Positions 1-64,000 of a stretch of DNA of 64,000 nt are shown piece by piece. A program made the translations under genes and the position numbers. Below the pieces are notes generated by a model. The model was not told where the DNA came from and made no database searches. It saw only the letters and a program-made list of their open reading frames with translations. Within the stretch, counting starts at the first letter, position 1, and the number at the start of each line of letters is the position of its first letter. The stretch comes from an uncultured Roseobacter sp. (GTDB lineage: Bacteria; Pseudomonadota; Alphaproteobacteria; Rhodobacterales; Rhodobacteraceae): positions 248,001 through 312,000 of the forward strand of contig CANKZM010000005.1 of the NCBI GenBank assembly GCA_947488305.1. Direction: 5' to 3'.

Positions 1-57
1 CGCGGCCTTATCATTCTTGTCGCTGTCGCTGTGTCGCTGCGCGACGTGACCCGTTAG
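1..57 (+). CDS. ABC transporter permease, C-terminal tail (partial)
   Basis: The window opens inside a gene whose last 18 codons are hydrophobic (Ile/Leu/Val/Ala-rich) and end with a short charged tail and a TAG stop at 55-57. The following gene starts 9 bases later, after a GGAG ribosome-binding site. A hydrophobic end in the same operon as a sugar-type ABC ATPase points to an inner-membrane permease of the RbsC/FrcC kind. Only the tail is visible, so the assignment rests mainly on context. Confidence 0.5.
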   Translation, partial: RGLIILVAVAVSLRDVTR

Positions 58-66
58 GAGACGCTA

Positions 67-1266
67 ATGTTCCTTGACCTTCTCACCCGCCGAAACCCCG
101 GATTTCTGGACGCCACCGTCGCACTGCACCAAGCCGGAAAACTTCCTGCGAATTGCTACGTGCTGGATCTGGATGCGGTGGAAGCCAACGCCCGGCACTT
201 CACCACTGAAGCCGACAAGCTCGGCCTGAAAACCTTCGCAATGACGAAACAGGTCGGACGACATTCCGGCTTCTGCCAAGCTGTGATGGCAGGTGGGATC
301 AAGGCCGCCGTTGCGGTGGATATTGCGTGCGCCGTCGCCTGTAAGCGCGCAGGCATGGACATCGGCCACTTGGGACATCTCGTTCAGGTGCCCCGCCACG
401 AGGCTCCGCTTGCAGCCAACCACCTGCACCCGGACTACTGGACGGTCTTCAATGACACCAAGGCAGTTGAAGCCGCCGCCGCTTCCAAGGCCGAGGGGCG
501 CGACCAAGCGTTGCTTGCCCGAATACAAACTGACGGCGACATCTTCTATCGCGGCCATGAGGGCGGCTTTGCTGCCGAGAACATTGTCGACGTCGCCAGT
601 CAGTTTGACGCTCTGGACGGCGCGCATTTCGCAGGCATCACCACCTTCCCTGCCCTGCTGTTCGATCAAGACACTCGCAAGGTGAAGCCAACCCCGAATC
701 TCGAAACCTTGTCGAAGGCCGCCGAAGCGCTTGCCAAGGCGGGTCGCCGTAACATCGAGATCAACGCCCCGGGCACCACCTCCTCCGCTGTGCTCGCCGC
801 GCTCGCCGATGCTGGCGCCACCCAATGCGAACCGGGCAATGGCCTTCATGGCACGACTCCTCTGCACGCCACCGAAGACCTGCCAGAGCTACCCGCAGTG
901 TGTTATCTCAGCGAAGTCAGCCATTCCCACGCCGGCCGCGCCTATTGTTTCGGTGGCGGACTTTATATTGATCCGGTCTTCCCAGACTATGATGTGCAAG
1001 CGATCGTCACCAAAGACCCAGGCTACCGTCCGACCGCGTCAATCGAGATACCCGCCACATCAGCCATCGACTATTACGGCATGATCGACACAACCGGCGC
1101 GGTCCGCCCTGAGCCAGGCGACAGCGTGATCCTCGGGTTCCGAGGTCAGGCCTTCGTAAAGCGCAGTTTCGTAGCCGGCGTGAAAGGCATCGCAAGCGGT
1201 AGACCAGAGGTGACGACCATCGAAAACCCCTACGGTCAACTCGAAAACTGGCCGAACCTGCGATGA
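67..1266 (+). CDS. YhfX-like PLP-dependent enzyme (alanine racemase N-terminal fold)
   Basis: A 399-residue protein with the alanine-racemase/D-threonine-aldolase TIM-barrel type N-terminus. The segment around residues 56-65 (TFAMTKQVGRH) carries the lysine expected to bind pyridoxal phosphate. Overall form resembles E. coli YhfX, an uncharacterised amino-acid racemase/aldolase-like protein. A GGAG Shine-Dalgarno sits just before the ATG. The stop overlaps the downstream ATPase start by 4 bases and the permease ends 9 bases upstream, so the enzyme lies inside a transport operon, which suggests it acts on the imported substrate. Which substrate cannot be read from the sequence. D-threonine aldolase-like chemistry is the main alternative. 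Confidence 0.72.
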   Translation: MFLDLLTRRNPGFLDATVALHQAGKLPANCYVLDLDAVEANARHFTTEADKLGLKTFAMTKQVGRHSGFCQAVMAGGIKAAVAVDIACAVACKRAGMDIGHLGHLVQVPRHEAPLAANHLHPDYWTVFNDTKAVEAAAASKAEGRDQALLARIQTDGDIFYRGHEGGFAAENIVDVASQFDALDGAHFAGITTFPALLFDQDTRKVKPTPNLETLSKAAEALAKAGRRNIEINAPGTTSSAVLAALADAGATQCEPGNGLHGTTPLHATEDLPELPAVCYLSEVSHSHAGRAYCFGGGLYIDPVFPDYDVQAIVTKDPGYRPTASIEIPATSAIDYYGMIDTTGAVRPEPGDSVILGFRGQAFVKRSFVAGVKGIASGRPEVTTIENPYGQLENWPNLR

Positions 1267-2012
1267 CCGAAATCTCCGAACCCGTCCTGTCACTGCAAGA
1301 CATCCACAAGGCCTTTGGCGGTGTTGTCGCTATTGAAACCTTCTCGCTTGATCTTCATCCCGGTGAGATCGTGGCGCTCGTGGGTGACAACGGGGCGGGC
1401 AAATCAACACTGATCAAGATGATCTCGGGCGTCCACGCTCCAACTTCTGGCGATATCCAACTGGAAGGTAATCCGGTCACTTTCGCCGACGCCTCAGGCG
1501 CGCGTGCTGCCGGAGTCGAAGTGGTCTATCAGGACTTGGCACTGGCTGATCAACAACCGGTTTACATGAACATGTTTCTCGGACGCGAGTTGACCAAAGG
1601 CCCGCTTGGCTTGCTCGACAAGAAATCCATGATCGCCGAGACCCGATCCCTCGTCGAAGACCTGGATGTGCGCATCCCTTCGGCCCAGGCGATCATCCGC
1701 GATTTGTCCGGTGGTCAGCGCCAAGGTATCGCAATCGCGCGCGCCACCCATTGGGCCAGCAAATTAATCCTCCTCGATGAGCCAACCGCTGCTTTGGGCG
1801 TCGCAGAAACCGCCAAGGTCGAAGAACTGATTAAGACCCTTCGCGCCCGCAATCTCGCGGTTCTCATCGTCAGTCACAGCCTCGATCAGGTGTTCCGCCT
1901 GTCCGACCGCATTTGCGTACTGCGCCGCGGTCAGCAGATCGGCGTACGGCGAACGTCCGAGACCGACAAGAATGAAATCATTGCGATGATCACCGGTTTA
2001 CAGTCGAGCTAG
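1263..2012 (+). CDS. Sugar-type ABC transporter ATP-binding protein (single ABC domain)
   Basis: A 249-residue ATPase with Walker A (GDNGAGKS) near residue 42, the signature LSGGQRQ near 148 and Walker B (LILLDEPTAAL) near 167. It energises import through the permease whose tail lies at the window edge. The length corresponds to one ABC module, like FrcA, and not to the two-module RbsA/XylG form. Its start overlaps the preceding stop codon (ATGA), indicating translational coupling. The substrate is probably a small sugar or polyol, by family only. No obvious terminator hairpin follows. Confidence 0.85.
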   Translation: MTEISEPVLSLQDIHKAFGGVVAIETFSLDLHPGEIVALVGDNGAGKSTLIKMISGVHAPTSGDIQLEGNPVTFADASGARAAGVEVVYQDLALADQQPVYMNMFLGRELTKGPLGLLDKKSMIAETRSLVEDLDVRIPSAQAIIRDLSGGQRQGIAIARATHWASKLILLDEPTAALGVAETAKVEELIKTLRARNLAVLIVSHSLDQVFRLSDRICVLRRGQQIGVRRTSETDKNEIIAMITGLQSS

Positions 2013-2379
2013 ACGACAGAAACAATCGAAAACGGTGTTGAGACTGCAAATTTCTCCGTACCTTGGCACGGAGCCGGCCTGGGATGTAGTTCGGTAAAAC
2101 TTGGGGGGGGCAATGCAGGATGGCGTCACCTTCTCTCCATTGTTGCCATTGAGCGATCCATTGGCACGCTTTGGCGCGAACTATACGGCTGTTCCGTTCC
2201 AATTGAGTTTCATTTGGTGATCGGGATTGGGGTCGTCGGCGGAACCATAGTGCGAAATCTTGCTGTTTTTTTTGATGGAAATCATCTGGAGCGTCTGACG
2301 AAAAACCTGCAGGATGGTGCATCATGTAACGCGTTGAATTCAGGCAGCGTTAGATGGCAAATGCAGTTCGTATGACGCT
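2013..2379. other. Intergenic region, no supported gene
   Basis: There is a G-run at about 2104-2111 and a short open frame (2113-2218) that matches nothing I recognise. I see no convincing promoter, RNA gene or hairpin terminator. Confidence 0.5.
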
Positions 2380-3048
2380 TTAATTGGGATTTGAGAAGCA
2401 GCGTCGCTCCGAACTCCATACCAGGCCGGTCTTTTGTGCGATCGAAGCGAATTGTCTGTTCAGCGCGCGCTCATTCAACCGCTTGGACATGCTTCGGAAA
2501 GGGATCAAATTGCGCTCACCATAACCGTCGATCAGAAAACAAGCCGCGCCCGCGCCGCGTGTACCGTAGACGATATTACTAAAGTTGATGTCGCGCGCCA
2601 CGATGTGAAGATCGAACAGTTTTTTAACAAGCGCATTCAGAGCATCCAATATCGGTTCATCAATCGATTTTGCCCTTAAAAACTGGTTGACCCGCGGCGC
2701 AAGACCGCCATCAAGGCCTTCGATGCGTTCCACAACAACTCCGGCACCTCGGCTGGTTTGCACAACACCCAACATTCTTGGAATCGGCATGTTTTGGATA
2801 TCCGCCCCGAGCCTTAGCGAAAGAAGCAACTCGCATTTGAGCTCGTTTACGACGCTGCGAAATTTCAACATCGGGAAAAACCGCCAGGCAAGACGTTTGA
2901 TTGGCCTTCTTGGGGAACGTTGTTCAAATGAGTGGAATACTTTGATCAAAAGGTCTTGCTGGCCAGGAAACCCATAGACGATACGGACAGTGCCATTTGC
3001 AATTTTTTGATCGTCGGAAAGATCAATAACGTTTGCTGTGAACAACAT
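2380..3048 (-). CDS. YrbL-like protein (kinase-fold)
   Basis: A protein of about 222 residues resembling E. coli YrbL, a PhoP-network protein with a degenerate protein-kinase fold. The C-terminal half has the kinase-like catalytic segment (LHIVARDINFSNIVY) followed by LIDGYGERNLIPF, the usual YrbL signature. The ATG at 3048 is preferred over an upstream GTG at 3087 because an AGGGA motif precedes it and because the family begins close to this point. It stands alone, with no operon partner. The biochemical role of the family is not settled, so only family membership is claimed. Confidence 0.72.
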   Translation of the reverse strand: MLFTANVIDLSDDQKIANGTVRIVYGFPGQQDLLIKVFHSFEQRSPRRPIKRLAWRFFPMLKFRSVVNELKCELLLSLRLGADIQNMPIPRMLGVVQTSRGAGVVVERIEGLDGGLAPRVNQFLRAKSIDEPILDALNALVKKLFDLHIVARDINFSNIVYGTRGAGAACFLIDGYGERNLIPFRSMSKRLNERALNRQFASIAQKTGLVWSSERRCFSNPN

Positions 3049-3578
3049 CTTTTCCCTATTCCACGGTCGGTGCTTCCGACTGGTCACTCATTTGGTCAAC
3101 TTTACCAATGTGGTCGTAAGTATCCACCGGTCAGATGTTCTCTGGAACGGATCCCGAGATAATGCAATTGCGATGACAGTTATATGATCCAGAGACTGAG
3201 TGGATTGTTGCTGATGAACAGGCGTTGCTTTTGCGCCGTCTATGAGCTAGGGGACCGCACCTGACGACCGTTCCGTCAGCGATGCTGTGGCAGCCCTACT
3301 GACGTTCAATCTTGCGATATTCCACTGTGGCATTAGAAAACCCCACCAAGGTCAAGATTGGAGTGTAGCAAATCGTATGCTTCACCGATGCGGGCATGCG
3401 CTGCGTGACAGCAGATTGACTTGCGGGGACTCAGACCAGACTTGCGACTGTGCAACCAAATTGGGGACGATCCATTCTGGCCTCAAAGGTCAGCGATGCG
3501 GGAGCAATCAATTACTTGGGCAACCTTAGCTTGCCAAGGCTATCTCGTGTCTCAGATTTCCGAAACTTTAGGAGATCA
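3049..3578. other. Intergenic region, no supported gene
   Basis: Open frames here lack coding character and recognisable motifs. A GGAG at 3571-3574 belongs to the broken gene that follows. Confidence 0.45.
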
Positions 3579-3840
3579 GTGTGGAAAATAGTCAGCCTTG
3601 CCACCTCCCTTTCGCTTGGCGTCGCATCCGTGCTACGCGCAAGACAAACCAGCGAGAACGCTGTTTACGAACGTGGATATCGATAACGGTATCACATCTT
3701 AATTGGTGGTGGGGGCAAACGTTCTCGTCGAGGGCAATCTGATCAAGGAAGTCTCGACCGATGCGATCAAGGCGGATGGAATGGCGGTCGCGGACGGTCA
3801 GGTAACTTCCCTGACTCCAGGATTGATCGTCCCACTTACG
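3579..3840 (+). pseudogene. Amidohydrolase remnant (N-terminal fragment, frameshifted)
   Basis: A GTG with GGAG 4 bases upstream begins a signal-peptide-like stretch (WKIVSLATSLSLGVASV). The frame then shifts near 3635 into QDKPARTLFTNVDIDNG, meets a TAA just before 3703, and resumes as VVGANVLVEGNLIKEVST up to TPGLI near 3825. This is the standard opening of secreted imidazolonepropionase-like amidohydrolases (TNV-D, NVLVEGNLIK, PGLIDMH). The metal-binding HxH and everything after it are missing. It is a decayed 5' fragment with at least one frameshift, one nonsense codon and a large 3' deletion. Confidence 0.72.
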
Positions 3841-4243
3841 GGGAGACGAGGTGGAGTTGGCCCTGTTTGCGTGGTCGGGCCTAGGAGATCGGCAGAGATC
3901 GCGAAACCATTATTTTGGCTGACATCCCGGCCAAAGTTTCCCACTGGCGCACTTCGACAATGTTTCTCGCCATTTTTTTGGGGTAAAACCAAATTTTTTC
4001 AACAACATGGATCAGACCCGAATTCGGACGCAGCGCTACGTCTTGCAAAAAATGACTGCGACTATCGGCTCGCAAGCCCCTTCCTACTTTCGACCGACCT
4101 TCAAAATGTTGCGGTTGCAGCCCGCATTGCTGCCGTACGCATCATTTGTAAACTCGGGGCACCTCGAAAGAAATTTCGACACATAAGCTTTTTTAGTTCA
4201 ATATGTTGAGGTTGTTGGTTTTCGAGAATTTTGAGCACAAATT
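3841..4243. other. Intergenic region, no supported gene
   Basis: About 400 bases with T- and A-runs near 3975-4000 and no recognisable coding or RNA signal. It probably contains the promoter of the cyclase gene, but no clear promoter elements could be assigned. Confidence 0.4.
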
Positions 4244-6031
4244 ATGACGATCAATCCCGATCCACCTGCAGTTGTAAGCCGTAGGCTTGCTGCCGTGGCT
4301 TTCGCCGATGTGGCTGGGTTTTCTCAGCTCATGGCACACAACGATCTCCTGACAAGCAAGCGCTGGGAATCGTTGCGGAAAAACGTTTTGCTTCCATTGG
4401 CTATGCGGTACGAAGGCAGGCTGGTTGAAACGGCTGGCGACGCAATTCTGTTGGAATTCCGTAGTGTTGTGGCCGCTTTGCACTGGGCGATAGAGGCTCA
4501 GAATTCCAAACAGGTAAAAACAGATCAAGTCCATGGAGAACCTTTGAAGATTCGTATCGGGGTAAACCTGGATGACATTTTGCCCGACGGAGACAACATA
4601 CTGGGTGACGGCGTGAACATAGGCTCCAGGATACATGCGGCCGCTGAACCCGGGCAGATCGTCGTAACCCATATTGTGCGCGAGTTAGTGGGCAATCGTG
4701 CGCCGGTCCGGTTTCGGGATCTCGGCACGCCACGGCTCAGGAACATCCAGCGCGTGGTCCATCTGTTTTTGGCGGAACCCGTGGATGAAGATGTTGCCTC
4801 GGATGAACCCCTGCACCATCCCTTTATCGAATGGACATCGCGTCCGACGGTTGCAGTTCTCCCTTTCCGCTCCGCCTCTGGTCACGAAATGGAGGAATAT
4901 TTCGGATCCGGCATTACCGAAGACATCATCACCGGCCTGTCCCGCAGCCGTGCTTTCCATGTGATCGCGCGCGGGTCTGCGTCGCGGTTTGCTGATCGCA
5001 GCATGGATCTTCAAAAGATCGCGGCGCAACTGGGTGTGAATTACATTCTGGACGGTAGCGTACGTCGGCAGGGTCAAAAGCTTCGCATCTCGGCCGAATT
5101 GGTGGATATTGCGCGCAACCGGTCGATCTGGGCGGAGCGTTTTGACGGCGATGCCGAAGACCTTTTCGATTTTCAGGATGAAATCGTCTCTTCTTTGGTG
5201 GGCTCCTTCGAGCCGCGTTTGCGCGAAGCCGGGATCGAACGGGTCAGAAACCGATCAACCGATAGCCTCGATGCCTACGACTGCTTACTGAAGGCCTCTT
5301 CGCAACTTTATCGGTTCACCGACGACAGTTTTCTGAAATCCGGGATCGCACTGAACCGGGCGTTAGAGCTGGACCCTTCGTATGCCCATGCGCATGCCTA
5401 CTCAGCATGGCGGTTGAACTTTCTTTACGGCGAAGAACGGTCAGTCGATCCAGAGCGCGACAAGCAACTGGCATTGGAACACGCGCGCCGTGCCATTGCA
5501 CTGGAACCAGCCGACGCATTCTGCCAGGTGGTCGCGGCACATCTGACCAGTTTGACAGGCGGTGATCCTGAAAGCGCCATGTCGATGTTCGACTTTGCGT
5601 TGTCACTTGATCAGAACAACGCGCTTGGCTGGGCCATGAGCGGGGTAACCCTATCGTATCTGGGGCGCGGCGAAGAAGCGATGCAGCGGTTCCGGAACGC
5701 CTTCAAACTAAGCCCGTTCGACGCGATGAATTTCTCCTGGTGGTGCGGTGCGGGCATGGCAGAATTTGTGTCCGGAAACTACGACAAATCATCTGAGTGG
5801 CTGCGCAAGGCACGGCATGCAAATCCGCGCTATGCGGCCACGCTCCGTATGCTTGCTGCGAGCCTGGCAATGGAAGGAAAAGTCGTCGAAGCCCGAGCCG
5901 TCGCGCGTGCGCTTCTTGAGCTGGATAAAGATTTTTCCGTTGAACGGTTGATTTCATGGTACCCTATGGTTCGGAAGGAGGACAGGGATGCACTGGAAAA
6001 AGGGCTGCTCCTGTCTGATCTTCCACGCTAA
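4244..6031 (+). CDS. Class III adenylate/guanylate cyclase with TolB-like and TPR modules
   Basis: A 595-residue soluble multidomain protein. Residues 14-180 form a class III nucleotide cyclase: metal aspartates D22 (AFADVAGF) and D66 (TAGDAILLEF), and the transition-state pair N125/R129 (GDGVNIGSR). Residues 200-320 resemble the TolB-like N-terminal domain common in these proteins (AVLPFRSASG, GITEDIITGLSR, YILDGSVRRQG, AERFDGD). Residues 335-595 are TPR repeats. The enzyme probably makes cAMP under control of protein contacts through the C-terminal part. No membrane segment is seen. The architecture is common in rhizobia and roseobacters. It is a single gene ending 45 bases before the next. 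Confidence 0.87.
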   Translation: MTINPDPPAVVSRRLAAVAFADVAGFSQLMAHNDLLTSKRWESLRKNVLLPLAMRYEGRLVETAGDAILLEFRSVVAALHWAIEAQNSKQVKTDQVHGEPLKIRIGVNLDDILPDGDNILGDGVNIGSRIHAAAEPGQIVVTHIVRELVGNRAPVRFRDLGTPRLRNIQRVVHLFLAEPVDEDVASDEPLHHPFIEWTSRPTVAVLPFRSASGHEMEEYFGSGITEDIITGLSRSRAFHVIARGSASRFADRSMDLQKIAAQLGVNYILDGSVRRQGQKLRISAELVDIARNRSIWAERFDGDAEDLFDFQDEIVSSLVGSFEPRLREAGIERVRNRSTDSLDAYDCLLKASSQLYRFTDDSFLKSGIALNRALELDPSYAHAHAYSAWRLNFLYGEERSVDPERDKQLALEHARRAIALEPADAFCQVVAAHLTSLTGGDPESAMSMFDFALSLDQNNALGWAMSGVTLSYLGRGEEAMQRFRNAFKLSPFDAMNFSWWCGAGMAEFVSGNYDKSSEWLRKARHANPRYAATLRMLAASLAMEGKVVEARAVARALLELDKDFSVERLISWYPMVRKEDRDALEKGLLLSDLPR

Positions 6032-6076
6032 TTTTTAAGGCGCGATATTTGAACACTTAGATTTTGAGGGACTGAG

Positions 6077-7450
6077 ATGGCATTCGGACAAGGTCAGGGA
6101 CAAGGTCAGGGGCAAGGGCAAGGTCAGGGACAAGGGCAAGGTCAGGGTCAGGGACAAGGGCAAGGTCAGGGACAAGGGCAAGGTCAGGGACAAGGGCAAG
6201 GTCAGGGGCAAGGGCAAGGTCAGGGGCAAGGGCAAGGTCAGGGACAAGGGCAAGGTCAGGGGCAAGCTGTCTACGCGACTGCCGGCACTGCACCCAGCCA
6301 AAGTAGTTTGCCGCGTAGTTATTACGCCACCCCATTTGAGTTGCGCCGTCGCCCATGGGCATTGGAATTCTCCGCCGACAACACCGGCGCTGATTCATTC
6401 GCTCTGGAATACCGCATTGACCCAAACCTCCCGGGCAACGAAAGGTTCAAGGAATGGGCGCCGCAGGATTGGGATCCGGCCCTGCGCTTCTGGTCGCGCC
6501 CATATGATCCAACTTTGGTCGAATGGGCGAAATCGGCAAACCTCGCCGACCCTTCAATTGTCGCAGCACTTGAAGTCGGCAGCCAACCAGAACTCTGGCA
6601 TCCTCAGTTGGTCGACTACGAAAATGATCTCGCTTGGATCGAAGAAGACGATTTGCTCTGGCACAAGGAAATCTTAAATGACACGTCGGCCAATGACCGA
6701 TGGAGCACGATAAATACTGAGTTGGAGCAACTCGAGCGCTACATGAAGGAAGACCGGGCGGACTACCTGAATGAATCAGACCTTCAGGCGGACAATTTGC
6801 ATGATTACATCATTCAATTTGTGGGTGCCAACCAGCGCGACCATGCTTGGACAATGGAACTGATCAGCTGCGGTCTCGCGATCGGCAATGTGATCTACAT
6901 GACCTACAAGGACCATTTCAAACGTGTGCGCCCTTCGCTGATCTGTCCGGGTTTGCTGCCGCCGTTCGGACCCCCCATGCATCCCGCCTTTCCGAGTGGT
7001 CATTCGTTCCTCGGACATTTTATCGCACTGTTGCTATTGGAAATTCCTTACATGAGTGAACGATTTGGGGTGGTACGACCTGTGGCACCGAACCCGCCGA
7101 CACCCGGCAGCGGCGAGAAGTTCACCCCGCCGGTTTGGACCGATCTTGTCGGTCGGGCGCCGATCATGTCCCCGCTTCTGCTGATGGCGCAGAGGATTGC
7201 CGTCAATCGCGAACGGATCGGTGTGCACTACCCGTCAGACAGTTCAGCGTCGCGGCATTTGGCGGCAGGTATTTGGGACATATTGATGCCGAGCGGTCGC
7301 GGGAACCCAAACAATCAGGTACCCTTGCTTGATGAATTAGGGGCAGTAGTGACCGGGGACGGTGGCGATCCTATCATGGTCCAAGAGACGCACCTCAATT
7401 CACCAATGTTCAACCTCATCCTGCAACGCGCCAAGGCCGAATGGCCCTGA
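6077..7450 (+). CDS. PAP2/vanadium-haloperoxidase-like protein with N-terminal (Gly-Gln)30
   Basis: A 457-residue protein. Residues 4-63 are thirty consecutive Gly-Gln pairs. The C-terminal half carries the three-part PAP2/vanadium-haloperoxidase active-site signature: K278 and R285-P286 (KDHFKRVRP), P306-S307-G308-H309, and R378...H384...D388 (NRERIGVHYPSD). These bind phosphate or vanadate, and H309 would be the acid-base. Length and divergence from membrane PAP2 enzymes, plus the absence of transmembrane segments, favour a soluble haloperoxidase-like enzyme over a lipid phosphatase. No signal peptide is seen, unless secretion is by another route. It is convergent with the HEXXH gene. Whether it halogenates or dephosphorylates cannot be told from sequence. 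Confidence 0.82.
   Translation: MAFGQGQGQGQGQGQGQGQGQGQGQGQGQGQGQGQGQGQGQGQGQGQGQGQGQGQGQGQGQGQAVYATAGTAPSQSSLPRSYYATPFELRRRPWALEFSADNTGADSFALEYRIDPNLPGNERFKEWAPQDWDPALRFWSRPYDPTLVEWAKSANLADPSIVAALEVGSQPELWHPQLVDYENDLAWIEEDDLLWHKEILNDTSANDRWSTINTELEQLERYMKEDRADYLNESDLQADNLHDYIIQFVGANQRDHAWTMELISCGLAIGNVIYMTYKDHFKRVRPSLICPGLLPPFGPPMHPAFPSGHSFLGHFIALLLLEIPYMSERFGVVRPVAPNPPTPGSGEKFTPPVWTDLVGRAPIMSPLLLMAQRIAVNRERIGVHYPSDSSASRHLAAGIWDILMPSGRGNPNNQVPLLDELGAVVTGDGGDPIMVQETHLNSPMFNLILQRAKAEWP
6086..6265 (+). repeat. Coding tandem repeat, (Gly-Gln)30
   Basis: 180 bases made of alternating Gly (GGA/GGT/GGG) and Gln (CAA/CAG) codons. At DNA level it is a 6-base repeat organised into 12- and 18-base higher-order units. 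Being in multiples of six, slippage would change the number of Gly-Gln pairs without a frameshift. Confidence 0.95.
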
Positions 7451-7482
7451 GCTGCGCAATGCTCTGGGCCGTCGAGCCAATG

Positions 7483-10239
7483 CTAAGGTACGGTCAAGAA
7501 GAATAGCCCCAGATTGTTGTCCGTCGCGACGAGCGCGGCTATCTCGGCCCGATCAGCGGGCGGCTTTTGCCCAATGCCAATTGCCGTGCCCAATTGCGTT
7601 GCAGGGTCGGTATTCGCCCGGTCTTCCGGGCAACTGATCTCCAACAGCACCAGTGTGTCGGTATTGACGTTGGGTGGTGGTGGCGTTGTAGCGGGTGCGA
7701 CGACAACTCCTATCTCGGCAAGCGAAGCTGATCCGTCACTCAAGTCTGCCGAGATATCTGCGCCATTCAAAATTGGGGCTTCCCAAGTGACTGAACTGTT
7801 TCCAACCTTTCTTCCGATCCATGCGCGTGCAAAGACAGCGCCCGGCATCTGGTCCCGGCGCTCCCCGAATTCTATTGGATCATCAAGTGACCTTCGACCG
7901 CCAGTCCAGCCAGCGCTATCGCTCCAGTGCAGCGACACGGGTACGTAAGACCCAGCCTTGTGGTCGATATTGCCTGCGAACGTATGTTCGATGTCGGTGC
8001 GCTGGTCCTTGAGATAGATGTCGACCGGCGGTGGCGCGCCGGGGCCATTGTTCGCGTGTGCGGTATCTTCAGGATGCAGACCTTGTGCTTCGAACGCCCA
8101 CCGAATGGCTTTATGCGCCTGCCCCCCCACCCATATCTGGTCCGTACCGTGCACCAGCGGGGTCGTCAGACAGACGTCCGCATCAATTAACGCGCTTTCC
8201 AGCTCTTCTGCCCGCAACGGCCAATGCACGAAGGTCTCCAACCCACGTAGAACCAGATATAGCACGACCCGTGACGCGGTCCTACGCCTGTCAACATCTG
8301 GTCGTCCGTGCGCATCTTCCGTGTCGCCTCCAAGAATGCGGTATAGGCGGAACAAGGTCGTCGAAAGAATCTGCTCCGTATTGTAGCCCTTCAATTCGCG
8401 CAGTTGCAGCTCCGGCGTCCTATGCAGTTCCCGTTGCATTTCACCGCTCCAGCTCCATCCAGTGAGAACCGAACGGTCGTGCCGCCGCTGCATGTCGACC
8501 CACGGGTAAGTCTGGAACCGCAAGCCCTCCCATGGGCCATTGGAAGCAGCATGCGAAATACGGCTTTCGGGATCGCAGAGAACCGCCGCCAACGCATCTC
8601 CGACGCTGTGCACAAACCGCAGCTCAAGTTCCCCCAATGCGCCAGTAATCAGCAAATGGCTAATCTCATGGAGGATCCAGCGCCTATCGTTGGCGATACC
8701 AAGCTCTTGCAAAGCGCGCCAATTGAAAGCGCCGTCGTCCGGGACATCCCGGAACCCTCGATTCATATTGCCCAGAGCCAGGTGAACATGTGCGATGAGG
8801 TCGGACGTCGGAATAATGTTGGCGCCGTCGTCGACCGTCAGGGCAACGCGCGCGTTTACAGTCTGGCCGTCCTTGCCACGTCCGGGCGAAATACCGGATC
8901 GGTAATGAACCATTACCGGCAATTGGAGATAGCGGAGCAAAGACTCATAACTCAGATTCAATGCATGCACGTCTTTGAAGAAAGTGTCGAAGTGGTAAAA
9001 GGCGGATATCGCAGACTGGAGATCCGACCGCGGGTCAATTTCCGCACCATTCGGGGGCATCACAACTTCATAGGGGTCCGCCGGGTTCTTGCTGCCTATC
9101 AGGGGGTCGGGATGGGTCAGCAGTTCATCCGCTTTCACAAAACCCGGGCAATAGCGCACCCTGAAGGGCGGACGGTCCAGCACTGATGGAATCGTTACTT
9201 CTGTGCGTACATCGTACAGATCATCGCTTGGCCGGGGGCGAAATTCATATGGCGGTACATTCTGCAAACTTGCCAGCGCCGTTGGCACTTGCGCAAACAC
9301 CGGTACCCGCACATGCGCATGCAAAGACCATTCGCCAACTGACACAGGGTTATCAGGGTCACTCAGGCGGAACCTGGTGGTAATCCCGGTGAAACCTTCG
9401 TTCTCGCGCCCGTCAGGCGGCCAAGGCCTATTTTTGTTGCCGTATGTCGGGGGCAGCAGGCTTGTCTTGCGGCCATATGTGTTGAGCTCAAAACCTTCCG
9501 ATTCTGGATCGTCATCGGACGCTGCTAAAATGCGGAATTCAGTTGCGACCAATCCATTCGGATCCTGCCCGGTGAAGCCGGCGATTTTGTCCTGCAGCCC
9601 GTCTCTGGGAAAGGCTTTGTACAATTCGGGAAAAAATTCCTGAAACCGATATTCGCCACCCTTTTCTTTAAGTCGCAGTTGAACGTATGACACCTTATCA
9701 TCGTATTGATCATCTGGCAGATGCGCCGTCATGGAGGAAATGGCAAAACAATCGCTGTCTTTTTCCAACCGACGAAAAATGATCCGTACACCAAAGCCGT
9801 TGGGCGGAAGGTCCAATGTCAAGAATCCCAGGTCCTGCCCTGCGACCAGCACGATAGTCTGATCGTCAACGCGATCCAGATCCCGAGAAGCTACCTCGGC
9901 CCCGGAGTCGATCGGCAGCCAGATCAACGCCGGATTGTCTGGCTCATTCGGGTCGAGGGCATCCATCCATCCTGCGGGCAGGAATCGACCTTGCGGATCT
10001 TCGGCTTGAAATCTGGGTTCAAGCTCTTGCAGGTAACAGAAGGCCAACGCCCGCAGGTTCGCTTCAAATCCATCGCCGGTCTCAGAAGCTTCTCCGAGGT
10101 AAGGGCATGTGGGATGTGTAGCCAACAGAACGATGCGCCTGCCGTCCGTACCATCACCAAAACGGTTGAGATTTAGCGCATCTGCAGCAACGTCCCATGA
10201 AGGGCAAGTTGAGCCTTCGGTACCATCAATTTCTATCAT
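7483..10239 (-). CDS. Large HEXXH-containing protein of unknown function
   Basis: A 918-residue protein I do not recognise as a named family. Residues 519-533 contain a zincin motif, H524-E-I-S-H528, preceded by a hydrophobic run. Then comes VHSVGDALAAV (H544, D548). In thermolysin/fungalysin-like gluzincins this place carries the third zinc ligand Glu four residues before an Asp, and here the residue is His. A downstream helix (LSTTLFRLYRILGG) also resembles those peptidases. The N-terminal ~450 residues are acidic and probably beta-rich; the C-terminal ~200 residues may form an Ig-like domain (YVPVSLHWSDS). No signal peptide or membrane segment is seen. It is convergent with the haloperoxidase-like gene, 32 bases apart. 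Confidence 0.7.
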   Translation of the reverse strand: MIEIDGTEGSTCPSWDVAADALNLNRFGDGTDGRRIVLLATHPTCPYLGEASETGDGFEANLRALAFCYLQELEPRFQAEDPQGRFLPAGWMDALDPNEPDNPALIWLPIDSGAEVASRDLDRVDDQTIVLVAGQDLGFLTLDLPPNGFGVRIIFRRLEKDSDCFAISSMTAHLPDDQYDDKVSYVQLRLKEKGGEYRFQEFFPELYKAFPRDGLQDKIAGFTGQDPNGLVATEFRILAASDDDPESEGFELNTYGRKTSLLPPTYGNKNRPWPPDGRENEGFTGITTRFRLSDPDNPVSVGEWSLHAHVRVPVFAQVPTALASLQNVPPYEFRPRPSDDLYDVRTEVTIPSVLDRPPFRVRYCPGFVKADELLTHPDPLIGSKNPADPYEVVMPPNGAEIDPRSDLQSAISAFYHFDTFFKDVHALNLSYESLLRYLQLPVMVHYRSGISPGRGKDGQTVNARVALTVDDGANIIPTSDLIAHVHLALGNMNRGFRDVPDDGAFNWRALQELGIANDRRWILHEISHLLITGALGELELRFVHSVGDALAAVLCDPESRISHAASNGPWEGLRFQTYPWVDMQRRHDRSVLTGWSWSGEMQRELHRTPELQLRELKGYNTEQILSTTLFRLYRILGGDTEDAHGRPDVDRRRTASRVVLYLVLRGLETFVHWPLRAEELESALIDADVCLTTPLVHGTDQIWVGGQAHKAIRWAFEAQGLHPEDTAHANNGPGAPPPVDIYLKDQRTDIEHTFAGNIDHKAGSYVPVSLHWSDSAGWTGGRRSLDDPIEFGERRDQMPGAVFARAWIGRKVGNSSVTWEAPILNGADISADLSDGSASLAEIGVVVAPATTPPPPNVNTDTLVLLEISCPEDRANTDPATQLGTAIGIGQKPPADRAEIAALVATDNNLGLFFLTVP

Positions 10240-10929
10240 AAAGAATCCAATAAATTATCGTTCAATATCCCAGAGTTTACCACGATCTGCGCATTTCGCC
10301 TAAGCTGTGTTTTGCAACGGCAAAATAAGTCCGAGACGACAAGAGCTGAGCATTCAAAAAAGCGTTTCTTGATGCCAGCGTAGTTGAGATCGCCGGGCCG
10401 CCTTCTGCCTAGATGGTCCGTCTTAAAGGTTCTATGCCAGATGCTGACGACTGCGACGCTGATTTTTTCGCGTCTCGGTCACAGGAGCCAAAGAAAGAGC
10501 TATGATTGTCACCAGGAACTGATCGGTCGCAGCGGCACGTCGCATGGCGAAATCGTGAGATCTCGTTTTTCCGCATTTGGTTGGATTGATTGTGCCTCGC
10601 GCGCTTGACCCTCCCGAACCGGTGAATGCACCTAGGGGCAAACTCCATCGAGACTGTTATCGATCAGCACGGACGACAAAGACCTCCATGTCAGTGTTCG
10701 GGACCATCACGACCTCGCCTGAAAGTGATGCCATGAACAAAACAAGGGATAGTGCAATGTAAGTCAAACCAGACCCAGCGCGCTTTGCCGCCCTCTCGAT
10801 TTATGAGGCCCATCTGGACGCCTTGCACCATCAGCGCTTGCTTCCGGAACGCGAGATGCTCGGAGGAGGAAACCTGTTGCGGCAAGCTTAGTCCTGACTG
10901 GGCGTGTCGGTCGTTCCGCGGCGCGTCTG
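10240..10929. other. Intergenic region, no supported gene
   Basis: About 690 bases. An open stretch at 10762-10890 (+) reads like a short soluble alpha-helical segment (FAALSIYEAHLDALHHQRLL) but begins directly after a TAA and has no start codon. It may be a gene remnant. Nothing else is supported. Confidence 0.35.
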
Positions 10930-11065
10930 TCAGTCTTGTGAAGAGACGCGCGACTTGGTTCCCGATGCGGGGCTTTCGTCATGCTTGGTCGGTGAATTCG
11001 GGTCTTTATCCTGCGAGGCCTTTTTTTTCTGCGGCCTCTTTCTTTGCCAGGTCGTTGAACGACAT
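10930..11065 (-). pseudogene. Small basic protein gene with a frameshift in a poly-A tract
   Basis: On the minus strand an ATG at 11065 follows an AAGGA Shine-Dalgarno with 8-base spacing and encodes MSFNDLAKKEAAEKK. The frame then runs into an 8-A tract (11021-11028) and stops soon after. With 7 A's it would continue as a charged, disordered tail ending SRVSSQD at the TGA at 10930-10932, giving about 44 residues. The extra A could be a mutation, a sequencing error, slippery-site frameshifting or phase variation. The function is unknown. Confidence 0.45.
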
Positions 11066-11320
11066 GCGGGCTGTCCTTTGCGCGCCACCAGGGTGCCCGG
11101 CAGCTTGCAAGTCATAGATGATTGATAGCCCTTTAGCAAAGGAAACATTTGTCTTCCGACAAGGCGCACCTTGTAACTTTCCCGGGTATGCACCATTATT
11201 AGGGTGCTACTGACCTCCATTCGACTTTCTGTTTTCCTTTACCGGCTCACAGCACTCGACATTGTCGTAAGAAGCCGGGCTGCCGCATGTCGTGGGCAGC
11301 AATCATAAGGAAAAACTCAC

Positions 11321-11527
11321 ATGGCCAATGGCACAGTGAAATGGTTCAACCCAACTAAAGGCTTCGGCTTTATTGCACCGGAATCGGGTGGAAAAGATGT
11401 GTTCTTGCACATTTCCGCTCTTGAGCGCGCTGGTATGACGACGCTGAACGACGACCAAAAGGTAACGTTCGATGTCGAGTCAGGCAGAGACGGTCGCGAA
11501 AGCGCAACAAATATCGCACTTGCTTGA
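11321..11527 (+). CDS. CspA-family cold-shock protein
   Basis: A 68-residue single cold-shock domain. RNP1 (KGFGFIAPE) and RNP2 (DVFLHISAL) are intact, so it is expected to bind single-stranded RNA/DNA and act as an RNA chaperone. AAGGAAAAAC lies just before the ATG. About 200 bases of gene-free sequence precede it, as is usual for the long leaders of csp genes, although no cold-box element could be pointed to. It is monocistronic, followed by a strong hairpin. Confidence 0.95.
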   Translation: MANGTVKWFNPTKGFGFIAPESGGKDVFLHISALERAGMTTLNDDQKVTFDVESGRDGRESATNIALA

Positions 11528-11538
11528 GCATTGCGGGC

Positions 11539-11559
11539 GGGCGCTCCCTCGGAGCGCCC
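11539..11559 (+). terminator. Hairpin terminator after the cold-shock gene
   Basis: A perfect 9-bp GC-rich stem (GGGCGCTCC / GGAGCGCCC) with a 3-base loop begins 12 bases after the csp stop. No U-run follows, so it may be an RNA-stabilising or Rho-assisted hairpin and not a classical intrinsic terminator. Confidence 0.7.
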
Positions 11560-12212
11560 ATCCATAAATACAGTGGCTTGGCCTGACACAATCGAAGCTG
11601 TTGGCCTAGGCGACATTACATCCGGTCTCGGACGTGTCACGCGACAAATTCGTCGGTGATCCGACCGCTTTCCTCCATGGCTGACATCTTAGCCTTACGA
11701 CTATGTCTCCAAGGCGACTCGTATGCATTACGTGACTATCTTGGGCGCAAATACCCGATAGCCAACCATGAGCGGCTAAAAATCCCGAATACCTCTGCCC
11801 TAGCAGCAGTGAGACTATCCACGGCGCCCATGGTGGGTTGGGAAGGTTAACTCTGAGTTTCAGTGGGTAAAGTGTCGTCGTGCACACGGCGTACGCGACC
11901 TGAATCTGTGCCATGACGCGCTTGAGCCCCAACTGTGAGGCTCGGATGAAATTATCCTGCACACCTGGGAACCCGTCGTCCAACAATGATTTATTTCGGT
12001 CCGGCTACCTCTACGCATCGAGGTCTTGAAAACGTCGAGCATCCTCCGGCCCCTTCTCTCAGCGATTTGATCCCTACCCGAGCGAGGCTCCTCCAAGCTG
12101 TCTTCCGTCAAATTAGGCTTGCGTGACGGTTTGTGAGCGTTTATGACTGATACAGATGTTATGTGATCGAACTCGGCGATCACCTGCCAAGCAATGTTTG
12201 GGCGCACGAAGA
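11560..12212. other. Intergenic region, no supported gene
   Basis: About 650 bases. Minus-strand frames through 11606-12150 are arginine/serine-rich and may derive from an old insertion, but I cannot tie them to a transposase family. The promoter of the deoR-headed operon should lie in the last part. Confidence 0.4.
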
Positions 12213-12998
12213 ATGAAGATGTCAGATAACTTTGAATTGGCCGCTGTGAGGCGCAAGAAAATCGCTGATCTGGTGGCGTCGAGCGGGGCGATGACTCTGC
12301 GCGATCTTTGCGATCACTTTGGTGTTTCTGATGCGACGATGCGGCGGGACCTGCAGGCGCTGGATAGTGCTGGTGAAGTCGTGCGCACACATGGCGGCGT
12401 GATGAAGAACTCCAGTGTGCTGGGCGACTTGCCCAATGACCAACGCAAATGGGTTGGTGCGGAAGAAAAAAGCCGGATTGGTCTGGCGGCGATAAATCTG
12501 CTGAAGGGCGACGAGGTCGTCTTTCTGGACGCCGGCACGACGGCGCATGCAGTTGCGGTTCATGCAATAAAGCAGCCCGGATGCACCTATGTCACGACGT
12601 CTCTGGGGATCGCAAAAAAGCTACAATCGCTTGGAATTGCGGACTTCTATCTGGTTGGAGGGTCCTACGAGCCGGTCAACGACTCCTTTGCTGGATCGCT
12701 GGCGATTGAGGCATTGCGTTCCCTGTCGTTCGATGTCGCGTTTATTTGCTGTTCCGCCATCGATCTGGACAGTCGGTCGATCAGTGTTGCCAGCGAGGCG
12801 TATAGCCAGGTTCAGAAAGAAGTAATGTCCAATTCCAGAAAGAAATTCGTGATTGCCGACAACAGCAAATTCAAACCGAGCGCCTTCATGCGAACCGCGA
12901 ATTTCTCTCAAATCACCGGCATTATCACCAACCGGGAGGCCAGCCCGCAGGATCTGGACCGGTTGCGTCAGGACGATCTTGAACTGGTGCTCGCATGA
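12213..12998 (+). CDS. DeoR-family transcriptional regulator
   Basis: A protein of about 261 residues with an N-terminal DeoR winged HTH (LVASSGAMTLRDLCDHFGVSDATMRRDLQALDSAG) and the C-terminal phosphosugar-sensing DeoRC domain (VFLDAGTTAHAVA, VVGGS, KKFVIADNSKF). Such repressors usually respond to a phosphorylated intermediate of the pathway they govern. It is the first gene of a seven-gene operon, overlapping the ATPase gene by 4 bases. The start at 12213 fits the family N-terminus better than the upstream ATG at 12156; a second ATG at 12219 is also possible. Confidence 0.88.
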   Translation: MKMSDNFELAAVRRKKIADLVASSGAMTLRDLCDHFGVSDATMRRDLQALDSAGEVVRTHGGVMKNSSVLGDLPNDQRKWVGAEEKSRIGLAAINLLKGDEVVFLDAGTTAHAVAVHAIKQPGCTYVTTSLGIAKKLQSLGIADFYLVGGSYEPVNDSFAGSLAIEALRSLSFDVAFICCSAIDLDSRSISVASEAYSQVQKEVMSNSRKKFVIADNSKFKPSAFMRTANFSQITGIITNREASPQDLDRLRQDDLELVLA

Positions 12999-14056
12999 GT
13001 GTGCCCGGCGTATCACTGGAGGTTCGGGACCTGCGCAAGAGTTGGGGGGCGACCGACGTCCTGAAGGGTGTGAACTTCGATATCCATTCTGGCGGGTTCC
13101 TGACCTTGCTTGGCCCGTCGGGCTGCGGCAAGAGCACGGCCTTGAGGTTGATTTCTGGGCTGGAGCCTGTCACCGGCGGTCAAATTCTGATCGGCGGTGC
13201 GGACGTTACGGGAAAGGCAGCGGCAGATCGCAACCTGGGCATGGTGTTCCAGAACTATGCGCTGTTTCCCCATATGAGCGTGGCAGAGAACATCATTTAC
13301 GGGCTGAAAGTGCGTAAAGTGCCGCAAGCAACGCAGAAGAACTCCCTTGAACGGGTCGCGGAATTGATGGCCTTGAGCCCGCTCTTGGATCGCAAGCCGG
13401 CGCAGCTTTCCGGTGGCCAACAGCAACGGGTGGCGCTGGCGCGGGTGCTGGTGTCTGATCGCCCGCTTGTGCTGATGGACGAGCCACTGTCCAACCTGGA
13501 TGCCAAGTTACGCGTCGAGATTCGCAGCGAAATCCGGTCGTTGAACAAGCGGTTGGGCATCACGGTTGTTTATGTCACCCACGATCAGAGCGAAGCCTTG
13601 TCGATGTCCGATACGGTGGTCCTGATGAGCGACGGGCAAGCCGCGCAAATCGGCACGCCACAGGATCTATACGACCATCCGGCGAATACCTTTGCCGCCA
13701 GTTTCATCGGGACACCGCCCATGAACCTGATAGCGGCAACAGATGTTGTTTTGCCCAACTGGGTCGCTGCGCGGGTCAAGACAGATCACGCCGATCTGCT
13801 GGTCGGCGTACGCCCCGAGACAATGAAGCTGGGCGACGCGGGTGCTGATTTCAGCGCGGCCTGCAGGGTCTTCAGCGTTGAATACGAAGGCAGTGTCTTT
13901 CTGGTGCATCTGATCGCTGCGTCCGGCGCGCGTTTCATTATGGCGCATCATGGCGCAGACGCGCCGCAAGCGGGTGAAGATATCACAGTGTGTTGGGACA
14001 ACAGTGCCGCACATCTGTTTTCGAGGACGTCGGGGCAAAGAATTTCGAGCGGTTAA
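12995..14056 (+). CDS. ABC transporter ATP-binding protein, UgpC/MalK type
   Basis: A 353-residue CUT1-type ATPase. Walker A is LGPSGCGKST, the signature LSGGQQQRVALARVL, Walker B LVLMDEPLSNLD, and the switch His lies in VTHDQSEA. The C-terminal ~120 residues form the MalK/UgpC-type regulatory TOBE region (VGVRPETMKLG), somewhat shorter than usual. It powers import through the two permeases downstream. Its ATG overlaps the deoR stop, so regulator and transporter are translationally coupled. Confidence 0.92.
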   Translation: MSVPGVSLEVRDLRKSWGATDVLKGVNFDIHSGGFLTLLGPSGCGKSTALRLISGLEPVTGGQILIGGADVTGKAAADRNLGMVFQNYALFPHMSVAENIIYGLKVRKVPQATQKNSLERVAELMALSPLLDRKPAQLSGGQQQRVALARVLVSDRPLVLMDEPLSNLDAKLRVEIRSEIRSLNKRLGITVVYVTHDQSEALSMSDTVVLMSDGQAAQIGTPQDLYDHPANTFAASFIGTPPMNLIAATDVVLPNWVAARVKTDHADLLVGVRPETMKLGDAGADFSAACRVFSVEYEGSVFLVHLIAASGARFIMAHHGADAPQAGEDITVCWDNSAAHLFSRTSGQRISSG

Positions 14057-14107
14057 CTCAAATGGCGAAGAACAGCTAACGAAATACTCAAATGGGGAGG
14101 AGACCCA

Positions 14108-15394
14108 ATGACAATCATGACAAAACTTGCTGGCTCGTGCTGCACTGCGGCCATGTTCAGCCTCGCGGCAACCAGCCTTTCAGCGGCGGATTTGGAATTT
14201 TATTTTCCGGTTGGCGTGAACGCGCCCGCTGTCGAGACCATTCAGGCATTGACGGATGAGTGGGCGGCGCAGAACCCGCAGCACAGTGTGAAGGCTGTCT
14301 ATGCTGGCAACTATGAGGAAACCACGACAAAGGCGCTCACCGCCGCAAACGCGGGACAACCGCCGCAGGTGGCGGTGTTGCTGTCCATTGACCTCTTCAC
14401 GCTGATCGAAGAGGACGTCATTGTGGCGATTTCCGACATCGCGAACACGCCCGAAGACAAGGAATGGATTGACGGCTTTTATGACGGCTTCATGAAGGAC
14501 GCCGAATTCGAGGGCAAAACCTACGCAATCCCGTTCCAGCGCTCCACACCGGTCTACTACTACAACAAGGACGCCTTTCGCGCCGCTGGGCTCGACCCTG
14601 AGACTCCGCCCAAAACCTGGGACGAGATGATCGAGATGGGCAAGAAGCTGACCATCAAGGACGACAATGGCAATGTCACCCAATGGGGCACCCGCATTCC
14701 AACCCTCGGCTTGGGCGGAGCGTGGCTATTTGGCGGTTTGGTGGTCTCCAAGGGTGATGTTCTGACCACCGAAACCGGCATCGAGGCGCGTATTGATACC
14801 CCGGCGACCAAAGCATCACTGGAATTCCTTTTGGACCTGTCCAAAGAAGGTGTTATGGCACCGGGCGGCATCTCTTGGGGCGATACACCAAAGGCGTTCC
14901 TTGAAGGCCAGACGGCCTCCATGTGGACTTCCACCGGCAACCTAGCCTTTGTCGAGGAAAACGCGACCTTTGACTGGGGTGTTGGTTTCCTTCCGGGCGG
15001 TGACGGACCCGGCGCGCCCATTGGCGGCGGCAACTTCTACATCTTCCAGGACACAACCGACGAAGAACGCGAAGCAGCGCTTGATTTCATCAAGTTCATG
15101 ACATCACCCGCAAATGCGGCCAAATGGAGCATTGCCACGGGCTATGTGGCACCGCGGCCCGACGCCTGGGAAACGCCAGAGATGAAGGCTTATGCCGAAC
15201 GCCTGCCGCAGGCGCTGGTCGCTCTGGATCAGCTGGACTATGCCGAGCGTGAATTCGCAACGTTCCAGCGCGCCAAGGTGACGCAATATCTTGTCGATGC
15301 CATCGAAAGTGTGGTGACCGGGAATGCCGAGCCGGCAGCCGCGCTCAAGGCAGCGCAGGAAGGCGCCGACGACGTTCTGGATGACTACAAATAG
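14108..15394 (+). CDS. Extracellular solute-binding protein, UgpB-like
   Basis: A 428-residue periplasmic binding protein of cluster 1 (MalE/UgpB). A Sec signal peptide ends near residue 26 (LAATSLSAAD). The family features DLFTLIEEDVI, IPFQRSTPVYYYNKDAF and the C-terminal TSPANAAKWSIATGYVAPR segment resemble UgpB, which binds glycerol-3-phosphate. A GGGGAGGAGA ribosome site precedes the ATG. The binding specificity is inferred only from the similarity to Ugp and the phosphoesterases encoded in the operon. Confidence 0.9.
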   Translation: MTIMTKLAGSCCTAAMFSLAATSLSAADLEFYFPVGVNAPAVETIQALTDEWAAQNPQHSVKAVYAGNYEETTTKALTAANAGQPPQVAVLLSIDLFTLIEEDVIVAISDIANTPEDKEWIDGFYDGFMKDAEFEGKTYAIPFQRSTPVYYYNKDAFRAAGLDPETPPKTWDEMIEMGKKLTIKDDNGNVTQWGTRIPTLGLGGAWLFGGLVVSKGDVLTTETGIEARIDTPATKASLEFLLDLSKEGVMAPGGISWGDTPKAFLEGQTASMWTSTGNLAFVEENATFDWGVGFLPGGDGPGAPIGGGNFYIFQDTTDEEREAALDFIKFMTSPANAAKWSIATGYVAPRPDAWETPEMKAYAERLPQALVALDQLDYAEREFATFQRAKVTQYLVDAIESVVTGNAEPAAALKAAQEGADDVLDDYK

Positions 15395-15472
15395 GCTCGA
15401 ATAACGCAAACTCCCGCGCGTGCTCATGCATGCGCGGGGATCGGTACTGCGAGCAGCAAAGGACGGCGGATC

Positions 15473-16348
15473 ATGAACAAGCGGTTACCTTTCGGACTGG
15501 CAATGATCATGCTGGTGGCGCCCTGTCTGCTGCTGGTCGCGTTTACCCATTATCCGGCCCTGCGTGCCTTGCTGAATTCCTTCTGGAACAATGCGAGTTC
15601 GCGGCGCCCGTCGAAATTCGTGGGTGTCGAGAATTATCAGACGTTGCTGGAAGACGACCGATTAGTTCAGGTCATGCTGAACAGCACGTTTTATGCCCTT
15701 GGGACGATCCCTCTGGCCATCGGTCTGGCCATTGGCATGGCGCTCTTGGTTAACGCCAAACTGCCCGGCACCTCGCTGATGCGCCTGTCATTTTTCATGC
15801 CGACGATGCTGCCGATGATCGCGGTCGCTAACATATGGCTGTTTTTCTATGCGCCGGGCATTGGTCTGGCCTCGCAAATCCTGGGTCTTTTCGGGCTGCC
15901 GCCAATCAACTTTCTGGGCAGTACCGAAACCTCTCTCATATCGATGATGTTCGTCGCCGTCTGGAAAGAGGCGGGGTTGTTCATGATCTTCTATCTCGCG
16001 GCCCTGCAGGCGGTGCCTGAAAACCTGAAAGACGCAGCCCGACTGGAAGGTGCAGGACCGGTACGCATCTTTTTCAACATCGTGCTGCCGCTTTTGCGCC
16101 CAACCACCATTTTTGTTGCCGTCAACGCGCTGATCAATGCTTTCCGTCTGGTGGACCACGTGATCGTCATGACACGCGGCGGGCCGAACAATTCCAGCGC
16201 GCTGCTGCTCTACTACATTTACGAGGTCACTTTCTCGCAGCGTGACTTTGCCTATGGCGCGACGCTGACCGTGTTGATGGTCTGCCTGCTCGGGGTGCTC
16301 GCCGCCGTCCAGTACTGGGTGCTGAACCGAAAGGCGCATTACCAATGA
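15473..16348 (+). CDS. ABC transporter permease, UgpA/MalF type
   Basis: A 291-residue inner-membrane protein with about six transmembrane segments and the EAA loop that docks the ATPase (LKDAARLEGAGPVRIFFNIVLP). The N-terminal pattern (PFGLAMIMLVAPCLLLVAF) and the fixed order with the next gene mark it as the UgpA/MalF subunit. It ends 4 bases into the second permease gene. Confidence 0.92.
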   Translation: MNKRLPFGLAMIMLVAPCLLLVAFTHYPALRALLNSFWNNASSRRPSKFVGVENYQTLLEDDRLVQVMLNSTFYALGTIPLAIGLAIGMALLVNAKLPGTSLMRLSFFMPTMLPMIAVANIWLFFYAPGIGLASQILGLFGLPPINFLGSTETSLISMMFVAVWKEAGLFMIFYLAALQAVPENLKDAARLEGAGPVRIFFNIVLPLLRPTTIFVAVNALINAFRLVDHVIVMTRGGPNNSSALLLYYIYEVTFSQRDFAYGATLTVLMVCLLGVLAAVQYWVLNRKAHYQ

Positions 16349-17157
16349 CACAAGGTCTCAACAGAATTATGTGGTCCACGCTGGGCCTACTCTTCGCAGC
16401 GCTTTGGGGCCTGCCGTTTCTTTATTCCGTCTGGACCGCGTTCCATGATGAGATCTATTCCGCCAATTTCGTCTGGAACGCCCCAATCACACTTGAGAAT
16501 TTCTTTGAGGCCTGGCAGGCCGCGCCCTTTGCGCTCTATTTCCTCAACACAGTCATCCTGATCACCATCGTTTTGGTGGCCAATCTTATTTTGTGCACCC
16601 TCGTGGCCTATGCTTTCGTGCGCTACCGGTTCCGCTGGGCAGGGTTCCTGTTTGCACTGATCATGGTGCAACTGCTGATCTCGCCCGAGATCCTGATCGT
16701 TGAGAATTACCTGACCCTGTCAAAGATCGGCATGATCGACACCATCCTTGGCATCGCTCTGCCCTATCTGACCTCGGCCTTCGGGATATTCCTGTTGCGG
16801 CAAACCTTCCTGACTGTGCCCGTCTCACTCGACGAGGCCGCCCAGATCGAAGGTGCTGGGGCCTGGCGCGTCCTGTGGAACATATACGTACCGCTCGCCA
16901 AACCGGTCTATCTGGCCTATGCGCTGGTTTCGATCAGTTTCCACTGGAATAACTTCCTCTGGCCGCTGATTGTCACCAACTCGCCCGAGGTACGCCCCGT
17001 CACGGTCGGCCTCAGCGTCTTCGCAACCGTGGAAAGCGGTGTGGAATGGTCGCTGGTCAATGCGGCAACACTGATGACAACCGCGCCGCTGATCGTCGCC
17101 TTCGTCATCTTCCAGCGCCAGTTCGTTGCGAACTTCATGCGTGCTGGCATCAAGTAG
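16345..17157 (+). CDS. ABC transporter permease, UgpE/MalG type
   Basis: A 270-residue, six-helix permease, the partner of the preceding gene. The EAA loop reads LDEAAQIEGAGAWRVLWNIYVPLAKP. The C-terminus (IVAFVIFQRQFVANFMRAGIK) is the typical MalG/UgpE ending. Start overlaps the upstream stop (ATGA). It completes a one-ATPase, two-permease, one-binding-protein CUT1 importer. Confidence 0.92.
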   Translation: MTQGLNRIMWSTLGLLFAALWGLPFLYSVWTAFHDEIYSANFVWNAPITLENFFEAWQAAPFALYFLNTVILITIVLVANLILCTLVAYAFVRYRFRWAGFLFALIMVQLLISPEILIVENYLTLSKIGMIDTILGIALPYLTSAFGIFLLRQTFLTVPVSLDEAAQIEGAGAWRVLWNIYVPLAKPVYLAYALVSISFHWNNFLWPLIVTNSPEVRPVTVGLSVFATVESGVEWSLVNAATLMTTAPLIVAFVIFQRQFVANFMRAGIK

Positions 17158-17173
17158 ACATGTGGAACCCGCC

Positions 17174-17953
17174 ATGTTGATCGCTCATATCTCCGATTTC
17201 CATGTCTTTTCCGAAGCACCGGAAACGTCTCTGGTACGGCTGGATGCGGCGGATGCGGCGCGAAAAGTCATTGGTGACATAGCTTCCCATCAACCGAAGT
17301 TCGATGCCGTCATCTTTACGGGCGATCTGGCTGATGGGGGGAGTGCCGCGGATTATGCGCTTGTGAAAGACATCCTTGCGCCGCTCGACATGCCGGTGTT
17401 TGTCGTGCCCGGCAACCACGATGACAGGGCCCAAATGCGCGCCGCTTTCGAGGATGTGCTGCCGTTTGGGCGAGGCCCATATCTCAACTACGCGGCACAG
17501 TTGGGCGATCTGCGCATCCTCGCGCTCGACACGCTGGTCGAAGGCCGCGTTCATGGCACGCTTGATCCTTCCCAACTTGACTGGCTTGCCGATAAACTTG
17601 CCTCGCAATCACCGGGCCCCACTCTGATCGCGATGCATCACCCGCCGTTTCCATCGGGGGTCACCAAGTTGGACGCTATGGCGCTGATCGACGGGCGCGA
17701 CAGGCTCGGGGACCTTGTGGCCGCATATGACGCACCCTTGTATATTTTCGCGGGCCACATACACCGCCCCTTTCAGGCGATGTGGAACGGTGCGTTTTGC
17801 CAGGTCGGTGGCGGGCCCGCGTTCCAGCATGCGCTGGACCTGCGGCCCGAGGCACAGGAACCGGGCAGCATTGCAGAGCCCTACGCCTATTTCATCCTGC
17901 GCTATGACGCGCAGGGCACCATGACCCTTCACAAAAGGTATGTATCGCTGTGA
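17174..17953 (+). CDS. Calcineurin-type phosphodiesterase, GpdQ/CpdA-like
   Basis: A 259-residue metallophosphoesterase with all five metal-binding blocks: DFH (residues 7-9), GDLADGG, GNHDD, MHHPP and GHIHRPF. This set fits the GpdQ/3',5'-cAMP phosphodiesterase class, which hydrolyses glycerophosphodiesters or cyclic nucleotides. The ATG at 17174 is chosen because the phosphodiesterase fold starts immediately (LIAHISDFH). It follows the permease by 16 bases and overlaps the next gene, so its substrate is probably what the importer brings in. Confidence 0.85.
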   Translation: MLIAHISDFHVFSEAPETSLVRLDAADAARKVIGDIASHQPKFDAVIFTGDLADGGSAADYALVKDILAPLDMPVFVVPGNHDDRAQMRAAFEDVLPFGRGPYLNYAAQLGDLRILALDTLVEGRVHGTLDPSQLDWLADKLASQSPGPTLIAMHHPPFPSGVTKLDAMALIDGRDRLGDLVAAYDAPLYIFAGHIHRPFQAMWNGAFCQVGGGPAFQHALDLRPEAQEPGSIAEPYAYFILRYDAQGTMTLHKRYVSL

Positions 17954-18759
17954 CCCAAGCCGTAACTCAGGAATGTGCTCGTACCGTCGAAGCCATTGCC
18001 CGCAAGGCTGGCGATCTGGCCCTGTCGCATTTTCACGAGCTCAGCTCCGTACCGGTCGAAGCCAAGGGGCATCTCGATCTCGTCACTGCGGCGGATCAGG
18101 AGGTCGAGGTCTTCGTCACGCGCGCGCTCACCGATGCCTTCCCAGATGATGGCGTCTTTGGCGAAGAAGGGGCTGCCCATGAGGGACGCTCGGGGCGTAC
18201 ATGGGTGATTGATCCCATAGACGGGACGTTCAATTTCGTACGCGGCGGCGATCAATGGGCGGTCTCGATCGGTCTCTATGAGGGCGGACGCCCGGTATTC
18301 GGTGTCATTCACGTGCCGGTGCGGGCGCAAACACTTGTTGGCGGCGCTGGTTTTGCCAGCACGCTGAATGGACAAGAAATGGAGCAGCGTAGGGGTATGA
18401 AGGCGGCGCAGGCCGCTTGTGGCGTTGGGTTTCATCCCGTGATCCCGGTCGATCTGCGGCTCAACACGCTTCGGTTCATTCTCGAAGAGGCGCAGATGTC
18501 GTTTCGGTGCTGCGGGTCGGCGACCTTGTCGATGATCGAAATTGCACAAGGTCAGGTCGATGGATATCTCGGTACCGGCGAAAGTACCTGGGATTTGATG
18601 GCGGCAATTCCGATCCTGGAGCAGATTGGCATAGGCTGCACCGTTGACTGGACACAGATTGACCTGACCGACAAGTTGCGATTTGCCTGCGGTACGCCGG
18701 AATTTCTGGAGGCTATCTCGCCCATTGTCCCATACGGCACAGCTTTGCGGCTGGACTGA
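17950..18759 (+). CDS. Inositol-monophosphatase-family phosphatase
   Basis: A 269-residue member of the IMPase/SuhB/HisN superfamily with a GTG start overlapping the previous stop. Motifs are GVFGEEG (metal Glu), WVIDPIDGTFNFVRG (metal aspartates) and the C-terminal STWDLMAAIPILEQIG, where the third metal Asp lies. It removes phosphate from inositol phosphate or related sugar/polyol phosphates; histidinol phosphate or PAP cannot be excluded. Being the last gene of an operon with a phosphodiesterase, it probably acts on the phosphomonoester that enzyme releases. Confidence 0.88.
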   Translation: MTQAVTQECARTVEAIARKAGDLALSHFHELSSVPVEAKGHLDLVTAADQEVEVFVTRALTDAFPDDGVFGEEGAAHEGRSGRTWVIDPIDGTFNFVRGGDQWAVSIGLYEGGRPVFGVIHVPVRAQTLVGGAGFASTLNGQEMEQRRGMKAAQAACGVGFHPVIPVDLRLNTLRFILEEAQMSFRCCGSATLSMIEIAQGQVDGYLGTGESTWDLMAAIPILEQIGIGCTVDWTQIDLTDKLRFACGTPEFLEAISPIVPYGTALRLD

Positions 18760-18899
18760 GGACAGGTATAATTTAACCTACACGACGCAGAAGTATGACA
18801 GCCACTGGGTCATTGGGTTCAGCTCAATCCGTATTGGACCGGTAGGCGGATCGGGCTTTTTTCCCTTCTGAACGTGTCAATTGATAGAAAGTAACGCCG

Positions 18900-20555
18900 G
18901 TGAACGAACCACACGCCCTCCAGATACTGATCCATATTGCAGGTGCTGCGGCCCTGCTGATCTGGGCAGTTCGGTTGGTGCGGACAGGTGTCGAGCGCGG
19001 ATTTGCAGCGCCCATGCGCATCTGGCTGCGGCATTCAGCCCGAAACCGATTGCTTGCCGCAGCAACCGGAATGGGCGCGGCTGTGCTGTTGCAAAGCGCC
19101 ACCGCAGTTGCGGTTCTGGTGTCCAATTTCATGTCCAAAGGCGGGCTTGCAACAGCAACCGGGCTGGCGATCCTCTTGGGTGCAGATGTGGGGTCCGCCT
19201 TGGTGACGCAGCTTTTGGTCGTGCGGCAACCTATTCTGATCCCGCTTTTGCTGGTCGTCGGGGTGACCGTGTTTCTGCGCGGCGAAGGCAGCAACACCCG
19301 CCAGGTCGGTCGGATCATGATCGGGCTTGCGCTGATCTTCGTGTCGCTGGACATGATCCGTGGCGCAACCGAACCGATGATCGCCAACCCCGCTACGCAG
19401 ACCGTCATGGCCTACCTTGGTAGCGACCTGCTGACCGCATTCATCATTGGCGCTGTCTTCGCCTGGGGCGTTCATTCCAGTGTTGCTGCGGTATTGCTAT
19501 TTGTTACGCTAGCCGGGCAGTCGATCCTTCCGGTTCCGGCTGCCGCTGCAATGATCCTTGGGGCCAATCTGGGTGGAGGCTTCATCGCATTTGTACTGAC
19601 CTATTCCGCGCCACTCGCGTCGCGACAAATGATCATGGCCAACCTGATCCTGCGCGGTGGCGGGGCTGCACTGGCTGTTCTTGCCATTGCGTCGCTGCCG
19701 GATCTGCTGACTTACCTTGGGGCTACTCCTGCCCGACAATCCATCAATCTGCATCTGGCTTTCAATTTGCTGCTGGCACTATTGGCGCTACCGCTTGTTG
19801 GGCCGATTACAGCCGTGCTGTCCTATTTCATGGTAGAAAAGCCCAGCACGAACGGTGCTCTGAATGTCGCCAGTGCGCTCGACCCCACTCTATTGGATCG
19901 CCCGCAGCGCGCCATAGACTGCGCAGCGCGCGAACTGCTCGGGATGGGGCAAAAGATCGAACAGATGCTGATCGCGGTCGAACCTCTCTACGACCAATGG
20001 AACGCTACCACTGCAATCATGATCGTGGATCAGGACAAGGCCATTAAGCAGACGCATCTGGATATCAAACTTTATCTTGCCCGCCTCGGCCAAAAGGGGA
20101 TGGATGAGGAACTGAGCAGACGTTCAATGGAGCTGGCCTCGATTTCAACCAGCCTCGATTCTGCATCCGACGCTATTGCGCGGATCATGCTTGAGCTGGC
20201 CAGACGCCTGGATATGCAAAAACTGCAATTCTCGCCCCAGGGTCGCGAAGAAATCCGCGACTTTACGGACAGAGTCCAAAGCAATGTGCAACTGGCCCTG
20301 AATGTGATGATGAACCAGAACCCAGCCGAAGCCCGCGAACTGGTCGCAGCCAAGGAAAAGGTGCGCAAAGTCGAGCAAAAATTGCAGCGCAGCCATATCG
20401 GCCGCCTGCGCGAGGGGCTCGCTGAAAGTATTGAGACGAGCAACATCCACCAGGAAACGCTCCGCGCGTTGAAGCAAATAAACACCGCGTTCTCAATGGT
20501 TGGCCATCCAATCCTTCTGAAATCGGGTGATCTGTTAAAGAGCCGCCTCGCCTAG
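18900..20555 (+). CDS. Na/Pi cotransporter family protein (NptA/YjbB-like)
   Basis: A 551-residue protein with a GTG start. The first ~310 residues are membrane-spanning and contain the two inverted QSATA-type repeats of SLC34-like sodium/phosphate cotransporters (AAVLLQSATAVAVLV and the VHSSVAAVLLF repeat). The last ~220 residues form a PhoU-like helical bundle rich in charged residues. It moves phosphate across the inner membrane. It lies 140 bases after a phosphoesterase operon, so it may handle phosphate released there, but it may have its own promoter. Confidence 0.88.
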   Translation: MNEPHALQILIHIAGAAALLIWAVRLVRTGVERGFAAPMRIWLRHSARNRLLAAATGMGAAVLLQSATAVAVLVSNFMSKGGLATATGLAILLGADVGSALVTQLLVVRQPILIPLLLVVGVTVFLRGEGSNTRQVGRIMIGLALIFVSLDMIRGATEPMIANPATQTVMAYLGSDLLTAFIIGAVFAWGVHSSVAAVLLFVTLAGQSILPVPAAAAMILGANLGGGFIAFVLTYSAPLASRQMIMANLILRGGGAALAVLAIASLPDLLTYLGATPARQSINLHLAFNLLLALLALPLVGPITAVLSYFMVEKPSTNGALNVASALDPTLLDRPQRAIDCAARELLGMGQKIEQMLIAVEPLYDQWNATTAIMIVDQDKAIKQTHLDIKLYLARLGQKGMDEELSRRSMELASISTSLDSASDAIARIMLELARRLDMQKLQFSPQGREEIRDFTDRVQSNVQLALNVMMNQNPAEARELVAAKEKVRKVEQKLQRSHIGRLREGLAESIETSNIHQETLRALKQINTAFSMVGHPILLKSGDLLKSRLA

Positions 20556-20858
20556 GGCCAAATGCACGCCCCGACTGAGAAGTCTGGCAGCTTCACCAGA
20601 CTGAACGCATTGTTATGACACCGGTAGCAAGCAGACTTCCGATCCTATTGACATCGCCAGCATGGGCGCTGACATCAGACAACCGAGAACGGCCAAAATT
20701 TCGAACGATCACACAAAAACTACATCCATTATCCGGCAAGTGCCTCGAATAAGTATGGCAATCCTCTCCTGGAAATTGTGATACTACACTGACCTACATA
20801 ATTTCATGGCAATTTCATTTTCGAACGCGATTATTATTTCAGGAGTTTTCTTCCACCC
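20556..20858. other. Intergenic region with likely NRPS-like gene promoter
   Basis: About 300 bases, increasingly AT-rich toward the next gene. No RNA gene or confident promoter is identified. A CAGGAG lies 13 bases before the ATG at 20859, a rather long spacing. Confidence 0.4.
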
Positions 20859-23800
20859 ATGAGACAATCCCGTAGCAGCACATTTGACCAGGCGACATTG
20901 TTTCCGGCGAGCAGTAATCAGTTTCGCTACGTGATGGCAGAGTTATCAGGTGTCGGCGCATACATGATCGCCGTGGGCCACATGGTCGAGGGATCGCTCG
21001 ACAAAGAGGCCTTCCACGTCGCCGTGCGTCAGTTGGTTGAAAGACATGATGCACTTCGCACGGCGTTTGTATTGGATGGCCGCCAAATACATGCGTCGGT
21101 ATCAACCGATGCCAAATTCCAATTTCACCAATGTGAAATGGAGGATCAGTCTCTGGCCGCTTTTCGAGAGTGGGCGTTGCCAGCTTCGTTTGATGCGGTG
21201 GATACGACTGAGCATGGATCTCTCATTCGCTTTTTCGTCGCTGATTATGGATCTTGTTGGCGTTTCTCGATCGCTGCGCATCACGCCATCATGGATGGAT
21301 TGTCACGTCGCGCGATGCACAAGGACCTGCTCAAACTCTATGTTGGAGAGGAATTGGAACCTGCAAAGTCTTACTACGACTATGCTCTTCCGCACGTGAG
21401 GGACGCATCCACAACCGATGAAGTCGAGAGATTTGTAGAAGCTCTGCCCAAACCTGCGCGGCTGGTTTCTGACGGCTCGGGTAAAAGCGGATTGGCACAG
21501 GCCGGGAAGTTCGTTGAGAAAAATTTCGGGAGTTTTCTAAAGGACATAAGGCCACTGGGAAAGGCAATCGGAGCAAGCAAATTCGGCGTGCTTTCCGCAT
21601 GCCACGCGCTCGGCATGTACGGTTTTACCGGGTCATCAGACGTCGCGACGTTTTTCCAAACCGAAGGGCGCGGAAACTTGGGCGCGCCCGCTTCAGTTAT
21701 TGGACCATTTTCGAACACCCTGCCCCTGGATGTTACTGTCGATTTGGATAAGAATTTTGCCGCTTTCGCCAAAGAACTGACACAGCAGACCAAACTGGCC
21801 ATTTCCTTGGAAACGGAGCCCATCCTGGATTCGACCTTGGCGGCCGGGAAAGGCCCCACCGTGTCGATAAACATGTATCCCCCCTCGAGGCCAATTCGAG
21901 CAGGCTCACTTCAAATTGGTCCGCGGGAGTTTCTGGACCGACGCATCGAATTTGATCTCAACCTGGTCTGGGCTGATGATCGCAATGTCACAACAGGGAG
22001 AGTGTTTTTTGACTCAGCTCACGTTTCAAAAGCGAGGGCCGCGTCATATCTTGATTTTCAGGGCCGATTACTTGCCTCAGTTCTGGAGAATGCTGACAGA
22101 ACTTGCCGGGAAATTCTCGCAGCTGCACGCATCGGGCACGAAGCGGTAACCCATGCGTCTGAGCTTGAACCTGAGCCGACCACGAGATTGCATGAATCCT
22201 TTTTTGAACTTGCCCAAAAACAACCTGACGCTCCAGCGGTCATAACGTCTCGGGAAACCATCACATACGAGGAATTGGCGGATAGAGCCCTTCGATTCAT
22301 GAAGGGTGTGGTTGAACAAGGAGTTGGTGAAGGAGACACCGTTGGAATCCTAGCCGGGAGAGATCCGGCAATCATTGCGGCTATTTTGGGGATTTCAGCG
22401 AGCGGTGCTTCTTTTGCGCTTTTGGATGCGACTTACCCGGATGCACGTCTGAAAAAGATGATAGACCGCTTGGGCGCGCGCTTGATCGTAGAGGCTGGCG
22501 CGGCGTTTCCTAAAGCTATTCAAGGCAATTTCACAATTGTCCGCGAAGCAAATGAACCTGTTTCGTCGATGAAACCTGTTGGCGGCCCGCCGCGCGATGC
22601 GGCTTATCATCTGTTTACTTCCGGTACGACCGGTGAGGCAAAGCTGATTTCGCTGCCCGACAAAACGCTGCAACGTTCCATAGCTTGGCAAATTCAAAAA
22701 CTATCCCTGTCCGAACCCATTACAACCGTACTTCTGGCAGGGATTTCTCATGATCCGACCTTGAGGGATATTTTTCTGCCCCTGTGCAGTGGGGGACGCG
22801 CCATCGTTCCTACGAATACTGAGATGGTCGACCCTAAAAGTCTTCGACATCTCATTCGATCCGCCAAATGCAGTGTATTGAACGCAAGCGCGAGTTCGTC
22901 ACGTTTGGTGTCGGCCGGATTGTCATCCAACGAAGAAGGGTTTCCCGACATACTTGCAATTTTCTGGGGAAGCGAGCGCCTGTCGGCTGCTACAGTCGAG
23001 CACTGGCGTGATCTGTCGCCCCATGCAAGGCAGTTCAACATCTTCGGTACGACAGAAACGCCACAGATTTTCCTGTGCAACGAGATCTTGGCGGAGAGAC
23101 ATAAGAATGAGCCGATCCCGCTGGGTCAACCGCTCCCATATTCGGGTGTCCGGATCGTCGATCCAGATGGCGTACCCGTATCGGTTGGTGAAGTTGGCGA
23201 GATCGTTGCTGATCTTGCGGATCCCGTTTCCGGTGTGAACCAAAAGGTTCAACCGGACCATCCTCAGATTTCAGCTCTCCATTTCACCGGGGACCTTGGC
23301 TACCAAATGCCCGATGGGAATGTGCGGTTTGTTGGACGGCAAGACGATCAGGTTACAATCAACGGTTTCCGCGTGGAGTTGGCCGGGATCGAAGCTGTGG
23401 CGGAAAGCATTTCCGGTGTGGAACGAGCCTGTGCGCTGCTTTCCGAAGAAAAGCTCTTGTTGTTTATCTTGACTGACGATTTGGATGTAAATGAAGGAGT
23501 TATCAGGACGGCGCTGGCAAAGAACTTGCCCAGCTACATGGTGCCGTCAGAAATCCTGCTCACAAATGATTTTCCTTTAACTGCCAATAACAAGGTAGAT
23601 AAAGCGGGTCTTTTGAAACTGAAATCCGAAAAATCGTACGACCCAATAGACCCGGCGTCAGCTCCGGAAACCGAAGATGAGCGCATGATTTCAGCCATCT
23701 TCACAAATTTCTCGGGCCGAGATGCGCTGTACCGAAATCAGTCTTTCTTTGACCTTGGTGCGGACAGTCTAACGACAATTGAAGCGCGTCTGGCTCTGGA

Positions 23801-24926
23801 ACATAAGGGAATTTTGCTGCCGGAAGACTGGCAATGGGTATCCATTGCGGATTTGGCTTTGCTTAATAGATCGACGGCAACTTCAAATGTAACGCGAAAC
23901 CCCTTTTTCTCAACGTCCACGATCGAGACAATGATCCTGTTTCGAGCTCTCGCGATTGTGGGAATCGTAATTGCTCACAATGGCTTCCAACTTGGGATTG
24001 GGTCCACGGTCGCGCTCTTTGCGTTGGCAGGTTTCTCCTTTGCACAGTTACAACTCCCAACTGTGTTAAAGGACGATCATGTCGGACGCGTTGTCGCTTT
24101 ACTCGGACGTATTTACGTACCGCTTGTGCTGTTTTTTTTGCTTCATGCCGTCGCCAATACCCTCAGAGGCGAAGATGTTCACGTAACATCACAACTCTTG
24201 CATCGAAATTTCGCACCCATTCTAAATCATGTTTTCCCGGATCACTGGAACAAACTTCCTGAGATCAGTTGGGTGTGGTTTCTGCATACATACATCCAGA
24301 TATTCGCGCTTATAGGTTTTATGCTGGCGTTCCCCTGGTCACGAGAACGCTTGCGAGACAACACATGGTCTGCCCTGCTTGTTGTATCGCTGGTCTCATT
24401 GTGTGCGAGCATTCTGGCCGTTTCGGGTATCGCCGTTTTCACCGGCGACTTTCGGGAGATCGCTATTAAGCTACAGACAGTACCGACGACTATTTTCCCA
24501 TTTCTCGCGATAGGCGCATTGGCGGTCTATTCGAAAACGCCAATGCAGCGCGTGGTGACGCTGGCTCTCGGAGTTTTGTATTTTGGGATCTGTAAAGCGT
24601 TTTTCCCATTCCTCGGTAATGTATCGTGGATCATCGTTTTGGTTGTCTGCATGATCCTGCCCCATATCGTGCTGCCCCGACTTTTAACGAGGGTCATTGT
24701 CCCAATTGCTGCATTTTCACTGATGATCTATCTGACCCACATTCCGGTCATGCATCTACTCCGGGTTTTTCTCGGAACGACTCCGGCGGCCATCACGGTT
24801 ATCGTGCCCCTCCAAATTCTCATCGGAATTGGTTTCGGCTTGGCAATGAGACCAGTTCTTAGAGCACTGGGAGTAGACAGGCTTTCTACGATGAAGGTAT
24901 CGCTGAGGAGGCAAGAGACCTCATGA
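20859..24926 (+). CDS. NRPS-like C-A-T protein fused to a membrane acyltransferase (AT3)
   Basis: A 1355-residue four-part protein. Residues 10-430 are a condensation domain with an intact HHxxxDG motif (H141-G147). Residues 440-930 are an adenylation domain: A3 LFTSGTTGEAK (~585), A5 FGTTET, A7 FTGDLGYQMPDG, A8 GRQDDQVTINGFRVEL and the A10 lysine in TANNKVDK. Residues 935-1005 are a carrier protein with the phosphopantetheine serine S970 in LGADSLT. Residues 1020-1340 are a multi-helix acyltransferase-3 domain with the N-terminal R..A..V..H pattern (FRALAIVGIVIAHNG). It would load an amino or aryl acid and perhaps pass it to a membrane acceptor. No thioesterase domain is present, and no phosphopantetheinyl transferase was recognised in the window. 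It stands alone. The substrate is unknown. Confidence 0.85.
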   Translation: MRQSRSSTFDQATLFPASSNQFRYVMAELSGVGAYMIAVGHMVEGSLDKEAFHVAVRQLVERHDALRTAFVLDGRQIHASVSTDAKFQFHQCEMEDQSLAAFREWALPASFDAVDTTEHGSLIRFFVADYGSCWRFSIAAHHAIMDGLSRRAMHKDLLKLYVGEELEPAKSYYDYALPHVRDASTTDEVERFVEALPKPARLVSDGSGKSGLAQAGKFVEKNFGSFLKDIRPLGKAIGASKFGVLSACHALGMYGFTGSSDVATFFQTEGRGNLGAPASVIGPFSNTLPLDVTVDLDKNFAAFAKELTQQTKLAISLETEPILDSTLAAGKGPTVSINMYPPSRPIRAGSLQIGPREFLDRRIEFDLNLVWADDRNVTTGRVFFDSAHVSKARAASYLDFQGRLLASVLENADRTCREILAAARIGHEAVTHASELEPEPTTRLHESFFELAQKQPDAPAVITSRETITYEELADRALRFMKGVVEQGVGEGDTVGILAGRDPAIIAAILGISASGASFALLDATYPDARLKKMIDRLGARLIVEAGAAFPKAIQGNFTIVREANEPVSSMKPVGGPPRDAAYHLFTSGTTGEAKLISLPDKTLQRSIAWQIQKLSLSEPITTVLLAGISHDPTLRDIFLPLCSGGRAIVPTNTEMVDPKSLRHLIRSAKCSVLNASASSSRLVSAGLSSNEEGFPDILAIFWGSERLSAATVEHWRDLSPHARQFNIFGTTETPQIFLCNEILAERHKNEPIPLGQPLPYSGVRIVDPDGVPVSVGEVGEIVADLADPVSGVNQKVQPDHPQISALHFTGDLGYQMPDGNVRFVGRQDDQVTINGFRVELAGIEAVAESISGVERACALLSEEKLLLFILTDDLDVNEGVIRTALAKNLPSYMVPSEILLTNDFPLTANNKVDKAGLLKLKSEKSYDPIDPASAPETEDERMISAIFTNFSGRDALYRNQSFFDLGADSLTTIEARLALEHKGILLPEDWQWVSIADLALLNRSTATSNVTRNPFFSTSTIETMILFRALAIVGIVIAHNGFQLGIGSTVALFALAGFSFAQLQLPTVLKDDHVGRVVALLGRIYVPLVLFFLLHAVANTLRGEDVHVTSQLLHRNFAPILNHVFPDHWNKLPEISWVWFLHTYIQIFALIGFMLAFPWSRERLRDNTWSALLVVSLVSLCASILAVSGIAVFTGDFREIAIKLQTVPTTIFPFLAIGALAVYSKTPMQRVVTLALGVLYFGICKAFFPFLGNVSWIIVLVVCMILPHIVLPRLLTRVIVPIAAFSLMIYLTHIPVMHLLRVFLGTTPAAITVIVPLQILIGIGFGLAMRPVLRALGVDRLSTMKVSLRRQETS

Positions 24927-25121
24927 CCGCTTTTCTTGAGCTCCGGGACGAAACGGTGCGACACAACGGGTCGTGGCAGCCCGACGTCGCATGTTCTGGG
25001 TCGTCGGTTGAGACTGGCATTGGCTCGCCACGGTAGCCATTTCGTACAATTTTGTTCGAGCGCTCTATACATCGATAGAGAATACCACTATCGCCGGGGT
25101 TTTCTCGGCAATTGGTGACCT

Positions 25122-27179
25122 GTGCAAGAACCCTCCAACCTTCCCGCAACTCTATCAACGGCGCTGTCCCAAAAAGGGTATAGTGCCCTGACGCCTGTCC
25201 AAGAGGCCGTTACAACGCAAGAATTGGCGGGCAAGGATTTGCTTGTCTCTGCGCAAACCGGTTCCGGTAAAACCGTGGGCTTCGGTCTTGCAATGGCACA
25301 AGAGCTTCTCGATGACAGCGGACGATTTGACCGACCAGCGAACCCTTTGGCCGTGGTGATTGCGCCCACGCGCGAACTGGCACTGCAGGTTCGGCGCGAG
25401 TTCGACTGGCTGTTTGCCGAAGCCGGGATCGTCACTGCATCGGCGGTGGGTGGCATGGATGCACGCGCCGAGCGCAGGGCGCTTGAACGCGGCGCTCATG
25501 TTGTTGTCGCGACGCCGGGGCGGTTACGCGATCACACATCACGCGGGGTGATCGACCTGAGCGATTTGCAGACCGTTGTTCTCGACGAAGCTGACGAGAT
25601 GCTGGACATGGGGTTCGCCGAAGACCTTGAATACATTCTCGATCACACGCCAAAGACCCGGCGGACCTTGATGTTCTCTGCCACTGTTCCGCGCGGCATT
25701 GCCAAGCTGGCCCAGACCTACCAGAACGAAGATGCGCAGCAGCTCAAGGTTGGAAGCCCGGAGGCGCAGCATTCGGATATTACCTACAGCGCCTTGAACG
25801 TGGCGCCTTCGGATGTCGAAAAGGCAATCATCAATTTGCTGCGTTACCACGATGCAAAGACTGCCATAGTGTTCGCCAATACCCGCGCCATGGTTGCGCG
25901 TTTGACTGCGAAGTTCTCGAACCGGGGATTTACCGTTGTTTCCTTGTCAGGGGAACTCAGCCAGACAGAGCGCACCAATGCGATGCAAGCCCTGCGAGAT
26001 GGGCGAGCGCAGGTTTGTGTTGCTACGGACGTGGCCGCCCGGGGCATTGATCTTCCGGGGTTGGAGCTGGTGATCCACGCAGATCTCCCTTCGAATGCCG
26101 AAGCTTTACTGCACCGTTCTGGACGGACCGGTCGTGCCGGGCGCAAGGGAACGTCCATTTTGATCGTGCCGGGCCGCCAGCGCTCGAAAGCGCAAAGATT
26201 GCTGAAGACGGCAAAGTTGGAGGCCGAATGGGGCACCCCACCCTCTGCCGAAGAGGTTCTCGCCCGGGAAGAAGACCGGATCATATCCAGCCCCGCCTTG
26301 GACGAGCCACCAGATGCCGAAGAAACAGCTTTTGCAGAACGGCTGCTCAAGGGCAGAACGCCAGAGCAGGTCGCGGCAGCCTACTTGCGCCTCTACCGAG
26401 AACGCCACTCGGCACCAGAGATCTTGGGAACGGCGCCAGAGCCTGGAAAACGCAACACAGAGGCGCGCGCGGCGTTTGGCCCAAGCACTTGGTTCTCGCT
26501 TTCCTTGGGGCGCAAACAGCGTGCAGAGCCGCGCTGGTTGTTGCCAATGCTGTGCCGCAACGCAGGTCTTTCGAAGGACGCCATCGGCGCAATCCGCGTG
26601 CAATACCAAGAGACCTTTGTTGAAATCGCCACTGATGCTGTACCTGCAATGAAGCGGGATCTGGGGGACGCGTTGGTCATTGAGCAAGGGGCGGCTCTGA
26701 CTGAGCTGGTGGGCGTGCCAGACTTCGATACCTCTCCCAAAGGACCACCTGCGGCGCCTCATTCCTCACCTGAAGCCGCGAAACACCGCAAACCTCGTTC
26801 TGACAAGCCATCGAAAACGGCGCAGACCTCGGAATGGCCAGACAAAGATGCCCGGACTGCATCCGAGCGCCCGAAGCGCAAAGGGAAATCCGCTGCTAAG
26901 GCACTGAACAATCAAGCAGGCAAAGACAAGCCAAAGCAGGGCAAAGCTCTGAAGGCGCAGTCAACAAACGAACGCGGACAGGCAAAACCACAGGCCGCCA
27001 CGGCAGAAAAGAAGCGGGACAAGCGACACAAGGATGCGTCTGACACATCCAAGTCTCTGGGAGCACGAAAAGCGCGCCACAAGGCCAGCGGCAAAGCCTC
27101 AAATACGCGACGTTCGGGAAGCAGAAACAACAAGGGCGGAGACGCAAGACCCGTCCGCAAGCATTCGAAGAAGAACTGA
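25122..27179 (+). CDS. DEAD-box RNA helicase (DeaD/CsdA-like)
   Basis: A 685-residue helicase with a GTG start. In order: Q motif (YSALTPVQEAV), motif I AQTGSGKT, Ia PTRELA, II DEAD, III SAT, V ARGIDLP and VI HRSGRTGRAGR. Residues ~460-545 form a DbpA/CsdA-type RNA-binding domain (WLLPMLCRNAGLSKDAIGAIRV). The last ~120 residues are very Lys/Arg-rich and probably disordered, helping RNA contact. The likely roles are ribosome assembly or unfolding of mRNA in the cold. The gene stands alone, with a ~195-base leader. Confidence 0.93.
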   Translation: MQEPSNLPATLSTALSQKGYSALTPVQEAVTTQELAGKDLLVSAQTGSGKTVGFGLAMAQELLDDSGRFDRPANPLAVVIAPTRELALQVRREFDWLFAEAGIVTASAVGGMDARAERRALERGAHVVVATPGRLRDHTSRGVIDLSDLQTVVLDEADEMLDMGFAEDLEYILDHTPKTRRTLMFSATVPRGIAKLAQTYQNEDAQQLKVGSPEAQHSDITYSALNVAPSDVEKAIINLLRYHDAKTAIVFANTRAMVARLTAKFSNRGFTVVSLSGELSQTERTNAMQALRDGRAQVCVATDVAARGIDLPGLELVIHADLPSNAEALLHRSGRTGRAGRKGTSILIVPGRQRSKAQRLLKTAKLEAEWGTPPSAEEVLAREEDRIISSPALDEPPDAEETAFAERLLKGRTPEQVAAAYLRLYRERHSAPEILGTAPEPGKRNTEARAAFGPSTWFSLSLGRKQRAEPRWLLPMLCRNAGLSKDAIGAIRVQYQETFVEIATDAVPAMKRDLGDALVIEQGAALTELVGVPDFDTSPKGPPAAPHSSPEAAKHRKPRSDKPSKTAQTSEWPDKDARTASERPKRKGKSAAKALNNQAGKDKPKQGKALKAQSTNERGQAKPQAATAEKKRDKRHKDASDTSKSLGARKARHKASGKASNTRRSGSRNNKGGDARPVRKHSKKN

Positions 27180-27271
27180 ACCTGCAGGCATACATCGGTA
27201 AATCCGTGGGCAACGAAGCGGCCATAGTCGAAACCAACACGATGAATAGCAGGTGAGACCCTGAAGAAATC

Positions 27272-27816
27272 TTGGAGCAATCCGCAGAGGCACGGCGTTA
27301 TGCGGATGTGGACCTGTGCTTTCTTGAGATGAAGGTCAAAAGCAAACGCGGCATGACGGAAAAACATCGCTTGCCCTTTGATCTGAATCCGACGGAGGCA
27401 CTGACGCCGGAAGCATTCGCATTTTCGCGTGAGACATGCAGCGGCCTGTATGACCAGCCATTTGACCACGATCTGGGCAACGCCCTCGATGTCCGGTATC
27501 AGCGGATCACGTTGGTAGCCAAGTCCGGCGGCGAACGCATAACCATAGTTGCGAGGCTGCAATTTTCCACGCCTGACCAAACCCTCGATGCCACAAGCTA
27601 TGTGTTAGTTGTCGAAACGAAGTCCGCTCTCTGGTGTGGGTTTGCCGATAAAGTCTTGCGGCGTATGCACGCCCGCCCAACCAAGAAGTGTTCAAATACT
27701 GAATCGGAATGGCAGTCTTGGGCGAGGTCAGCCGCTGGAACAGGTTCATGCCGACCATGCGTCGACTTCACATGGTCGAGGGGACGAACCTGATTGCCAA
27801 GCCATCAATGCGGTAG
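27272..27816 (+). pseudogene. VTC-domain (polyphosphate polymerase-like) remnant
   Basis: The readable part contains the core of a VTC-type domain (CFLEMKVKSKRGMTEKHRLPF, then ALDVRYQRITLVAKSGGERI and VVETKSA...ADKVLRRMHARPTKKCS). After KKCS the natural C-terminus (IGMAVLGEVSRWNRFMPTMRRL) appears in another frame behind a TGA, ending at 27816. The N-terminal third expected of the family is absent. The gene therefore carries a 5' truncation, a frameshift and a nonsense codon. Family identity is from remembered motifs and is not certain. Confidence 0.6.
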
Positions 27817-28018
27817 CTTGCGGCGTAAGAACAGCGCCCGCAAGCGCTCTTCTCGCCAACTAGTGGATGGGATGCGCTGTTTTATCAGACCAAAGTCGGT
27901 AACCGGGACAGGTTTGCGTGGGTATTCTGAACCCGTCGGCGTCCCATGCTTTACGTTACGGTTGTTTTGAGTTTGTTCCTATGGCGGCGCCGATACGCGC
28001 AACCGAAAGGATAACTCT

Positions 28019-28663
28019 ATGAACGGACTTAGAAAAGCATTGTTGATTCCCTTGGCTATCGCCAGTCACATTGGCATGGCGCATGCACAGGAGCACGAAA
28101 TGGGGTTCTTCGTGACCAGCGCCGGATTGGGCGACGGGGCAGACTTGGGTGGGCTGGAAGGGGCGGATGCGCATTGTGATGCGCTGGCGACCGCAGCTGG
28201 CACCACAGGTCGGACCTGGCGCGCCTATCTGAGCACACAAGAGGACGGAAAACGCGGTGTATCCGCCCGATACCGCATTGGCAAAGGGCCCTGGTACAAC
28301 GCCAACGGAGAGCTGGTGGCCAGCGATCTTGATGAGCTTCACCTGAGCCCGAACATCATCAAACGAACTGCCGTCGATGAAAACGGCAATAAAATCAATG
28401 GTGTTGGAGACAGCCCGAATGAACACGACATTTTGACCGGGTCCATGGCGGATGGGATGGCTTACTTTCCCTGGGCCGAGGGCGATCACACGTGTAGCAA
28501 CTGGACCAGTTCCGGTGAAGGAAGCGCGCAAGTTGGGCATCATGACCGTCATGGCGGCGGCAACACATCGTGGAACTCCGCACATGGTTCTCGAGGGTGC
28601 AGTCAGGAGGCGCTGGCAGGAACTGGCGGCGCCGGGCTGTTTTATTGCTTTGCAGAGGAATAG
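28019..28663 (+). CDS. Secreted C-type-lectin/endostatin-like protein
   Basis: A 214-residue exported protein with a signal peptide ending at AHAQ (residue ~24). The mature part has the pattern MGFFVTSAGLGDGADLGGLEGADAHC, a Trp-Arg-Ala-Tyr-Leu block, and paired cysteines near the C-terminus (HTCSNWTSS...RGCSQEAL...LFYCF). This fits a family of bacterial secreted proteins with the endostatin/C-type-lectin fold, related to DUF1554. The role is unknown; a carbohydrate- or surface-binding function is possible. An AGGATAA stretch precedes the ATG. Confidence 0.65.
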   Translation: MNGLRKALLIPLAIASHIGMAHAQEHEMGFFVTSAGLGDGADLGGLEGADAHCDALATAAGTTGRTWRAYLSTQEDGKRGVSARYRIGKGPWYNANGELVASDLDELHLSPNIIKRTAVDENGNKINGVGDSPNEHDILTGSMADGMAYFPWAEGDHTCSNWTSSGEGSAQVGHHDRHGGGNTSWNSAHGSRGCSQEALAGTGGAGLFYCFAEE

Positions 28664-28879
28664 AACTCTCAACCAGTGGGTTGGCAGCCTGGGTTTCCCA
28701 TCCGACACCCGACTTACTTTCATTCTGGTGAGTTAGCAGAACCTCGGGCTGCTATGAACACCAGACTTTGGTCTGAGTTTCTGTCGGACCATTGGGTCAA
28801 ACTTTCTAGACGATCTGCCGATGTGGCGCGCATGTCTGAGCGCCATAATCGCACCATCAATCAGCTCAGGAGAACTAAA

Positions 28880-29368
28880 ATGTCACGCTCGAAACTACTT
28901 CTCTCAACATCTCTCTGCCTCGTACTTTCTGCTCCGGCCTTTGGTGAAGGTCAACGTTTTGGACAGATTGATTCCAACAGAGACGGCTTGTTGAGCCGCG
29001 ATGAGCTCACTTCCGCATTTGGCACACGTGGCGCAGCCGGTATTTTGAGCCGATCCGACCGCGACAATGATGGTCACGTGAGCCTTGCAGAAGCACGTTC
29101 TGCCGAGGATGGCAATGAAAGCGATGAGGAGGAGGACGATGACGAAAGCGATGACGGAGAATCAAATAGCGGTCGCCATAACGAAAGCGATGAAGGCGGT
29201 GAGAGTGACGACTCCGGTGAAAGCGATGAAAGCGGTGAGAGCGACGACTCCGGTGAAGGCGGCGAGAGCGGCGAAAGTGACGATTCCGGTGAGGGCGGCG
29301 AGAGCGACGATTCCGGCGAAGGCGATGACGGGGGTGAAGGGGGCGAAGGGGGCGAGAGTGACGACTAG
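28880..29368 (+). CDS. Secreted EF-hand protein with acidic Ser/Gly/Asp repeat tail
   Basis: A 162-residue protein with a signal peptide (cleavage near residue 22) and two canonical EF-hand loops, D31-x-N-x-D-G...E42 and D60-x-D-x-D-G...E71, so calcium binding is expected. From residue 75 onward it is an extremely acidic low-complexity tail of DDSGEGGES-like units. The ATG at 28880 is chosen over an upstream in-frame ATG because of the AGGAG at 28868-28872 and the signal peptide. Its composition parallels the Gly/Asp repeat protein at 30254. Confidence 0.75.
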   Translation: MSRSKLLLSTSLCLVLSAPAFGEGQRFGQIDSNRDGLLSRDELTSAFGTRGAAGILSRSDRDNDGHVSLAEARSAEDGNESDEEEDDDESDDGESNSGRHNESDEGGESDDSGESDESGESDDSGEGGESGESDDSGEGGESDDSGEGDDGGEGGEGGESDD

Positions 29369-29509
29369 CGTAAAACAGAATACCACTTGAGTAGGTGACG
29401 GAAATCTAGCTGGTTGCACCCAGATGTCAGCCAGATCAGATTTGCCCTCGGCCGCGCCTTCGCGTCAGATTTGAAAAACGCCGTCAGAATTCGGACTACA
29501 AGAAGCATC

Positions 29510-30121
29510 ATGATATCAGAAACCAAATTCGAGAAACTCTTCTCCTCTCCACTCTTTCGATACAGCGTGACCAATCATGAAGCGCTTAGTGCTGCCCTTC
29601 TTGAGGAGGGGGCAGCCATGCGAAGCGAAGATGATGGCGTTACGAAGTCAAATAGGCGTGGTTGGCATTCGACCGGCAACCTTTTTACGCGACAGTCTGA
29701 TTGTATCGTCGAACTGCGTGTGGCCGCCGAAATGTCCGTGCTCAGCGCCACTCGCAAAATGACCAATAAAGTTGACCCTGAAGACCTCAAGCTGAAGCTC
29801 TTCGGCTGGATGAACGTCAATCCGCTTAATGGTTACAACGCCCCTCACACGCACCCGGGCGCGCATTGGTCGGGGGTCTACTATGTTTCCCAGCCCGAAA
29901 CCGAAGATGGGGATTCTGGCATGATCGAATTTGTCGCCCCGCGAGTTGATCTGCCTCATTGGGAAGTGCTGCAGACTAGCGCCTTTCGGCTAAAACGCCG
30001 GATCAGACCAGCGGCAGGTGAAATTATCCTGTTTCCATCGTACCTGTTGCACTGGGTCTACCCCAACGAAATGGATGAAGACCGAGTTACAGTCGCGTTC
30101 AATGCGACCTTCCGAAAGTAG
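29510..30121 (+). CDS. Putative 2-oxoglutarate/Fe(II) oxygenase (TIGR02466-like)
   Basis: A 203-residue protein with the fold signature of a small 2OG-Fe(II) oxygenase family. The iron ligands are probably the two His-containing segments APHTHPGAHWSGVYYV and LFPSYLLHWVYPNE, with the 2OG-contacting Arg in DRVTVAFN near the C-terminus. The ATG at 29510 places the family N-terminus (FEKLFSSPLFRYSV) correctly. It lies between two acidic secreted repeat proteins, all on the same strand, although the gaps (~140 bases) suggest separate or loose transcription. Substrate unknown. Confidence 0.75.
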   Translation: MISETKFEKLFSSPLFRYSVTNHEALSAALLEEGAAMRSEDDGVTKSNRRGWHSTGNLFTRQSDCIVELRVAAEMSVLSATRKMTNKVDPEDLKLKLFGWMNVNPLNGYNAPHTHPGAHWSGVYYVSQPETEDGDSGMIEFVAPRVDLPHWEVLQTSAFRLKRRIRPAAGEIILFPSYLLHWVYPNEMDEDRVTVAFNATFRK

Positions 30122-30253
30122 GACAACCCTCTGGTACTTCTGCAAACGAATTTGGAGTTGCATCAGACCCTCTGATTTCTGGGACCAAAGTCCATTGGAA
30201 AACACTTTCACCGCCTTATAGTTGAAGCCACCGGAATTGAGTGATGTGAGGCG

Positions 30254-31102
30254 ATGAAGCCGCTAAAGACGACAAAAATCCTTCTGATGACCTCGGTTTT
30301 CGCGATCTTGCCATATCGTTTGGAAACAGATCTTGCGGGAAAGCTCACGATCGTTGCGTCCCTCGCCCAAGCCGACAGCGGCTCCGGAAGTGACGATGAC
30401 GGTGACGATGGCGGCGAAGGTAGTGAAGGCAGCGGCGAAGGTGGAGACGACGGCGGCGAAGGCGGTGACGATGGTGGCGAAGGTGGAGACGACGGCGGCG
30501 AAGGCGGTGACGATGGTGGCGAAGGTGGAGACGATGGCGGCGAAGGCGGTGACGATGGTGGCGAAGGAGGAGATGACGGCGGCGAAGGCGGTGACGATGG
30601 TGGCGAAGGAGGAGATGACGGCGGCGAAGGTGGTGACGATGGTGGCGAAGGAGGAGATGACGGCGGCGAAGGTGGAGACGATGGTGGCGAAGGAGACCGC
30701 AAAGCGCCGCGAGCGGTCAAAGTTCAGAAGCTCGGGAATGGCGCCCGCATTTTCTTCAGCGACGGGAGTCGTGAGGAGATCCGAAACGGCAGGTATGTTC
30801 GTTTAGACCGCAACGGACGCGTTCTCGAAAGAAGGCGCGCGCGGAGCAGTGACCTAGCACGGGTCCGCGCGTTGACTGGCGGACAAGGAAAAATAGTTGA
30901 AGCCGCACCATCTGGAGTGAAATCTCGTGCGGTCCGGGCCACATATCGTGGAAACAACGCTGAGATATTGTATGCGAATGGTTGGCGCGAAGAGATATCC
31001 TCAGGTCGATACAGTTTGACAGATCAGTATGGCAGAACTGTCTCCTCGCGCCGCGCGACGCAAAAGGACCGAAATCGGCTAAATCGCTTTCGCAACAAAT
31101 AG
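30254..31102 (+). CDS. Secreted Gly/Asp/Glu-repeat protein
   Basis: A 282-residue protein: an apparently exported N-terminus (residues 1-40), then an acidic region with twelve exact GGDDGGE heptapeptides (residues ~63-146), then a basic C-terminal part (residues 150-282). The C-terminal part holds two copies of a domain built as R-V-KV-x-L-GNGARIFFSDGSREEI / NNAEILYANGWREEISSGRYSL, each about 35 residues and probably beta-rich. The acidic repeats could bind calcium. I do not recognise the family. It is convergent with the two-component genes that follow. Confidence 0.65.
   Translation: MKPLKTTKILLMTSVFAILPYRLETDLAGKLTIVASLAQADSGSGSDDDGDDGGEGSEGSGEGGDDGGEGGDDGGEGGDDGGEGGDDGGEGGDDGGEGGDDGGEGGDDGGEGGDDGGEGGDDGGEGGDDGGEGGDDGGEGGDDGGEGDRKAPRAVKVQKLGNGARIFFSDGSREEIRNGRYVRLDRNGRVLERRRARSSDLARVRALTGGQGKIVEAAPSGVKSRAVRATYRGNNAEILYANGWREEISSGRYSLTDQYGRTVSSRRATQKDRNRLNRFRNK
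30440..30691 (+). repeat. 21-bp coding minisatellite, 12 copies (GGDDGGE)
   Basis: 252 bases equal exactly twelve 21-base units encoding Gly-Gly-Asp-Asp-Gly-Gly-Glu. Synonymous differences make a 42-base alternation of two unit types, so the array probably grew by duplication of pairs. Copy-number change keeps the frame. Confidence 0.95.
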
Positions 31103-31114
31103 GTCGAAGGAGTC

Positions 31115-31131
31115 GAACAAATCATTTGTTC
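31115..31131. promoter_or_regulatory. 17-bp perfect palindrome at convergent gene ends
   Basis: GAACAAAT-C-ATTTGTTC spans the stop codon of the response-regulator gene, 13 bases after the end of the repeat-protein gene. It could be a small bidirectional hairpin or a protein-binding site. The stem is AT-rich and weak for a terminator. Confidence 0.4.
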
Positions 31132-31757
31132 CAGGCGTCATGGGCGATCAATGCGGCCTCTACTCTGTTGCGGGCGTGAAGTTTGCTCAGAATAACAGTC
31201 ATGTAATGTTTCACCGTCTTTTCCTGAAGCTCGAGCGCATCCGCTACCTCTCGATTGCTTTGACCAGTTGCGACGAGGCGCAATATTTCTTCTTCCCGTT
31301 TGGTGAGCTCGTCTATCGGATTGTGCGTGTCCGCTTTTGGTGCCTGCATGATTTTCAGGACCTGAGCTGCAAGTCCGGGGGACACGTGTGCCTCGCCTTT
31401 GGCGATCCCTTTCAGAACCCGCCGTAACTCATCTGCGGAAACACCTTTGAGAACATAACCAATTGCGCCTACCTGCAAAGCGTTTGTCACATCGGTGTTG
31501 TCTTCTGAAACTGTCAGCATTGCTACGTGACCGGCGAGTTTTTCCGCCACGATTTCTTTCGCCGCGGTGATCCCGTTTCCTGGCATCGACAAGTCCAAGA
31601 GTGCCACATCTGGCTTGTGTTTTCGTGCGATTGCGATAGCTTCTTGCGCCGTTGATCCAGAGCCTAAAACAACAAATTCTCCAGTTTCAGAAAGGCTTTG
31701 AACCAACCCATCTCTAAAAATCGGATGGTCATCCGCTACTATCATCGTGATGGTCAT
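31122..31757 (-). CDS. NarL/LuxR-family response regulator
   Basis: A 211-residue regulator. The receiver domain (residues 1-120) has acidic pocket residues D9-D10 and the phosphoacceptor D55 (VALLDLSMPG). Residues ~145-205 form a LuxR-type HTH (LTKREEEILRLVATGQSNREVADALELQEKTVKHYMTVILSKL, shown here only as the consensus core REEEILRLVA and NREVADAL). Its start overlaps the kinase stop by 4 bases, so the two form a two-component system. The targets are unknown; the acidic-protein genes next door are candidates. Confidence 0.92.
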   Translation of the reverse strand: MTITMIVADDHPIFRDGLVQSLSETGEFVVLGSGSTAQEAIAIARKHKPDVALLDLSMPGNGITAAKEIVAEKLAGHVAMLTVSEDNTDVTNALQVGAIGYVLKGVSADELRRVLKGIAKGEAHVSPGLAAQVLKIMQAPKADTHNPIDELTKREEEILRLVATGQSNREVADALELQEKTVKHYMTVILSKLHARNRVEAALIAHDAWNK

Positions 31758-33148
31758 GTTCTTTCCTCGGTTGCTATCTCAAGAGCGAGGACCGTGCCTT
31801 TTCCGATGCCGCTTTCGATGTTTAATGTTCCTCCAATGCTCTCTGCGCGGTCTTTCAAACCAATCAAACCTTGCCCGCCACTTTTGTCGAGTGGAACCGG
31901 ATCATTAATATCAAACCCTTCGCCGGAGTCTTCGATGTTGATCCTAACACATTCGGGCGCTCCAATCACCGTGACGACAGCTGCTCCGACTTTCCCATGT
32001 CTGAATGCGTTGGACAGTCCTTCCTGAAGGAAACGGTATATGCAGAGTTTTTCAGCATAGCTCAGCGTCTTGGGTTCTGATCCTTCAAACCTCACGTCGA
32101 CGCTGAGCCCAGATTGAGTTTCCCGCTCGGTCACAGCACGGCCGACAAGCCCTGCCACATTGAGCTCTTCAAGCTCGGGAAGAGCCAAGCCGCGTGATAT
32201 AACGCGGAGTTCTTCCAAGGCCATGTCTAGAGAGGTACGGATTTCCTTTCGAACGTCGGATGTCCCTCCTTTTACAAAAGCAGAGTCGAGCCGCAGAGCG
32301 GCGAATGAAAGGTGCTGCGCGGGTCCGTCGTGCAAGTCAGACCCGACACGCCGTATCGTCTGTTCAGTTTGCGCCGTCGCGCGCTGGTTTGCTGTAATAG
32401 CACGTTTTCGAAGAGTGTCGTTTTGGACAGCAAGCTTCTCCGAGGCCGCCAGTTGCTTCTCTAGCTCTTTGCGTTGCACTTCAATTGTACGTTGACCCGC
32501 TCTGACGATCCCTATCAGGAGCAGTCCGCTTAACGCAAATGCAGAACCGACGACCATCCATGTCGTCCTCTGCGCATTTGACAACTCGATCCGTAAGGCG
32601 TCAGCGCGTTCATAGAATTCAGCCACGGCAATGATTTCGCCGCTAAAGACCTCATGAATAGGGCTATAAACTTCCAGCAAAGGCACACCAAGCGAAGCTT
32701 CCGTGGCGTCTTCGGGATCGTTCAGATCCTCAAATGACGCAGAAACCTTTCCTTGCCAGGCCGCCCGCAGATCATCGGAGGGTTCAAATTTCTGGCCCGC
32801 GAGCGACGGGTCTGAAGCATGGACAATCAAACCGCCTTTTTTCCAGATCTTATAGGATACAATTCGATCGCTCAAAGCCGTACTGGAAAATATCTCTACC
32901 ATAGCCTGTTGCGCGGGCTCAGAGAGTTCCGTGTCATCTGCCAGATCTTGAGTGACGGGGGCAATAAAACTTTCTACATAGTTTGCGGCAGTGATCGCAA
33001 AGTTCTGCACCGCAGCTTGCTCAATTCTGTGCGACACCCATGATCCCACGGCAACCATTGCTATCAGCATGACTGCGCCTCCAGCCAACATAAATTGACC
33101 AGGTAATGATAGACGCTTCCAAACTTGAGACGCAGAGTTTTGGATCAT
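31754..33148 (-). CDS. Sensor histidine kinase, NarX/DegS type (HisKA_3)
   Basis: A 464-residue membrane kinase. Two transmembrane segments (about 20-38 and 196-215) bracket a ~155-residue periplasmic sensing region. A coiled-coil linker follows (220-265), then the HisKA_3 box with H273 (DLHDGPAQHL) and a C-terminal HATPase (GLSNAFRHGKV, DSGEGFD, GQGLIGLKDRAE). It would phosphorylate the regulator translated from the overlapping downstream gene. The sensed signal cannot be inferred. Confidence 0.92.
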   Translation of the reverse strand: MIQNSASQVWKRLSLPGQFMLAGGAVMLIAMVAVGSWVSHRIEQAAVQNFAITAANYVESFIAPVTQDLADDTELSEPAQQAMVEIFSSTALSDRIVSYKIWKKGGLIVHASDPSLAGQKFEPSDDLRAAWQGKVSASFEDLNDPEDATEASLGVPLLEVYSPIHEVFSGEIIAVAEFYERADALRIELSNAQRTTWMVVGSAFALSGLLLIGIVRAGQRTIEVQRKELEKQLAASEKLAVQNDTLRKRAITANQRATAQTEQTIRRVGSDLHDGPAQHLSFAALRLDSAFVKGGTSDVRKEIRTSLDMALEELRVISRGLALPELEELNVAGLVGRAVTERETQSGLSVDVRFEGSEPKTLSYAEKLCIYRFLQEGLSNAFRHGKVGAAVVTVIGAPECVRINIEDSGEGFDINDPVPLDKSGGQGLIGLKDRAESIGGTLNIESGIGKGTVLALEIATEERT

Positions 33149-33335
33149 CCGGATACTCTAACTTGCGCTCTCAAATCCGGAAGGGACTTTCGTCTGATGC
33201 GGATTGGCATTGTGGGCTTCCCCACTTTGCATTTCTCGCCAGAGCGAGTTGCCGCCGACTATCCTTTGGCAAGCCATCCTCGACGTAGCCTCACAGCCCA
33301 CGCGCACCAACTTCCCGCTACGCAACAAAGCCCCA

Positions 33336-33533
33336 CTATGCGCAACACGAATTTCCTTCTTGGATCGGTGGGCAAGGCATCGTCGCGTATGAACAGTACA
33401 CGCAGCAATCTCCTTCGAGTGGCTTCAAGACCGTCTGGCATGACTTGCATTCATAGAACCACTGGCAGGCGTCAGTGGGCATAGTTTCAGTTTCCACATG
33501 CCCGCAGGATGGGCAGGTCAGAGTGGATTCCAT
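33336..33533 (-). CDS. GDCCVxCSY-motif cysteine-rich small protein
   Basis: A 65-residue protein with eleven cysteines, including two zinc-ribbon-like CxxC pairs (TCPSC and ECKSC), and the signature GDCCVYCSYATMPCPP. This family is commonly found in mercury-resistance and heavy-metal clusters. Its function is not settled; metal binding is very likely. It begins 3 bases after the merF-like gene's downstream stop, as the last gene of the mer cluster. Confidence 0.85.
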   Translation of the reverse strand: MESTLTCPSCGHVETETMPTDACQWFYECKSCQTVLKPLEGDCCVYCSYATMPCPPIQEGNSCCA

Positions 33534-33535
33534 AA

Positions 33536-33745
33536 CTACTTTTGTTGCTTCTGTTGCCATAGCGCGTAACCCGTCAGTATGAGAAAACCTGCCTAGAACG
33601 GCAGCAAAACAGCATCGTTGTAAAGAACACCAAGTAGGCCAGTCAGACCAATTGCTGTGAGCACAATCGGCAGCAACGGTGTGAAACAGCAAAGTATCGT
33701 GAAGACTGTACCGCCCAGACCAAGGGCAAGCAATTTGTTCTTCAT
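33536..33745 (-). pseudogene. merF: MerF-like mercury transporter interrupted by an in-frame TAG
   Basis: Fifty codons (MKNKLLALGL..., with the TM1 Cys pair C19-C20 in TILCCFTPLLP) end at a TAG at 33593-33595. The same frame then continues for 18 sense codons (AGFLILTGYALWQQKQQK) to a TAG at 33536-33538. Joined, they give a 69-residue two-helix MerF, the normal size. One nonsense mutation therefore cuts the second helix. The gene overlaps merT by 4 bases. It could still be read through, or be a sequencing error. Confidence 0.75.
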
Positions 33746-34128
33746 CGGGTCGATCTCCACAACTCCCACATGAAACGTTGAGCTGAGGCTTCCCAATATG
33801 GGGATGACAAAGCAATCAGGAAAGCAATGGTCGCAAGGGATGCCCAGACGATAGCGGACCACCGAGGCCTTGCGCATGCTCTGGGCCACATAACTCGATA
33901 CCATACCCAGATAAGCGCGGTGGCTACTGCAACAAGGATGAAACCCCGATACGCAATAAAAGGTCCAAACAAGGTGAGCCAAGCGCCGCCAAGACCGATG
34001 ATGGACAATCCGATTGGCAACACACAGCAGGATGCCGCTAACAATGCCAGAAGTGCAGCAAGTGCCGTGACCAGCCGCGCGGTTAAACCGGGTTCAGTCT
34101 CTGTTTGATGATTTGCGTTCACGTCCAT
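33742..34128 (-). CDS. merT: Mercuric ion transporter MerT
   Basis: A 128-residue inner-membrane protein with about three helices. The diagnostic vicinal cysteines C34-C35 lie in the first helix (AASCCVLPIGL), followed by the IIGLGGAWLT helix typical of MerT. The cytoplasmic loop has only one Cys (RACARP), where MerT usually has a pair. It would move Hg(II) inward. It is divergent from merR across a 19-bp-spacer promoter and heads the leftward merT-merF-GDCCV cluster. Confidence 0.88.
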   Translation of the reverse strand: MDVNANHQTETEPGLTARLVTALAALLALLAASCCVLPIGLSIIGLGGAWLTLFGPFIAYRGFILVAVATALIWVWYRVMWPRACARPRWSAIVWASLATIAFLIALSSPYWEASAQRFMWELWRSTR

Positions 34129-34134
34129 ACTGCG

Positions 34135-34165
34135 TTTCTAGTTCCTGTAGTGGCTACAGGAGCAA
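34135..34165 (-). promoter_or_regulatory. MerR-type promoter/operator of merT
   Basis: Read on the minus strand: -35 TTGCTC (34160-34165), a 19-base spacer, then -10 TAGAAA (34135-34140). The spacer carries the perfect dyad TCCTGTAG-N3-CTACAGGA (34143-34161). The overlong 19-base spacer with a central dyad is the hallmark of promoters that MerR activates by DNA untwisting. It sits just upstream of merR on the other strand, so autoregulation is expected. Confidence 0.85.
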
Positions 34166-34170
34166 GCAGA

Positions 34171-34584
34171 ATGTTCACCATCGGCAAGGCATCAGAACAA
34201 AGCGGCGTGAACATCGAAACGATCCGCTATTATGAGCGCGAAGGCATTGTTCCAAGGCCAGGACGGTCGGCGGGAGGCCACAGGCTCTATTCTCCCGATG
34301 AAATTGCCAAATTGAGGTTTGTGCGGCGTTGTCGAGACCTAGGTTTCCCGATCTCGATCATTCAGACGTTCCTGTCGCTTACGGAACAGGATGATCGAAG
34401 TTGCGGTGAAGTGAAGGTCTTGGCCGAAAACCATTTGGATGAGATCAACGCCAAGATCGAAATACTGACACGCCTCCGCGAAGCACTTCTAAGCTTGTCC
34501 TCGAATTGTGACGACGGGATTGCAGCTTGTCCGATGCTGGACACCCTTATGAAAGACGGTTTTGCCGAAAACCGAGCGGAGTAA
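34171..34584 (+). CDS. merR: Mercury-responsive regulator MerR
   Basis: A 137-residue MerR-family protein with the N-terminal winged HTH (FTIGKASEQSGVNIETIRYYE) and dimerisation helix. Cysteines C78 and C113 are 35 residues apart, exactly as C82 and C117 of classical MerR, and C120 precedes Pro as the third ligand does (AACPML). This supports Hg(II) sensing over sensing of other metals. It starts 6 bases after the operator region and is transcribed away from merT. Confidence 0.88.
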   Translation: MFTIGKASEQSGVNIETIRYYEREGIVPRPGRSAGGHRLYSPDEIAKLRFVRRCRDLGFPISIIQTFLSLTEQDDRSCGEVKVLAENHLDEINAKIEILTRLREALLSLSSNCDDGIAACPMLDTLMKDGFAENRAE

Positions 34585-35099
34585 AGTGGACATTGAGCTG
34601 ACTCTTAGAGACAGCGGCAAAACCCACGTTCGGTTTGTTCGCCCAGCCGTTGATTTAGCGCAGACGGTGAGCGTCTGCTATGCAGGCTGCGGCTGCCCGC
34701 GCTAACCTTCGCGTCGTCCATCTGTCCCGTCACCTACAGACATTGGATATTCTGACCATGGAGCGGGTCGATCGATACAACGTCCTGCGTGGGTATGCTG
34801 CTGACCCTTGCGCGAGCGTTGCAGCCAACGGCCCAGAGCAGACCTTGGTGTTCGTTCGTCGCGCTGCGCTGCGGCTTTCCCGAAGCGTCATTCGGTGCAA
34901 CCGCAGTATCTCGGTTTAGGTGAGGTCACAAAACACGGCCCAATGCTGCCGCTCGATCGGTTAGCCGACTGCAGCGGCCCAAGCCGTCGAAAAAATCTCC
35001 GTTGTGTTTACGAATTCACACTTATTGTCGCGAGGTCCGGCGGATCGGTTTTTTCGAGTAAACGAAGCCCGAAACCGCTGTGCGCGATCCCTCCAGCAA
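34585..35099. other. Intergenic region, no supported gene
   Basis: About 515 bases with open frames that lack coding character. A merA or merP gene might be expected next to a mer cluster but none is present here. Confidence 0.45.
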
Positions 35100-35744
35100 C
35101 TACTGATTGCTTTTCGAAGCTGACCTGAGGGATGCGATCATGCGCCGGCTGCGGCGAAGTATCGTTACCACCGAGCCCACAACAATGATCCATAGGGCAA
35201 GGTGCAGAACGGACCACCCCAGTACCGTCGGAGCAAAAATGGCAAGTATCGCAGCCCCAGTCACGACTGCCATGCGCTGTGGTTTGGCCATTGGGCCGCG
35301 AAAATCTGCACCCAATCCCTGAGTGCTGCCAAGTTCGCGGACGTAGGCGGTTCCAATCGCAGCAGCGGCGGCTGCCCATCCCAAGCCAGGATGTCCAGTT
35401 GCCAACCCAAGCCCCACGAGGATGAGAGCATCTGCCACTCGGTCTGGCGCCTCGTTCCAGAACGGGCCGTCAGGCGCACCTCTGCCGCCCTCAACTGCAA
35501 CCATCCCGTCGAAGAGATTGCATAGCAGCCGGAACTGGCATCCAATTGCCGCGCCGACGAGGCACACCACGTACAAGACTCCGTTGGCCGTGCCCGACAG
35601 CCAGAATGCCATCCCAGCCAGCGCCGCAAAAACCATGGAGAACTGGGAGATATGATTGGGCGAGATGCCGCGCTCAACCAGCGCTTTGGCAACGCGCGCG
35701 GCGAGTTTCGTATTTCGGCTGGCGATGGGGCGACGTTCAAACAT
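35100..35744 (-). CDS. CDP-alcohol phosphatidyltransferase family protein
   Basis: A 214-residue membrane enzyme that would transfer a phosphatidyl group from CDP-diacylglycerol to an alcohol. The catalytic motif is the variant CNLFDGMVAVEGG...NEAPDRVADAL, in which the first Asp of DxxDG is Asn and the AR dipeptide is changed. I recall this variant as normal for a YnbA-like subfamily, so it does not necessarily mean inactivity. It is the last gene of a tightly overlapping phospholipid operon. The acceptor alcohol is unknown. Confidence 0.8.
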   Translation of the reverse strand: MFERRPIASRNTKLAARVAKALVERGISPNHISQFSMVFAALAGMAFWLSGTANGVLYVVCLVGAAIGCQFRLLCNLFDGMVAVEGGRGAPDGPFWNEAPDRVADALILVGLGLATGHPGLGWAAAAAAIGTAYVRELGSTQGLGADFRGPMAKPQRMAVVTGAAILAIFAPTVLGWSVLHLALWIIVVGSVVTILRRSRRMIASLRSASKSNQ

Positions 35745-36105
35745 GGCGGCTCAATGTAATTGTGTAGAGGATCGCGTAAAGCGTCGAAACAGTGAGAGGA
35801 ACCGAGATCGTTGCAAGCAGTGCGGGCGACCCGGCAAGCCTGTGGAACGTTGTCAGCAAAACAAGGGAGATCAGAAAAGCCGCGACTGGCGGCGACACTA
35901 TACGCAGCCATCCTGCTGTACGAAGGAAGATGCTCTCAATCGTTCCCTTCAGAAAAAGCGTGATCGAGGCGGTCAAAAGTCCCTGTACAATACCGGCGAC
36001 AAGCGGAACTGGCATCTCATGTGCGCGGTTGGCAAAAAAGGCCCATCCTCCCATCAGCACAAAGCCTCCGAACCCGTGAACGGCTTTGCTCTGCAAGAGG
36101 CTCAT
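35737..36105 (-). CDS. Small hydrophobic membrane protein of the phospholipid operon
   Basis: A 122-residue protein with about four predicted membrane segments and no motif I recognise. It overlaps cdsA by 4 bases upstream and the CDP-alcohol transferase by 8 bases downstream, so it is translated with them and probably helps or localises one of those enzymes. Its central KGTIESIFLRTAGWLRIVSPP loop is charged and may face the cytoplasm. Confidence 0.72.
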   Translation of the reverse strand: MSLLQSKAVHGFGGFVLMGGWAFFANRAHEMPVPLVAGIVQGLLTASITLFLKGTIESIFLRTAGWLRIVSPPVAAFLISLVLLTTFHRLAGSPALLATISVPLTVSTLYAILYTITLSRHV

Positions 36106-37049
36106 ACGGTCGACCAGAAATAGCGTAAGACGTGAAAGAAAATCGGTGCTGAGAACACAACCGAGTCGAGCCGGTCAACAAAACCTCCATGCCCGGCAAT
36201 AAGGTGGCCCCAATCCTTGACACCTTTGTCGCGTTTGATGGCCGACATCACCAAACCGCCAAAGAACCCCATGACCGCAATCAACACGGACAAAAGGAAG
36301 GCCTGCCAGATAGCAAAGGGGGTCATCCACCACAGAAGCGCGCCAAGAATGCTGGCAGATAAGACGCCGCCCAAAAACCCTTCCCAGGTTTTTGACGGCG
36401 ACAACACTGGCGCGATCTTGTGACGCCCAAAAAGCTTGCCAAAGACGTACTGCAGAACATCCGATCCCTGGACAACCACAACCAGAAACGCGATCAGCAA
36501 GATCAACTTGCCCTCATATCCGGGGATTTGCAGGGTCAGCAAGGCCGGAACGTGACTGGCCGCAAATACGCAGATCATCAGGCCCCATTGCGTTTCGGAA
36601 ACGCGAGTCAAGAAGTTCTCTGTTTCCCCCCGGAGCGCAGAAATGATCGGCAGCAATAAAAAGGCGTAGACGGGTATGAAGATCGAATAGAGACCGTACC
36701 AGTCGATCCAGATCAGAAAATATTGAACGGGCAGCACAACAAAAAAAGCAGTGGCCAAGGCATAGTGATCGGCGCGGGATTTTGCAGTCAACGTCAGGAA
36801 CTCGCGCATCGCAGCAAAGGACAGTAGTCCAAACAGGATCACGGCCCCCGCCCTCCCAAAGAGCATTGCGATGGCCAATAGCGCAACCATTGCCCACCAG
36901 GCATTGATGCGTGCAACAAGGTTTTCAATGACAGGGTCCGTGTCGTCCGGGCTCACGCGTTTCTTCAAAATCGACGCAACAAATGATGCAAGGATCAGTA
37001 CACAAAACACGCCGCCCAACAGCAAAATGAATTCGAATGGCGCGCTCAT
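36102..37049 (-). CDS. cdsA: Phosphatidate cytidylyltransferase
   Basis: A 315-residue polytopic membrane enzyme making CDP-diacylglycerol from phosphatidic acid and CTP. The C-terminal CDS signature is intact: SAIKRDKGVKDWG followed by HGGFVDRLDS. About eight hydrophobic segments precede it. Being in an operon with an acyltransferase and a CDP-alcohol transferase, it resembles the ynb-type accessory copy more than the housekeeping cdsA near tsf/frr. Overlaps both neighbours by 4 bases. Confidence 0.9.
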   Translation of the reverse strand: MSAPFEFILLLGGVFCVLILASFVASILKKRVSPDDTDPVIENLVARINAWWAMVALLAIAMLFGRAGAVILFGLLSFAAMREFLTLTAKSRADHYALATAFFVVLPVQYFLIWIDWYGLYSIFIPVYAFLLLPIISALRGETENFLTRVSETQWGLMICVFAASHVPALLTLQIPGYEGKLILLIAFLVVVVQGSDVLQYVFGKLFGRHKIAPVLSPSKTWEGFLGGVLSASILGALLWWMTPFAIWQAFLLSVLIAVMGFFGGLVMSAIKRDKGVKDWGHLIAGHGGFVDRLDSVVFSAPIFFHVLRYFWSTV

Positions 37050-37762
37050 GCGGCGTCTCCGCTATCTTTCAGAGCAAGAAGGGCCGCATGACTTCGCTCT
37101 AGAAATGCGCCTTTGACTTCGCCTGCCTCGAGGCGCAAGGCTTCGCCAAAGCGCACGGTACAGATCAACGGGATCGGGAGGATTTCGCCTTTGGGCATGA
37201 CCTGATTGAGGTTTTCAATCCACACCGGAACCAAATCCACATCGGGCCTTTGCATTGCCAGATGATATAGGCCCGTCTTGAAAGGCAAAAGTGGGTCATC
37301 CCCCGTGTTTCGTGTGCCTTCCGGGAAAAGGATCAACGAGCTTCCTTCGTCCAGCGCTGCAGCCATTTGGGCAACCGGGTCGTGTTCACGCGACTCTGGG
37401 TTACGATCTATCAAAACGGCATTGAATACATCGCGGCCGATAAAGGTCTTCAGTTTTGACGTCAGCCAATAGTCGCTTCCCGCCACTGGCCGGGTCCGGC
37501 GTCGGATGCTTGGCGGCAAGACCGCCCAGATCAAAACGAAATCACCGTTGCTGGTATGATTTGCGAAGTAGACACGTTTGGATGGGACAGGCTCAACGCC
37601 ATCCCAAATTGCCCGAACCGCGGTCACGAGTCGCGCAAATAACACGATCACACTGGCCGATACGTTGGCAAAAACTGAATTGGCGGTCATTCTTGGCCCT
37701 GAAGATGCTGGTTGGTAGGCCAAGACTGCCAAATCTATCCTAAAAGTAAAACCTATTTGCAT
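37046..37762 (-). CDS. 1-acyl-glycerol-3-phosphate acyltransferase (PlsC-like)
   Basis: A 238-residue acyltransferase with the HX4D catalytic motif (H69 and D74 in NHTSNGD) and the substrate-binding LFPEGTRNTGD block. It makes phosphatidic acid, the substrate for the next enzyme in the operon. The start is uncertain: ATG 37762 gives a hydrophobic N-terminus, while ATG 37690 also fits the family; neither has a strong Shine-Dalgarno. It is the first gene of the operon and overlaps cdsA by 4 bases. Confidence 0.87.
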   Translation of the reverse strand: MQIGFTFRIDLAVLAYQPASSGPRMTANSVFANVSASVIVLFARLVTAVRAIWDGVEPVPSKRVYFANHTSNGDFVLIWAVLPPSIRRRTRPVAGSDYWLTSKLKTFIGRDVFNAVLIDRNPESREHDPVAQMAAALDEGSSLILFPEGTRNTGDDPLLPFKTGLYHLAMQRPDVDLVPVWIENLNQVMPKGEILPIPLICTVRFGEALRLEAGEVKGAFLERSHAALLALKDSGDAA

Positions 37763-38038
37763 CAGGTTTTATAGTAACCCGCTGGTGACAACGACGGCCC
37801 ATTGCGGACCTTCGGTCTCAGCTGTGACGCTGCGTTGTAATTCCCAGAAGAAGCCGTTCGAAGAAGAGGCAGCGAAGGTTCACTTTGAGCCCATAGTGCA
37901 GTAATTCCGCAATGCAGCTAATGTCGGCTTTCAGGTTTCAATTGCCGACTATTTATCAGTGGGCGATTAACTGGTGAGCAAGACGGCGTCACTTTCGCCA
38001 TGGTTATCCTCTTCAATCATCGCCGACACTTTGATGTA

Positions 38039-38725
38039 TCAACTGGCCATCCGTTCTTCGTGGGCGAAGGGGCTGAGGCCAAGCCATTTCTGCATGCAAT
38101 TTGCGATCTCGGGGGTGCCCGTCAGGACCATCCGCCCGCCTTTCACCGCTTTCTCGACAGTATCGACGCCCATCCATATTGCAGTCATCGTTCGCAAGTG
38201 GCTTTCCGCGTAGAGGTCAACTTCGTGACCTGGGTCAGAATAACAAGCTTCAACGCCTGTATTTGGATCTACCAGAAGCCAGCTATTTTGCTTTGCGGTC
38301 GCAAGATCATTGAAGACGAACTGAAGGCACACGCGTTTCTTGGGCAACGGGTCAATGTTTAAGCCTCGGTGCATGTCCCAAATCAGCAATTCTGGGTCGA
38401 GATTGTCGAGCGAAAGCCCGCCTTCGACCCATCGTTGCCCCCACACACCGATCCCCATGATGAGGGGCCTCAATTCTTCGCCAGCCGCTGTCAGACGATA
38501 TTCTTTGACGCCTTTATCTGTCTTGGCGGACTTGATCACACCTGCCACTTCCAATTCGCCCAAACGCTTTGACAGAAGCGAAGGTGACATGCGCGGTAGG
38601 CCACGCCTGAGGTCATTGAACCGCGTGCTGCCGCACAGGCATTCCCGCAGCAAAAGAGGCGTCCAACGCGTGCACAAAATCTCCGCCGCCATCGCAATCG
38701 GGCAAAACTGACCGTAACCACTCAT
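38039..38725 (-). CDS. HxlR-family transcriptional regulator (with C-terminal extension)
   Basis: A 228-residue regulator starting at the ATG 38725, behind AGGAGTGATATC. Residues 5-95 form an HxlR winged helix (FCPIAMAAEILCTRWTPLLLRE, then GSTRFNDLRRGLPRMSPSLLSKRL in two motifs). The C-terminal ~120 residues resemble a sterol-carrier-like domain often fused to this family. It is divergent from the acyl-CoA dehydrogenase/nitrilase operon, which it probably controls. A TTG upstream in frame (38752) is less likely as a start. Confidence 0.85.
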   Translation of the reverse strand: MSGYGQFCPIAMAAEILCTRWTPLLLRECLCGSTRFNDLRRGLPRMSPSLLSKRLGELEVAGVIKSAKTDKGVKEYRLTAAGEELRPLIMGIGVWGQRWVEGGLSLDNLDPELLIWDMHRGLNIDPLPKKRVCLQFVFNDLATAKQNSWLLVDPNTGVEACYSDPGHEVDLYAESHLRTMTAIWMGVDTVEKAVKGGRMVLTGTPEIANCMQKWLGLSPFAHEERMAS

Positions 38726-38870
38726 GATATCACTCCTTTTTTTGACTGCCAAAGCGTCTTCTTAAGCGTAGTCGGGTTGGATGAATGTCGCCAGTACAGT
38801 TTCTGGACTATCGCCACGATGGCACTTCCGTGATCCTGAGAATGCATTTTGATGGAATGGAGAATTCACT

Positions 38871-40022
38871 ATGAACAAATTTATTGACCGCGCTAAAACT
38901 GCTGCCAACCTGAATGAGACTGCCAAAACTCTGGCAAAAACATTCGCTGCAAGGGCGGCTGACCATGATGACAATGACAGGTTTGTCGCCGCGAATTACA
39001 CGGACCTGAAAAGCGCCGGGCTGATGTCGGCAGGTGTTCCTGTTGAGCTTGGTGGCGGTGGGGCCGACGTGCGCGCACTCAGTGACATGCTGCGTATTAT
39101 CGCCGGGGCCTGCGGGTCAACCGGCCTTGCCCTATCAATGCATACCCACCAAGTCGCAATCCCCGCTTGGCGTTGGCATCATCAGGACCCCGCGCGTCCT
39201 ATGGTCGAACCTCTCCTGCGACGCGTTGCCGACGAAAAAATCGTACTGTTGAGTTCGGGCGGATCAGATTGGATTGGTGGCTCCGGCACGGCCGAAAAAG
39301 TAGACGGCGGGTATCGGATTACCGCCCGAAAGGTGTTCTCGTCCGGCGCGCCTGCAGGTGATCTGCTCATGACTGGGGCCATTAGTGACGAAGACGGAAA
39401 AAAGACGGTCCTGCATTTCGGCGTCCCACTTGCCGCGCCAGAGGTCACTGTGCTGGATACGTGGCGTACCATGGGAATGCGCGGCACTGGATCGCATGAC
39501 GTTACAATCGACGAATTGTTCATCGCTGACGACAAAATCCCCCTCAAACGCGCAGCGGGCGAGTGGCACCCGGCGTTTCAAATGATCGCCACCATCGCAT
39601 TTCCGCTAATCTATTCGGTTTACCTGGGCATCGCCGAAAGCGCGCGAGAAATTGCGGTCGATATTGCCGCAAGGAAACCGGTCTGCAGTCGCACCCAGTC
39701 TATTGCCGGACGTATGGATACGGCCTTGGCCGCAGCACGCATGGCGCAAACCTTTATGATCGAAGCTGTCGAGCGCAACGCACCCTCGGCAGAGACCATC
39801 AATGAAGTGATGATTGGCCGACGTCTGGTCGAAGAAAACGCGATCCGAACGGTGGAACTGGCAATGGAGTTGGCAGGCGGCGCGAGCTTCTATCGCAAGA
39901 CTGAGCTTGAGCGGCGTTTCCGCGACATTCAGGCAGCGCGGTATCATCCACTGCAAAAAGAGGTGCAGGCCGAATATGCCGGAGCAATGGCGCTGGAACA
40001 GCCAATCGATCAAATTTTTTAG
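38871..40022 (+). CDS. Acyl-CoA dehydrogenase-family flavoenzyme
   Basis: A 383-residue protein of the acyl-CoA dehydrogenase superfamily with the N-terminal helical domain, the middle beta domain (LSSGGSDWIGGSGTAEKVDGGYR, split as LSSGGSDWIGG and KVDGGYRITARKVFSSG) and the C-terminal helical bundle. The ending ERRFRDIQAARYHPLQ resembles the DszC/HpaH-like flavin monooxygenase side of the family, so it may be a group D flavin monooxygenase. It is co-directional with the nitrilase and divergent from HxlR. Substrate unknown. Confidence 0.8.
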   Translation: MNKFIDRAKTAANLNETAKTLAKTFAARAADHDDNDRFVAANYTDLKSAGLMSAGVPVELGGGGADVRALSDMLRIIAGACGSTGLALSMHTHQVAIPAWRWHHQDPARPMVEPLLRRVADEKIVLLSSGGSDWIGGSGTAEKVDGGYRITARKVFSSGAPAGDLLMTGAISDEDGKKTVLHFGVPLAAPEVTVLDTWRTMGMRGTGSHDVTIDELFIADDKIPLKRAAGEWHPAFQMIATIAFPLIYSVYLGIAESAREIAVDIAARKPVCSRTQSIAGRMDTALAAARMAQTFMIEAVERNAPSAETINEVMIGRRLVEENAIRTVELAMELAGGASFYRKTELERRFRDIQAARYHPLQKEVQAEYAGAMALEQPIDQIF

Positions 40023-40090
40023 CGCTGTACTTGCTCAATTTCGAGTTAACTCAGCACGTTGGGACTGATCGCAGCAAAAAGGAATTCGTC

Positions 40091-41023
40091 ATGAAAGTCG
40101 CAGTTGTCCAGGAACCGCCCGTCTATCTGAACCTCGCAGCTAGTCTGGAGCGTGCGATCAACCTTGTCGCGCAGGCCGCAAAAGATGGTGCCAAATTGAT
40201 GGTTTTTCCCGAAACATGGTTTCCCGGATACCCGACGTTTTGCTGGCGGCTCTCGCCAGGCGCGGACATGGGCAAGACGGATGACTTGTTTGCGTTGTCA
40301 CAAGCCAATTCCATCGACCTCAGCCGCAATGGCATGGCCCCGCTGCAAGAAGCGGCCGCAGAGCACGAGATGGTCATTGTGGTCGGCTATCAGGAAATCG
40401 ACGGCGATGTCTCTGGCTCGACGATTTTCAATTCTTGCGCGATCATTGATGCCGACGGTAGGATCATGAACAACCATCGCAAGCTGATGCCGACCAATCC
40501 CGAACGCATGATTTGGGGCTTTGGCGACGGGTCTGGCCTGAACGTCGTCGAAACTGCGGTCGGGCGTATCGGCGCGCTAATATGTTGGGAAAACTACATG
40601 CCATTGGCGCGCTACGCGCTTTATGCACAAAACATCGACATCTACGTTGCCCCGACCTGGGACACAGGTGACACGTGGCTTGCCACGATGCAGCACATCG
40701 CGCGCGAGGGCGGGTGTTGGGTCATTGGATGCGCAACGGCACTTGAAGCGTCTGACATTCCCGAGGGTATCCCTCATCACGACATTCTATTCCCGAGCAA
40801 CGATGAATGGGTCAATCCCGGCGACGCCGTCATCTATAAACCCTTCGGTGGAATCGCAGCCGGTCCGATGCACCGCGAAAAGGGGCTTCTTTGGGCCGAT
40901 ATAGACGTATCCGCTGCCCGCGCTTCACGTAGAAAATTCGACGCAAGCGGCCACTATGCCCGCCCAGATGTATTCTCACTAACCGTCGACAGAAGCCGAA
41001 AAGTGCCGGTTTCATTTAGCTGA
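40091..41023 (+). CDS. Carbon-nitrogen hydrolase, nitrilase-type
   Basis: A 310-residue nitrilase-superfamily enzyme with the full catalytic triad: E41 (VFPETWFPGYP), K131 (NHRKLMPTNPERMIW) and C165 (GALICWENYMP). The residues around the cysteine (CWENYMPL) and length fit a true nitrilase (branch 1), which converts nitriles to carboxylic acids and ammonia. The ATG at 40091 is chosen because family members start with (M)KVAVVQ. It follows the flavoenzyme by 68 bases; together they may degrade an aldoxime- or nitrile-containing compound. Confidence 0.9.
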   Translation: MKVAVVQEPPVYLNLAASLERAINLVAQAAKDGAKLMVFPETWFPGYPTFCWRLSPGADMGKTDDLFALSQANSIDLSRNGMAPLQEAAAEHEMVIVVGYQEIDGDVSGSTIFNSCAIIDADGRIMNNHRKLMPTNPERMIWGFGDGSGLNVVETAVGRIGALICWENYMPLARYALYAQNIDIYVAPTWDTGDTWLATMQHIAREGGCWVIGCATALEASDIPEGIPHHDILFPSNDEWVNPGDAVIYKPFGGIAAGPMHREKGLLWADIDVSAARASRRKFDASGHYARPDVFSLTVDRSRKVPVSFS

Positions 41024-41410
41024 CCGACTGTCGCTAATTGCAGCAGCGCATGCATTTCACACACTCAATTGGCAGGGGTATTTTCAACATTGGCTCGGTC
41101 CGAACGCGTTGATAGCAGTCATTGGTGCGCGCGCAGCGAAAGCTCGGTTTGGTCCCGCAAACTGTGAGTTCATCCATCCACCAGTTTTGCTCATGCAGCG
41201 AATGGCCGGAAAGCGGGCTGCGATTGCAGAAACCAGGGTCGTCGTTGGACGGCAGCTCTGGGCCGCAAGTGACCCCGGTCGTTCGCTTTTGTCTTAGAGG
41301 TGCTGCACCGCATTCGAGGCCCGCTAAGAGCCCGAGGCTATTGTCGATGACAGATTGCATGTAGTAAAAGAGCGCTCCAGGGATTGGCTGTCGCAGTTTG
41401 GGAAAAAAGC
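41024..41410. other. Intergenic region, no supported gene
   Basis: About 390 bases. Open frames in both strands lack conserved motifs. I see no terminator hairpin after the nitrilase gene. Confidence 0.4.
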
Positions 41411-41803
41411 ATGGATCAGACCCCTGAAGGAATGCCGCCAAAAAAGCTTTGGCTCCTTCGGTTGCTGCTTCGATTTGCGACTTATGTTGGCGCCTATCTG
41501 ACCGGTATTGTTACTTTCATAGTCTTGACACCCGCCGAGTTAATTCTGGCGAGTAGATGGCTGGTCGATGTCTATCCATGGTTCAGCCTGATTGGCTTTT
41601 TCTTCTTTTACTCCGGATATGATGGATTGGCAGAGAGTTTCTGGTTCATCGGATGGACAGCCCTCGGCGTTATGGCATTCGGTTTCTCGAGTTTCTTTGG
41701 AAACCGATCAAGATTTGTCGCGTTCCGACCATGGCTTCTCGCGTTTCCTGTCGGGTTTGTTGGCGCGCTTGGTGCGTACTATGCTGCTGCTGGATCAATC
41801 TAA
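41411..41803 (+). CDS. Small membrane protein of unknown function
   Basis: A 130-residue protein with a short basic N-terminus and about four hydrophobic segments (near 18-38, 54-70, 78-95 and 107-125). No motif is recognised. The ATG at 41411 directly follows an A-rich, weak ribosome site. There is no operon partner; the integrase gene is convergent 124 bases downstream. Confidence 0.55.
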   Translation: MDQTPEGMPPKKLWLLRLLLRFATYVGAYLTGIVTFIVLTPAELILASRWLVDVYPWFSLIGFFFFYSGYDGLAESFWFIGWTALGVMAFGFSSFFGNRSRFVAFRPWLLAFPVGFVGALGAYYAAAGSI

Positions 41804-41927
41804 TGTTGAGGTCTTTTCTGTCGAAAATAGCAAAGGAGGAGTTCAGTGTTCTACGATGTTTCGTGGGTCGCCGTTGTCCACGGACCGTGTGTTCGAACAG
41901 CGGTTGACCGCGCGGGCGCAGTTAACG

Positions 41928-42641
41928 TCAGCAAAGCGGACTGCGACCGCAGCATCTTGACCATCGGTCTAAGGTCCGGAATGGACCGCTTGCAGGCGGC
42001 CCATAGCTATAGATTTCAATGGCTTCCGCGATAGCCAATGCATCTTCAAGCTCAACGCCGAGATAACGGACTGTGCTGTCCATCTTCGTGTGACCAAGTA
42101 GTAGCTGGACGGCTCTGAGATTTCCCGTCTTTTTGTAGATCTGCGTAACTTTGGTGCGGCGCATTGAATGGGTGCCATAGGCCGTCGCTTCAAGACCGAT
42201 CGAAGTGACCCAATCGCGTACGATCCGCGCATACTGGCGGGTCGAGATGTGCAGGCGTTCGTGAAAACGGCCTGGCCAAAGATATTCTGACCCGACCATC
42301 AAATCGTCTTCCATCCATTTCTCTACTGACGCTCGGGTCCCTTCTGATATCTCGAACCGCACAGGTTTCTGTGTCTTGCTCTGCAAAACCGACGCCCGCT
42401 CCTTGATCTGGCCCGACGCCATCACGTCGACCACCTTCATTCTCACGAGATCACATCCGCGAAGCTTGCTGTTGATTGCCATGTTGAAAAGTGCGAGGTC
42501 ACGGTAGTTCTCGGCCTGTTCAAGCCGAACTCGGATTGCCCAAACATGTTTGGGCTTCAGGGGTAGTTTCTGCCCAACGATGCGACCCTTATTCCAGGCT
42601 GGGCGAAGTGCGCGAATTGCCGGTAAGTTTGGTGTTTGCAT
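41928..42641 (-). CDS. Tyrosine recombinase / site-specific integrase
   Basis: A 237-residue recombinase starting at ATG 42641 behind GGAGG. Catalytic residues are present: R61 (NSKLRGCDLVR), a beta-hairpin Lys (K89 or K92), H158-x-x-R161 (HSMRRTK), H184 (LLGHTKMDS) and nucleophile Y193 (VRYLGVE). It lacks a long N-terminal arm-binding domain, so it is smaller than phage integrases and resembles stand-alone recombinases on proteobacterial plasmids and islands. No adjacent att-like repeat or tRNA was found; the tRNA-Gly lies 4.4 kb away. Confidence 0.87.
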   Translation of the reverse strand: MQTPNLPAIRALRPAWNKGRIVGQKLPLKPKHVWAIRVRLEQAENYRDLALFNMAINSKLRGCDLVRMKVVDVMASGQIKERASVLQSKTQKPVRFEISEGTRASVEKWMEDDLMVGSEYLWPGRFHERLHISTRQYARIVRDWVTSIGLEATAYGTHSMRRTKVTQIYKKTGNLRAVQLLLGHTKMDSTVRYLGVELEDALAIAEAIEIYSYGPPASGPFRTLDRWSRCCGRSPLC

Positions 42642-42822
42642 GACTGATCCTCCGATCCGCCATGCCCTCCCACAACGACAACCCGACGTTGACCGCCGCA
42701 ACATATCACGGGATGCTGCGGGGTACATGAACGTCTGTTTTGGCGAAACGCGCTCCCTAGAGACGTTCACTTTGCCCGCCCAAAGACTGTTGTACGAACG
42801 GCAACAGGATTTCCTTTCACGC

Positions 42823-43488
42823 TTAACTCGTCCTAAATACAGCTAGGATCAGAGCGAACAGCCGAAACAGGTCATATTCTTTCCCGGGCACGTGCAACTC
42901 GAGCTGGCAGTGGTTTTGCGCGAAGACGTGCTCGGTAATTTCGCCTTCTGAGAGGGCCATCAGCGAATTATAGCTTGTTCGCAATACAACGTCTGGGTCA
43001 GTTGCGGGCGAATAGGATACCGAAGCGGTTCCTCCTTGGGCTTTCACTTCCATTTCTTCCCCATCGACTACAAAGCTGGCCACCACATTCAAATCGCCGA
43101 CTGCGACCTTCTCGGCGGCGGACCCCAATGTGACCGCTACGGTTCTCAGATTGCCGGGATCGACTACTTCGCCTTCCGAAGAGAACAAGGCACCGAACAT
43201 CGCCAGTTCAAAGATAAGAGTGCGCGTTCTGCGTCCGAGGTCCGTCAATTCATAAAGCGTCGTTGCGTGGGGACCTTGGGTTTTCCGCGCAAGACCATCC
43301 TCGACCAGTTTTGCCAGCCGTTCTGTCAAAAGGTTGGCAGCAATGCCTGTCAGCCCGCGCTGCAGATCCGTGAAACGGGCTGGACCGGCATGCAAATCCC
43401 GCAGGATCAGCAGTGTCCAACGGTCGCCAACCCGATCCAGGCCGCGCGCAATCGGACAGAGCAATTTGTAGGACCGCGGTTTCGCCAT
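42823..43488 (-). CDS. HxlR-family transcriptional regulator
   Basis: A 221-residue HxlR regulator, with the family opening CPIARGLDRVGDRWTLLILRDL and RFTDLQRGLTGIAANLLTERL, plus a ~110-residue C-terminal domain like that of the 38039 gene. It is divergent from an NmrA-like/carbonic-anhydrase/dehalogenase operon and separated from it by 81 bases containing a perfect palindrome. It probably represses that operon in the absence of an aromatic or reactive inducer. Confidence 0.87.
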   Translation of the reverse strand: MAKPRSYKLLCPIARGLDRVGDRWTLLILRDLHAGPARFTDLQRGLTGIAANLLTERLAKLVEDGLARKTQGPHATTLYELTDLGRRTRTLIFELAMFGALFSSEGEVVDPGNLRTVAVTLGSAAEKVAVGDLNVVASFVVDGEEMEVKAQGGTASVSYSPATDPDVVLRTSYNSLMALSEGEITEHVFAQNHCQLELHVPGKEYDLFRLFALILAVFRTS

Positions 43489-43507
43489 ATTACCTCACAG
43501 AAATGTT

Positions 43508-43535
43508 ACTTTAATTTTTAAAGTTGTCACTTTAG
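43508..43535. promoter_or_regulatory. Candidate HxlR operator
   Basis: Perfect 17-bp palindrome ACTTTAA-TTT-TTAAAGT (43508-43524), followed 4 bases later by a further half-site ACTTTAG (43529-43535). It sits between two divergent start codons, where an HxlR operator is expected. Confidence 0.65.
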
Positions 43536-43569
43536 TTCTCTAGAAATCCTATGAAACCGAGGCTCCCCC

Positions 43570-44676
43570 ATGTCAACACATCCAAAAATCCTTGTCACAA
43601 GCAGCGCCGGGAAAACCGGTCTGCCCGTGGCGCTTCAACTTCTGGAAAAGGGAGTGCCGGTCCGCGCGTTTGTGCGTCGCAACGACCACCGGGCCGAGAC
43701 ACTCACGCGCGCCGGGGCAGATGTATTTGTCGGCAACCAATATGACGTTTCTGACCTGCGAAAAGCGATGCAAGGTGCGCAGCGCGCCTATCAATGCGCA
43801 CCGACCGCACCCAACGGGCTGCATTTCAACGCAGCCTTCACAGTGGCGGCGGCGGAGGCAAAGCTCGAACATCTGGTCATACTTGGCCAATGGCTAACCA
43901 GTGCCGATCACCCGTCGCTGTTTACGCGCGAAGTCTATTTGTCGGACGCGCTGGCGCGCTTGTCACCGAACACAACCATCACGTCCGTTGATCCTGGCTG
44001 GTTCGCCGACAACTACCTGATGGTCCTCGATGCTGCAGCCCATCTTAGCATGTTTGCGATGCCACTCGGGCCCGGCGATGAGAAGAAAAACGCGCCTCCC
44101 AGCAAAGAAGACATTGCGAGGGTTGTTGTCGCCACCCTTCTTGATCCCCAGCCCCATGCAGGCAAGCGCTACCGCCCAACCGGCCCGGAGCTTTTGTCCC
44201 CAAACGAGATCGCCGCAGCCATGGGGCGGGCATTGGGCCGCACGGTCAAATACACGGACATCTCTGAGAAAATGATGACCAAAGCGCTGCGGGCCAACCC
44301 GCCGCCAAACTACTCAGAAGCGGCAGTGTCCCAACTCGCGCTTTATGCAAACGAGTATCGTCGCGGCACCTTTGCGGTGAACGCACCAACCGAGGATGTG
44401 GCGGTGGTTGGCGGACGCGAACCTGAGGCGTTTGAGGACACCGTTCGTCGCTATGTGATCGCGCAACCCAGCCTGCAACCCAGCATTGGGCGACGACTGG
44501 CAGCGGCCTTGGGTTTCCTGAAGATCTTGGCAATGCCCGCCTTGGACCTCGCGAAGGTGCAAAGTGATCGTGACTACGTGCAAAACAGTCAGCCCCGCTT
44601 CAGCCAAGAGTCTGAAGAATGGGCACAAACGCATATCCCGCGACGCAGCGCGGTGACACATCTGAATTCTGCCTGA
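43570..44676 (+). CDS. NmrA-like NAD(P)-binding protein
   Basis: A 368-residue Rossmann-fold protein of the atypical short-chain dehydrogenase (NmrA/HSCARG) type. The N-terminal dinucleotide segment is ILVTSSAGKTGLPVALQLLEKG, given here as TSSAGKTG, followed by VPVRAFVRR and the AGADVFVGNQYD block. The catalytic Tyr/Lys pair of classical SDRs is not apparent, which is common in NmrA-like redox sensors. The C-terminal ~70 residues are an extension. First gene of an operon under HxlR. Confidence 0.83.
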   Translation: MSTHPKILVTSSAGKTGLPVALQLLEKGVPVRAFVRRNDHRAETLTRAGADVFVGNQYDVSDLRKAMQGAQRAYQCAPTAPNGLHFNAAFTVAAAEAKLEHLVILGQWLTSADHPSLFTREVYLSDALARLSPNTTITSVDPGWFADNYLMVLDAAAHLSMFAMPLGPGDEKKNAPPSKEDIARVVVATLLDPQPHAGKRYRPTGPELLSPNEIAAAMGRALGRTVKYTDISEKMMTKALRANPPPNYSEAAVSQLALYANEYRRGTFAVNAPTEDVAVVGGREPEAFEDTVRRYVIAQPSLQPSIGRRLAAALGFLKILAMPALDLAKVQSDRDYVQNSQPRFSQESEEWAQTHIPRRSAVTHLNSA

Positions 44677-44717
44677 CGTGGCGCAACCTTCACCCTCATG
44701 AAAATCGGAGACATTCT

Positions 44718-45272
44718 ATGTCAAACATCGACGTCCTAAAGACCCGCAACCAAGACTTCGCCGTTGGCTTCGCCCAGAGCGATCTGGCCCCGCTGCCAAG
44801 ACTGGGCATGATTATTGTGGCCTGCATTGACGCGCGTGTTGATCCAACAACCGTCTTTGGCCTCGAATTGGGCGATGCCGTCATCATGCGCAACAATGGC
44901 GGCCGCATCACGTCGGCGATCATCGACGAAATCACCGCGCTCAGCCTTCTTGTTGGCCGTGTCACAAGCCAAGACGCGCCGGTTTTTCACATCATGCTGA
45001 TGCAGCACACCAAATGCGGCGCACAGCAATTCGCCGTGCCGGAGTTTCAGGCCCATATCAAGGAGCGCACGGGAATCGACGTGTCCGCATCCGGGATCAC
45101 CGATCAGGAAAGCGATCTGATGGTCGATATTGCGCGTCTCCGCGACGCCCCAAATCTGCATGGCGGTCTGACGGTTTCAGCAATGCTCTATGACATCGAA
45201 ACCGGGCAGGTCCGCGAAATCGCACCTACTCAATCACTGGCCGAGCTGCGCTCGAATACGGGCGACGTCTGA
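44718..45272 (+). CDS. Beta-carbonic anhydrase-like protein
   Basis: A 184-residue protein with the zinc ligands of beta-carbonic anhydrases: C36-x-D38-x-R40 (VACIDARVDP), then H97 and C100 (MQHTKCGAQQF). It would interconvert CO2 and bicarbonate, although members of this branch in catabolic operons are seldom characterised. The start at 44718 has CGGAGA upstream and puts the motif at the usual distance. The dehalogenase-like gene starts immediately after its stop. Confidence 0.87.
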   Translation: MSNIDVLKTRNQDFAVGFAQSDLAPLPRLGMIIVACIDARVDPTTVFGLELGDAVIMRNNGGRITSAIIDEITALSLLVGRVTSQDAPVFHIMLMQHTKCGAQQFAVPEFQAHIKERTGIDVSASGITDQESDLMVDIARLRDAPNLHGGLTVSAMLYDIETGQVREIAPTQSLAELRSNTGDV

Positions 45273-46157
45273 ATGGCCAAGTTCCAACCAGATCCGGCGC
45301 TCTACCCGTTCAAGTCGAACTGGGTGGATCTTGGCAGCGGATCGCGGGTTCACTATGTCGACGAAGGGCGCGGTCCCGTGCTTCTTCTTCTGCACGGCAA
45401 TCCATCTTGGTCCTTCCTTTATAGGAACATCATCTCACGACTGAGCGGGCAGTTTCGCTGTATCGCGCCGGATTTGCCGGGGTTCGGACTGTCTGAGGCG
45501 GCTGACGGCTTCGGCTTCACTGCCCGCGAACAAGCGCAAGTCATGGTCGAATTCATCGACCAACTCGACCTACAGGGCGTGGGTGTCATGATGCAGGATT
45601 GGGGCGGTCCCACGGGCCTGTATGCGGCCCAAATGCGCCCGGAACGCATTGACCGCTTGATCATAGGAAACACATTTGGCTGGCCATTGTCCGACACCGG
45701 GGTGCGCATGTTCTCCTTGATCATGGGCGGCGTTCTTGGTCGTACAAGCGCCAATCTGTTCAATGGCGTCATTCGTTTCTTCTTTTCGCGCGGCGTGAAG
45801 AGAAAGCTGTCAGCCGACGAGTGGAGCATGTATCTCGTACCATTCAAAGATCGCAACATGCGTCACCCGACCCACATCTTCCCCAAGCAGCTCATGGTGG
45901 CCAAGCCTTTCCTGTTAGAGATTGAAAACGGGCTGCCCGCAATAAAGGACAAGCCCGTCTTGATCTTATGGGGAGACAGCGATTTTGCGTTCAAAGAAAA
46001 AGAGCGGAGCCGCTTTCGACTCGCTTTCCCCGATCACAGCGATGTGGATCTGACCGGCGCAGGGCACTTCATTCAAGAAGACGCCCCCGACGCCATCAGT
46101 GCAACAATCGCGGATTGGTATGGTATGCCCATCTCAGAGCTCGAAAAAACCTCCTAG
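45273..46157 (+). CDS. Alpha/beta hydrolase, haloalkane dehalogenase-like
   Basis: A 294-residue alpha/beta hydrolase. HGNP (41-44) forms the oxyanion region; the nucleophile is D109 followed by W110 (MQDWGG); a second Asp lies in GDSDFAF and the catalytic His in GAGHFIQED. An Asp nucleophile with an N43/W110 halide-binding pair is what haloalkane dehalogenases have, whereas esterases use Ser. Epoxide hydrolases and fluoroacetate dehalogenases are alternatives. Its ATG directly follows the carbonic anhydrase stop. Confidence 0.82.
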   Translation: MAKFQPDPALYPFKSNWVDLGSGSRVHYVDEGRGPVLLLLHGNPSWSFLYRNIISRLSGQFRCIAPDLPGFGLSEAADGFGFTAREQAQVMVEFIDQLDLQGVGVMMQDWGGPTGLYAAQMRPERIDRLIIGNTFGWPLSDTGVRMFSLIMGGVLGRTSANLFNGVIRFFFSRGVKRKLSADEWSMYLVPFKDRNMRHPTHIFPKQLMVAKPFLLEIENGLPAIKDKPVLILWGDSDFAFKEKERSRFRLAFPDHSDVDLTGAGHFIQEDAPDAISATIADWYGMPISELEKTS

Positions 46158-46194
46158 TCAACCACTCCCCCACCAGAATGCCTAAGGAATTACT

Positions 46195-46599
46195 ATGGAA
46201 ACTCTCGTATCGATCACCCTTTGGAACGTTGTTCTCCTCGGGGCTCTGTTCTCGTTTCAACCCATGGTGCGGGTTCTTGGCTCGGATCCAAAATACGCCC
46301 TCTCAAGCTTTGATAACCGTATTGAGTAAGGCGTATTCGCCCGGCGACTTGCAATGGTCCGCAGCAATCACGGCGAGGCGCTTGCTCTCTGGGTGCCGGT
46401 CGTTGTCATAGTGGCAGTCGGTGCGCCCGAATTCACGCATCCGCATCTGTCTATGATTGCAAGTTTCTTTCTGATGGGGCGGCTGGCTTACGCCGCAATT
46501 TCATTGGCTGGCATCCCACTGCTCCGCTCTGGCGCATGGATTGTCGGCTTTGCCGCTTGGGGCTACCTGACCTGGATCGTTATGGGCGCGATCGCATAG
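46195..46599 (+). pseudogene. MAPEG-family membrane protein with a premature TAA
   Basis: The frame opens with METLVSITLWNVVLLGALFSFQP, continues to FDNRIE, meets TAA at 46327-46329, then continues uninterrupted in the same frame (GVFARRLAMVRSNHGEAL...) to a TAG at 46597-46599. Without the stop it is a ~134-residue four-helix MAPEG protein, a family of glutathione/eicosanoid-related membrane enzymes. RRLAMVRSNHGEAL is the MAPEG helix I-II signature (R..RAQ.NH.E). It is the last gene of the HxlR-controlled operon. Confidence 0.8.
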
Positions 46600-47050
46600 G
46601 GATGCGCTACGACGGACTGCGGGCGCGCCGAGCAGTCGGCTCTGACGGCAGTAAATCTCCACATCGAGGAGGTCGTTACCTAAGTCATTCGGCTCTTGCG
46701 GTGCTTGTTGAAATTGGATCGGTGCCAGACAGCAAAGCCATCCCGGCACCGGATCTAATCATACGCGAGTCCAGTCGGTCGTGGAATAGCACAGCCTTTA
46801 ACGGTGCAGTCATTTCACTGGCAAGCGAACTCCCGGGAAGTTCACAAGCTCAATGGGACGAGTTTTCAACTGGGTTCAGGTTTGCAGTCGCAGCGAATGT
46901 CTTCTTAGGCAGGCCGCGGCGCAGCATCTCCCTCCGCTGATCAACGGCAGCTTAGGGCCGAAAGTGAAGGTTAACAAGTTTACAATCACAATCACTCAGT
47001 GGTGCCACTTGACGCCCACATAGCTTTGAAATACTACCTAAATTCGTTGA
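46600..47050. other. Intergenic region, no supported gene
   Basis: About 450 bases without a recognisable gene. The promoter for tRNA-Gly should lie near the end but was not assigned. Confidence 0.4.
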
Positions 47051-47124
47051 GCGGGCGTTGTGTAGTGGTAAGACCTTAGCCTTCCAAGCTAATGACGCGG
47101 GTTCGATTCCCGCCGCCCGCTCCA
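47051..47124 (+). tRNA. tRNA-Gly (UCC)
   Basis: A cloverleaf with a 7-bp acceptor stem (GCGGGCG / CGCCCGC), D-loop TGTAGTGGTAAGACC, anticodon arm CTTAGCCTTCCAAGCTAA-like with anticodon TCC, T-arm GGGTTCGATTCCC, and an encoded 3' CCA. A spurious open frame runs through it on the other strand. Confidence 0.96.
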
Positions 47125-47574
47125 GAAACTTACTCCTGCACGTGCACCCCTGAATCCAGCGGTTTCTTACCCGGTAAACACTTGTTAAGTAATCGTTTTT
47201 AGACTTGAGGCACCTGCCTCCCGGGATGGAACGTTCCCGATCGATTAGGTGTTCCAAGATCGGTCGCGAAATGCATTCTACAACCCGGAAATGTTTAACA
47301 TTGCAATAGTGATTTCCCTGCGCGACGGCCAAGGAATGGTGTTCTGTCGGTCATTGTGCGCTGCGGGGCGACATCCCGAACCCATCATGCGATACAGTTA
47401 GAACGCGGCAATCAAGCCCACACTTAGTCTACGGGACCACCGTCTCCAAATCGTCAAAATGAGCTGCGCAAAACGACGGCTATCCATCTCTCACAAATGT
47501 GATGTTTGCGTCTCCAATGGGCGTTGCAAAGTATTCTACCTAGTAGTAGGAAGTTGCAAAGCAGAGAATTCTCC
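47125..47574. other. Intergenic region downstream of tRNA-Gly
   Basis: About 450 bases. No integrase, direct repeat of the tRNA 3' end, or other gene was seen. A frame on the minus strand is the well-known artefact of reading a tRNA backwards. Confidence 0.45.
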
Positions 47575-48177
47575 GTGACAGTCTACGATACAGAAGGATT
47601 TCCAAACTCGTTCCGCGTACGCAATGCTCTTGGTGAGAAGGGAGCGACCGAACCGGTCGAGGTCGTACCGGTTGACGTGATAGGTGGAGAACACCGAAAA
47701 GAGGCATTCAAGTCCAAGAAGCCTGACGCAGTTGTGCCTTGTCTTGAGCTGGCCGACCGAACCATAAACTCCTAGTGAAACGCGATCACTGAGGATATCG
47801 ACGGCCTCCCTATGACCGCCAAAACGACGCGCTCAGATAACAGTGATGAATCTGCGGGCTGAGAACGATCTTTTAAACGCAGTGGGAACATACTTTCACC
47901 ATACCACGCCTGGGCTGGGATCTGACCTCGAAACCGATCAATGTGCCGAATGGGGCGCGAAACAAAAATGAAGTCGCTGGCGATACTATGGCTTACCTTG
48001 ACGAAGTACTTGCTGAAAACGAATTTATCGCCGGAGCCGAATTCTCTATGGAAGACACCACCGCCTTCGCGGGTTAGTCGTTTGCGGAGATTGCCAAGAT
48101 CGAGATCCCGGAAAAGCTGGTCAACCTTAAGGCAAGGCGCACCAAAAATCGCGACGCTGCCGAGTATAGCTGGATAA
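47575..48177 (+). pseudogene. Glutathione S-transferase remnant
   Basis: Starts as VTVYDTEGFPNSFRVRNALGEKGA and PVDVIGGEHRKEAFKSKKPDAVVPCLEL, a GST thioredoxin-like domain. The frame is lost near 47775. Later pieces in other frames read PGLGSDLETDQCAEWGAKQK, EVLAENEFIAGAEFSMEDT and PSIAG, ending at 48177, which match the GST C-terminal helical domain. Several indels and a nonsense codon break it. It would have made a ~200-residue cytosolic GST. Confidence 0.8.
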
Positions 48178-48208
48178 CCCACATTCGATTGAAATAAAGG
48201 GGGATACG

Positions 48209-48880
48209 ATGGAACTGAACTCAGACTTCAAAAAACGCGTGGTCGTCCACTCCGAGCAGATGGAGTGGCTGGCTTCACCTATGCCCGGTGTGGAACGTCG
48301 AATGCTGGACCGAATTGGCGGTGAAGTGGCGCGCGCCACCTCCATTGTCCGATATGCTCCCGGCAGCAAGTTTTCGGAACATACCCACACCGGCGGAGAA
48401 GAGTTCATCGTGCTCGATGGTGTCTTCCAGGACGAACATGGGGATTTCCCCGAAGGGACCTATGTGCGCAATCCACCAACGACAGCACACACGCCCGGGT
48501 CGGAACACGGCTGCACAATTTTCGTGAAACTGTGGCAATTCGATATGGAAGACCGTAATCAGTTTAGGAAAACCATGGCCGACGGACTCGCAGCGCCCAA
48601 AGGCGGTGTTGCTATAGCAGAGTTGCACCGGGACGACCGGGAGATCGTGACCTACAACCAATTGGATGCTGGTGTAACACTCGAAAACACCGATGCCGGC
48701 GGGATCGAGATGCTTGTTATTGCAGGTTCAGTTACGGAGAGCGGTGAGAGGCTCGAGAAGGGCGGCTGGATAAGGTTACCCGAAGGACAACACCTGAAAG
48801 CAACGGTAGGACCAGAAGGGGCAAAGCTCTGGATTAAAACCGGCCATTTGCCGTTCGCAAAGCCGCCCTTGGTGGGGTGA
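48209..48880 (+). CDS. ChrR-like cupin-domain protein
   Basis: A 223-residue protein with two cupin halves. The first has the metal-binding pattern [15 protein letters not shown] and the second [17 protein letters not shown], lacking the histidines. This matches ChrR-type cupins (the C-terminal domain of the singlet-oxygen anti-sigma factor) without the zinc anti-sigma part, so it is probably a stand-alone enzyme or binding protein and not an anti-sigma factor. GGGGGATACG precedes the ATG. It stands 31 bases after the GST remnant. Confidence 0.78.
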
Positions 48881-49241
48881 ATACGCCCTGCTCTCAAAAT
48901 CTGGTGGCTGTTGTCGAAAATGGTTTCCGTTAGTCCCGGACAATTCAAATGGTAATCAAGGTATTTTGGTCATTTTGCGACGGGGTTTTCAACAGAATTG
49001 GCGCAGCTTCGTACTCTCGACCTCACAAATGATGGTGAGAATTCTTCAACGTGAGCTTTCCGCGAAAATGGCCACGTACATCGGAATCGGAGTTTCCGAT
49101 CGCCCAATCTCTTCAGGAAAGGAACGTCAGCATGACTGGTGGGATCGTCCTCTTGTTACAATCCGACTGCTTCAACATCAGACCTAATGACACTGAAGAA
49201 ATAAGTCTGTTCTATGCGCCGGCAACGAAAGGTCTCGCACA
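48881..49241. other. Intergenic region with a possible 37-residue leader ORF
   Basis: An ATG at 49132 with GGAACG upstream opens a 37-codon frame ending at 49245 and overlapping the amine-oxidase start by 4 bases (ATGA). It may be a short coupled ORF or the tail of a decayed gene. Nothing else is seen. Confidence 0.3.
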
Positions 49242-50300
49242 ATGAAAACAGTAATTGTTGGTGGCGGGCTTTCGGGAATTGCGCTTGCGGAATGCCTTGA
49301 GATGCAAGGGTTTGACTACCTGTTGCTGGAAGCGCGCCCCCGATTTGGGGGGCGGATCCTGACGTGTACTCTTGATGATGGCTATTTCGATATGGGACCT
49401 GCGTGGTACTGGCCCGGTCAACCGCGTGTTGCGGCACTCACAGATCGCTTGCGGCTTCAGAAGTTTGACCAATACTCGAGTGGCATTCTGACGTTTGAAG
49501 ACGAACTGGGTCAGGTTCAGCGCGGTCGGGGTTTTTCATCGATGGAAGGCTCCTGGCGGCTGGAAGGCGGCTTCGCCGCTTTGACTGACGCTCTTGCTGC
49601 GCGAATACCGTCGCACCGCAAGAAACTAAATGCCGTAGTGACCCGCGTTGAAATGGTAGGCAAAGCGTGTCAGGTGGTCACTTCAACAGGCGAGGCGACG
49701 CGCGCCGACCGTGTGGTTCTTGCCCTACCCCCACGCGTCGCAGCCGAATTGGCGTTCTCGCCTGTCTTAGCAGCCTCGACATTGGAAACCATGCGGGGGA
49801 TCGCCACCTGGATGGCGGGTCAAGCCAAAGCCATTGCGATTTACGACACCCCTTTCTGGCGCGACATGGGGTTTTCCGGTGATGCGATGAGCCGCAAAGG
49901 GCCGATGGTGGAAATCCATGATGCATCACCTGCTTCGGGCGGGCCTTACGCACTGTTTGGCTTCATCGGCATACCGCCTCGGGATCGCTCTGACCAACGG
50001 CTTCTTCGCCAACACTTGCGCGCCCAACTCGGGCGGCTATTTGGCCCAGAAGCCGCTGAGCCGAGAGAGCTCTTCATCAAAGACTGGGCCTTCGATCCTT
50101 ATACAGCGACCTCAAGCGACAAGGCCCATCTATATGCACATCCCTCCTATGGGTTGGCACCTGAGATGAAAAACCTTTGGGATAACAAATTGCTGTTCGC
50201 GGGTACGGAAGTTGCACCAACATTTGGCGGCTACATAGAAGGTGCGTTAGAAGCAGCTGAAAGAGCTTTGAATTCCTTAACATTGCAGTCAGTGACCTAA
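49242..50300 (+). CDS. FAD-dependent amine oxidase-like protein
   Basis: A 352-residue flavoprotein with the N-terminal FAD-binding motif VIVGGGLSGIALAECLE and the amine-oxidase second motif LLEARPRFGGRI, then FDMGPAWYWPGQPR. The C-terminal FAD contact is LFAGTEVAPTFGGYIEGALEAAERAL. It is shorter than plant/animal monoamine oxidases (~450-520) because the substrate domain is reduced. Likely oxidises an amine or acts as a desaturase-like oxidase. The TetR gene starts 3 bases after its stop. Confidence 0.85.
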   Translation: MKTVIVGGGLSGIALAECLEMQGFDYLLLEARPRFGGRILTCTLDDGYFDMGPAWYWPGQPRVAALTDRLRLQKFDQYSSGILTFEDELGQVQRGRGFSSMEGSWRLEGGFAALTDALAARIPSHRKKLNAVVTRVEMVGKACQVVTSTGEATRADRVVLALPPRVAAELAFSPVLAASTLETMRGIATWMAGQAKAIAIYDTPFWRDMGFSGDAMSRKGPMVEIHDASPASGGPYALFGFIGIPPRDRSDQRLLRQHLRAQLGRLFGPEAAEPRELFIKDWAFDPYTATSSDKAHLYAHPSYGLAPEMKNLWDNKLLFAGTEVAPTFGGYIEGALEAAERALNSLTLQSVT

Positions 50301-50303
50301 GCC

Positions 50304-50873
50304 ATGCCAGCAGACACGAAAACACGCCTTTTGGACTCCGCTGAAAAAGCAGCACGACGCCGCGGGTTTGATGGTTTCAGTTACGCGGATCTGGCGACAG
50401 ATGTCGGGATCCGGAAAGCCAGCATTCATCACCACTTTGCCAGTAAGGCGACTTTGGCTGTTGCCCTGATGCAGCGTTATTACTCTGATCTGGAAACAGT
50501 TTGCGCTGAGATTGACCAAGTGCACACAACAGGTGCCGCCCGCCTCTCGGCGTTGATCGAAAGATATCATGGGGCTCTGGAGGGGGGCCAAAGCCTTTGC
50601 TTGTGTGTCTCCTTCTCGACCAGCACTGAAAGCTTATCCGTAGAGACGATTGCGGAAATGAGCAGGTTCAGGTCGATGATGATCGATTGGATCGAGAAGG
50701 GTTTTGCACTGGGCGCGCGTGATGGAACAATCGCCAATGTGGGTAACCCCGCAATGGAAGCGGCGGCAGCGCTGCCATTGCTCGAAGGTGCGCAGCTTGC
50801 TGCCAGGGTGGCAGAGGACCCGCAACGATTTTGGGCCGCAGTTGCGCTACTATCCAAGCGATTCAGCTTATAG
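50304..50873 (+). CDS. TetR-family transcriptional regulator
   Basis: A 189-residue TetR regulator with the HTH at residues 5-50 (FDGFSYADLATDVGIRKASIHHHF, key core VGIRKASIHHHFASK) and a variable ligand-binding C-terminal part that resembles the AcuR/YcdC group. It follows the amine oxidase by 3 bases and so is probably co-transcribed with it and represses the same operon. Confidence 0.88.
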   Translation: MPADTKTRLLDSAEKAARRRGFDGFSYADLATDVGIRKASIHHHFASKATLAVALMQRYYSDLETVCAEIDQVHTTGAARLSALIERYHGALEGGQSLCLCVSFSTSTESLSVETIAEMSRFRSMMIDWIEKGFALGARDGTIANVGNPAMEAAAALPLLEGAQLAARVAEDPQRFWAAVALLSKRFSL

Positions 50874-51172
50874 CGTGACCAGTTCCAGTAGTCGTCGCAG
50901 GCAGTTTGGTTGCGACCCGGGATAAACCACCACCTGAAGTCTGCTTCTTTCGCTGCCCAAAGAATCCATCTTAGGGCAACTGTTCCTGACTGGTATCTTG
51001 GTCTCATTGAGCCACCAGCATTCTCATAATTTAGCTAGTGCGACGATTTCGCAGTATGGCCAGCCAATAGCGATCCATCTAATGGCGCGGCATCTGACAA
51101 GTCAGTGCTTTTGCGGGGTACGCAAGTGCCCTCGGCAATCGCCACACTTTTTTCCCGCAGGCTGATCTTGCA
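50874..51172. other. Intergenic region, no supported gene
   Basis: About 300 bases between a rightward TetR gene and a leftward chorismate mutase gene. No hairpin or RNA gene was found. Confidence 0.4.
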
Positions 51173-51478
51173 TCAATCGCCACCCAGCTCTTTGATCTCG
51201 CGCTGAATTGACCACTCGATCAGCTCACCCCAAAGCGTGCGGGCAAGATCTGGGTCGAGGCCGTTCTCCGCAGCGGTGGTGCTGACTTTGTCCAGAACTT
51301 CGGCCACGCGATCCGCTATTCGGGCCGGCAAGTCCTCACGTTTTTTCAGATCAACAGCGCGATCAATAAACCCGCTGCGAATGACAAGCAGGTTAATCAG
51401 CGCAACGTCTATGGCATCGATCTGAACACGAAGTTCCGCCATGGTGTTGCATTCGGATGGTGGCGTAAATCTCTCCAT
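51173..51478 (-). CDS. Chorismate mutase type II (AroQ-like)
   Basis: A 101-residue single AroQ-type helical domain: RVQIDAIDVALINLLVIRSGFIDRAVDLKK in the first helix, with the active-site Arg, and the C-terminal LWGELIEWSIQRE helix. It would turn chorismate into prephenate, or, like PchB, isochorismate into salicylate plus pyruvate. The start at 51478, behind GGAGATTAGT, is the true N-terminus; the longer upstream frame overlaps TetR. Co-transcribed with the tetR gene upstream. Confidence 0.82.
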   Translation of the reverse strand: MERFTPPSECNTMAELRVQIDAIDVALINLLVIRSGFIDRAVDLKKREDLPARIADRVAEVLDKVSTTAAENGLDPDLARTLWGELIEWSIQREIKELGGD

Positions 51479-51479
51479 A

Positions 51480-52103
51480 CTAATCTCCGGTACAAGCATG
51501 TGTTTCGGGGCTGAGCAAAAGGCGAAGATGTTTGACAGCACGGTCGGCACGGTCCTGCCCGAATTTGCGTGAGGGGACCGGCAGACGGCCAATCACACGC
51601 CGGATCTGCTGATCGCCGATGAGTAGATCGAGATAGAGTCCCACAGCTTCTCCAGCATCTTCGAAGTCAAGCTGGCCATCTTCCCTCGCCCGCAAGAAAA
51701 CCCGTTCTAGAAGAGGGAGTACAGCCTCCCTCCCCGCTTTTGAAAGCGTTGCACCAAGCTCTCCGCTGCTGTCTGCAGCTGCGGCGCGGTTCAAGGCCAC
51801 GGCCCGATCACCTGTTAGTAAGGTGAGCAGTTTTGGCCCAAGCGTGCCCAGAATGGACAGAGCGTCATGGTCGGTTTCAAGCTCTTTCTCGAGGTGACCT
51901 TTCACCTCTTCTGCATTGCGTGTCACGAGCGCCTGAAACAATCCCTGCTTATCCCCATACCAATTGTACAGCGTCTCATTGGACGCACGGGATTTTCTGG
52001 CGATGCCCAGCATCGAGGTGCCACCATACCCTTTCTCTTCAAGAACGGAATAGGCAGCTTCTTCGATCTCTTTTTGCCGTTGTGATCGTTTGTCTTCCCG
52101 CAA
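51480..52103 (-). CDS. TetR-family transcriptional regulator
   Basis: A 207-residue regulator with HTH residues 10-55 (VLEEKGYGGTSMLGIARKSRASNETLYNWYGDKQGLF, core NETLYNWYGDK) and a C-terminal domain of the AefR-like type. It is divergent from a small membrane protein gene. Two operator-like repeats lie between the start codons, so it probably controls both its own operon and that gene. Confidence 0.9.
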   Translation of the reverse strand: MREDKRSQRQKEIEEAAYSVLEEKGYGGTSMLGIARKSRASNETLYNWYGDKQGLFQALVTRNAEEVKGHLEKELETDHDALSILGTLGPKLLTLLTGDRAVALNRAAAADSSGELGATLSKAGREAVLPLLERVFLRAREDGQLDFEDAGEAVGLYLDLLIGDQQIRRVIGRLPVPSRKFGQDRADRAVKHLRLLLSPETHACTGD

Positions 52104-52131
52104 TTTTTTCTCCCCGGCTTATTGACAGAAA

Positions 52132-52177
52132 CCGTAACTTAAATTACGGATGCACACAACCGTAATTTAAAATACGC
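52132..52177. promoter_or_regulatory. Twin TetR operators over a divergent promoter
   Basis: Two copies of a CCGTAA-TTAAATTACGG-type site: 52132-52149 (CCGTAACTTAAATTACGG) and 52160-52177 (CCGTAATTTAAAATACGC), 28 bases start to start. The first overlaps a -10 region behind TTGACA at 52122-52127. The half-site TTACGG is repeated in both. Confidence 0.8.
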
Positions 52178-52193
52178 TTTTGGAGATGTTCCC

Positions 52194-52604
52194 ATGACTG
52201 ATACTGACCGGCAAATTTTCGCGGCGCTGACAACGCTGGTTCTGCTGCAATTGATTATGCTTTCGGCACTCTATGCGGGGGTCAAACCACACCCGCCGAC
52301 ATCCACACCACTCTTTGGAATTGCCCCGTTTCTCGGTGCATCCGTCTCGATCGCAATATCCGCGATGGTTTTGCAGCCGCTTGCCACCACGATGGGAAGG
52401 TCCCTGAGTCTCTTGGCTGCCTTGATGGCCCTCATCTCCTTTGGCCCGCAAAAATACTTTGATGCGCAATTTTCGCTCATCTGGCCCGCAGTGGTTATGG
52501 GTCAATTCGCTGCCGCCGTGATCTTCGTTCGTATTTTCCGTGCCGCTCGTGAGGGCGTTGCCACCAGCAATGCTGACTTGAAGACCGCAGGGCGAACGTC
52601 ATGA
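52194..52604 (+). CDS. Four-helix membrane protein under TetR control
   Basis: A 136-residue hydrophobic protein with about four transmembrane segments and a short cytosolic tail. No family is recognised. It starts 17 bases after the second TetR operator. Its role is unknown; TetR targets are often efflux or membrane-modifying proteins, but it is too small for a usual transporter. Confidence 0.6.
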   Translation: MTDTDRQIFAALTTLVLLQLIMLSALYAGVKPHPPTSTPLFGIAPFLGASVSIAISAMVLQPLATTMGRSLSLLAALMALISFGPQKYFDAQFSLIWPAVVMGQFAAAVIFVRIFRAAREGVATSNADLKTAGRTS

Positions 52605-52776
52605 CCCCGCCTTTCTGACTTTTGTCGGAACAAAACCCTTTGGCAGATAAGTTCCCAGATTGCAGGCAAGCCAGACAATGAAATCAGGCCCGTTATGCTG
52701 ATTTGGATCAGCCTGCCATTAAAGGCTTGGGTGAGATTTGGTTTTATGCGTTTGACCAGAACCTCAATGTGAATTA
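52605..52776. other. Short intergenic region before the SOS cassette
   Basis: About 170 bases with no gene. A LexA box ends it. Confidence 0.5.
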
Positions 52777-52791
52777 GAACAAAACAAGAAC
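52777..52791 (+). promoter_or_regulatory. LexA (SOS) box of the imuA-imuB-dnaE2 operon
   Basis: GAAC-AAAACAA-GAAC is an exact direct repeat with a 7-base spacer, the form known for alphaproteobacterial LexA (GTTC-N7-GTTC read on the other strand). It lies 25 bases before the imuA start. Confidence 0.9.
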
Positions 52792-52816
52792 TTTTATGTA
52801 GATTCGGTGGTTTTGC

Positions 52817-53494
52817 ATGAGCTTACTCAAGGTTCGGCAGCGGTTGTCAGGGCAGGTAAAGCGCCCCGGAACAATGGTGCATACCTTGTCCGAAGCCTTT
52901 CCCGAAACCGTGACTGATGCTGCGGCCCTGGGGTTTGTTCTGACCCGATTGCCCCGCACAACGGCACCAATCTTGTGGGTGCAGGATCGCCTGTCGCGCA
53001 AGGAAACAGGTCGCCCCTATCTGGTAGGGATTGGCATGAACCGCCCCATTATCATGGTTGATTTGTCCAATGCGACAGATGTGCTTTGGGCAATGGAGGA
53101 TGGATTACGATGCAGGGCGTTAGGCGCAGTGATTGGCGAGATATGGGGTGCTCCTTCCAGCTTGAACTTCACGGCGACCAAACGTTTGGCCTTACGCTCG
53201 GAAGCTGCAAATGTTCCGTGCTGGCTGATCCGGCGGGCTGCATCGCCGGACCTGAGTGCAGCGCGCGAACGTTGGCGTGTCGCGTCACTTCCTGCAGCAC
53301 CACATCCTCACGATGCGCAAGCGCCGGGGTTGCCGCGCTGGTCGCTCGAATTGTTCCGCTCGCGTCGCTCCAAGACGGGCCAATGGATGGCAACCCATGA
53401 CCAGGCAACGGATCGTCTCGATCTCACTCCCTCAGTTCGCGATAGAGCGTTGGAGCCGCATGATGGAACGGCAGGGGAACGCGCCACCGGATGA
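52817..53494 (+). CDS. imuA: SOS mutagenesis protein ImuA
   Basis: A 225-residue RecA/SulA-like protein of the ImuA family. It has the fold's ILWVQDRLSRKETGRPYLVGIGMN region but no Walker A motif, as usual for ImuA. It recruits the mutasome to damaged DNA and is needed for damage-induced mutation together with ImuB and DnaE2. It is placed directly after a LexA box and overlaps imuB by 98 bases. Confidence 0.88.
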   Translation: MSLLKVRQRLSGQVKRPGTMVHTLSEAFPETVTDAAALGFVLTRLPRTTAPILWVQDRLSRKETGRPYLVGIGMNRPIIMVDLSNATDVLWAMEDGLRCRALGAVIGEIWGAPSSLNFTATKRLALRSEAANVPCWLIRRAASPDLSAARERWRVASLPAAPHPHDAQAPGLPRWSLELFRSRRSKTGQWMATHDQATDRLDLTPSVRDRALEPHDGTAGERATG

Positions 53495-54929
53495 TATTCC
53501 CATCGTGTTAGCGCACGAGGGGCATCATGGGCCTGTGATCTACGCAGCCAACCGGACGGCTCGGCTGAATGGGATCAACCCGGGGTCACGCGTGGTTGAC
53601 ATACGGGCAGTCTGCCCGGAGTTGCAGGTGGAATATGCGGACCCTGCAGGCGACCGCGCCGCTTTGGAAAGGCTTGCACTCTGGGCACGGCGCTGGTGCC
53701 CATGGACCGTAAGGGACAAGGATGACGGCCTGATCCTCGACACCACCGGATCGGCTCATTTGCTTGGCGGTGAGGCCGCAATGTTGGTGGAGATGGAAAC
53801 GCAGCTTTCGCTGCTGGGACTGAGCGCGCAATTAGCCGTGGCTCCAACATGGGGTGCAGCATGGGCGCTGGCGCGGTTTGGGCCGGTTCGGTCGGTTTGC
53901 GGGACAGATGAGGTGGGGGGCAAACTCGGGCCATTACCTGTCACCGGACTGCGATTGGACAGCGAAACTGTGCTTTTGCTGCGCCGTCTGGGGCTGAAGA
54001 CCATCGGCGCAGTCATGGAAGTGCCCCGTTTGTCGTTGACCCGGCGCTTTGTGAAAGCCGGCCTTGCCTCGAACCCACTGTTGCGGCTCGATCAAGCCTT
54101 GGGCAAGCTGGCAGAACCTGTGGCCAGTGTTGAGGCCAAGCCTCGGTTCCAGATGCAAAGCCGGTTGGCCGAGCCCGTCTTTGATCCAACACCACATCTG
54201 CCGGAATTGTGCGAAAAACTCTGCAACGCATTAAAACAGGCTGGGCAAGGATGCCGCCGTCTACGCCTGACCGTTTATCGCACGGATGGGGATGTGAGCC
54301 ATGTGGATGTCGCAACCTCAGCCACGACCCGCGATCCGAACCATTTACATGGCTTGTTCCGGGATAAGATTGAACGGATCAACCCCGGCTTTGGCTTTGA
54401 TCTGATCTCGCTTGAAGCCGGCAGCGTGGAAGAAATGCAGGAGCAACAGAACCGGCTGGATGGCGGGTCGGATGATGATCTGCACCTGACCCGGCTTGTG
54501 GACCGGTTGAGCGCGAAATTCGGGCCACGCGCCGTGACCCGCCCCGTTCTGCGCGAGAGCCACATCCCGGAACGCGCCGAGGGGCGCATCGCTGCCCTTG
54601 CCGCGCCTGCCGAGACAGGGGCCATAACACCACATGAGCGCCCGTTGCGCCTATTTGATCATCCCGAAGAGATACGCGTGCTTTATGCTGTGCCCGAAGG
54701 CCCGCCCGCGCAATTCATCTGGCGCAGGCAGACCCACCGTGTGACGCGGTATTCCGGCCCGGAACGGATCGCGCCAGAATGGTGGAAAGACCGCCCGGGC
54801 ACCCGGTTACGAGATTACTTCAAGGTGGAGGATCAGACAGGCCAGCGCATCTGGCTGTATCGTGAAGGACTGCATGAGGATGGGCGCGGCGGTGATCCGC
54901 GGTGGTTTGTGCATGGGTGTTTTGCGTGA
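53397..54929 (+). CDS. imuB: Mutasome scaffold ImuB (inactive Y-family polymerase)
   Basis: A 510-residue Y-family polymerase homologue. Where active Y-polymerases have the metal Asp in VDMDxFFASVE, this has ISLPQFAIERW, so the catalytic acidic residue is lost as in all ImuB proteins. The helix-hairpin-helix region (RRLGLKTIGAVMEVPR) and C-terminal part, ending in a beta-clamp/ImuA-contacting tail (YFKVEDQTGQRIWLYRE), are intact. ATG 53397 overlaps imuA by 98 bases. It links DnaE2 to the clamp. Confidence 0.92.
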   Translation: MTRQRIVSISLPQFAIERWSRMMERQGNAPPDDIPIVLAHEGHHGPVIYAANRTARLNGINPGSRVVDIRAVCPELQVEYADPAGDRAALERLALWARRWCPWTVRDKDDGLILDTTGSAHLLGGEAAMLVEMETQLSLLGLSAQLAVAPTWGAAWALARFGPVRSVCGTDEVGGKLGPLPVTGLRLDSETVLLLRRLGLKTIGAVMEVPRLSLTRRFVKAGLASNPLLRLDQALGKLAEPVASVEAKPRFQMQSRLAEPVFDPTPHLPELCEKLCNALKQAGQGCRRLRLTVYRTDGDVSHVDVATSATTRDPNHLHGLFRDKIERINPGFGFDLISLEAGSVEEMQEQQNRLDGGSDDDLHLTRLVDRLSAKFGPRAVTRPVLRESHIPERAEGRIAALAAPAETGAITPHERPLRLFDHPEEIRVLYAVPEGPPAQFIWRRQTHRVTRYSGPERIAPEWWKDRPGTRLRDYFKVEDQTGQRIWLYREGLHEDGRGGDPRWFVHGCFA

Positions 54930-55019
54930 TGCGGGAAAGTTGGTGCGTGCAAAGGAATAGGGACAGTCTCGTCGGATCTGATTTTGGCCGGATGGGGAAG
55001 CAGGTTCAAGGCGATCATC

Positions 55020-58000
55020 ATGCCTGAAATGGACCACCAGCACCCGCGTCGAACCATTGAAGAGGACGGGTTCAAACCGAACCCCAAAGCGGCTTATGTC
55101 GAGCTTGGTCTTGCCACCTGTTTTTCCTTTCTGCGCGGGGCATCCGATGCCGTGGACCTTGCCATGACAGCCAATGATTTGGGCTATGACAAGCTGGGCT
55201 GCGCAGATCTCAACACCATGGCCGGGGTTGTGCGGCTACATGCTGAGGCATTGAAGGCGCAGATCGTCCCGATCATCGGGTGTAGATTGCAATTGGTGAC
55301 CGGTGAGGAGTTCCTTGCCTACCCACGCGACCGTGCGGCTTATGGACGGCTTTGCACGCTGCTGTCCAAGGGAAAAATGCGCGACATCAATGGAGACTGG
55401 CAGATCAAGGGCGTTTGCGACATCACGCTCGACGACTTGGCCCAGCATAGCGAAGGCGTTCAACTCATCGCGATACCTGGCCGACAGCTTAACCTGTTCG
55501 AGGCAAGGTTTCGCAGTCTTAAACGGGCCTTGCCGTCGTTAAAACACATTGCTGCAAGCTATCTCTATCAAGGTGACGATCGGGAACGGATCAATCGTTT
55601 AGACAAATTGGCCAAGGCCCATGGCCTGTCCATACTCGCCACAAACGATGTCCGCTATCACGCGCCTGATCGGCGGCCGCTGCAAGACGTGATGACCTGC
55701 ATTTTGCACAAAACGACGATCCACAAGGCCGGTTTCCTGCTGGATGCCAACGCAGAGCGATATCTGAAATCGCCTGCACAGATGGTCCAACTTTTTGCAG
55801 ATTGGCCGCACGCGATCCGCGCCACCCGGGATGTGGCAGACGCCTGTAATTTCGATCTGCGCGAACTGGCTTACGAATACCCAAAAGAAACCGTGCCAAA
55901 GGGGTGCACGCCACAGGGGCACCTCGAAGAACTGACATGGAAAGGGGCGGCACAGCGCTATCCAGATGGGATACCAGAAACGATCAAGAGCACCCTACGC
56001 AAGGAGCTCGCCCTTATCAAAAAGCTGGATATTGCACAGTATTTCCTGACAATTCAACAAGTTGTAAATTATGCTCGCTACGACTGCAAGCCACCCATCT
56101 TGTGCCAGGGGAGAGGATCCGCTGCGAACTCGGCGGTGTGTTATGTATTGGGGATCACTGCTGTGGACCCCGCCCAAAACGACCTGCTGTTTGAACGTTT
56201 CATCAGTGAAGAACGAAAAGAGCCCCCTGATATCGATGTCGATTTCGAACATGAACGGCGCGAAGAAGTCATCCAGCACATCTATAAAAAATACGGGCGC
56301 GACAGGGCAGCGCTGTGCGCCACGGTCATTCACTACCGCCCTCGCATGGCCGTGCGCGAGGTGGGAAAGGTCATGGGGCTGTCTGAGGATATCACGACGG
56401 CGCTTGCCAAAACGATCTGGGGGTCCTGGGGCCGCGAAATTGGCGCAAAGGAAGCACAGGAAGCAGGCATAGACCTGCGCGACCCTCTGATGGCCCGCAC
56501 GATCAAGCTCGCCGATCAGATGATCGGGATGCCTCGCCATCTGGGCCAGCATGTGGGCGGGTTCATCCTGACGGAAAAGAAGCTGATCGAAACGGTTCCG
56601 GTTGGCAATGGCGCCATGCCCGACCGCACTTTTGTCGAGTGGGACAAAGATGACATCGACGAATTGCGCATCCTCAAAGTTGATGTGCTTGCCCTTGGGA
56701 TGCTGACCTGTATCCGCAAAGCTTTTGATCTGATCGATGCGCATTACGGCAAAAGATTAACCCTCGCCAACATCGAGCAAGAAGATAAGGCAACCTACGA
56801 CATGCTTTGTAAGGGGGACAGCCTTGGCGTTTTCCAGGTCGAAAGCCGGGCACAGATGAACATGCTGCCACGTCTGAAACCCAGGGAATTTTATGATTTG
56901 GTCATCCAGGTTGCGATCGTGCGCCCCGGCCCTATTCAGGGGGATATGGTGCATCCCTACCTGCGGCGGCGCAGTGGACAGGAGGCGGAACATTACCCAT
57001 CGCCTGCGCCCCCACATGACCCGAACGAACTGCGTCATGTCCTGTCGCGCACAAAGGGTGTTCCGATCTTTCAGGAACAGGCGATGAAACTGGCCATGGT
57101 TGCCGCCGAATTCAGCCCCGATGAGGCGAATGAATTGCGTAAGGCCATGGCGACCTTCAGATCCAAAGGAACCATCGGCGACCTTGAAGACAAGATGGTC
57201 AGCCGTATGATCCGGCGCGGGTATGAACCGGAATTCGCCCATCGATGCTTCAACCAGATCAAGGGCTTCGGAGATTACGGCTTCCCCGAAAGCCATGCGG
57301 CCAGCTTTGCACATCTTGTCTATGTCTCCAGCTGGATCAAATGCCACTACCCGGATGTGTTTTGCATCGCTTTGTTGAATTCACAGCCCATGGGGTTCTA
57401 CGCCCCTGCTCAAATCGTGCGGGATGCGCGGGAACACGGCATCATCGTCCGTGCGCCGGATGTGAATTACTCTGATTGGGACAATACTCTTGAACCGCTT
57501 GGCCCCGGTACCTTTGCGGTCCGGTTGGGCATACGGCAGGTGGATGGTGTCAAAAAGGCATCGGCGACACGTATGATTGCAAAACGCCACAAGCCGTTCA
57601 CGGATCTTGCTGATTTAAAAAAGCGCGCGGGCGTCGACGCAGGCACGATGCGCAAACTGGCGGCGGCTGATGCTTTCCGCTCCATGACGCTTGATCGGCG
57701 CCAGGCGCTGTGGGATGCGCGCGCGTTGCGGGATGCTCCGGATTTGCCGCTGTTTAAAGAGAACCGCGATGAAGGCGAGGAAACCCGGTTTGACCTGCCG
57801 CAGATGCCCCTCTGCGAACACGTCGTCGCGGATTACCAGACAGTACGGCTGTCCCTGAAGGCGCACCCGATGTCATTTCTGCGCAAAAGCATGACAAGAC
57901 AGGGCTATCACCGCACTGATGAGCTGCAGCAGATGCACAATGGCCAGTCGGTCAAGCTCGCTGGGATCGTCCTGATCCGGCAGCGCCCGGGCAGCGCAAA

Positions 58001-58325
58001 AGGGGTCTGTTTCATCACGGTCGAGGACGAATACGGTGTCGCTAATCTGGTGGTCTGGCCAAACGTGATGAAGACGTTTCGGAAGGTCATCATGCGCGCG
58101 CGCGTGATCGATGTGCGTGGTATCGTGCAAAAAAGCGAAGATGTGATCCACGTGGTTGTTCATCATCTGAATGATCGCAGCGATGCGCTGGAGCGCTTGT
58201 CGAATGACGTGATGGAACCGCCACTTGCCCATGCCGATGAAGTTAAACGCAATATCGATTCAGACCACCGGATGGGACATCCCCGTAATGTAAGAGTGAT
58301 CCCGAAATCGCGCGACTTTCATTAG
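55020..58325 (+). CDS. dnaE2: Error-prone DNA polymerase DnaE2 (ImuC)
   Basis: A 1101-residue C-family polymerase. The PHP domain comes first (YVELGLATCFSFLRGAS), then the palm with catalytic acidic residues in PDIDVDFEHERR, the DnaE fingers (LGVFQVESRAQMNML, IVRPGPIQG) and a C-terminal OB-fold (GIVLIRQRPGSAKGVCFITVEDEYG). Length and lack of the C-terminal tau-binding part separate DnaE2 from replicative DnaE1. It carries out the mutagenic bypass synthesis in the ImuABC cassette. The ATG at 55020 is taken over 54984. Confidence 0.95.
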   Translation: MPEMDHQHPRRTIEEDGFKPNPKAAYVELGLATCFSFLRGASDAVDLAMTANDLGYDKLGCADLNTMAGVVRLHAEALKAQIVPIIGCRLQLVTGEEFLAYPRDRAAYGRLCTLLSKGKMRDINGDWQIKGVCDITLDDLAQHSEGVQLIAIPGRQLNLFEARFRSLKRALPSLKHIAASYLYQGDDRERINRLDKLAKAHGLSILATNDVRYHAPDRRPLQDVMTCILHKTTIHKAGFLLDANAERYLKSPAQMVQLFADWPHAIRATRDVADACNFDLRELAYEYPKETVPKGCTPQGHLEELTWKGAAQRYPDGIPETIKSTLRKELALIKKLDIAQYFLTIQQVVNYARYDCKPPILCQGRGSAANSAVCYVLGITAVDPAQNDLLFERFISEERKEPPDIDVDFEHERREEVIQHIYKKYGRDRAALCATVIHYRPRMAVREVGKVMGLSEDITTALAKTIWGSWGREIGAKEAQEAGIDLRDPLMARTIKLADQMIGMPRHLGQHVGGFILTEKKLIETVPVGNGAMPDRTFVEWDKDDIDELRILKVDVLALGMLTCIRKAFDLIDAHYGKRLTLANIEQEDKATYDMLCKGDSLGVFQVESRAQMNMLPRLKPREFYDLVIQVAIVRPGPIQGDMVHPYLRRRSGQEAEHYPSPAPPHDPNELRHVLSRTKGVPIFQEQAMKLAMVAAEFSPDEANELRKAMATFRSKGTIGDLEDKMVSRMIRRGYEPEFAHRCFNQIKGFGDYGFPESHAASFAHLVYVSSWIKCHYPDVFCIALLNSQPMGFYAPAQIVRDAREHGIIVRAPDVNYSDWDNTLEPLGPGTFAVRLGIRQVDGVKKASATRMIAKRHKPFTDLADLKKRAGVDAGTMRKLAAADAFRSMTLDRRQALWDARALRDAPDLPLFKENRDEGEETRFDLPQMPLCEHVVADYQTVRLSLKAHPMSFLRKSMTRQGYHRTDELQQMHNGQSVKLAGIVLIRQRPGSAKGVCFITVEDEYGVANLVVWPNVMKTFRKVIMRARVIDVRGIVQKSEDVIHVVVHHLNDRSDALERLSNDVMEPPLAHADEVKRNIDSDHRMGHPRNVRVIPKSRDFH

Positions 58326-58474
58326 GCACCTACGTGCATGACCCAATCTGCGATTAACTTAAAAAAACCAAGGTTTCCCGGCGACCGGGCCGCATCAAGT
58401 AGTCTCACACCTGCTCCGCAATCCAAGGGATCAGCATCCGCTACTGACAGGCCCCAAAATGACCCCTCGCCCGC
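58326..58474. other. Convergent intergenic region
   Basis: 150 bases between the dnaE2 stop and the leftward DUF3299 gene. There is an A-run with a following GC-rich imperfect hairpin near 58365-58395 that could stop transcription. Confidence 0.35.
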
Positions 58475-58975
58475 TCAGAATGGCTCAATATGGTCTGCCG
58501 ATAAGGCATAGGCTATTTCAGCCAACTGTGTCGAAAGCGACGCCGTCCCGAACATACCCACGACATTGACCGCTTCAAAAAGACCGGTGCTCTCATAAGG
58601 CTTTTCCGTCGTAACAAATACAAGCTGATTGGCCGGAGGTGGCGGCACATGCACACAAGCACCCACAAAAGGAACAAGGATGAACGCCGTGACACCCGTA
58701 CCGGAATAGTCAATCGGGACCATAAATCCGGGAAGACGCACGATTTCCCCGTTCCAGTCTGTACGCACCCCTTTGGAAGGCGGCTGCTGGCGGGAAAGAT
58801 CCGGACCATCATGCTGAATAAGTTCCTGAATGGAAGGCGGGATCGCAACCTGCCCTTCGGGTAGCAAATCAGCCCATTCCAGATCGATGTAGTCTTTCGC
58901 AAAAACACTTTTCGGCGCAAAGGCCATGACGGCGAGCGCCGACAGCAAAGCTCTACGGTCGATACGAAAATTCAC
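58475..58975 (-). CDS. DUF3299 exported protein (copy 2)
   Basis: A 166-residue protein with a twin-Arg-like/Sec N-terminal signal (RRALLSALAVMAFAPKSVFA). The mature part has the DUF3299 core: LEWADLLPEG, LPGFMVPIDYSG, VPFVGACVHVPPPPANQLVFV. The motif CVHVPPPPANQ with a Cys and His may bind metal. It is the last gene of the Zur-headed operon and overlaps the first DUF3299 copy by 4 bases. The family's role is unknown; it repeatedly occurs with zinc-regulated ABC systems. Confidence 0.82.
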   Translation of the reverse strand: MNFRIDRRALLSALAVMAFAPKSVFAKDYIDLEWADLLPEGQVAIPPSIQELIQHDGPDLSRQQPPSKGVRTDWNGEIVRLPGFMVPIDYSGTGVTAFILVPFVGACVHVPPPPANQLVFVTTEKPYESTGLFEAVNVVGMFGTASLSTQLAEIAYALSADHIEPF

Positions 58976-59475
58976 CAGTCGTAAACCTCGATAAGGTCAG
59001 CGGTAAGTGCATATCCGATATCGGCCAGCGACGTCGACTGAAGCTCATGCCGCATTTGCCCAGTGACCCAAACCGGGTCCCAAAGCTGATCACTGGGCCA
59101 AGGGGTCGCGCTGTCCACAAAAACCAGCTGGTTTGCAGGCGGAGGCGGCACGTGGATACATGCACCGACATAAGGCACCATGATGAAACTGGTGACGCCC
59201 TCAGCGGAGATATCAATTGGGAGAACGTAGCCGGGCATCTTGATATATGCCCCGTCTAACGCGTCATTCAGCTTGGTCGCGTTCTCGTCAAATTCCGGCA
59301 GCCAGGTGTCGTTGACCACATCAATTTCACCATCACCCACGATCTCCGCATAGGGCACCCCTGGCGGTATCAGATCGTCCCATCCAATCTCTTTTGGCGC
59401 GGTGGCAAAGCCCATTCGGGGGCTTCCCAGGAAGGCCGCAGAGGTAGCGATCAGATGACGGCGTGACAGTTTCAT
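58972..59475 (-). CDS. DUF3299 exported protein (copy 1)
   Basis: A 167-residue paralogue of the downstream gene with its own signal sequence (SRRHLIATSAAFLGS). The core is the same (IGWDDLIPPG, MPGYVLPIDISAEG, VPYVGACIHVPPPPANQ). A tandem pair is unusual, since one DUF3299 gene is the rule. The two copies differ mostly in the N-terminal linker and C-terminal third. It is co-transcribed behind the permease gene with an 17-base gap. Confidence 0.82.
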   Translation of the reverse strand: MKLSRRHLIATSAAFLGSPRMGFATAPKEIGWDDLIPPGVPYAEIVGDGEIDVVNDTWLPEFDENATKLNDALDGAYIKMPGYVLPIDISAEGVTSFIMVPYVGACIHVPPPPANQLVFVDSATPWPSDQLWDPVWVTGQMRHELQSTSLADIGYALTADLIEVYDW

Positions 59476-59492
59476 CTTTTCAGGCTCTCATG

Positions 59493-60743
59493 TCATATCC
59501 GCACCATCATACCATCGGCAAGCGACATACGATAGGCGCGGAATGCAGGTATCATGCTCACAATTGCGCCAGCAGCGACCACCCCCAGCAGTACCCAAAG
59601 CTCCCTCGTTGACGGCGCGTCAATGGGCAGCCAAAGACCAAAGGCCGCATCCACAGCAGGTTGTGCGACAATCAGACTGAGGTAAAGCAACGCCAATCCC
59701 ATCAGCGCGCCTATCGCCGCCATCAGCGCCGCCTCCAGCACCAAAAGACCCACGATTGTCAGAGGCGTGGCCCCCATGGCTCGCAAGATCGCCATTTCAC
59801 GGCGGCGTTCGTTCAAGCTGGAAAAAATCATGGCCATCATGCCGATAAGCGCCGTCACAACGACCATTCCGGAGACTGCAACCAATGCGGTTTCGGCGAT
59901 GCCGACGATCTGCCAGAGCTCTTGCAGAGCAACACCGGGCAAGATCGCAAGAAGGGGTTCTTCAGGATATTCATTGATGGCACGTTGCAAGCCAAAAACC
60001 TGAAGACGGCTTTTGACACCAACAAGGGCAGCCGTCACCGCTTTTGGTTCAAGCTCCATTTGGCGGATCATTTCCGCAGGCGTCGATTGGCCGGGAATGC
60101 GCGCGCCGCTGTTCCAGTCCACATGGATCGCTTCAATCGCTTCCAAACTGACGATGACGGTACGATCAACTGGCGTACCGGTTTTCTCCAGTACTCCCGA
60201 AACGCGAAACGGCTGATCCTCATGCTCGATAAAAGATGCCAACCCGTGAGCGACGACGATCGGATCATCCACCTTGTAGTTCAGTGTTGCGGCTACATCC
60301 GCGCCTATGACCGCGTCGAACAGATCGTCCATGATGGCGCCATTCTCAACCGCGAGGGATTGTCCGGATCGGTATTTGTAGCGATCGAAGAACGCCTTGG
60401 AGGTGCCCATAACCCGAAACTGCCGGTGGCTGTCACCCAACGAGATGGGCACAATCCAGTCAACCTCCGGGCGCCCTGCGATATCCTGATAGCTCTCCCA
60501 GGTCAGATTGTTGGTGGCATTGCCAATTCGGAACACCGAATATAGCAATAATTGAACGGAGCCCGAGCGGGCACCGACAATCAGATCTGTCCCGGAAATC
60601 GTATCGGCAAAGCTTGCCTTTGCCCCCGTGCGGACCTTTTCAACCCCCAGAAATAACGCGACGGACAACGCAATCGCCAAAATCGTCATAACGACGGTGA
60701 GCGCGCGCGCCACCAATGATCCAAACGCCAGACGAAATATCAT
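59493..60743 (-). CDS. FtsX/MacB-type ABC transporter permease
   Basis: A 416-residue permease with one N-terminal transmembrane helix, a ~220-residue periplasmic MacB-like core domain, and three C-terminal helices with the FtsX domain (MVVVTALIGMMAMIFSSLNERRREMAILRAMG, core ERRREMAILRAMGA). This LolE/MacB-like class uses mechanical transmission to move lipoproteins or ligands and not to pump solutes across. ATG 60743 overlaps the ATPase gene by 4 bases. Confidence 0.9.
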   Translation of the reverse strand: MIFRLAFGSLVARALTVVMTILAIALSVALFLGVEKVRTGAKASFADTISGTDLIVGARSGSVQLLLYSVFRIGNATNNLTWESYQDIAGRPEVDWIVPISLGDSHRQFRVMGTSKAFFDRYKYRSGQSLAVENGAIMDDLFDAVIGADVAATLNYKVDDPIVVAHGLASFIEHEDQPFRVSGVLEKTGTPVDRTVIVSLEAIEAIHVDWNSGARIPGQSTPAEMIRQMELEPKAVTAALVGVKSRLQVFGLQRAINEYPEEPLLAILPGVALQELWQIVGIAETALVAVSGMVVVTALIGMMAMIFSSLNERRREMAILRAMGATPLTIVGLLVLEAALMAAIGALMGLALLYLSLIVAQPAVDAAFGLWLPIDAPSTRELWVLLGVVAAGAIVSMIPAFRAYRMSLADGMMVRI

Positions 60744-61459
60744 GCGGCAGCCTGCTGAGAGGTGACAATGTCGGTCATTTGAACACATCGGTCGAAATGC
60801 TCTGCCAGACGTGCATCATGGCTGACCATCAGTATCGTGCTACCGTTTACTTCAGCCTGAGCGAAAAGGAGCTTTAGGAACGTCGCTTGCGTCGCCGCGT
60901 CCAGAGCCGAAGTTGGCTCATCCGCGATGATCAGCGGCGGCGCACCGATAAGCGCCCGGGCGGCGGCAACCCTTTGTTGCTGACCCACACTCAAGGTTCC
61001 AGCCTGCGCCGCCACGATGTCTTCGGGCAGCCCCAAATCACGGCAGAGATGCCTGACTGTTTCCCCGGGTGAGGGCACGCGCGCCCGTCGCGACGGTGCA
61101 AAGCGCAGGGGTAAGAGGATATTGTCCATGACACTCGCGTAAGGCAGCAAATTGAATTGCTGAAATATCAGACCAATCTGTTCCGCGCGAAAGCCGTCCC
61201 GCTGACCGGGTGACAGAGCCGCGATATCCGTACCAGACACAATGATCGATCCGGATTGGGCTGTGATCGTTCCGCAGATCAGGGAAAGAAGTGTCGATTT
61301 CCCGGATCCGCTTTCACCCAACAGCAAAACACTTTCACCCTCAACGATGGAGAAATCCGGAATGTCGATATCGAAGGTCGTGCGGCCCGGCCATCGGTAC
61401 CGCACATCTTTGATTAACAATATCGCAGGGTCAGCAGTCATGCCCTCAGATAAGCTCAA
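60740..61459 (-). CDS. ABC transporter ATP-binding protein, LolD/MacB type
   Basis: A 239-residue ATPase with Walker A (LLGESGSGKST), the signature LSVGQQQRVAAARAL and Walker B (LIIADEPTSALD), with the switch His in MVSHDARLA. It pairs with the following FtsX-type permease in the zinc operon. Overlaps both neighbours by 4 bases. Confidence 0.93.
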   Translation of the reverse strand: MSLSEGMTADPAILLIKDVRYRWPGRTTFDIDIPDFSIVEGESVLLLGESGSGKSTLLSLICGTITAQSGSIIVSGTDIAALSPGQRDGFRAEQIGLIFQQFNLLPYASVMDNILLPLRFAPSRRARVPSPGETVRHLCRDLGLPEDIVAAQAGTLSVGQQQRVAAARALIGAPPLIIADEPTSALDAATQATFLKLLFAQAEVNGSTILMVSHDARLAEHFDRCVQMTDIVTSQQAAA

Positions 61460-62124
61460 AACATGTCGCGCAAATCGAGCGTCGGCGCGTCCCGCTCAAC
61501 TTCAAAAGTCGACGCGCCTTTGTCTGAGGCCACCTGAACTTCCAGTTCCAGTGCATTCGGAAAAACGTCAAAATAGGCAAATTCGATAACCGACGCGGCT
61601 TCGGCATCACTGCATTTCAACAAATAAGTTGCATGAAATTCGGTATGGCCCGCCGCGTCAGCGTGATCACCATGGTCATGGTCGTCGTGCGCATCCTCGC
61701 CCTCTGCATGCTCCTCGTGTTCATGCTCGTCATGCGCGTGGTCCTCTTCCGCATGTCCTTCGTGATCATGCTCGTCCTTCTCGTGTTCGGCATGCTCCTC
61801 GTGTTCGTCTTCGCTTTCCAAAGAAGCGCTCGCTTCCACGACGGTGCATCCAGCCGCCGCTGGAACAACAAACAAGTCAAGGGGACGTGCAAGCGTTGCC
61901 ACGGCCTCGTCTACCTTCGCGCGGTCCTCAGCGCTTTCCGCTGCGTATTCAAACCCAACGATATCTGCGCCGGGCGCGTGCAGCTCCATCGCGATCTGAC
62001 CATTCTCAACAGCAATATCCAATTGTCCAACGCCATGTTCATGAGCGGACAACTGGCGCGACTCGTCGGCGGAAACAGCGCTTGCGGCAATTATGGCGAG
62101 AGCAGAGGGAAGAAGTTTTGTCAT
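61456..62124 (-). CDS. DUF2796 (ZrgA-like) His-rich exported zinc protein
   Basis: A 222-residue exported protein (signal ending SAVSADESRQ). The DUF2796 N-terminal core (QLSAHEHGVGQLDIAVENG) is followed by a histidine/Asp/Glu-rich zinc-binding stretch of about 60 residues (HDHEGHAEEDHAHDEH-like) and a C-terminal domain with a conserved Cys-containing segment. It probably binds periplasmic zinc and passes it to an importer or to the ABC complex. The ATG at 62124 is preferred over 62166, which lies inside zur. Confidence 0.87.
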   Translation of the reverse strand: MTKLLPSALAIIAASAVSADESRQLSAHEHGVGQLDIAVENGQIAMELHAPGADIVGFEYAAESAEDRAKVDEAVATLARPLDLFVVPAAAGCTVVEASASLESEDEHEEHAEHEKDEHDHEGHAEEDHAHDEHEHEEHAEGEDAHDDHDHGDHADAAGHTEFHATYLLKCSDAEAASVIEFAYFDVFPNALELEVQVASDKGASTFEVERDAPTLDLRDMF

Positions 62125-62155
62125 GATTTCTATCCTTTGAATGAAGTGAAAGAGC

Positions 62156-62542
62156 TTAAGCCGCACAAGACTGACAACGCCCGTGAATTTCCACGATGTG
62201 GCGCGTCGCCGTGAAAGCGGATTGGGCAGAGAGGGATTTCAGTTTGGGCAAGAGGGGTGATCCATCGTGCTCTTCGACAGTTCCGCAGTCTTCACAGATT
62301 GAGAGAACGGGAACCGACGCTTCGTGATCGCAGCGGCACGGAACAAAGGCTTTGATGGATTCGAGCTTATGTGCGCGACCTTGCTCAGTCAGTGCAGCAA
62401 GGGTACGATATATCGTGGGGGCGGCGAGTCCGGGCTCAACGCGTTTCATTTCGTCCAGAATAGCATATGCGGTCATTGGCTTTTCGTGCGTTTTCAATAC
62501 CTTCAAAACGTCCGATTGCCGTATCGCTGCCTGCTTGCGCAT
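62156..62542 (-). CDS. zur: Zinc uptake regulator Zur (Fur family)
   Basis: A 128-residue Fur-family repressor with the winged HTH (VLKTHEKPMTAYAILDEMKR, APTIYRTLAAL), the structural zinc cysteines (ICEDCG and the C-terminal CQSC) and metal-sensing histidines (IVEIHGRC). Genomic placement as first gene of a zinc operon favours Zur over Fur or Mur. ATG 62542 has GGGGAG at an ideal distance and is taken over 62563. A palindrome upstream suggests autoregulation. Confidence 0.88.
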   Translation of the reverse strand: MRKQAAIRQSDVLKVLKTHEKPMTAYAILDEMKRVEPGLAAPTIYRTLAALTEQGRAHKLESIKAFVPCRCDHEASVPVLSICEDCGTVEEHDGSPLLPKLKSLSAQSAFTATRHIVEIHGRCQSCAA

Positions 62543-62571
62543 CGCTAAACTCCCCAAGCCCATCAGATTTT

Positions 62572-62594
62572 GTTACTTTATAAAATAAAATGAC
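62572..62594 (-). promoter_or_regulatory. Candidate Zur box
   Basis: Imperfect 23-bp palindrome GTTACTTTAT-AAA-ATAAAATGAC, with 8 of 10 half-site positions matching. It starts 30 bases before the zur ATG. AT-rich dyads of this form are typical of Fur-family operators, and Zur sites of alphaproteobacteria are of this type. Confidence 0.65.
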
Positions 62595-63010
62595 CGATAA
62601 CAACTATGCTTTTTAGGTGGTTGCATAGCAGAAGCGACACCTCTGACTGAACTAAGGAGCGGGCGCTGGCTTTGCCCACCCTAAAGCGTTCCCATCGGTG
62701 GCCAGGCCCGCAAAAATCCGCGCCCAATGATGTACTTTACCCATTCAATACGAACACACAGGCAACGAAAAGACTGTCTCCGAGAAGGTGAACTTCTTTT
62801 GGCACTGTCAACCAAAAGCCCGGGATTCAACCATCGGGTCCCGGCGGTGTGACAGGAAAGTCCCACGGCGTTTCTTCCCTCTTTTTGAAGGCTCGCGCCT
62901 TCTTCCAAATCAGCTGACTTGCCAATTCGGCGCTTCATCGTGGTTAACCGACTATTAATTGCAACGCCCTATCAACAAGGAGTTTTCACCGGAAGTAACT
63001 TGGAGGTCAG
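62595..63010. other. Intergenic region, no supported gene
   Basis: About 415 bases. An open frame on the minus strand (62681-62938) has no recognised motif. An AAGGAG at about 62979 and a GGAGG just upstream serve the OmpA-like gene. Confidence 0.4.
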
Positions 63011-64000
63011 ATGACATTCCAGAGCGTTTTGTTCGTAGGGCTGGTAACAGGCAGTTCGATTATTGGTGCTGTCGCTGGCATGCACCAAGAGGCGATACGC
63101 GAAAGAGCCGCCGACGTCATAAATGGCGTCTCATCGTCTATCCCGGGTCGCATCTTTCCAATTGCTCAGCCTAATCCTGTGGACGCGATGACGAACGTGC
63201 CAGCCCACAGCTTGGCCCCGCCGAATAACACGGGGGAAAAAGAGCCTTTCCAAGTTAGTTCCTTGCAAAAGGTCGCCTCGTCGGTTCCGCCCACGCCAAT
63301 CGTCAGCAAGATCGCCGCCGATGATCCGTTTACGCTCGCTGTCGAAGCCAAATTTCAACCAACGACCGCCCCCATCCACAAGCCTGATGTGCCAGATAAG
63401 TTGGCAACGGACTCGATCGAAATCATGAAAAGCGCCGCAAAAAAACGCCGGGTGTCAGAACCATCTCAGCTAGACGTTATCTTGTCGGCGATGCCCTCTG
63501 GGCAAAACAAGAAAACCATGAGTGACAGTGAAAAAAAGCAGACTGAAGCAATTGGCGCTACCAGACCTCCCGCGGCTTCTGCAAAAAAAGTTGCGGCTCT
63601 CAGCATGCCGACCGGTGGCTCCCCTGCCCTGGTCCGCCCGGTAGCGCGCCCTGGTCAACAAGAGAAGAAACAAGAAAGGCCCGCCTTTTCCGCAAAGCAT
63701 TACCACAACCTCAGATACCACATGAGTGGCCATAAGAAGAAAAAGTCGAAGATTGCCTGCGTTGCCGAACTGCAATTGATTGCAAGTTATACACAGGTTT
63801 ACTTCGACAATGGTTCAAGCCTGCTTGATGATCGCGGCGCAAGTGCCGCACGACAGGTAGCAGCCAAAATGCAGTCGTGCCCGGAAGCTAAAGTGTCAAT
63901 CATTGGTTTTACAGACCCGGGCGGCACCAAGGACGTCAACCAGCGGATCAGCTGGAGCCGTGCAAACAGCGTTTTCCGTTCCATCAAAGAGGCCGGTTTC
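63011..64000 (+). CDS. OmpA-domain outer-membrane protein, N-terminal part (truncated by window end)
   Basis: An ATG at 63011 opens a frame of 330 sense codons that runs off the window. A hydrophobic N-terminus (SVLFVGLVTGSSIIGAVAGM) is followed by a ~220-residue Pro/Ala/Lys-rich linker with basic stretches (HKKKKSK). Then comes an OmpA/MotB peptidoglycan-binding domain (VYFDNGSSLLDDRG, IIGFTDPGG, NQRISWSRANSVF). It would anchor a membrane or periplasmic complex to peptidoglycan. The linker is not typical of OmpA and suits a TolR/Pal-like or adhesion-system component. Confidence 0.75.
   Translation, partial: MTFQSVLFVGLVTGSSIIGAVAGMHQEAIRERAADVINGVSSSIPGRIFPIAQPNPVDAMTNVPAHSLAPPNNTGEKEPFQVSSLQKVASSVPPTPIVSKIAADDPFTLAVEAKFQPTTAPIHKPDVPDKLATDSIEIMKSAAKKRRVSEPSQLDVILSAMPSGQNKKTMSDSEKKQTEAIGATRPPAASAKKVAALSMPTGGSPALVRPVARPGQQEKKQERPAFSAKHYHNLRYHMSGHKKKKSKIACVAELQLIASYTQVYFDNGSSLLDDRGASAARQVAAKMQSCPEAKVSIIGFTDPGGTKDVNQRISWSRANSVFRSIKEAGF

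Follow-up and report, generated by a model that had tools for sequence, protein, structure and literature searches.

A fusion of condensation, adenylation and carrier domains with a membrane AT3/TmAT domain in an uncultured Roseobacter: a candidate one-chain transferase

An uncultured Roseobacter sp. encodes an NRPS-like condensation (C), adenylation (A) and carrier (T) module that continues, on the same chain, into a membrane AT3/TmAT domain. This C-A-T-AT3 protein is a member of a family that is genuine but rare. Our preferred reading, held with moderate confidence, is that of a membrane-anchored transferase acting alone, a device resembling the Dlt and Alm systems condensed onto one chain. 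The sequence backs intact domains; the amino acid, the donor for the C domain, the acceptor and the product are inferred.

Domain organization of the fusion protein

The gene lies in a window of 64,000 nt, the whole stretch of DNA analysed here. Its frame is fully open, a single frame across C, A, T (Ser970) and AT3, and an AGGAG at 20841–20845 stands 13 nt upstream of the ATG. The features are:

20859–24926, + strand: C-A-T-AT3 fusion gene (1355 aa, ATG start; full-length relatives exist)
20904–22148, + strand: condensation (C) domain, residues 16–430 (Pfam stretch 16–311)
21279–21299, + strand: HHAIMDG condensation active-site motif, residues 141–147
22176–23633, + strand: adenylation (A) domain, residues 440–925, pocket code DPRNIWIQIK
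23646–23888, + strand: carrier (thiolation, T) domain, residues 930–1010, from the fold in the structure model
23766–23768, + strand: Ser970, predicted phosphopantetheine site within GADSL, from motif alignment
23916–24878, + strand: membrane AT3/TmAT domain, residues 1020–1340
23943–23978, + strand: R1029-x10-H1040 motif, AT3 transmembrane helix 1, from alignment
18900–20555, + strand: upstream neighbour (303 bp from the fusion gene), Na/Pi cotransporter-like protein
25122–27179, + strand: downstream neighbour, DEAD-box helicase, 195 bp past the fusion gene

The sequence-only reading had proposed a C-A-T module fused to AT3, and this proves to be a genuine single protein whose four domains look intact and are conserved across its family. 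PF00668 matches the C domain at 89.3 bits (cut-off 30.6), and the HHxxxDG motif at residues 141–147 is intact here, as it is in 64 of 66 main-group rows. The A domain matches the Pfam AMP-binding profile at 167.7 bits; its TIGR01733 score, 238.9 bits, lies under the curated cut-off of 317.4. Pfam PP-binding does not reach the T domain in a scan of the protein, and the assignment of Ser970 as the carrier serine is borne out by G-x-D-S in 66/66 main-group rows and by the predicted structure (pLDDT 92), in which a carrier fold leads directly into an HGSNAT/TmAT fold. The multi-helix AT3 domain likewise holds up as a TmAT fold in the model, whereas its Pfam score falls slightly below the cut-off. 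Foldseek alone gave no structural match at E ≤ 0.001. As a single module without a release domain in the domain scan, the protein differs from modular NRPS assembly lines, which have several modules and a release domain.

A rare family with C-less relatives

Fifty-six aligned relatives have the same domain order at 29–49% identity, and the genome itself holds a second copy on contig 20 (39% identical). Because the relatives, on other contigs, keep the full-length order and the second copy exists, we rule out a misassembly joint at the AT3 part, a possibility raised earlier. One clade shows the same architecture in 57 of its 58 rows, and 4 distant rows have it too. Its distribution is patchy: the search for the fusion in related genomes returned it in 4 of 193, and in 3 of 19 within the genus (own genome counted). 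Scanning genome contigs with a single sequence matched nothing; an alignment-based scan recovered the relatives. What looked like a naturally separate C domain next to A-T-AT3 in Fluviibacterium (L041) was discarded, being one frame interrupted by an in-frame stop within the A domain. A literature search covering titles, abstract openings and the best-ranked papers returned no description of a C-A-T-AT3 or A-T-AT3 enzyme.

A family of about 850 aa without the C domain (for example, L096:8789-11347:-, P0121-P0240) keeps the A-T-AT3 order of the fusion but forms its own clade in the tree, with Glu in place of the fusion's His1143 in 17/17 rows. At least 120 full-size A-T-AT3 matches are listed, from sources including Paracoccus, Leisingera, Ensifer, Mesorhizobium and Marinobacterium, and those listed carry generic names (AMP-binding protein, AMP-dependent synthetase and similar). 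A-T plus AT3 is thus a recurring unit, which we count in favour of the whole chain acting as one device. We dropped the idea that the C-less form is far commoner than the fusion, since full-size copies occur in 5 of the same 193 genomes (G039, G042, G050, G110 and G153; partial in two more) against 4. Neither this family nor the in-genome second copy figured in the sequence-only reading.

Across 18 distinct fusion loci there is no constant partner gene, the commonest adjacent gene occurring in 4/18, and the earlier description of the protein as self-contained is therefore reasonable. Comparison of the loci shows that the Na/Pi cotransporter-like and DEAD-box helicase neighbours are not conserved partners. 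We also rejected two candidate operon partners, neither of which is constant. An ApbA/PanE-like Rossmann protein (355–366 aa, mutually 47–67% identical) lies directly downstream in 4/18 loci and is absent from this genome; in L046 and L048, two loci with a common upstream neighbour, a GH15/trehalase-like gene adjoins the fusion, and in L045 such a gene lies about 3 kb off.

Proposed mechanism

In the mechanism that we propose, the A domain would adenylate an alpha-amino acid and load it onto the phosphopantetheine of Ser970; the substrate is probably a polar or acidic one. The C domain would amidate the amino group; the acyl- or aminoacyl-thioester for this step would come in trans or from a second copy of the protein. 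From the cytoplasmic side, the loaded arm may then move into the AT3 tunnel at the position that acyl-CoA takes in other AT3 proteins, and close to His1040 its cargo would be transferred to a hydroxyl group on a lipid or glycan, either within the membrane or past it. Excerpts of PMC9833829 describe the termini of AT3 proteins as cytoplasmic, which places A and T on the side of the membrane that has ATP. More tentatively, the cargo may be a carrier-bound, C-amidated amino acid (N-acyl-aminoacyl or dipeptidyl) threaded through the TmAT tunnel to a far-side acceptor, such that the tethered carrier would replace acyl-CoA and NRPS release would become transmembrane. Against one chain acting alone we count that profile searches of the genome gave only one PPTase-type match (PF01648, a 141-codon frame) and none to PF17837.

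The condensation domain and the fate of the product

The C-domain profile is nearer to the C domains of TycC, PvdL and Txo2 than to those of 7c1h and CDA synthetase I (151 bits for TycC and 145 for PvdL, against 62 each for 7c1h and CDA I). We take the TycC and PvdL domains to be of the elongation type and those of 7c1h and CDA I to be of the starter type. The C domain here has no obvious donor, a second point against the one-chain reading, and a simple aminoacyl-transfer machine, as first suggested, would thus leave the C domain unexplained, even if its self-contained character is reasonable.

The intact C motif and this order of profile scores would also suit terminal release, in which C-A-T produces a dipeptide or an N-acyl amino acid that AT3 then releases as an ester with a small alcohol or a lipid one; what results would be a metabolite or lipoamino acid and not a decorated envelope polymer. 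Roles for TmAT proteins in natural-product pathways are indeed described in excerpts of PMC12423673. We nevertheless consider this unlikely: among 36 Pfam-scanned proteins near the fetched fusion loci, a subset of the neighbours, none was an NRPS, a PKS or a free carrier, and a profile search of the genome found no other C domain besides that of the paralog.

The membrane domain and its donor

Domains of the AT3 kind normally move acyl groups over the inner membrane. AT3 residues were counted in 58 fusion-clade rows, 26 ordinary AT3 proteins and 17 C-less A-T-AT3 rows. Like the AT3/TmAT acyltransferases OafB and HGSNAT, the AT3 part combines the TmAT fold with R-x10-H in TM1 (Arg in 56/58 and Lys in 2/58), a TM2 Gly and a TM9 Tyr; His1040, Gly1058 and Tyr1291 are each kept in 58/58. 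It departs from ordinary acyl-CoA-dependent AT3 proteins at two CoA-site residues. The TM1 Asp of DxxR has become I, V, L, M or A in 56/58 rows and T and H in the other two (D or E in 0/58, against 19/26 ordinary AT3 proteins), and the TM2 Phe of FxxxxG is Leu in 57/58 and Met in 1/58 (Phe in 0/58, against 23/26). We count both changes in favour of a carrier-fed tunnel. According to excerpts of PMC12423673, OacB can do without the TM1 Asp and GWT1 lacks it.

The RXXR motif gives a mixed picture. Its second Arg, assigned to the 3′-phosphate of CoA in excerpts of PMC9833829, aligns with TM3 Arg1077 and is Arg in 57/58 rows, which fits continued acyl-CoA use and argues against a carrier-fed tunnel; we accordingly gave up the argument that a lost RXXR shows the donor to be something other than CoA. 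The first position is R or K in 26/58 and His in 23/58, giving H-x-x-R in this protein. Retention of Arg1077 and of R-x10-H would be expected if the chain held two jobs, with AT3 using acyl-CoA and the NRPS-like part only membrane-anchored or separate. That arrangement seems to us quite improbable, given that the TM1 Asp and TM2 Phe are changed family-wide, that the protein has no release domain and the T domain would be left without an outlet, and that the C-less relatives have lost much of RXXR (Asp at the first position in 15/17, Arg at the second in 6/17).

The adenylation domain and its substrate

Equivalents of D235, P236, R239, W301 and K517 are kept in 66/66 main-group rows; in PheA numbering, we take Asp632 to be position 235 and Lys912 to be position 517. 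Together with the AMP-binding match, these residues bear out the adenylation core motifs reported earlier. An amino or aryl acid had been suggested as substrate; because Asp632 and Lys912 are kept, the sequence points to an alpha-amino acid, and aryl-acid activation is disfavoured. The specificity code, DPRNIWIQIK, differs at N278 and I331 from those of the relatives, whose commonest code with His at 278 is DPRHVWLQAK (13/76 rows). For a suspected resemblance to Lys2 codes, a literature search turned up no published statement. The published codes for Asn (DPRHVSLLAK) and alpha-aminoadipate (DPRHLALLAK), taken from excerpts of PMC12283262, share 8/10 and 7/10 positions, respectively, with DPRHVWLQAK and only 4/10 each with the protein's own code, a match too weak to name either substrate.

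The A domain departs at 7/65 near-invariant columns (L484V, P594A, H599L, F607S, G705S, A737I and G911N), the fourth most of 62 rows, and we count this, together with the atypical code, against the one-chain reading. Members from Roseobacter ponti (P0043) and Tropicimonas sediminicola (P0011) are better conserved. Such unusual divergence in this copy was absent from the earlier reading. The seven departures, and a long end branch that in the T+AT3 tree measures 1.02 where the median is 0.44, could mean that this copy is drifting or inactive and that the second copy does the work. We strongly doubt it: the frame is fully open, the AT3 part departs at 0/23 near-invariant columns, and E733, D812, R827 and K912 are unchanged here and invariant across 76 rows.

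Comparison with known systems

In D-alanylation of teichoic acids by Dlt (DltA, DltC, DltB and DltD), an amino acid is adenylated, loaded on a cytoplasmic carrier and moved by a multi-span membrane acyltransferase (excerpts of PMC3783018). Similarly, AlmEFG, which puts glycine on Vibrio cholerae lipid A, uses an adenylation enzyme, a carrier protein and a transferase to an envelope lipid (excerpts of PMC12930378). On our preferred reading, the fusion would do on a single chain what DltA+DltC+DltB or AlmE+AlmF+AlmG do as sets of proteins, and condensation would be an extra step. Both systems, however, consist of separate proteins without a C domain, and their transferases are not AT3: DltB is an MBOAT and serves Gram-positive acceptors, and AlmG is of the lysophospholipid acyltransferase (LPLAT) type (excerpts of PMC3783018).

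The Pls/PosA homo-poly-amino-acid synthetases also join NRPS-like A-T to a terminal membrane domain, and an enzyme of this kind, making a homopolymer as PosA or epsilon-poly-lysine synthetase does, would likewise be encoded by a single gene. We regard this as very improbable here, because their C-terminal membrane part consists of six helices, arranged as three pairs, and three soluble segments (excerpts of PMC10522769), whereas ours is modelled with the TmAT fold and follows a true N-terminal C domain.

Among AT3 proteins, which are described as acyl-CoA users in excerpts of PMC9558356, PMC9833829 and PMC12423673, the fusion would be distinguished by its donor. The available text of PMC9558356 and PMC12423673 names acyl-CoA donors, and fusions to SGNH, alanine racemase and NRF domains with none to NRPS parts. 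With a carrier on the same chain, the identity of the donor can be tested directly: mutation of one serine should stop transfer. If our preferred reading of a one-chain, membrane-anchored transferase is correct, Gram-negative envelopes would have one more means of being decorated, with aminoacyl or N-acyl-aminoacyl groups, and a use for the generically named A-T-AT3 proteins would suggest itself; the fusion may build an amino-acid decoration and attach it to the cell surface by itself.

A family of C-A-T-AT3 proteins

The fusion of condensation (C), adenylation (A), carrier (T) and membrane acyltransferase-3 (AT3) domains is, judging from the sequences of its relatives, a protein family and not an accident. 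A search of ~5.8 billion protein sequences gave 577 matches; from the 120 listed, an alignment of 76 rows was made (the query, about full-length relatives and a few shorter ones). The main group of 66 rows (P0001–P0063 and P0065–P0067), some of them cut short or lacking a recognisable AT3 end, has HHxxxDG in 64 rows and GxDS in all 66. We built a T+AT3 tree from 58 rows (the query, 56 C-containing relatives and P0064, which has no C domain), to which we added 4 rows of distant C-A-T-AT3 proteins and 17 of C-less A-T-AT3 proteins. A branch with SH-aLRT 95 separates the 58 from the rest, and one with SH-aLRT 100 separates the 58 plus the 4 distant rows from the C-less rows; the 56 relatives, at 29–49% identity to the query, bear out the fusion described in the sequence-only reading.

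An alignment-based scan of named genomes found 59 loci, 14 of which (L037–L050) match the query to residue 1294 or further. Hosts are Roseobacter, Tropicimonas (two), Gemmobacter, Albibacillus, Fluviibacterium (a broken copy), Rhodovulum, Silicimonas, Henriciella, Phenylobacterium, Paracoccus and other Alphaproteobacteria. The Fluviibacterium copy (L041:9950-14020) is interrupted by a single in-frame stop in the A domain. The matches listed also include single, more distant ones in MAGs of Planctomycetes and Sphingobium (P0066, P0068), and relatives carry generic names (‘AMP-binding protein’, ‘Non-ribosomal peptide synthetase component F’).

C-less A-T-AT3 proteins of ~850 aa gave 1621 matches at E ≤ 0.001 (best 120 of 1621, P0121–P0240), and full-size ones occur in 5/193 related genomes. 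One such gene is:

L096:8789-11347 (-), C-less A-T-AT3, adjoining a WecG/TagA/CpsF glycosyltransferase gene

Many family genomes also hold an open frame of ~1500–1590 aa matching only query residues ~660–980 (late A and T; for example, G052:C1:3038840-3039787), a common protein distinct from the fusion.

Adenylation and condensation domains

Retention of D235 and K517 (PheA numbering; Asp632 and Lys912 in the query) points to an alpha-amino acid substrate. Equivalents of D235, P236, R239, W301 and K517 are kept in 66/66 main-group rows. Because those of D235 and K517 are kept, the A domain likely takes an alpha-amino acid, which, of the ‘amino or aryl acid’ first proposed, favours the former and disfavours the latter. 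The predicted pocket code is DPRNIWIQIK in the window copy and DPR[R/H]xWxQAK in most family members, and a related class (for example, DPRHVFLQAK) occurs in other NRPSs within the fetched loci. The nearest codes in the available part of a published account are those for Asn and alpha-aminoadipate (PMC12283262), only a hint that the substrate may be polar or acidic.

A decaying window copy is one rival explanation: 7/65 near-invariant A-domain columns are changed, the fourth most among 62 rows. Its C-domain motif is intact and 0/23 near-invariant AT3 columns are changed.

In profile searches, the C domain scored 151 bits to TycC, 145 to PvdL and 130 to Txo2, which we take to be elongation type, versus ~62 to 7c1h and CDA synthetase I, presumably starter type. 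The window's own genome has no C domain beyond the two of this fusion family, so the C-domain donor would have to be supplied either by something other than an NRPS line or by another copy of the protein.

AT3 domain

R1029-x10-H1040, Gly1058 and Tyr1291 are kept. According to the available parts of two accounts, the TM1 Asp, TM2 Phe and RXXR sit in or near the acyl-CoA site (PMC9833829, PMC12423673). As a control, we took AT3 proteins from the 12 of 15 related genomes having them (28 loci, 2 dropped for <7 hydrophobic segments). Among the 26 control rows, at least two (L140, L155) appear mis-picked or misaligned, and the length of several would suit AT3-SGNH proteins. The position of the DxxR Asp in TM1 is D/E in 0/58 fusion-clade rows versus 19/26 control rows, the TM2 residue is Phe in 0/58 versus 23/26, the first RXXR position is R/K in 26/58 versus 24/26, and the second Arg is present in 57/58 versus 22/26. 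RXXR is only partly eroded in the fusion clade; of the 17 C-less proteins, 15 have Asp at the first position and 6 retain the second Arg. This pattern agrees with a changed donor, without proving one. The kept Arg1077 speaks against such a change, and in a rival explanation AT3 would use CoA, with the NRPS-like part merely attached.

Distribution and gene neighbourhoods

The distribution is patchy: counting the window's own genome each time, full-length matches occur in 4/193 related genomes and 3/394 genomes drawn from the family, and the fusion, scored by C domain alone, in 3/19 genomes of the genus. The own genome has two copies, 39% identical and in different subclades of the T+AT3 tree. 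The second, in which H1294 is Asn, adjoins a phosphomannomutase-like gene, with a glycosyltransferase gene close by:

L033:1422-5468, second C-A-T-AT3 copy (P0055), own genome contig 20 (10,191 bases)

The window's fusion gene has a GC content of 51.5%, versus 57.7% and 59.1% for the Na/Pi cotransporter and DEAD-box helicase genes on either side and 55.3% for the window; a value this low is seen in 1% of windows of the same length. The flanking genes lie far apart in 5/5 congeners with both on one contig (18 genomes searched). Together, these observations fit acquisition of the fusion gene at this place.

ORFs were called in 19 sets covering 18 distinct fusion loci, one of which was taken twice, and all neighbours were compared. 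No partner gene is constant across the 18; the fusion gene therefore usually stands alone. The commonest adjoining gene, directly downstream at 4/18 loci and overlapping the fusion frame in two of the four, encodes an ApbA/PanE-like Rossmann protein of 355–366 aa, which was not found in the window's own genome. At L046 and L048, both adjoining genes are common to the two loci, one being GH15/trehalase-like.

L038:14056-15135, ApbA/PanE-like Rossmann gene
L041:14034-15104, ApbA/PanE-like Rossmann gene
L045:8942-10009, ApbA/PanE-like Rossmann gene
L051:2458-3558, ApbA/PanE-like Rossmann gene
L046:14101-15957 (-), GH15/trehalase-like gene beside fusion
L048:13972-15864 (-), GH15/trehalase-like gene beside fusion
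L045:46-1815, GH15/trehalase-like gene ~3 kb from fusion

Elsewhere in the window are two frames carrying long, acidic repeats of Gly/Asp/Glu/Ser (28676-29368 and 30254-31102), a 2OG-Fe(II) oxygenase gene near them (29414-30121) and a small protein (27272-27793) whose VTC domain match, at 22.9 bits, is below the threshold of 23.

Proposed course

The likeliest course for the fusion would have three steps. The A-T part, whose domains are seen in the sequence, would activate and load an amino acid; the C domain would form an amide with a donor; and, via AT3, the carrier arm would hand the group to an acceptor, either a lipid or a glycan. In rival explanations, the fusion would release a small molecule or be a polymer synthetase. 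The three-step course would resemble the Dlt and Alm systems, in which, according to the available parts of the sources, membrane or membrane-associated transferases move carrier-bound amino acids to envelope acceptors (PMC3783018, PMC12930378).

AT3 fusion partners on record, in the available parts of three accounts, are SGNH, alanine racemase, NRF and other eukaryotic domains (PMC9558356, PMC9833829, PMC12423673). ‘AMP-binding’, ‘nonribosomal’ and ‘phosphopantetheine’ are absent from the available text of one (PMC9558356), as are ‘NRPS’ and ‘carrier’ from that of another (PMC12423673), and the C-A-T-AT3 fusion is not described among the matches listed in our literature search. Carrier-dependent amino-acid transfer is already known; a different membrane transferase and an extra condensation domain would be new.
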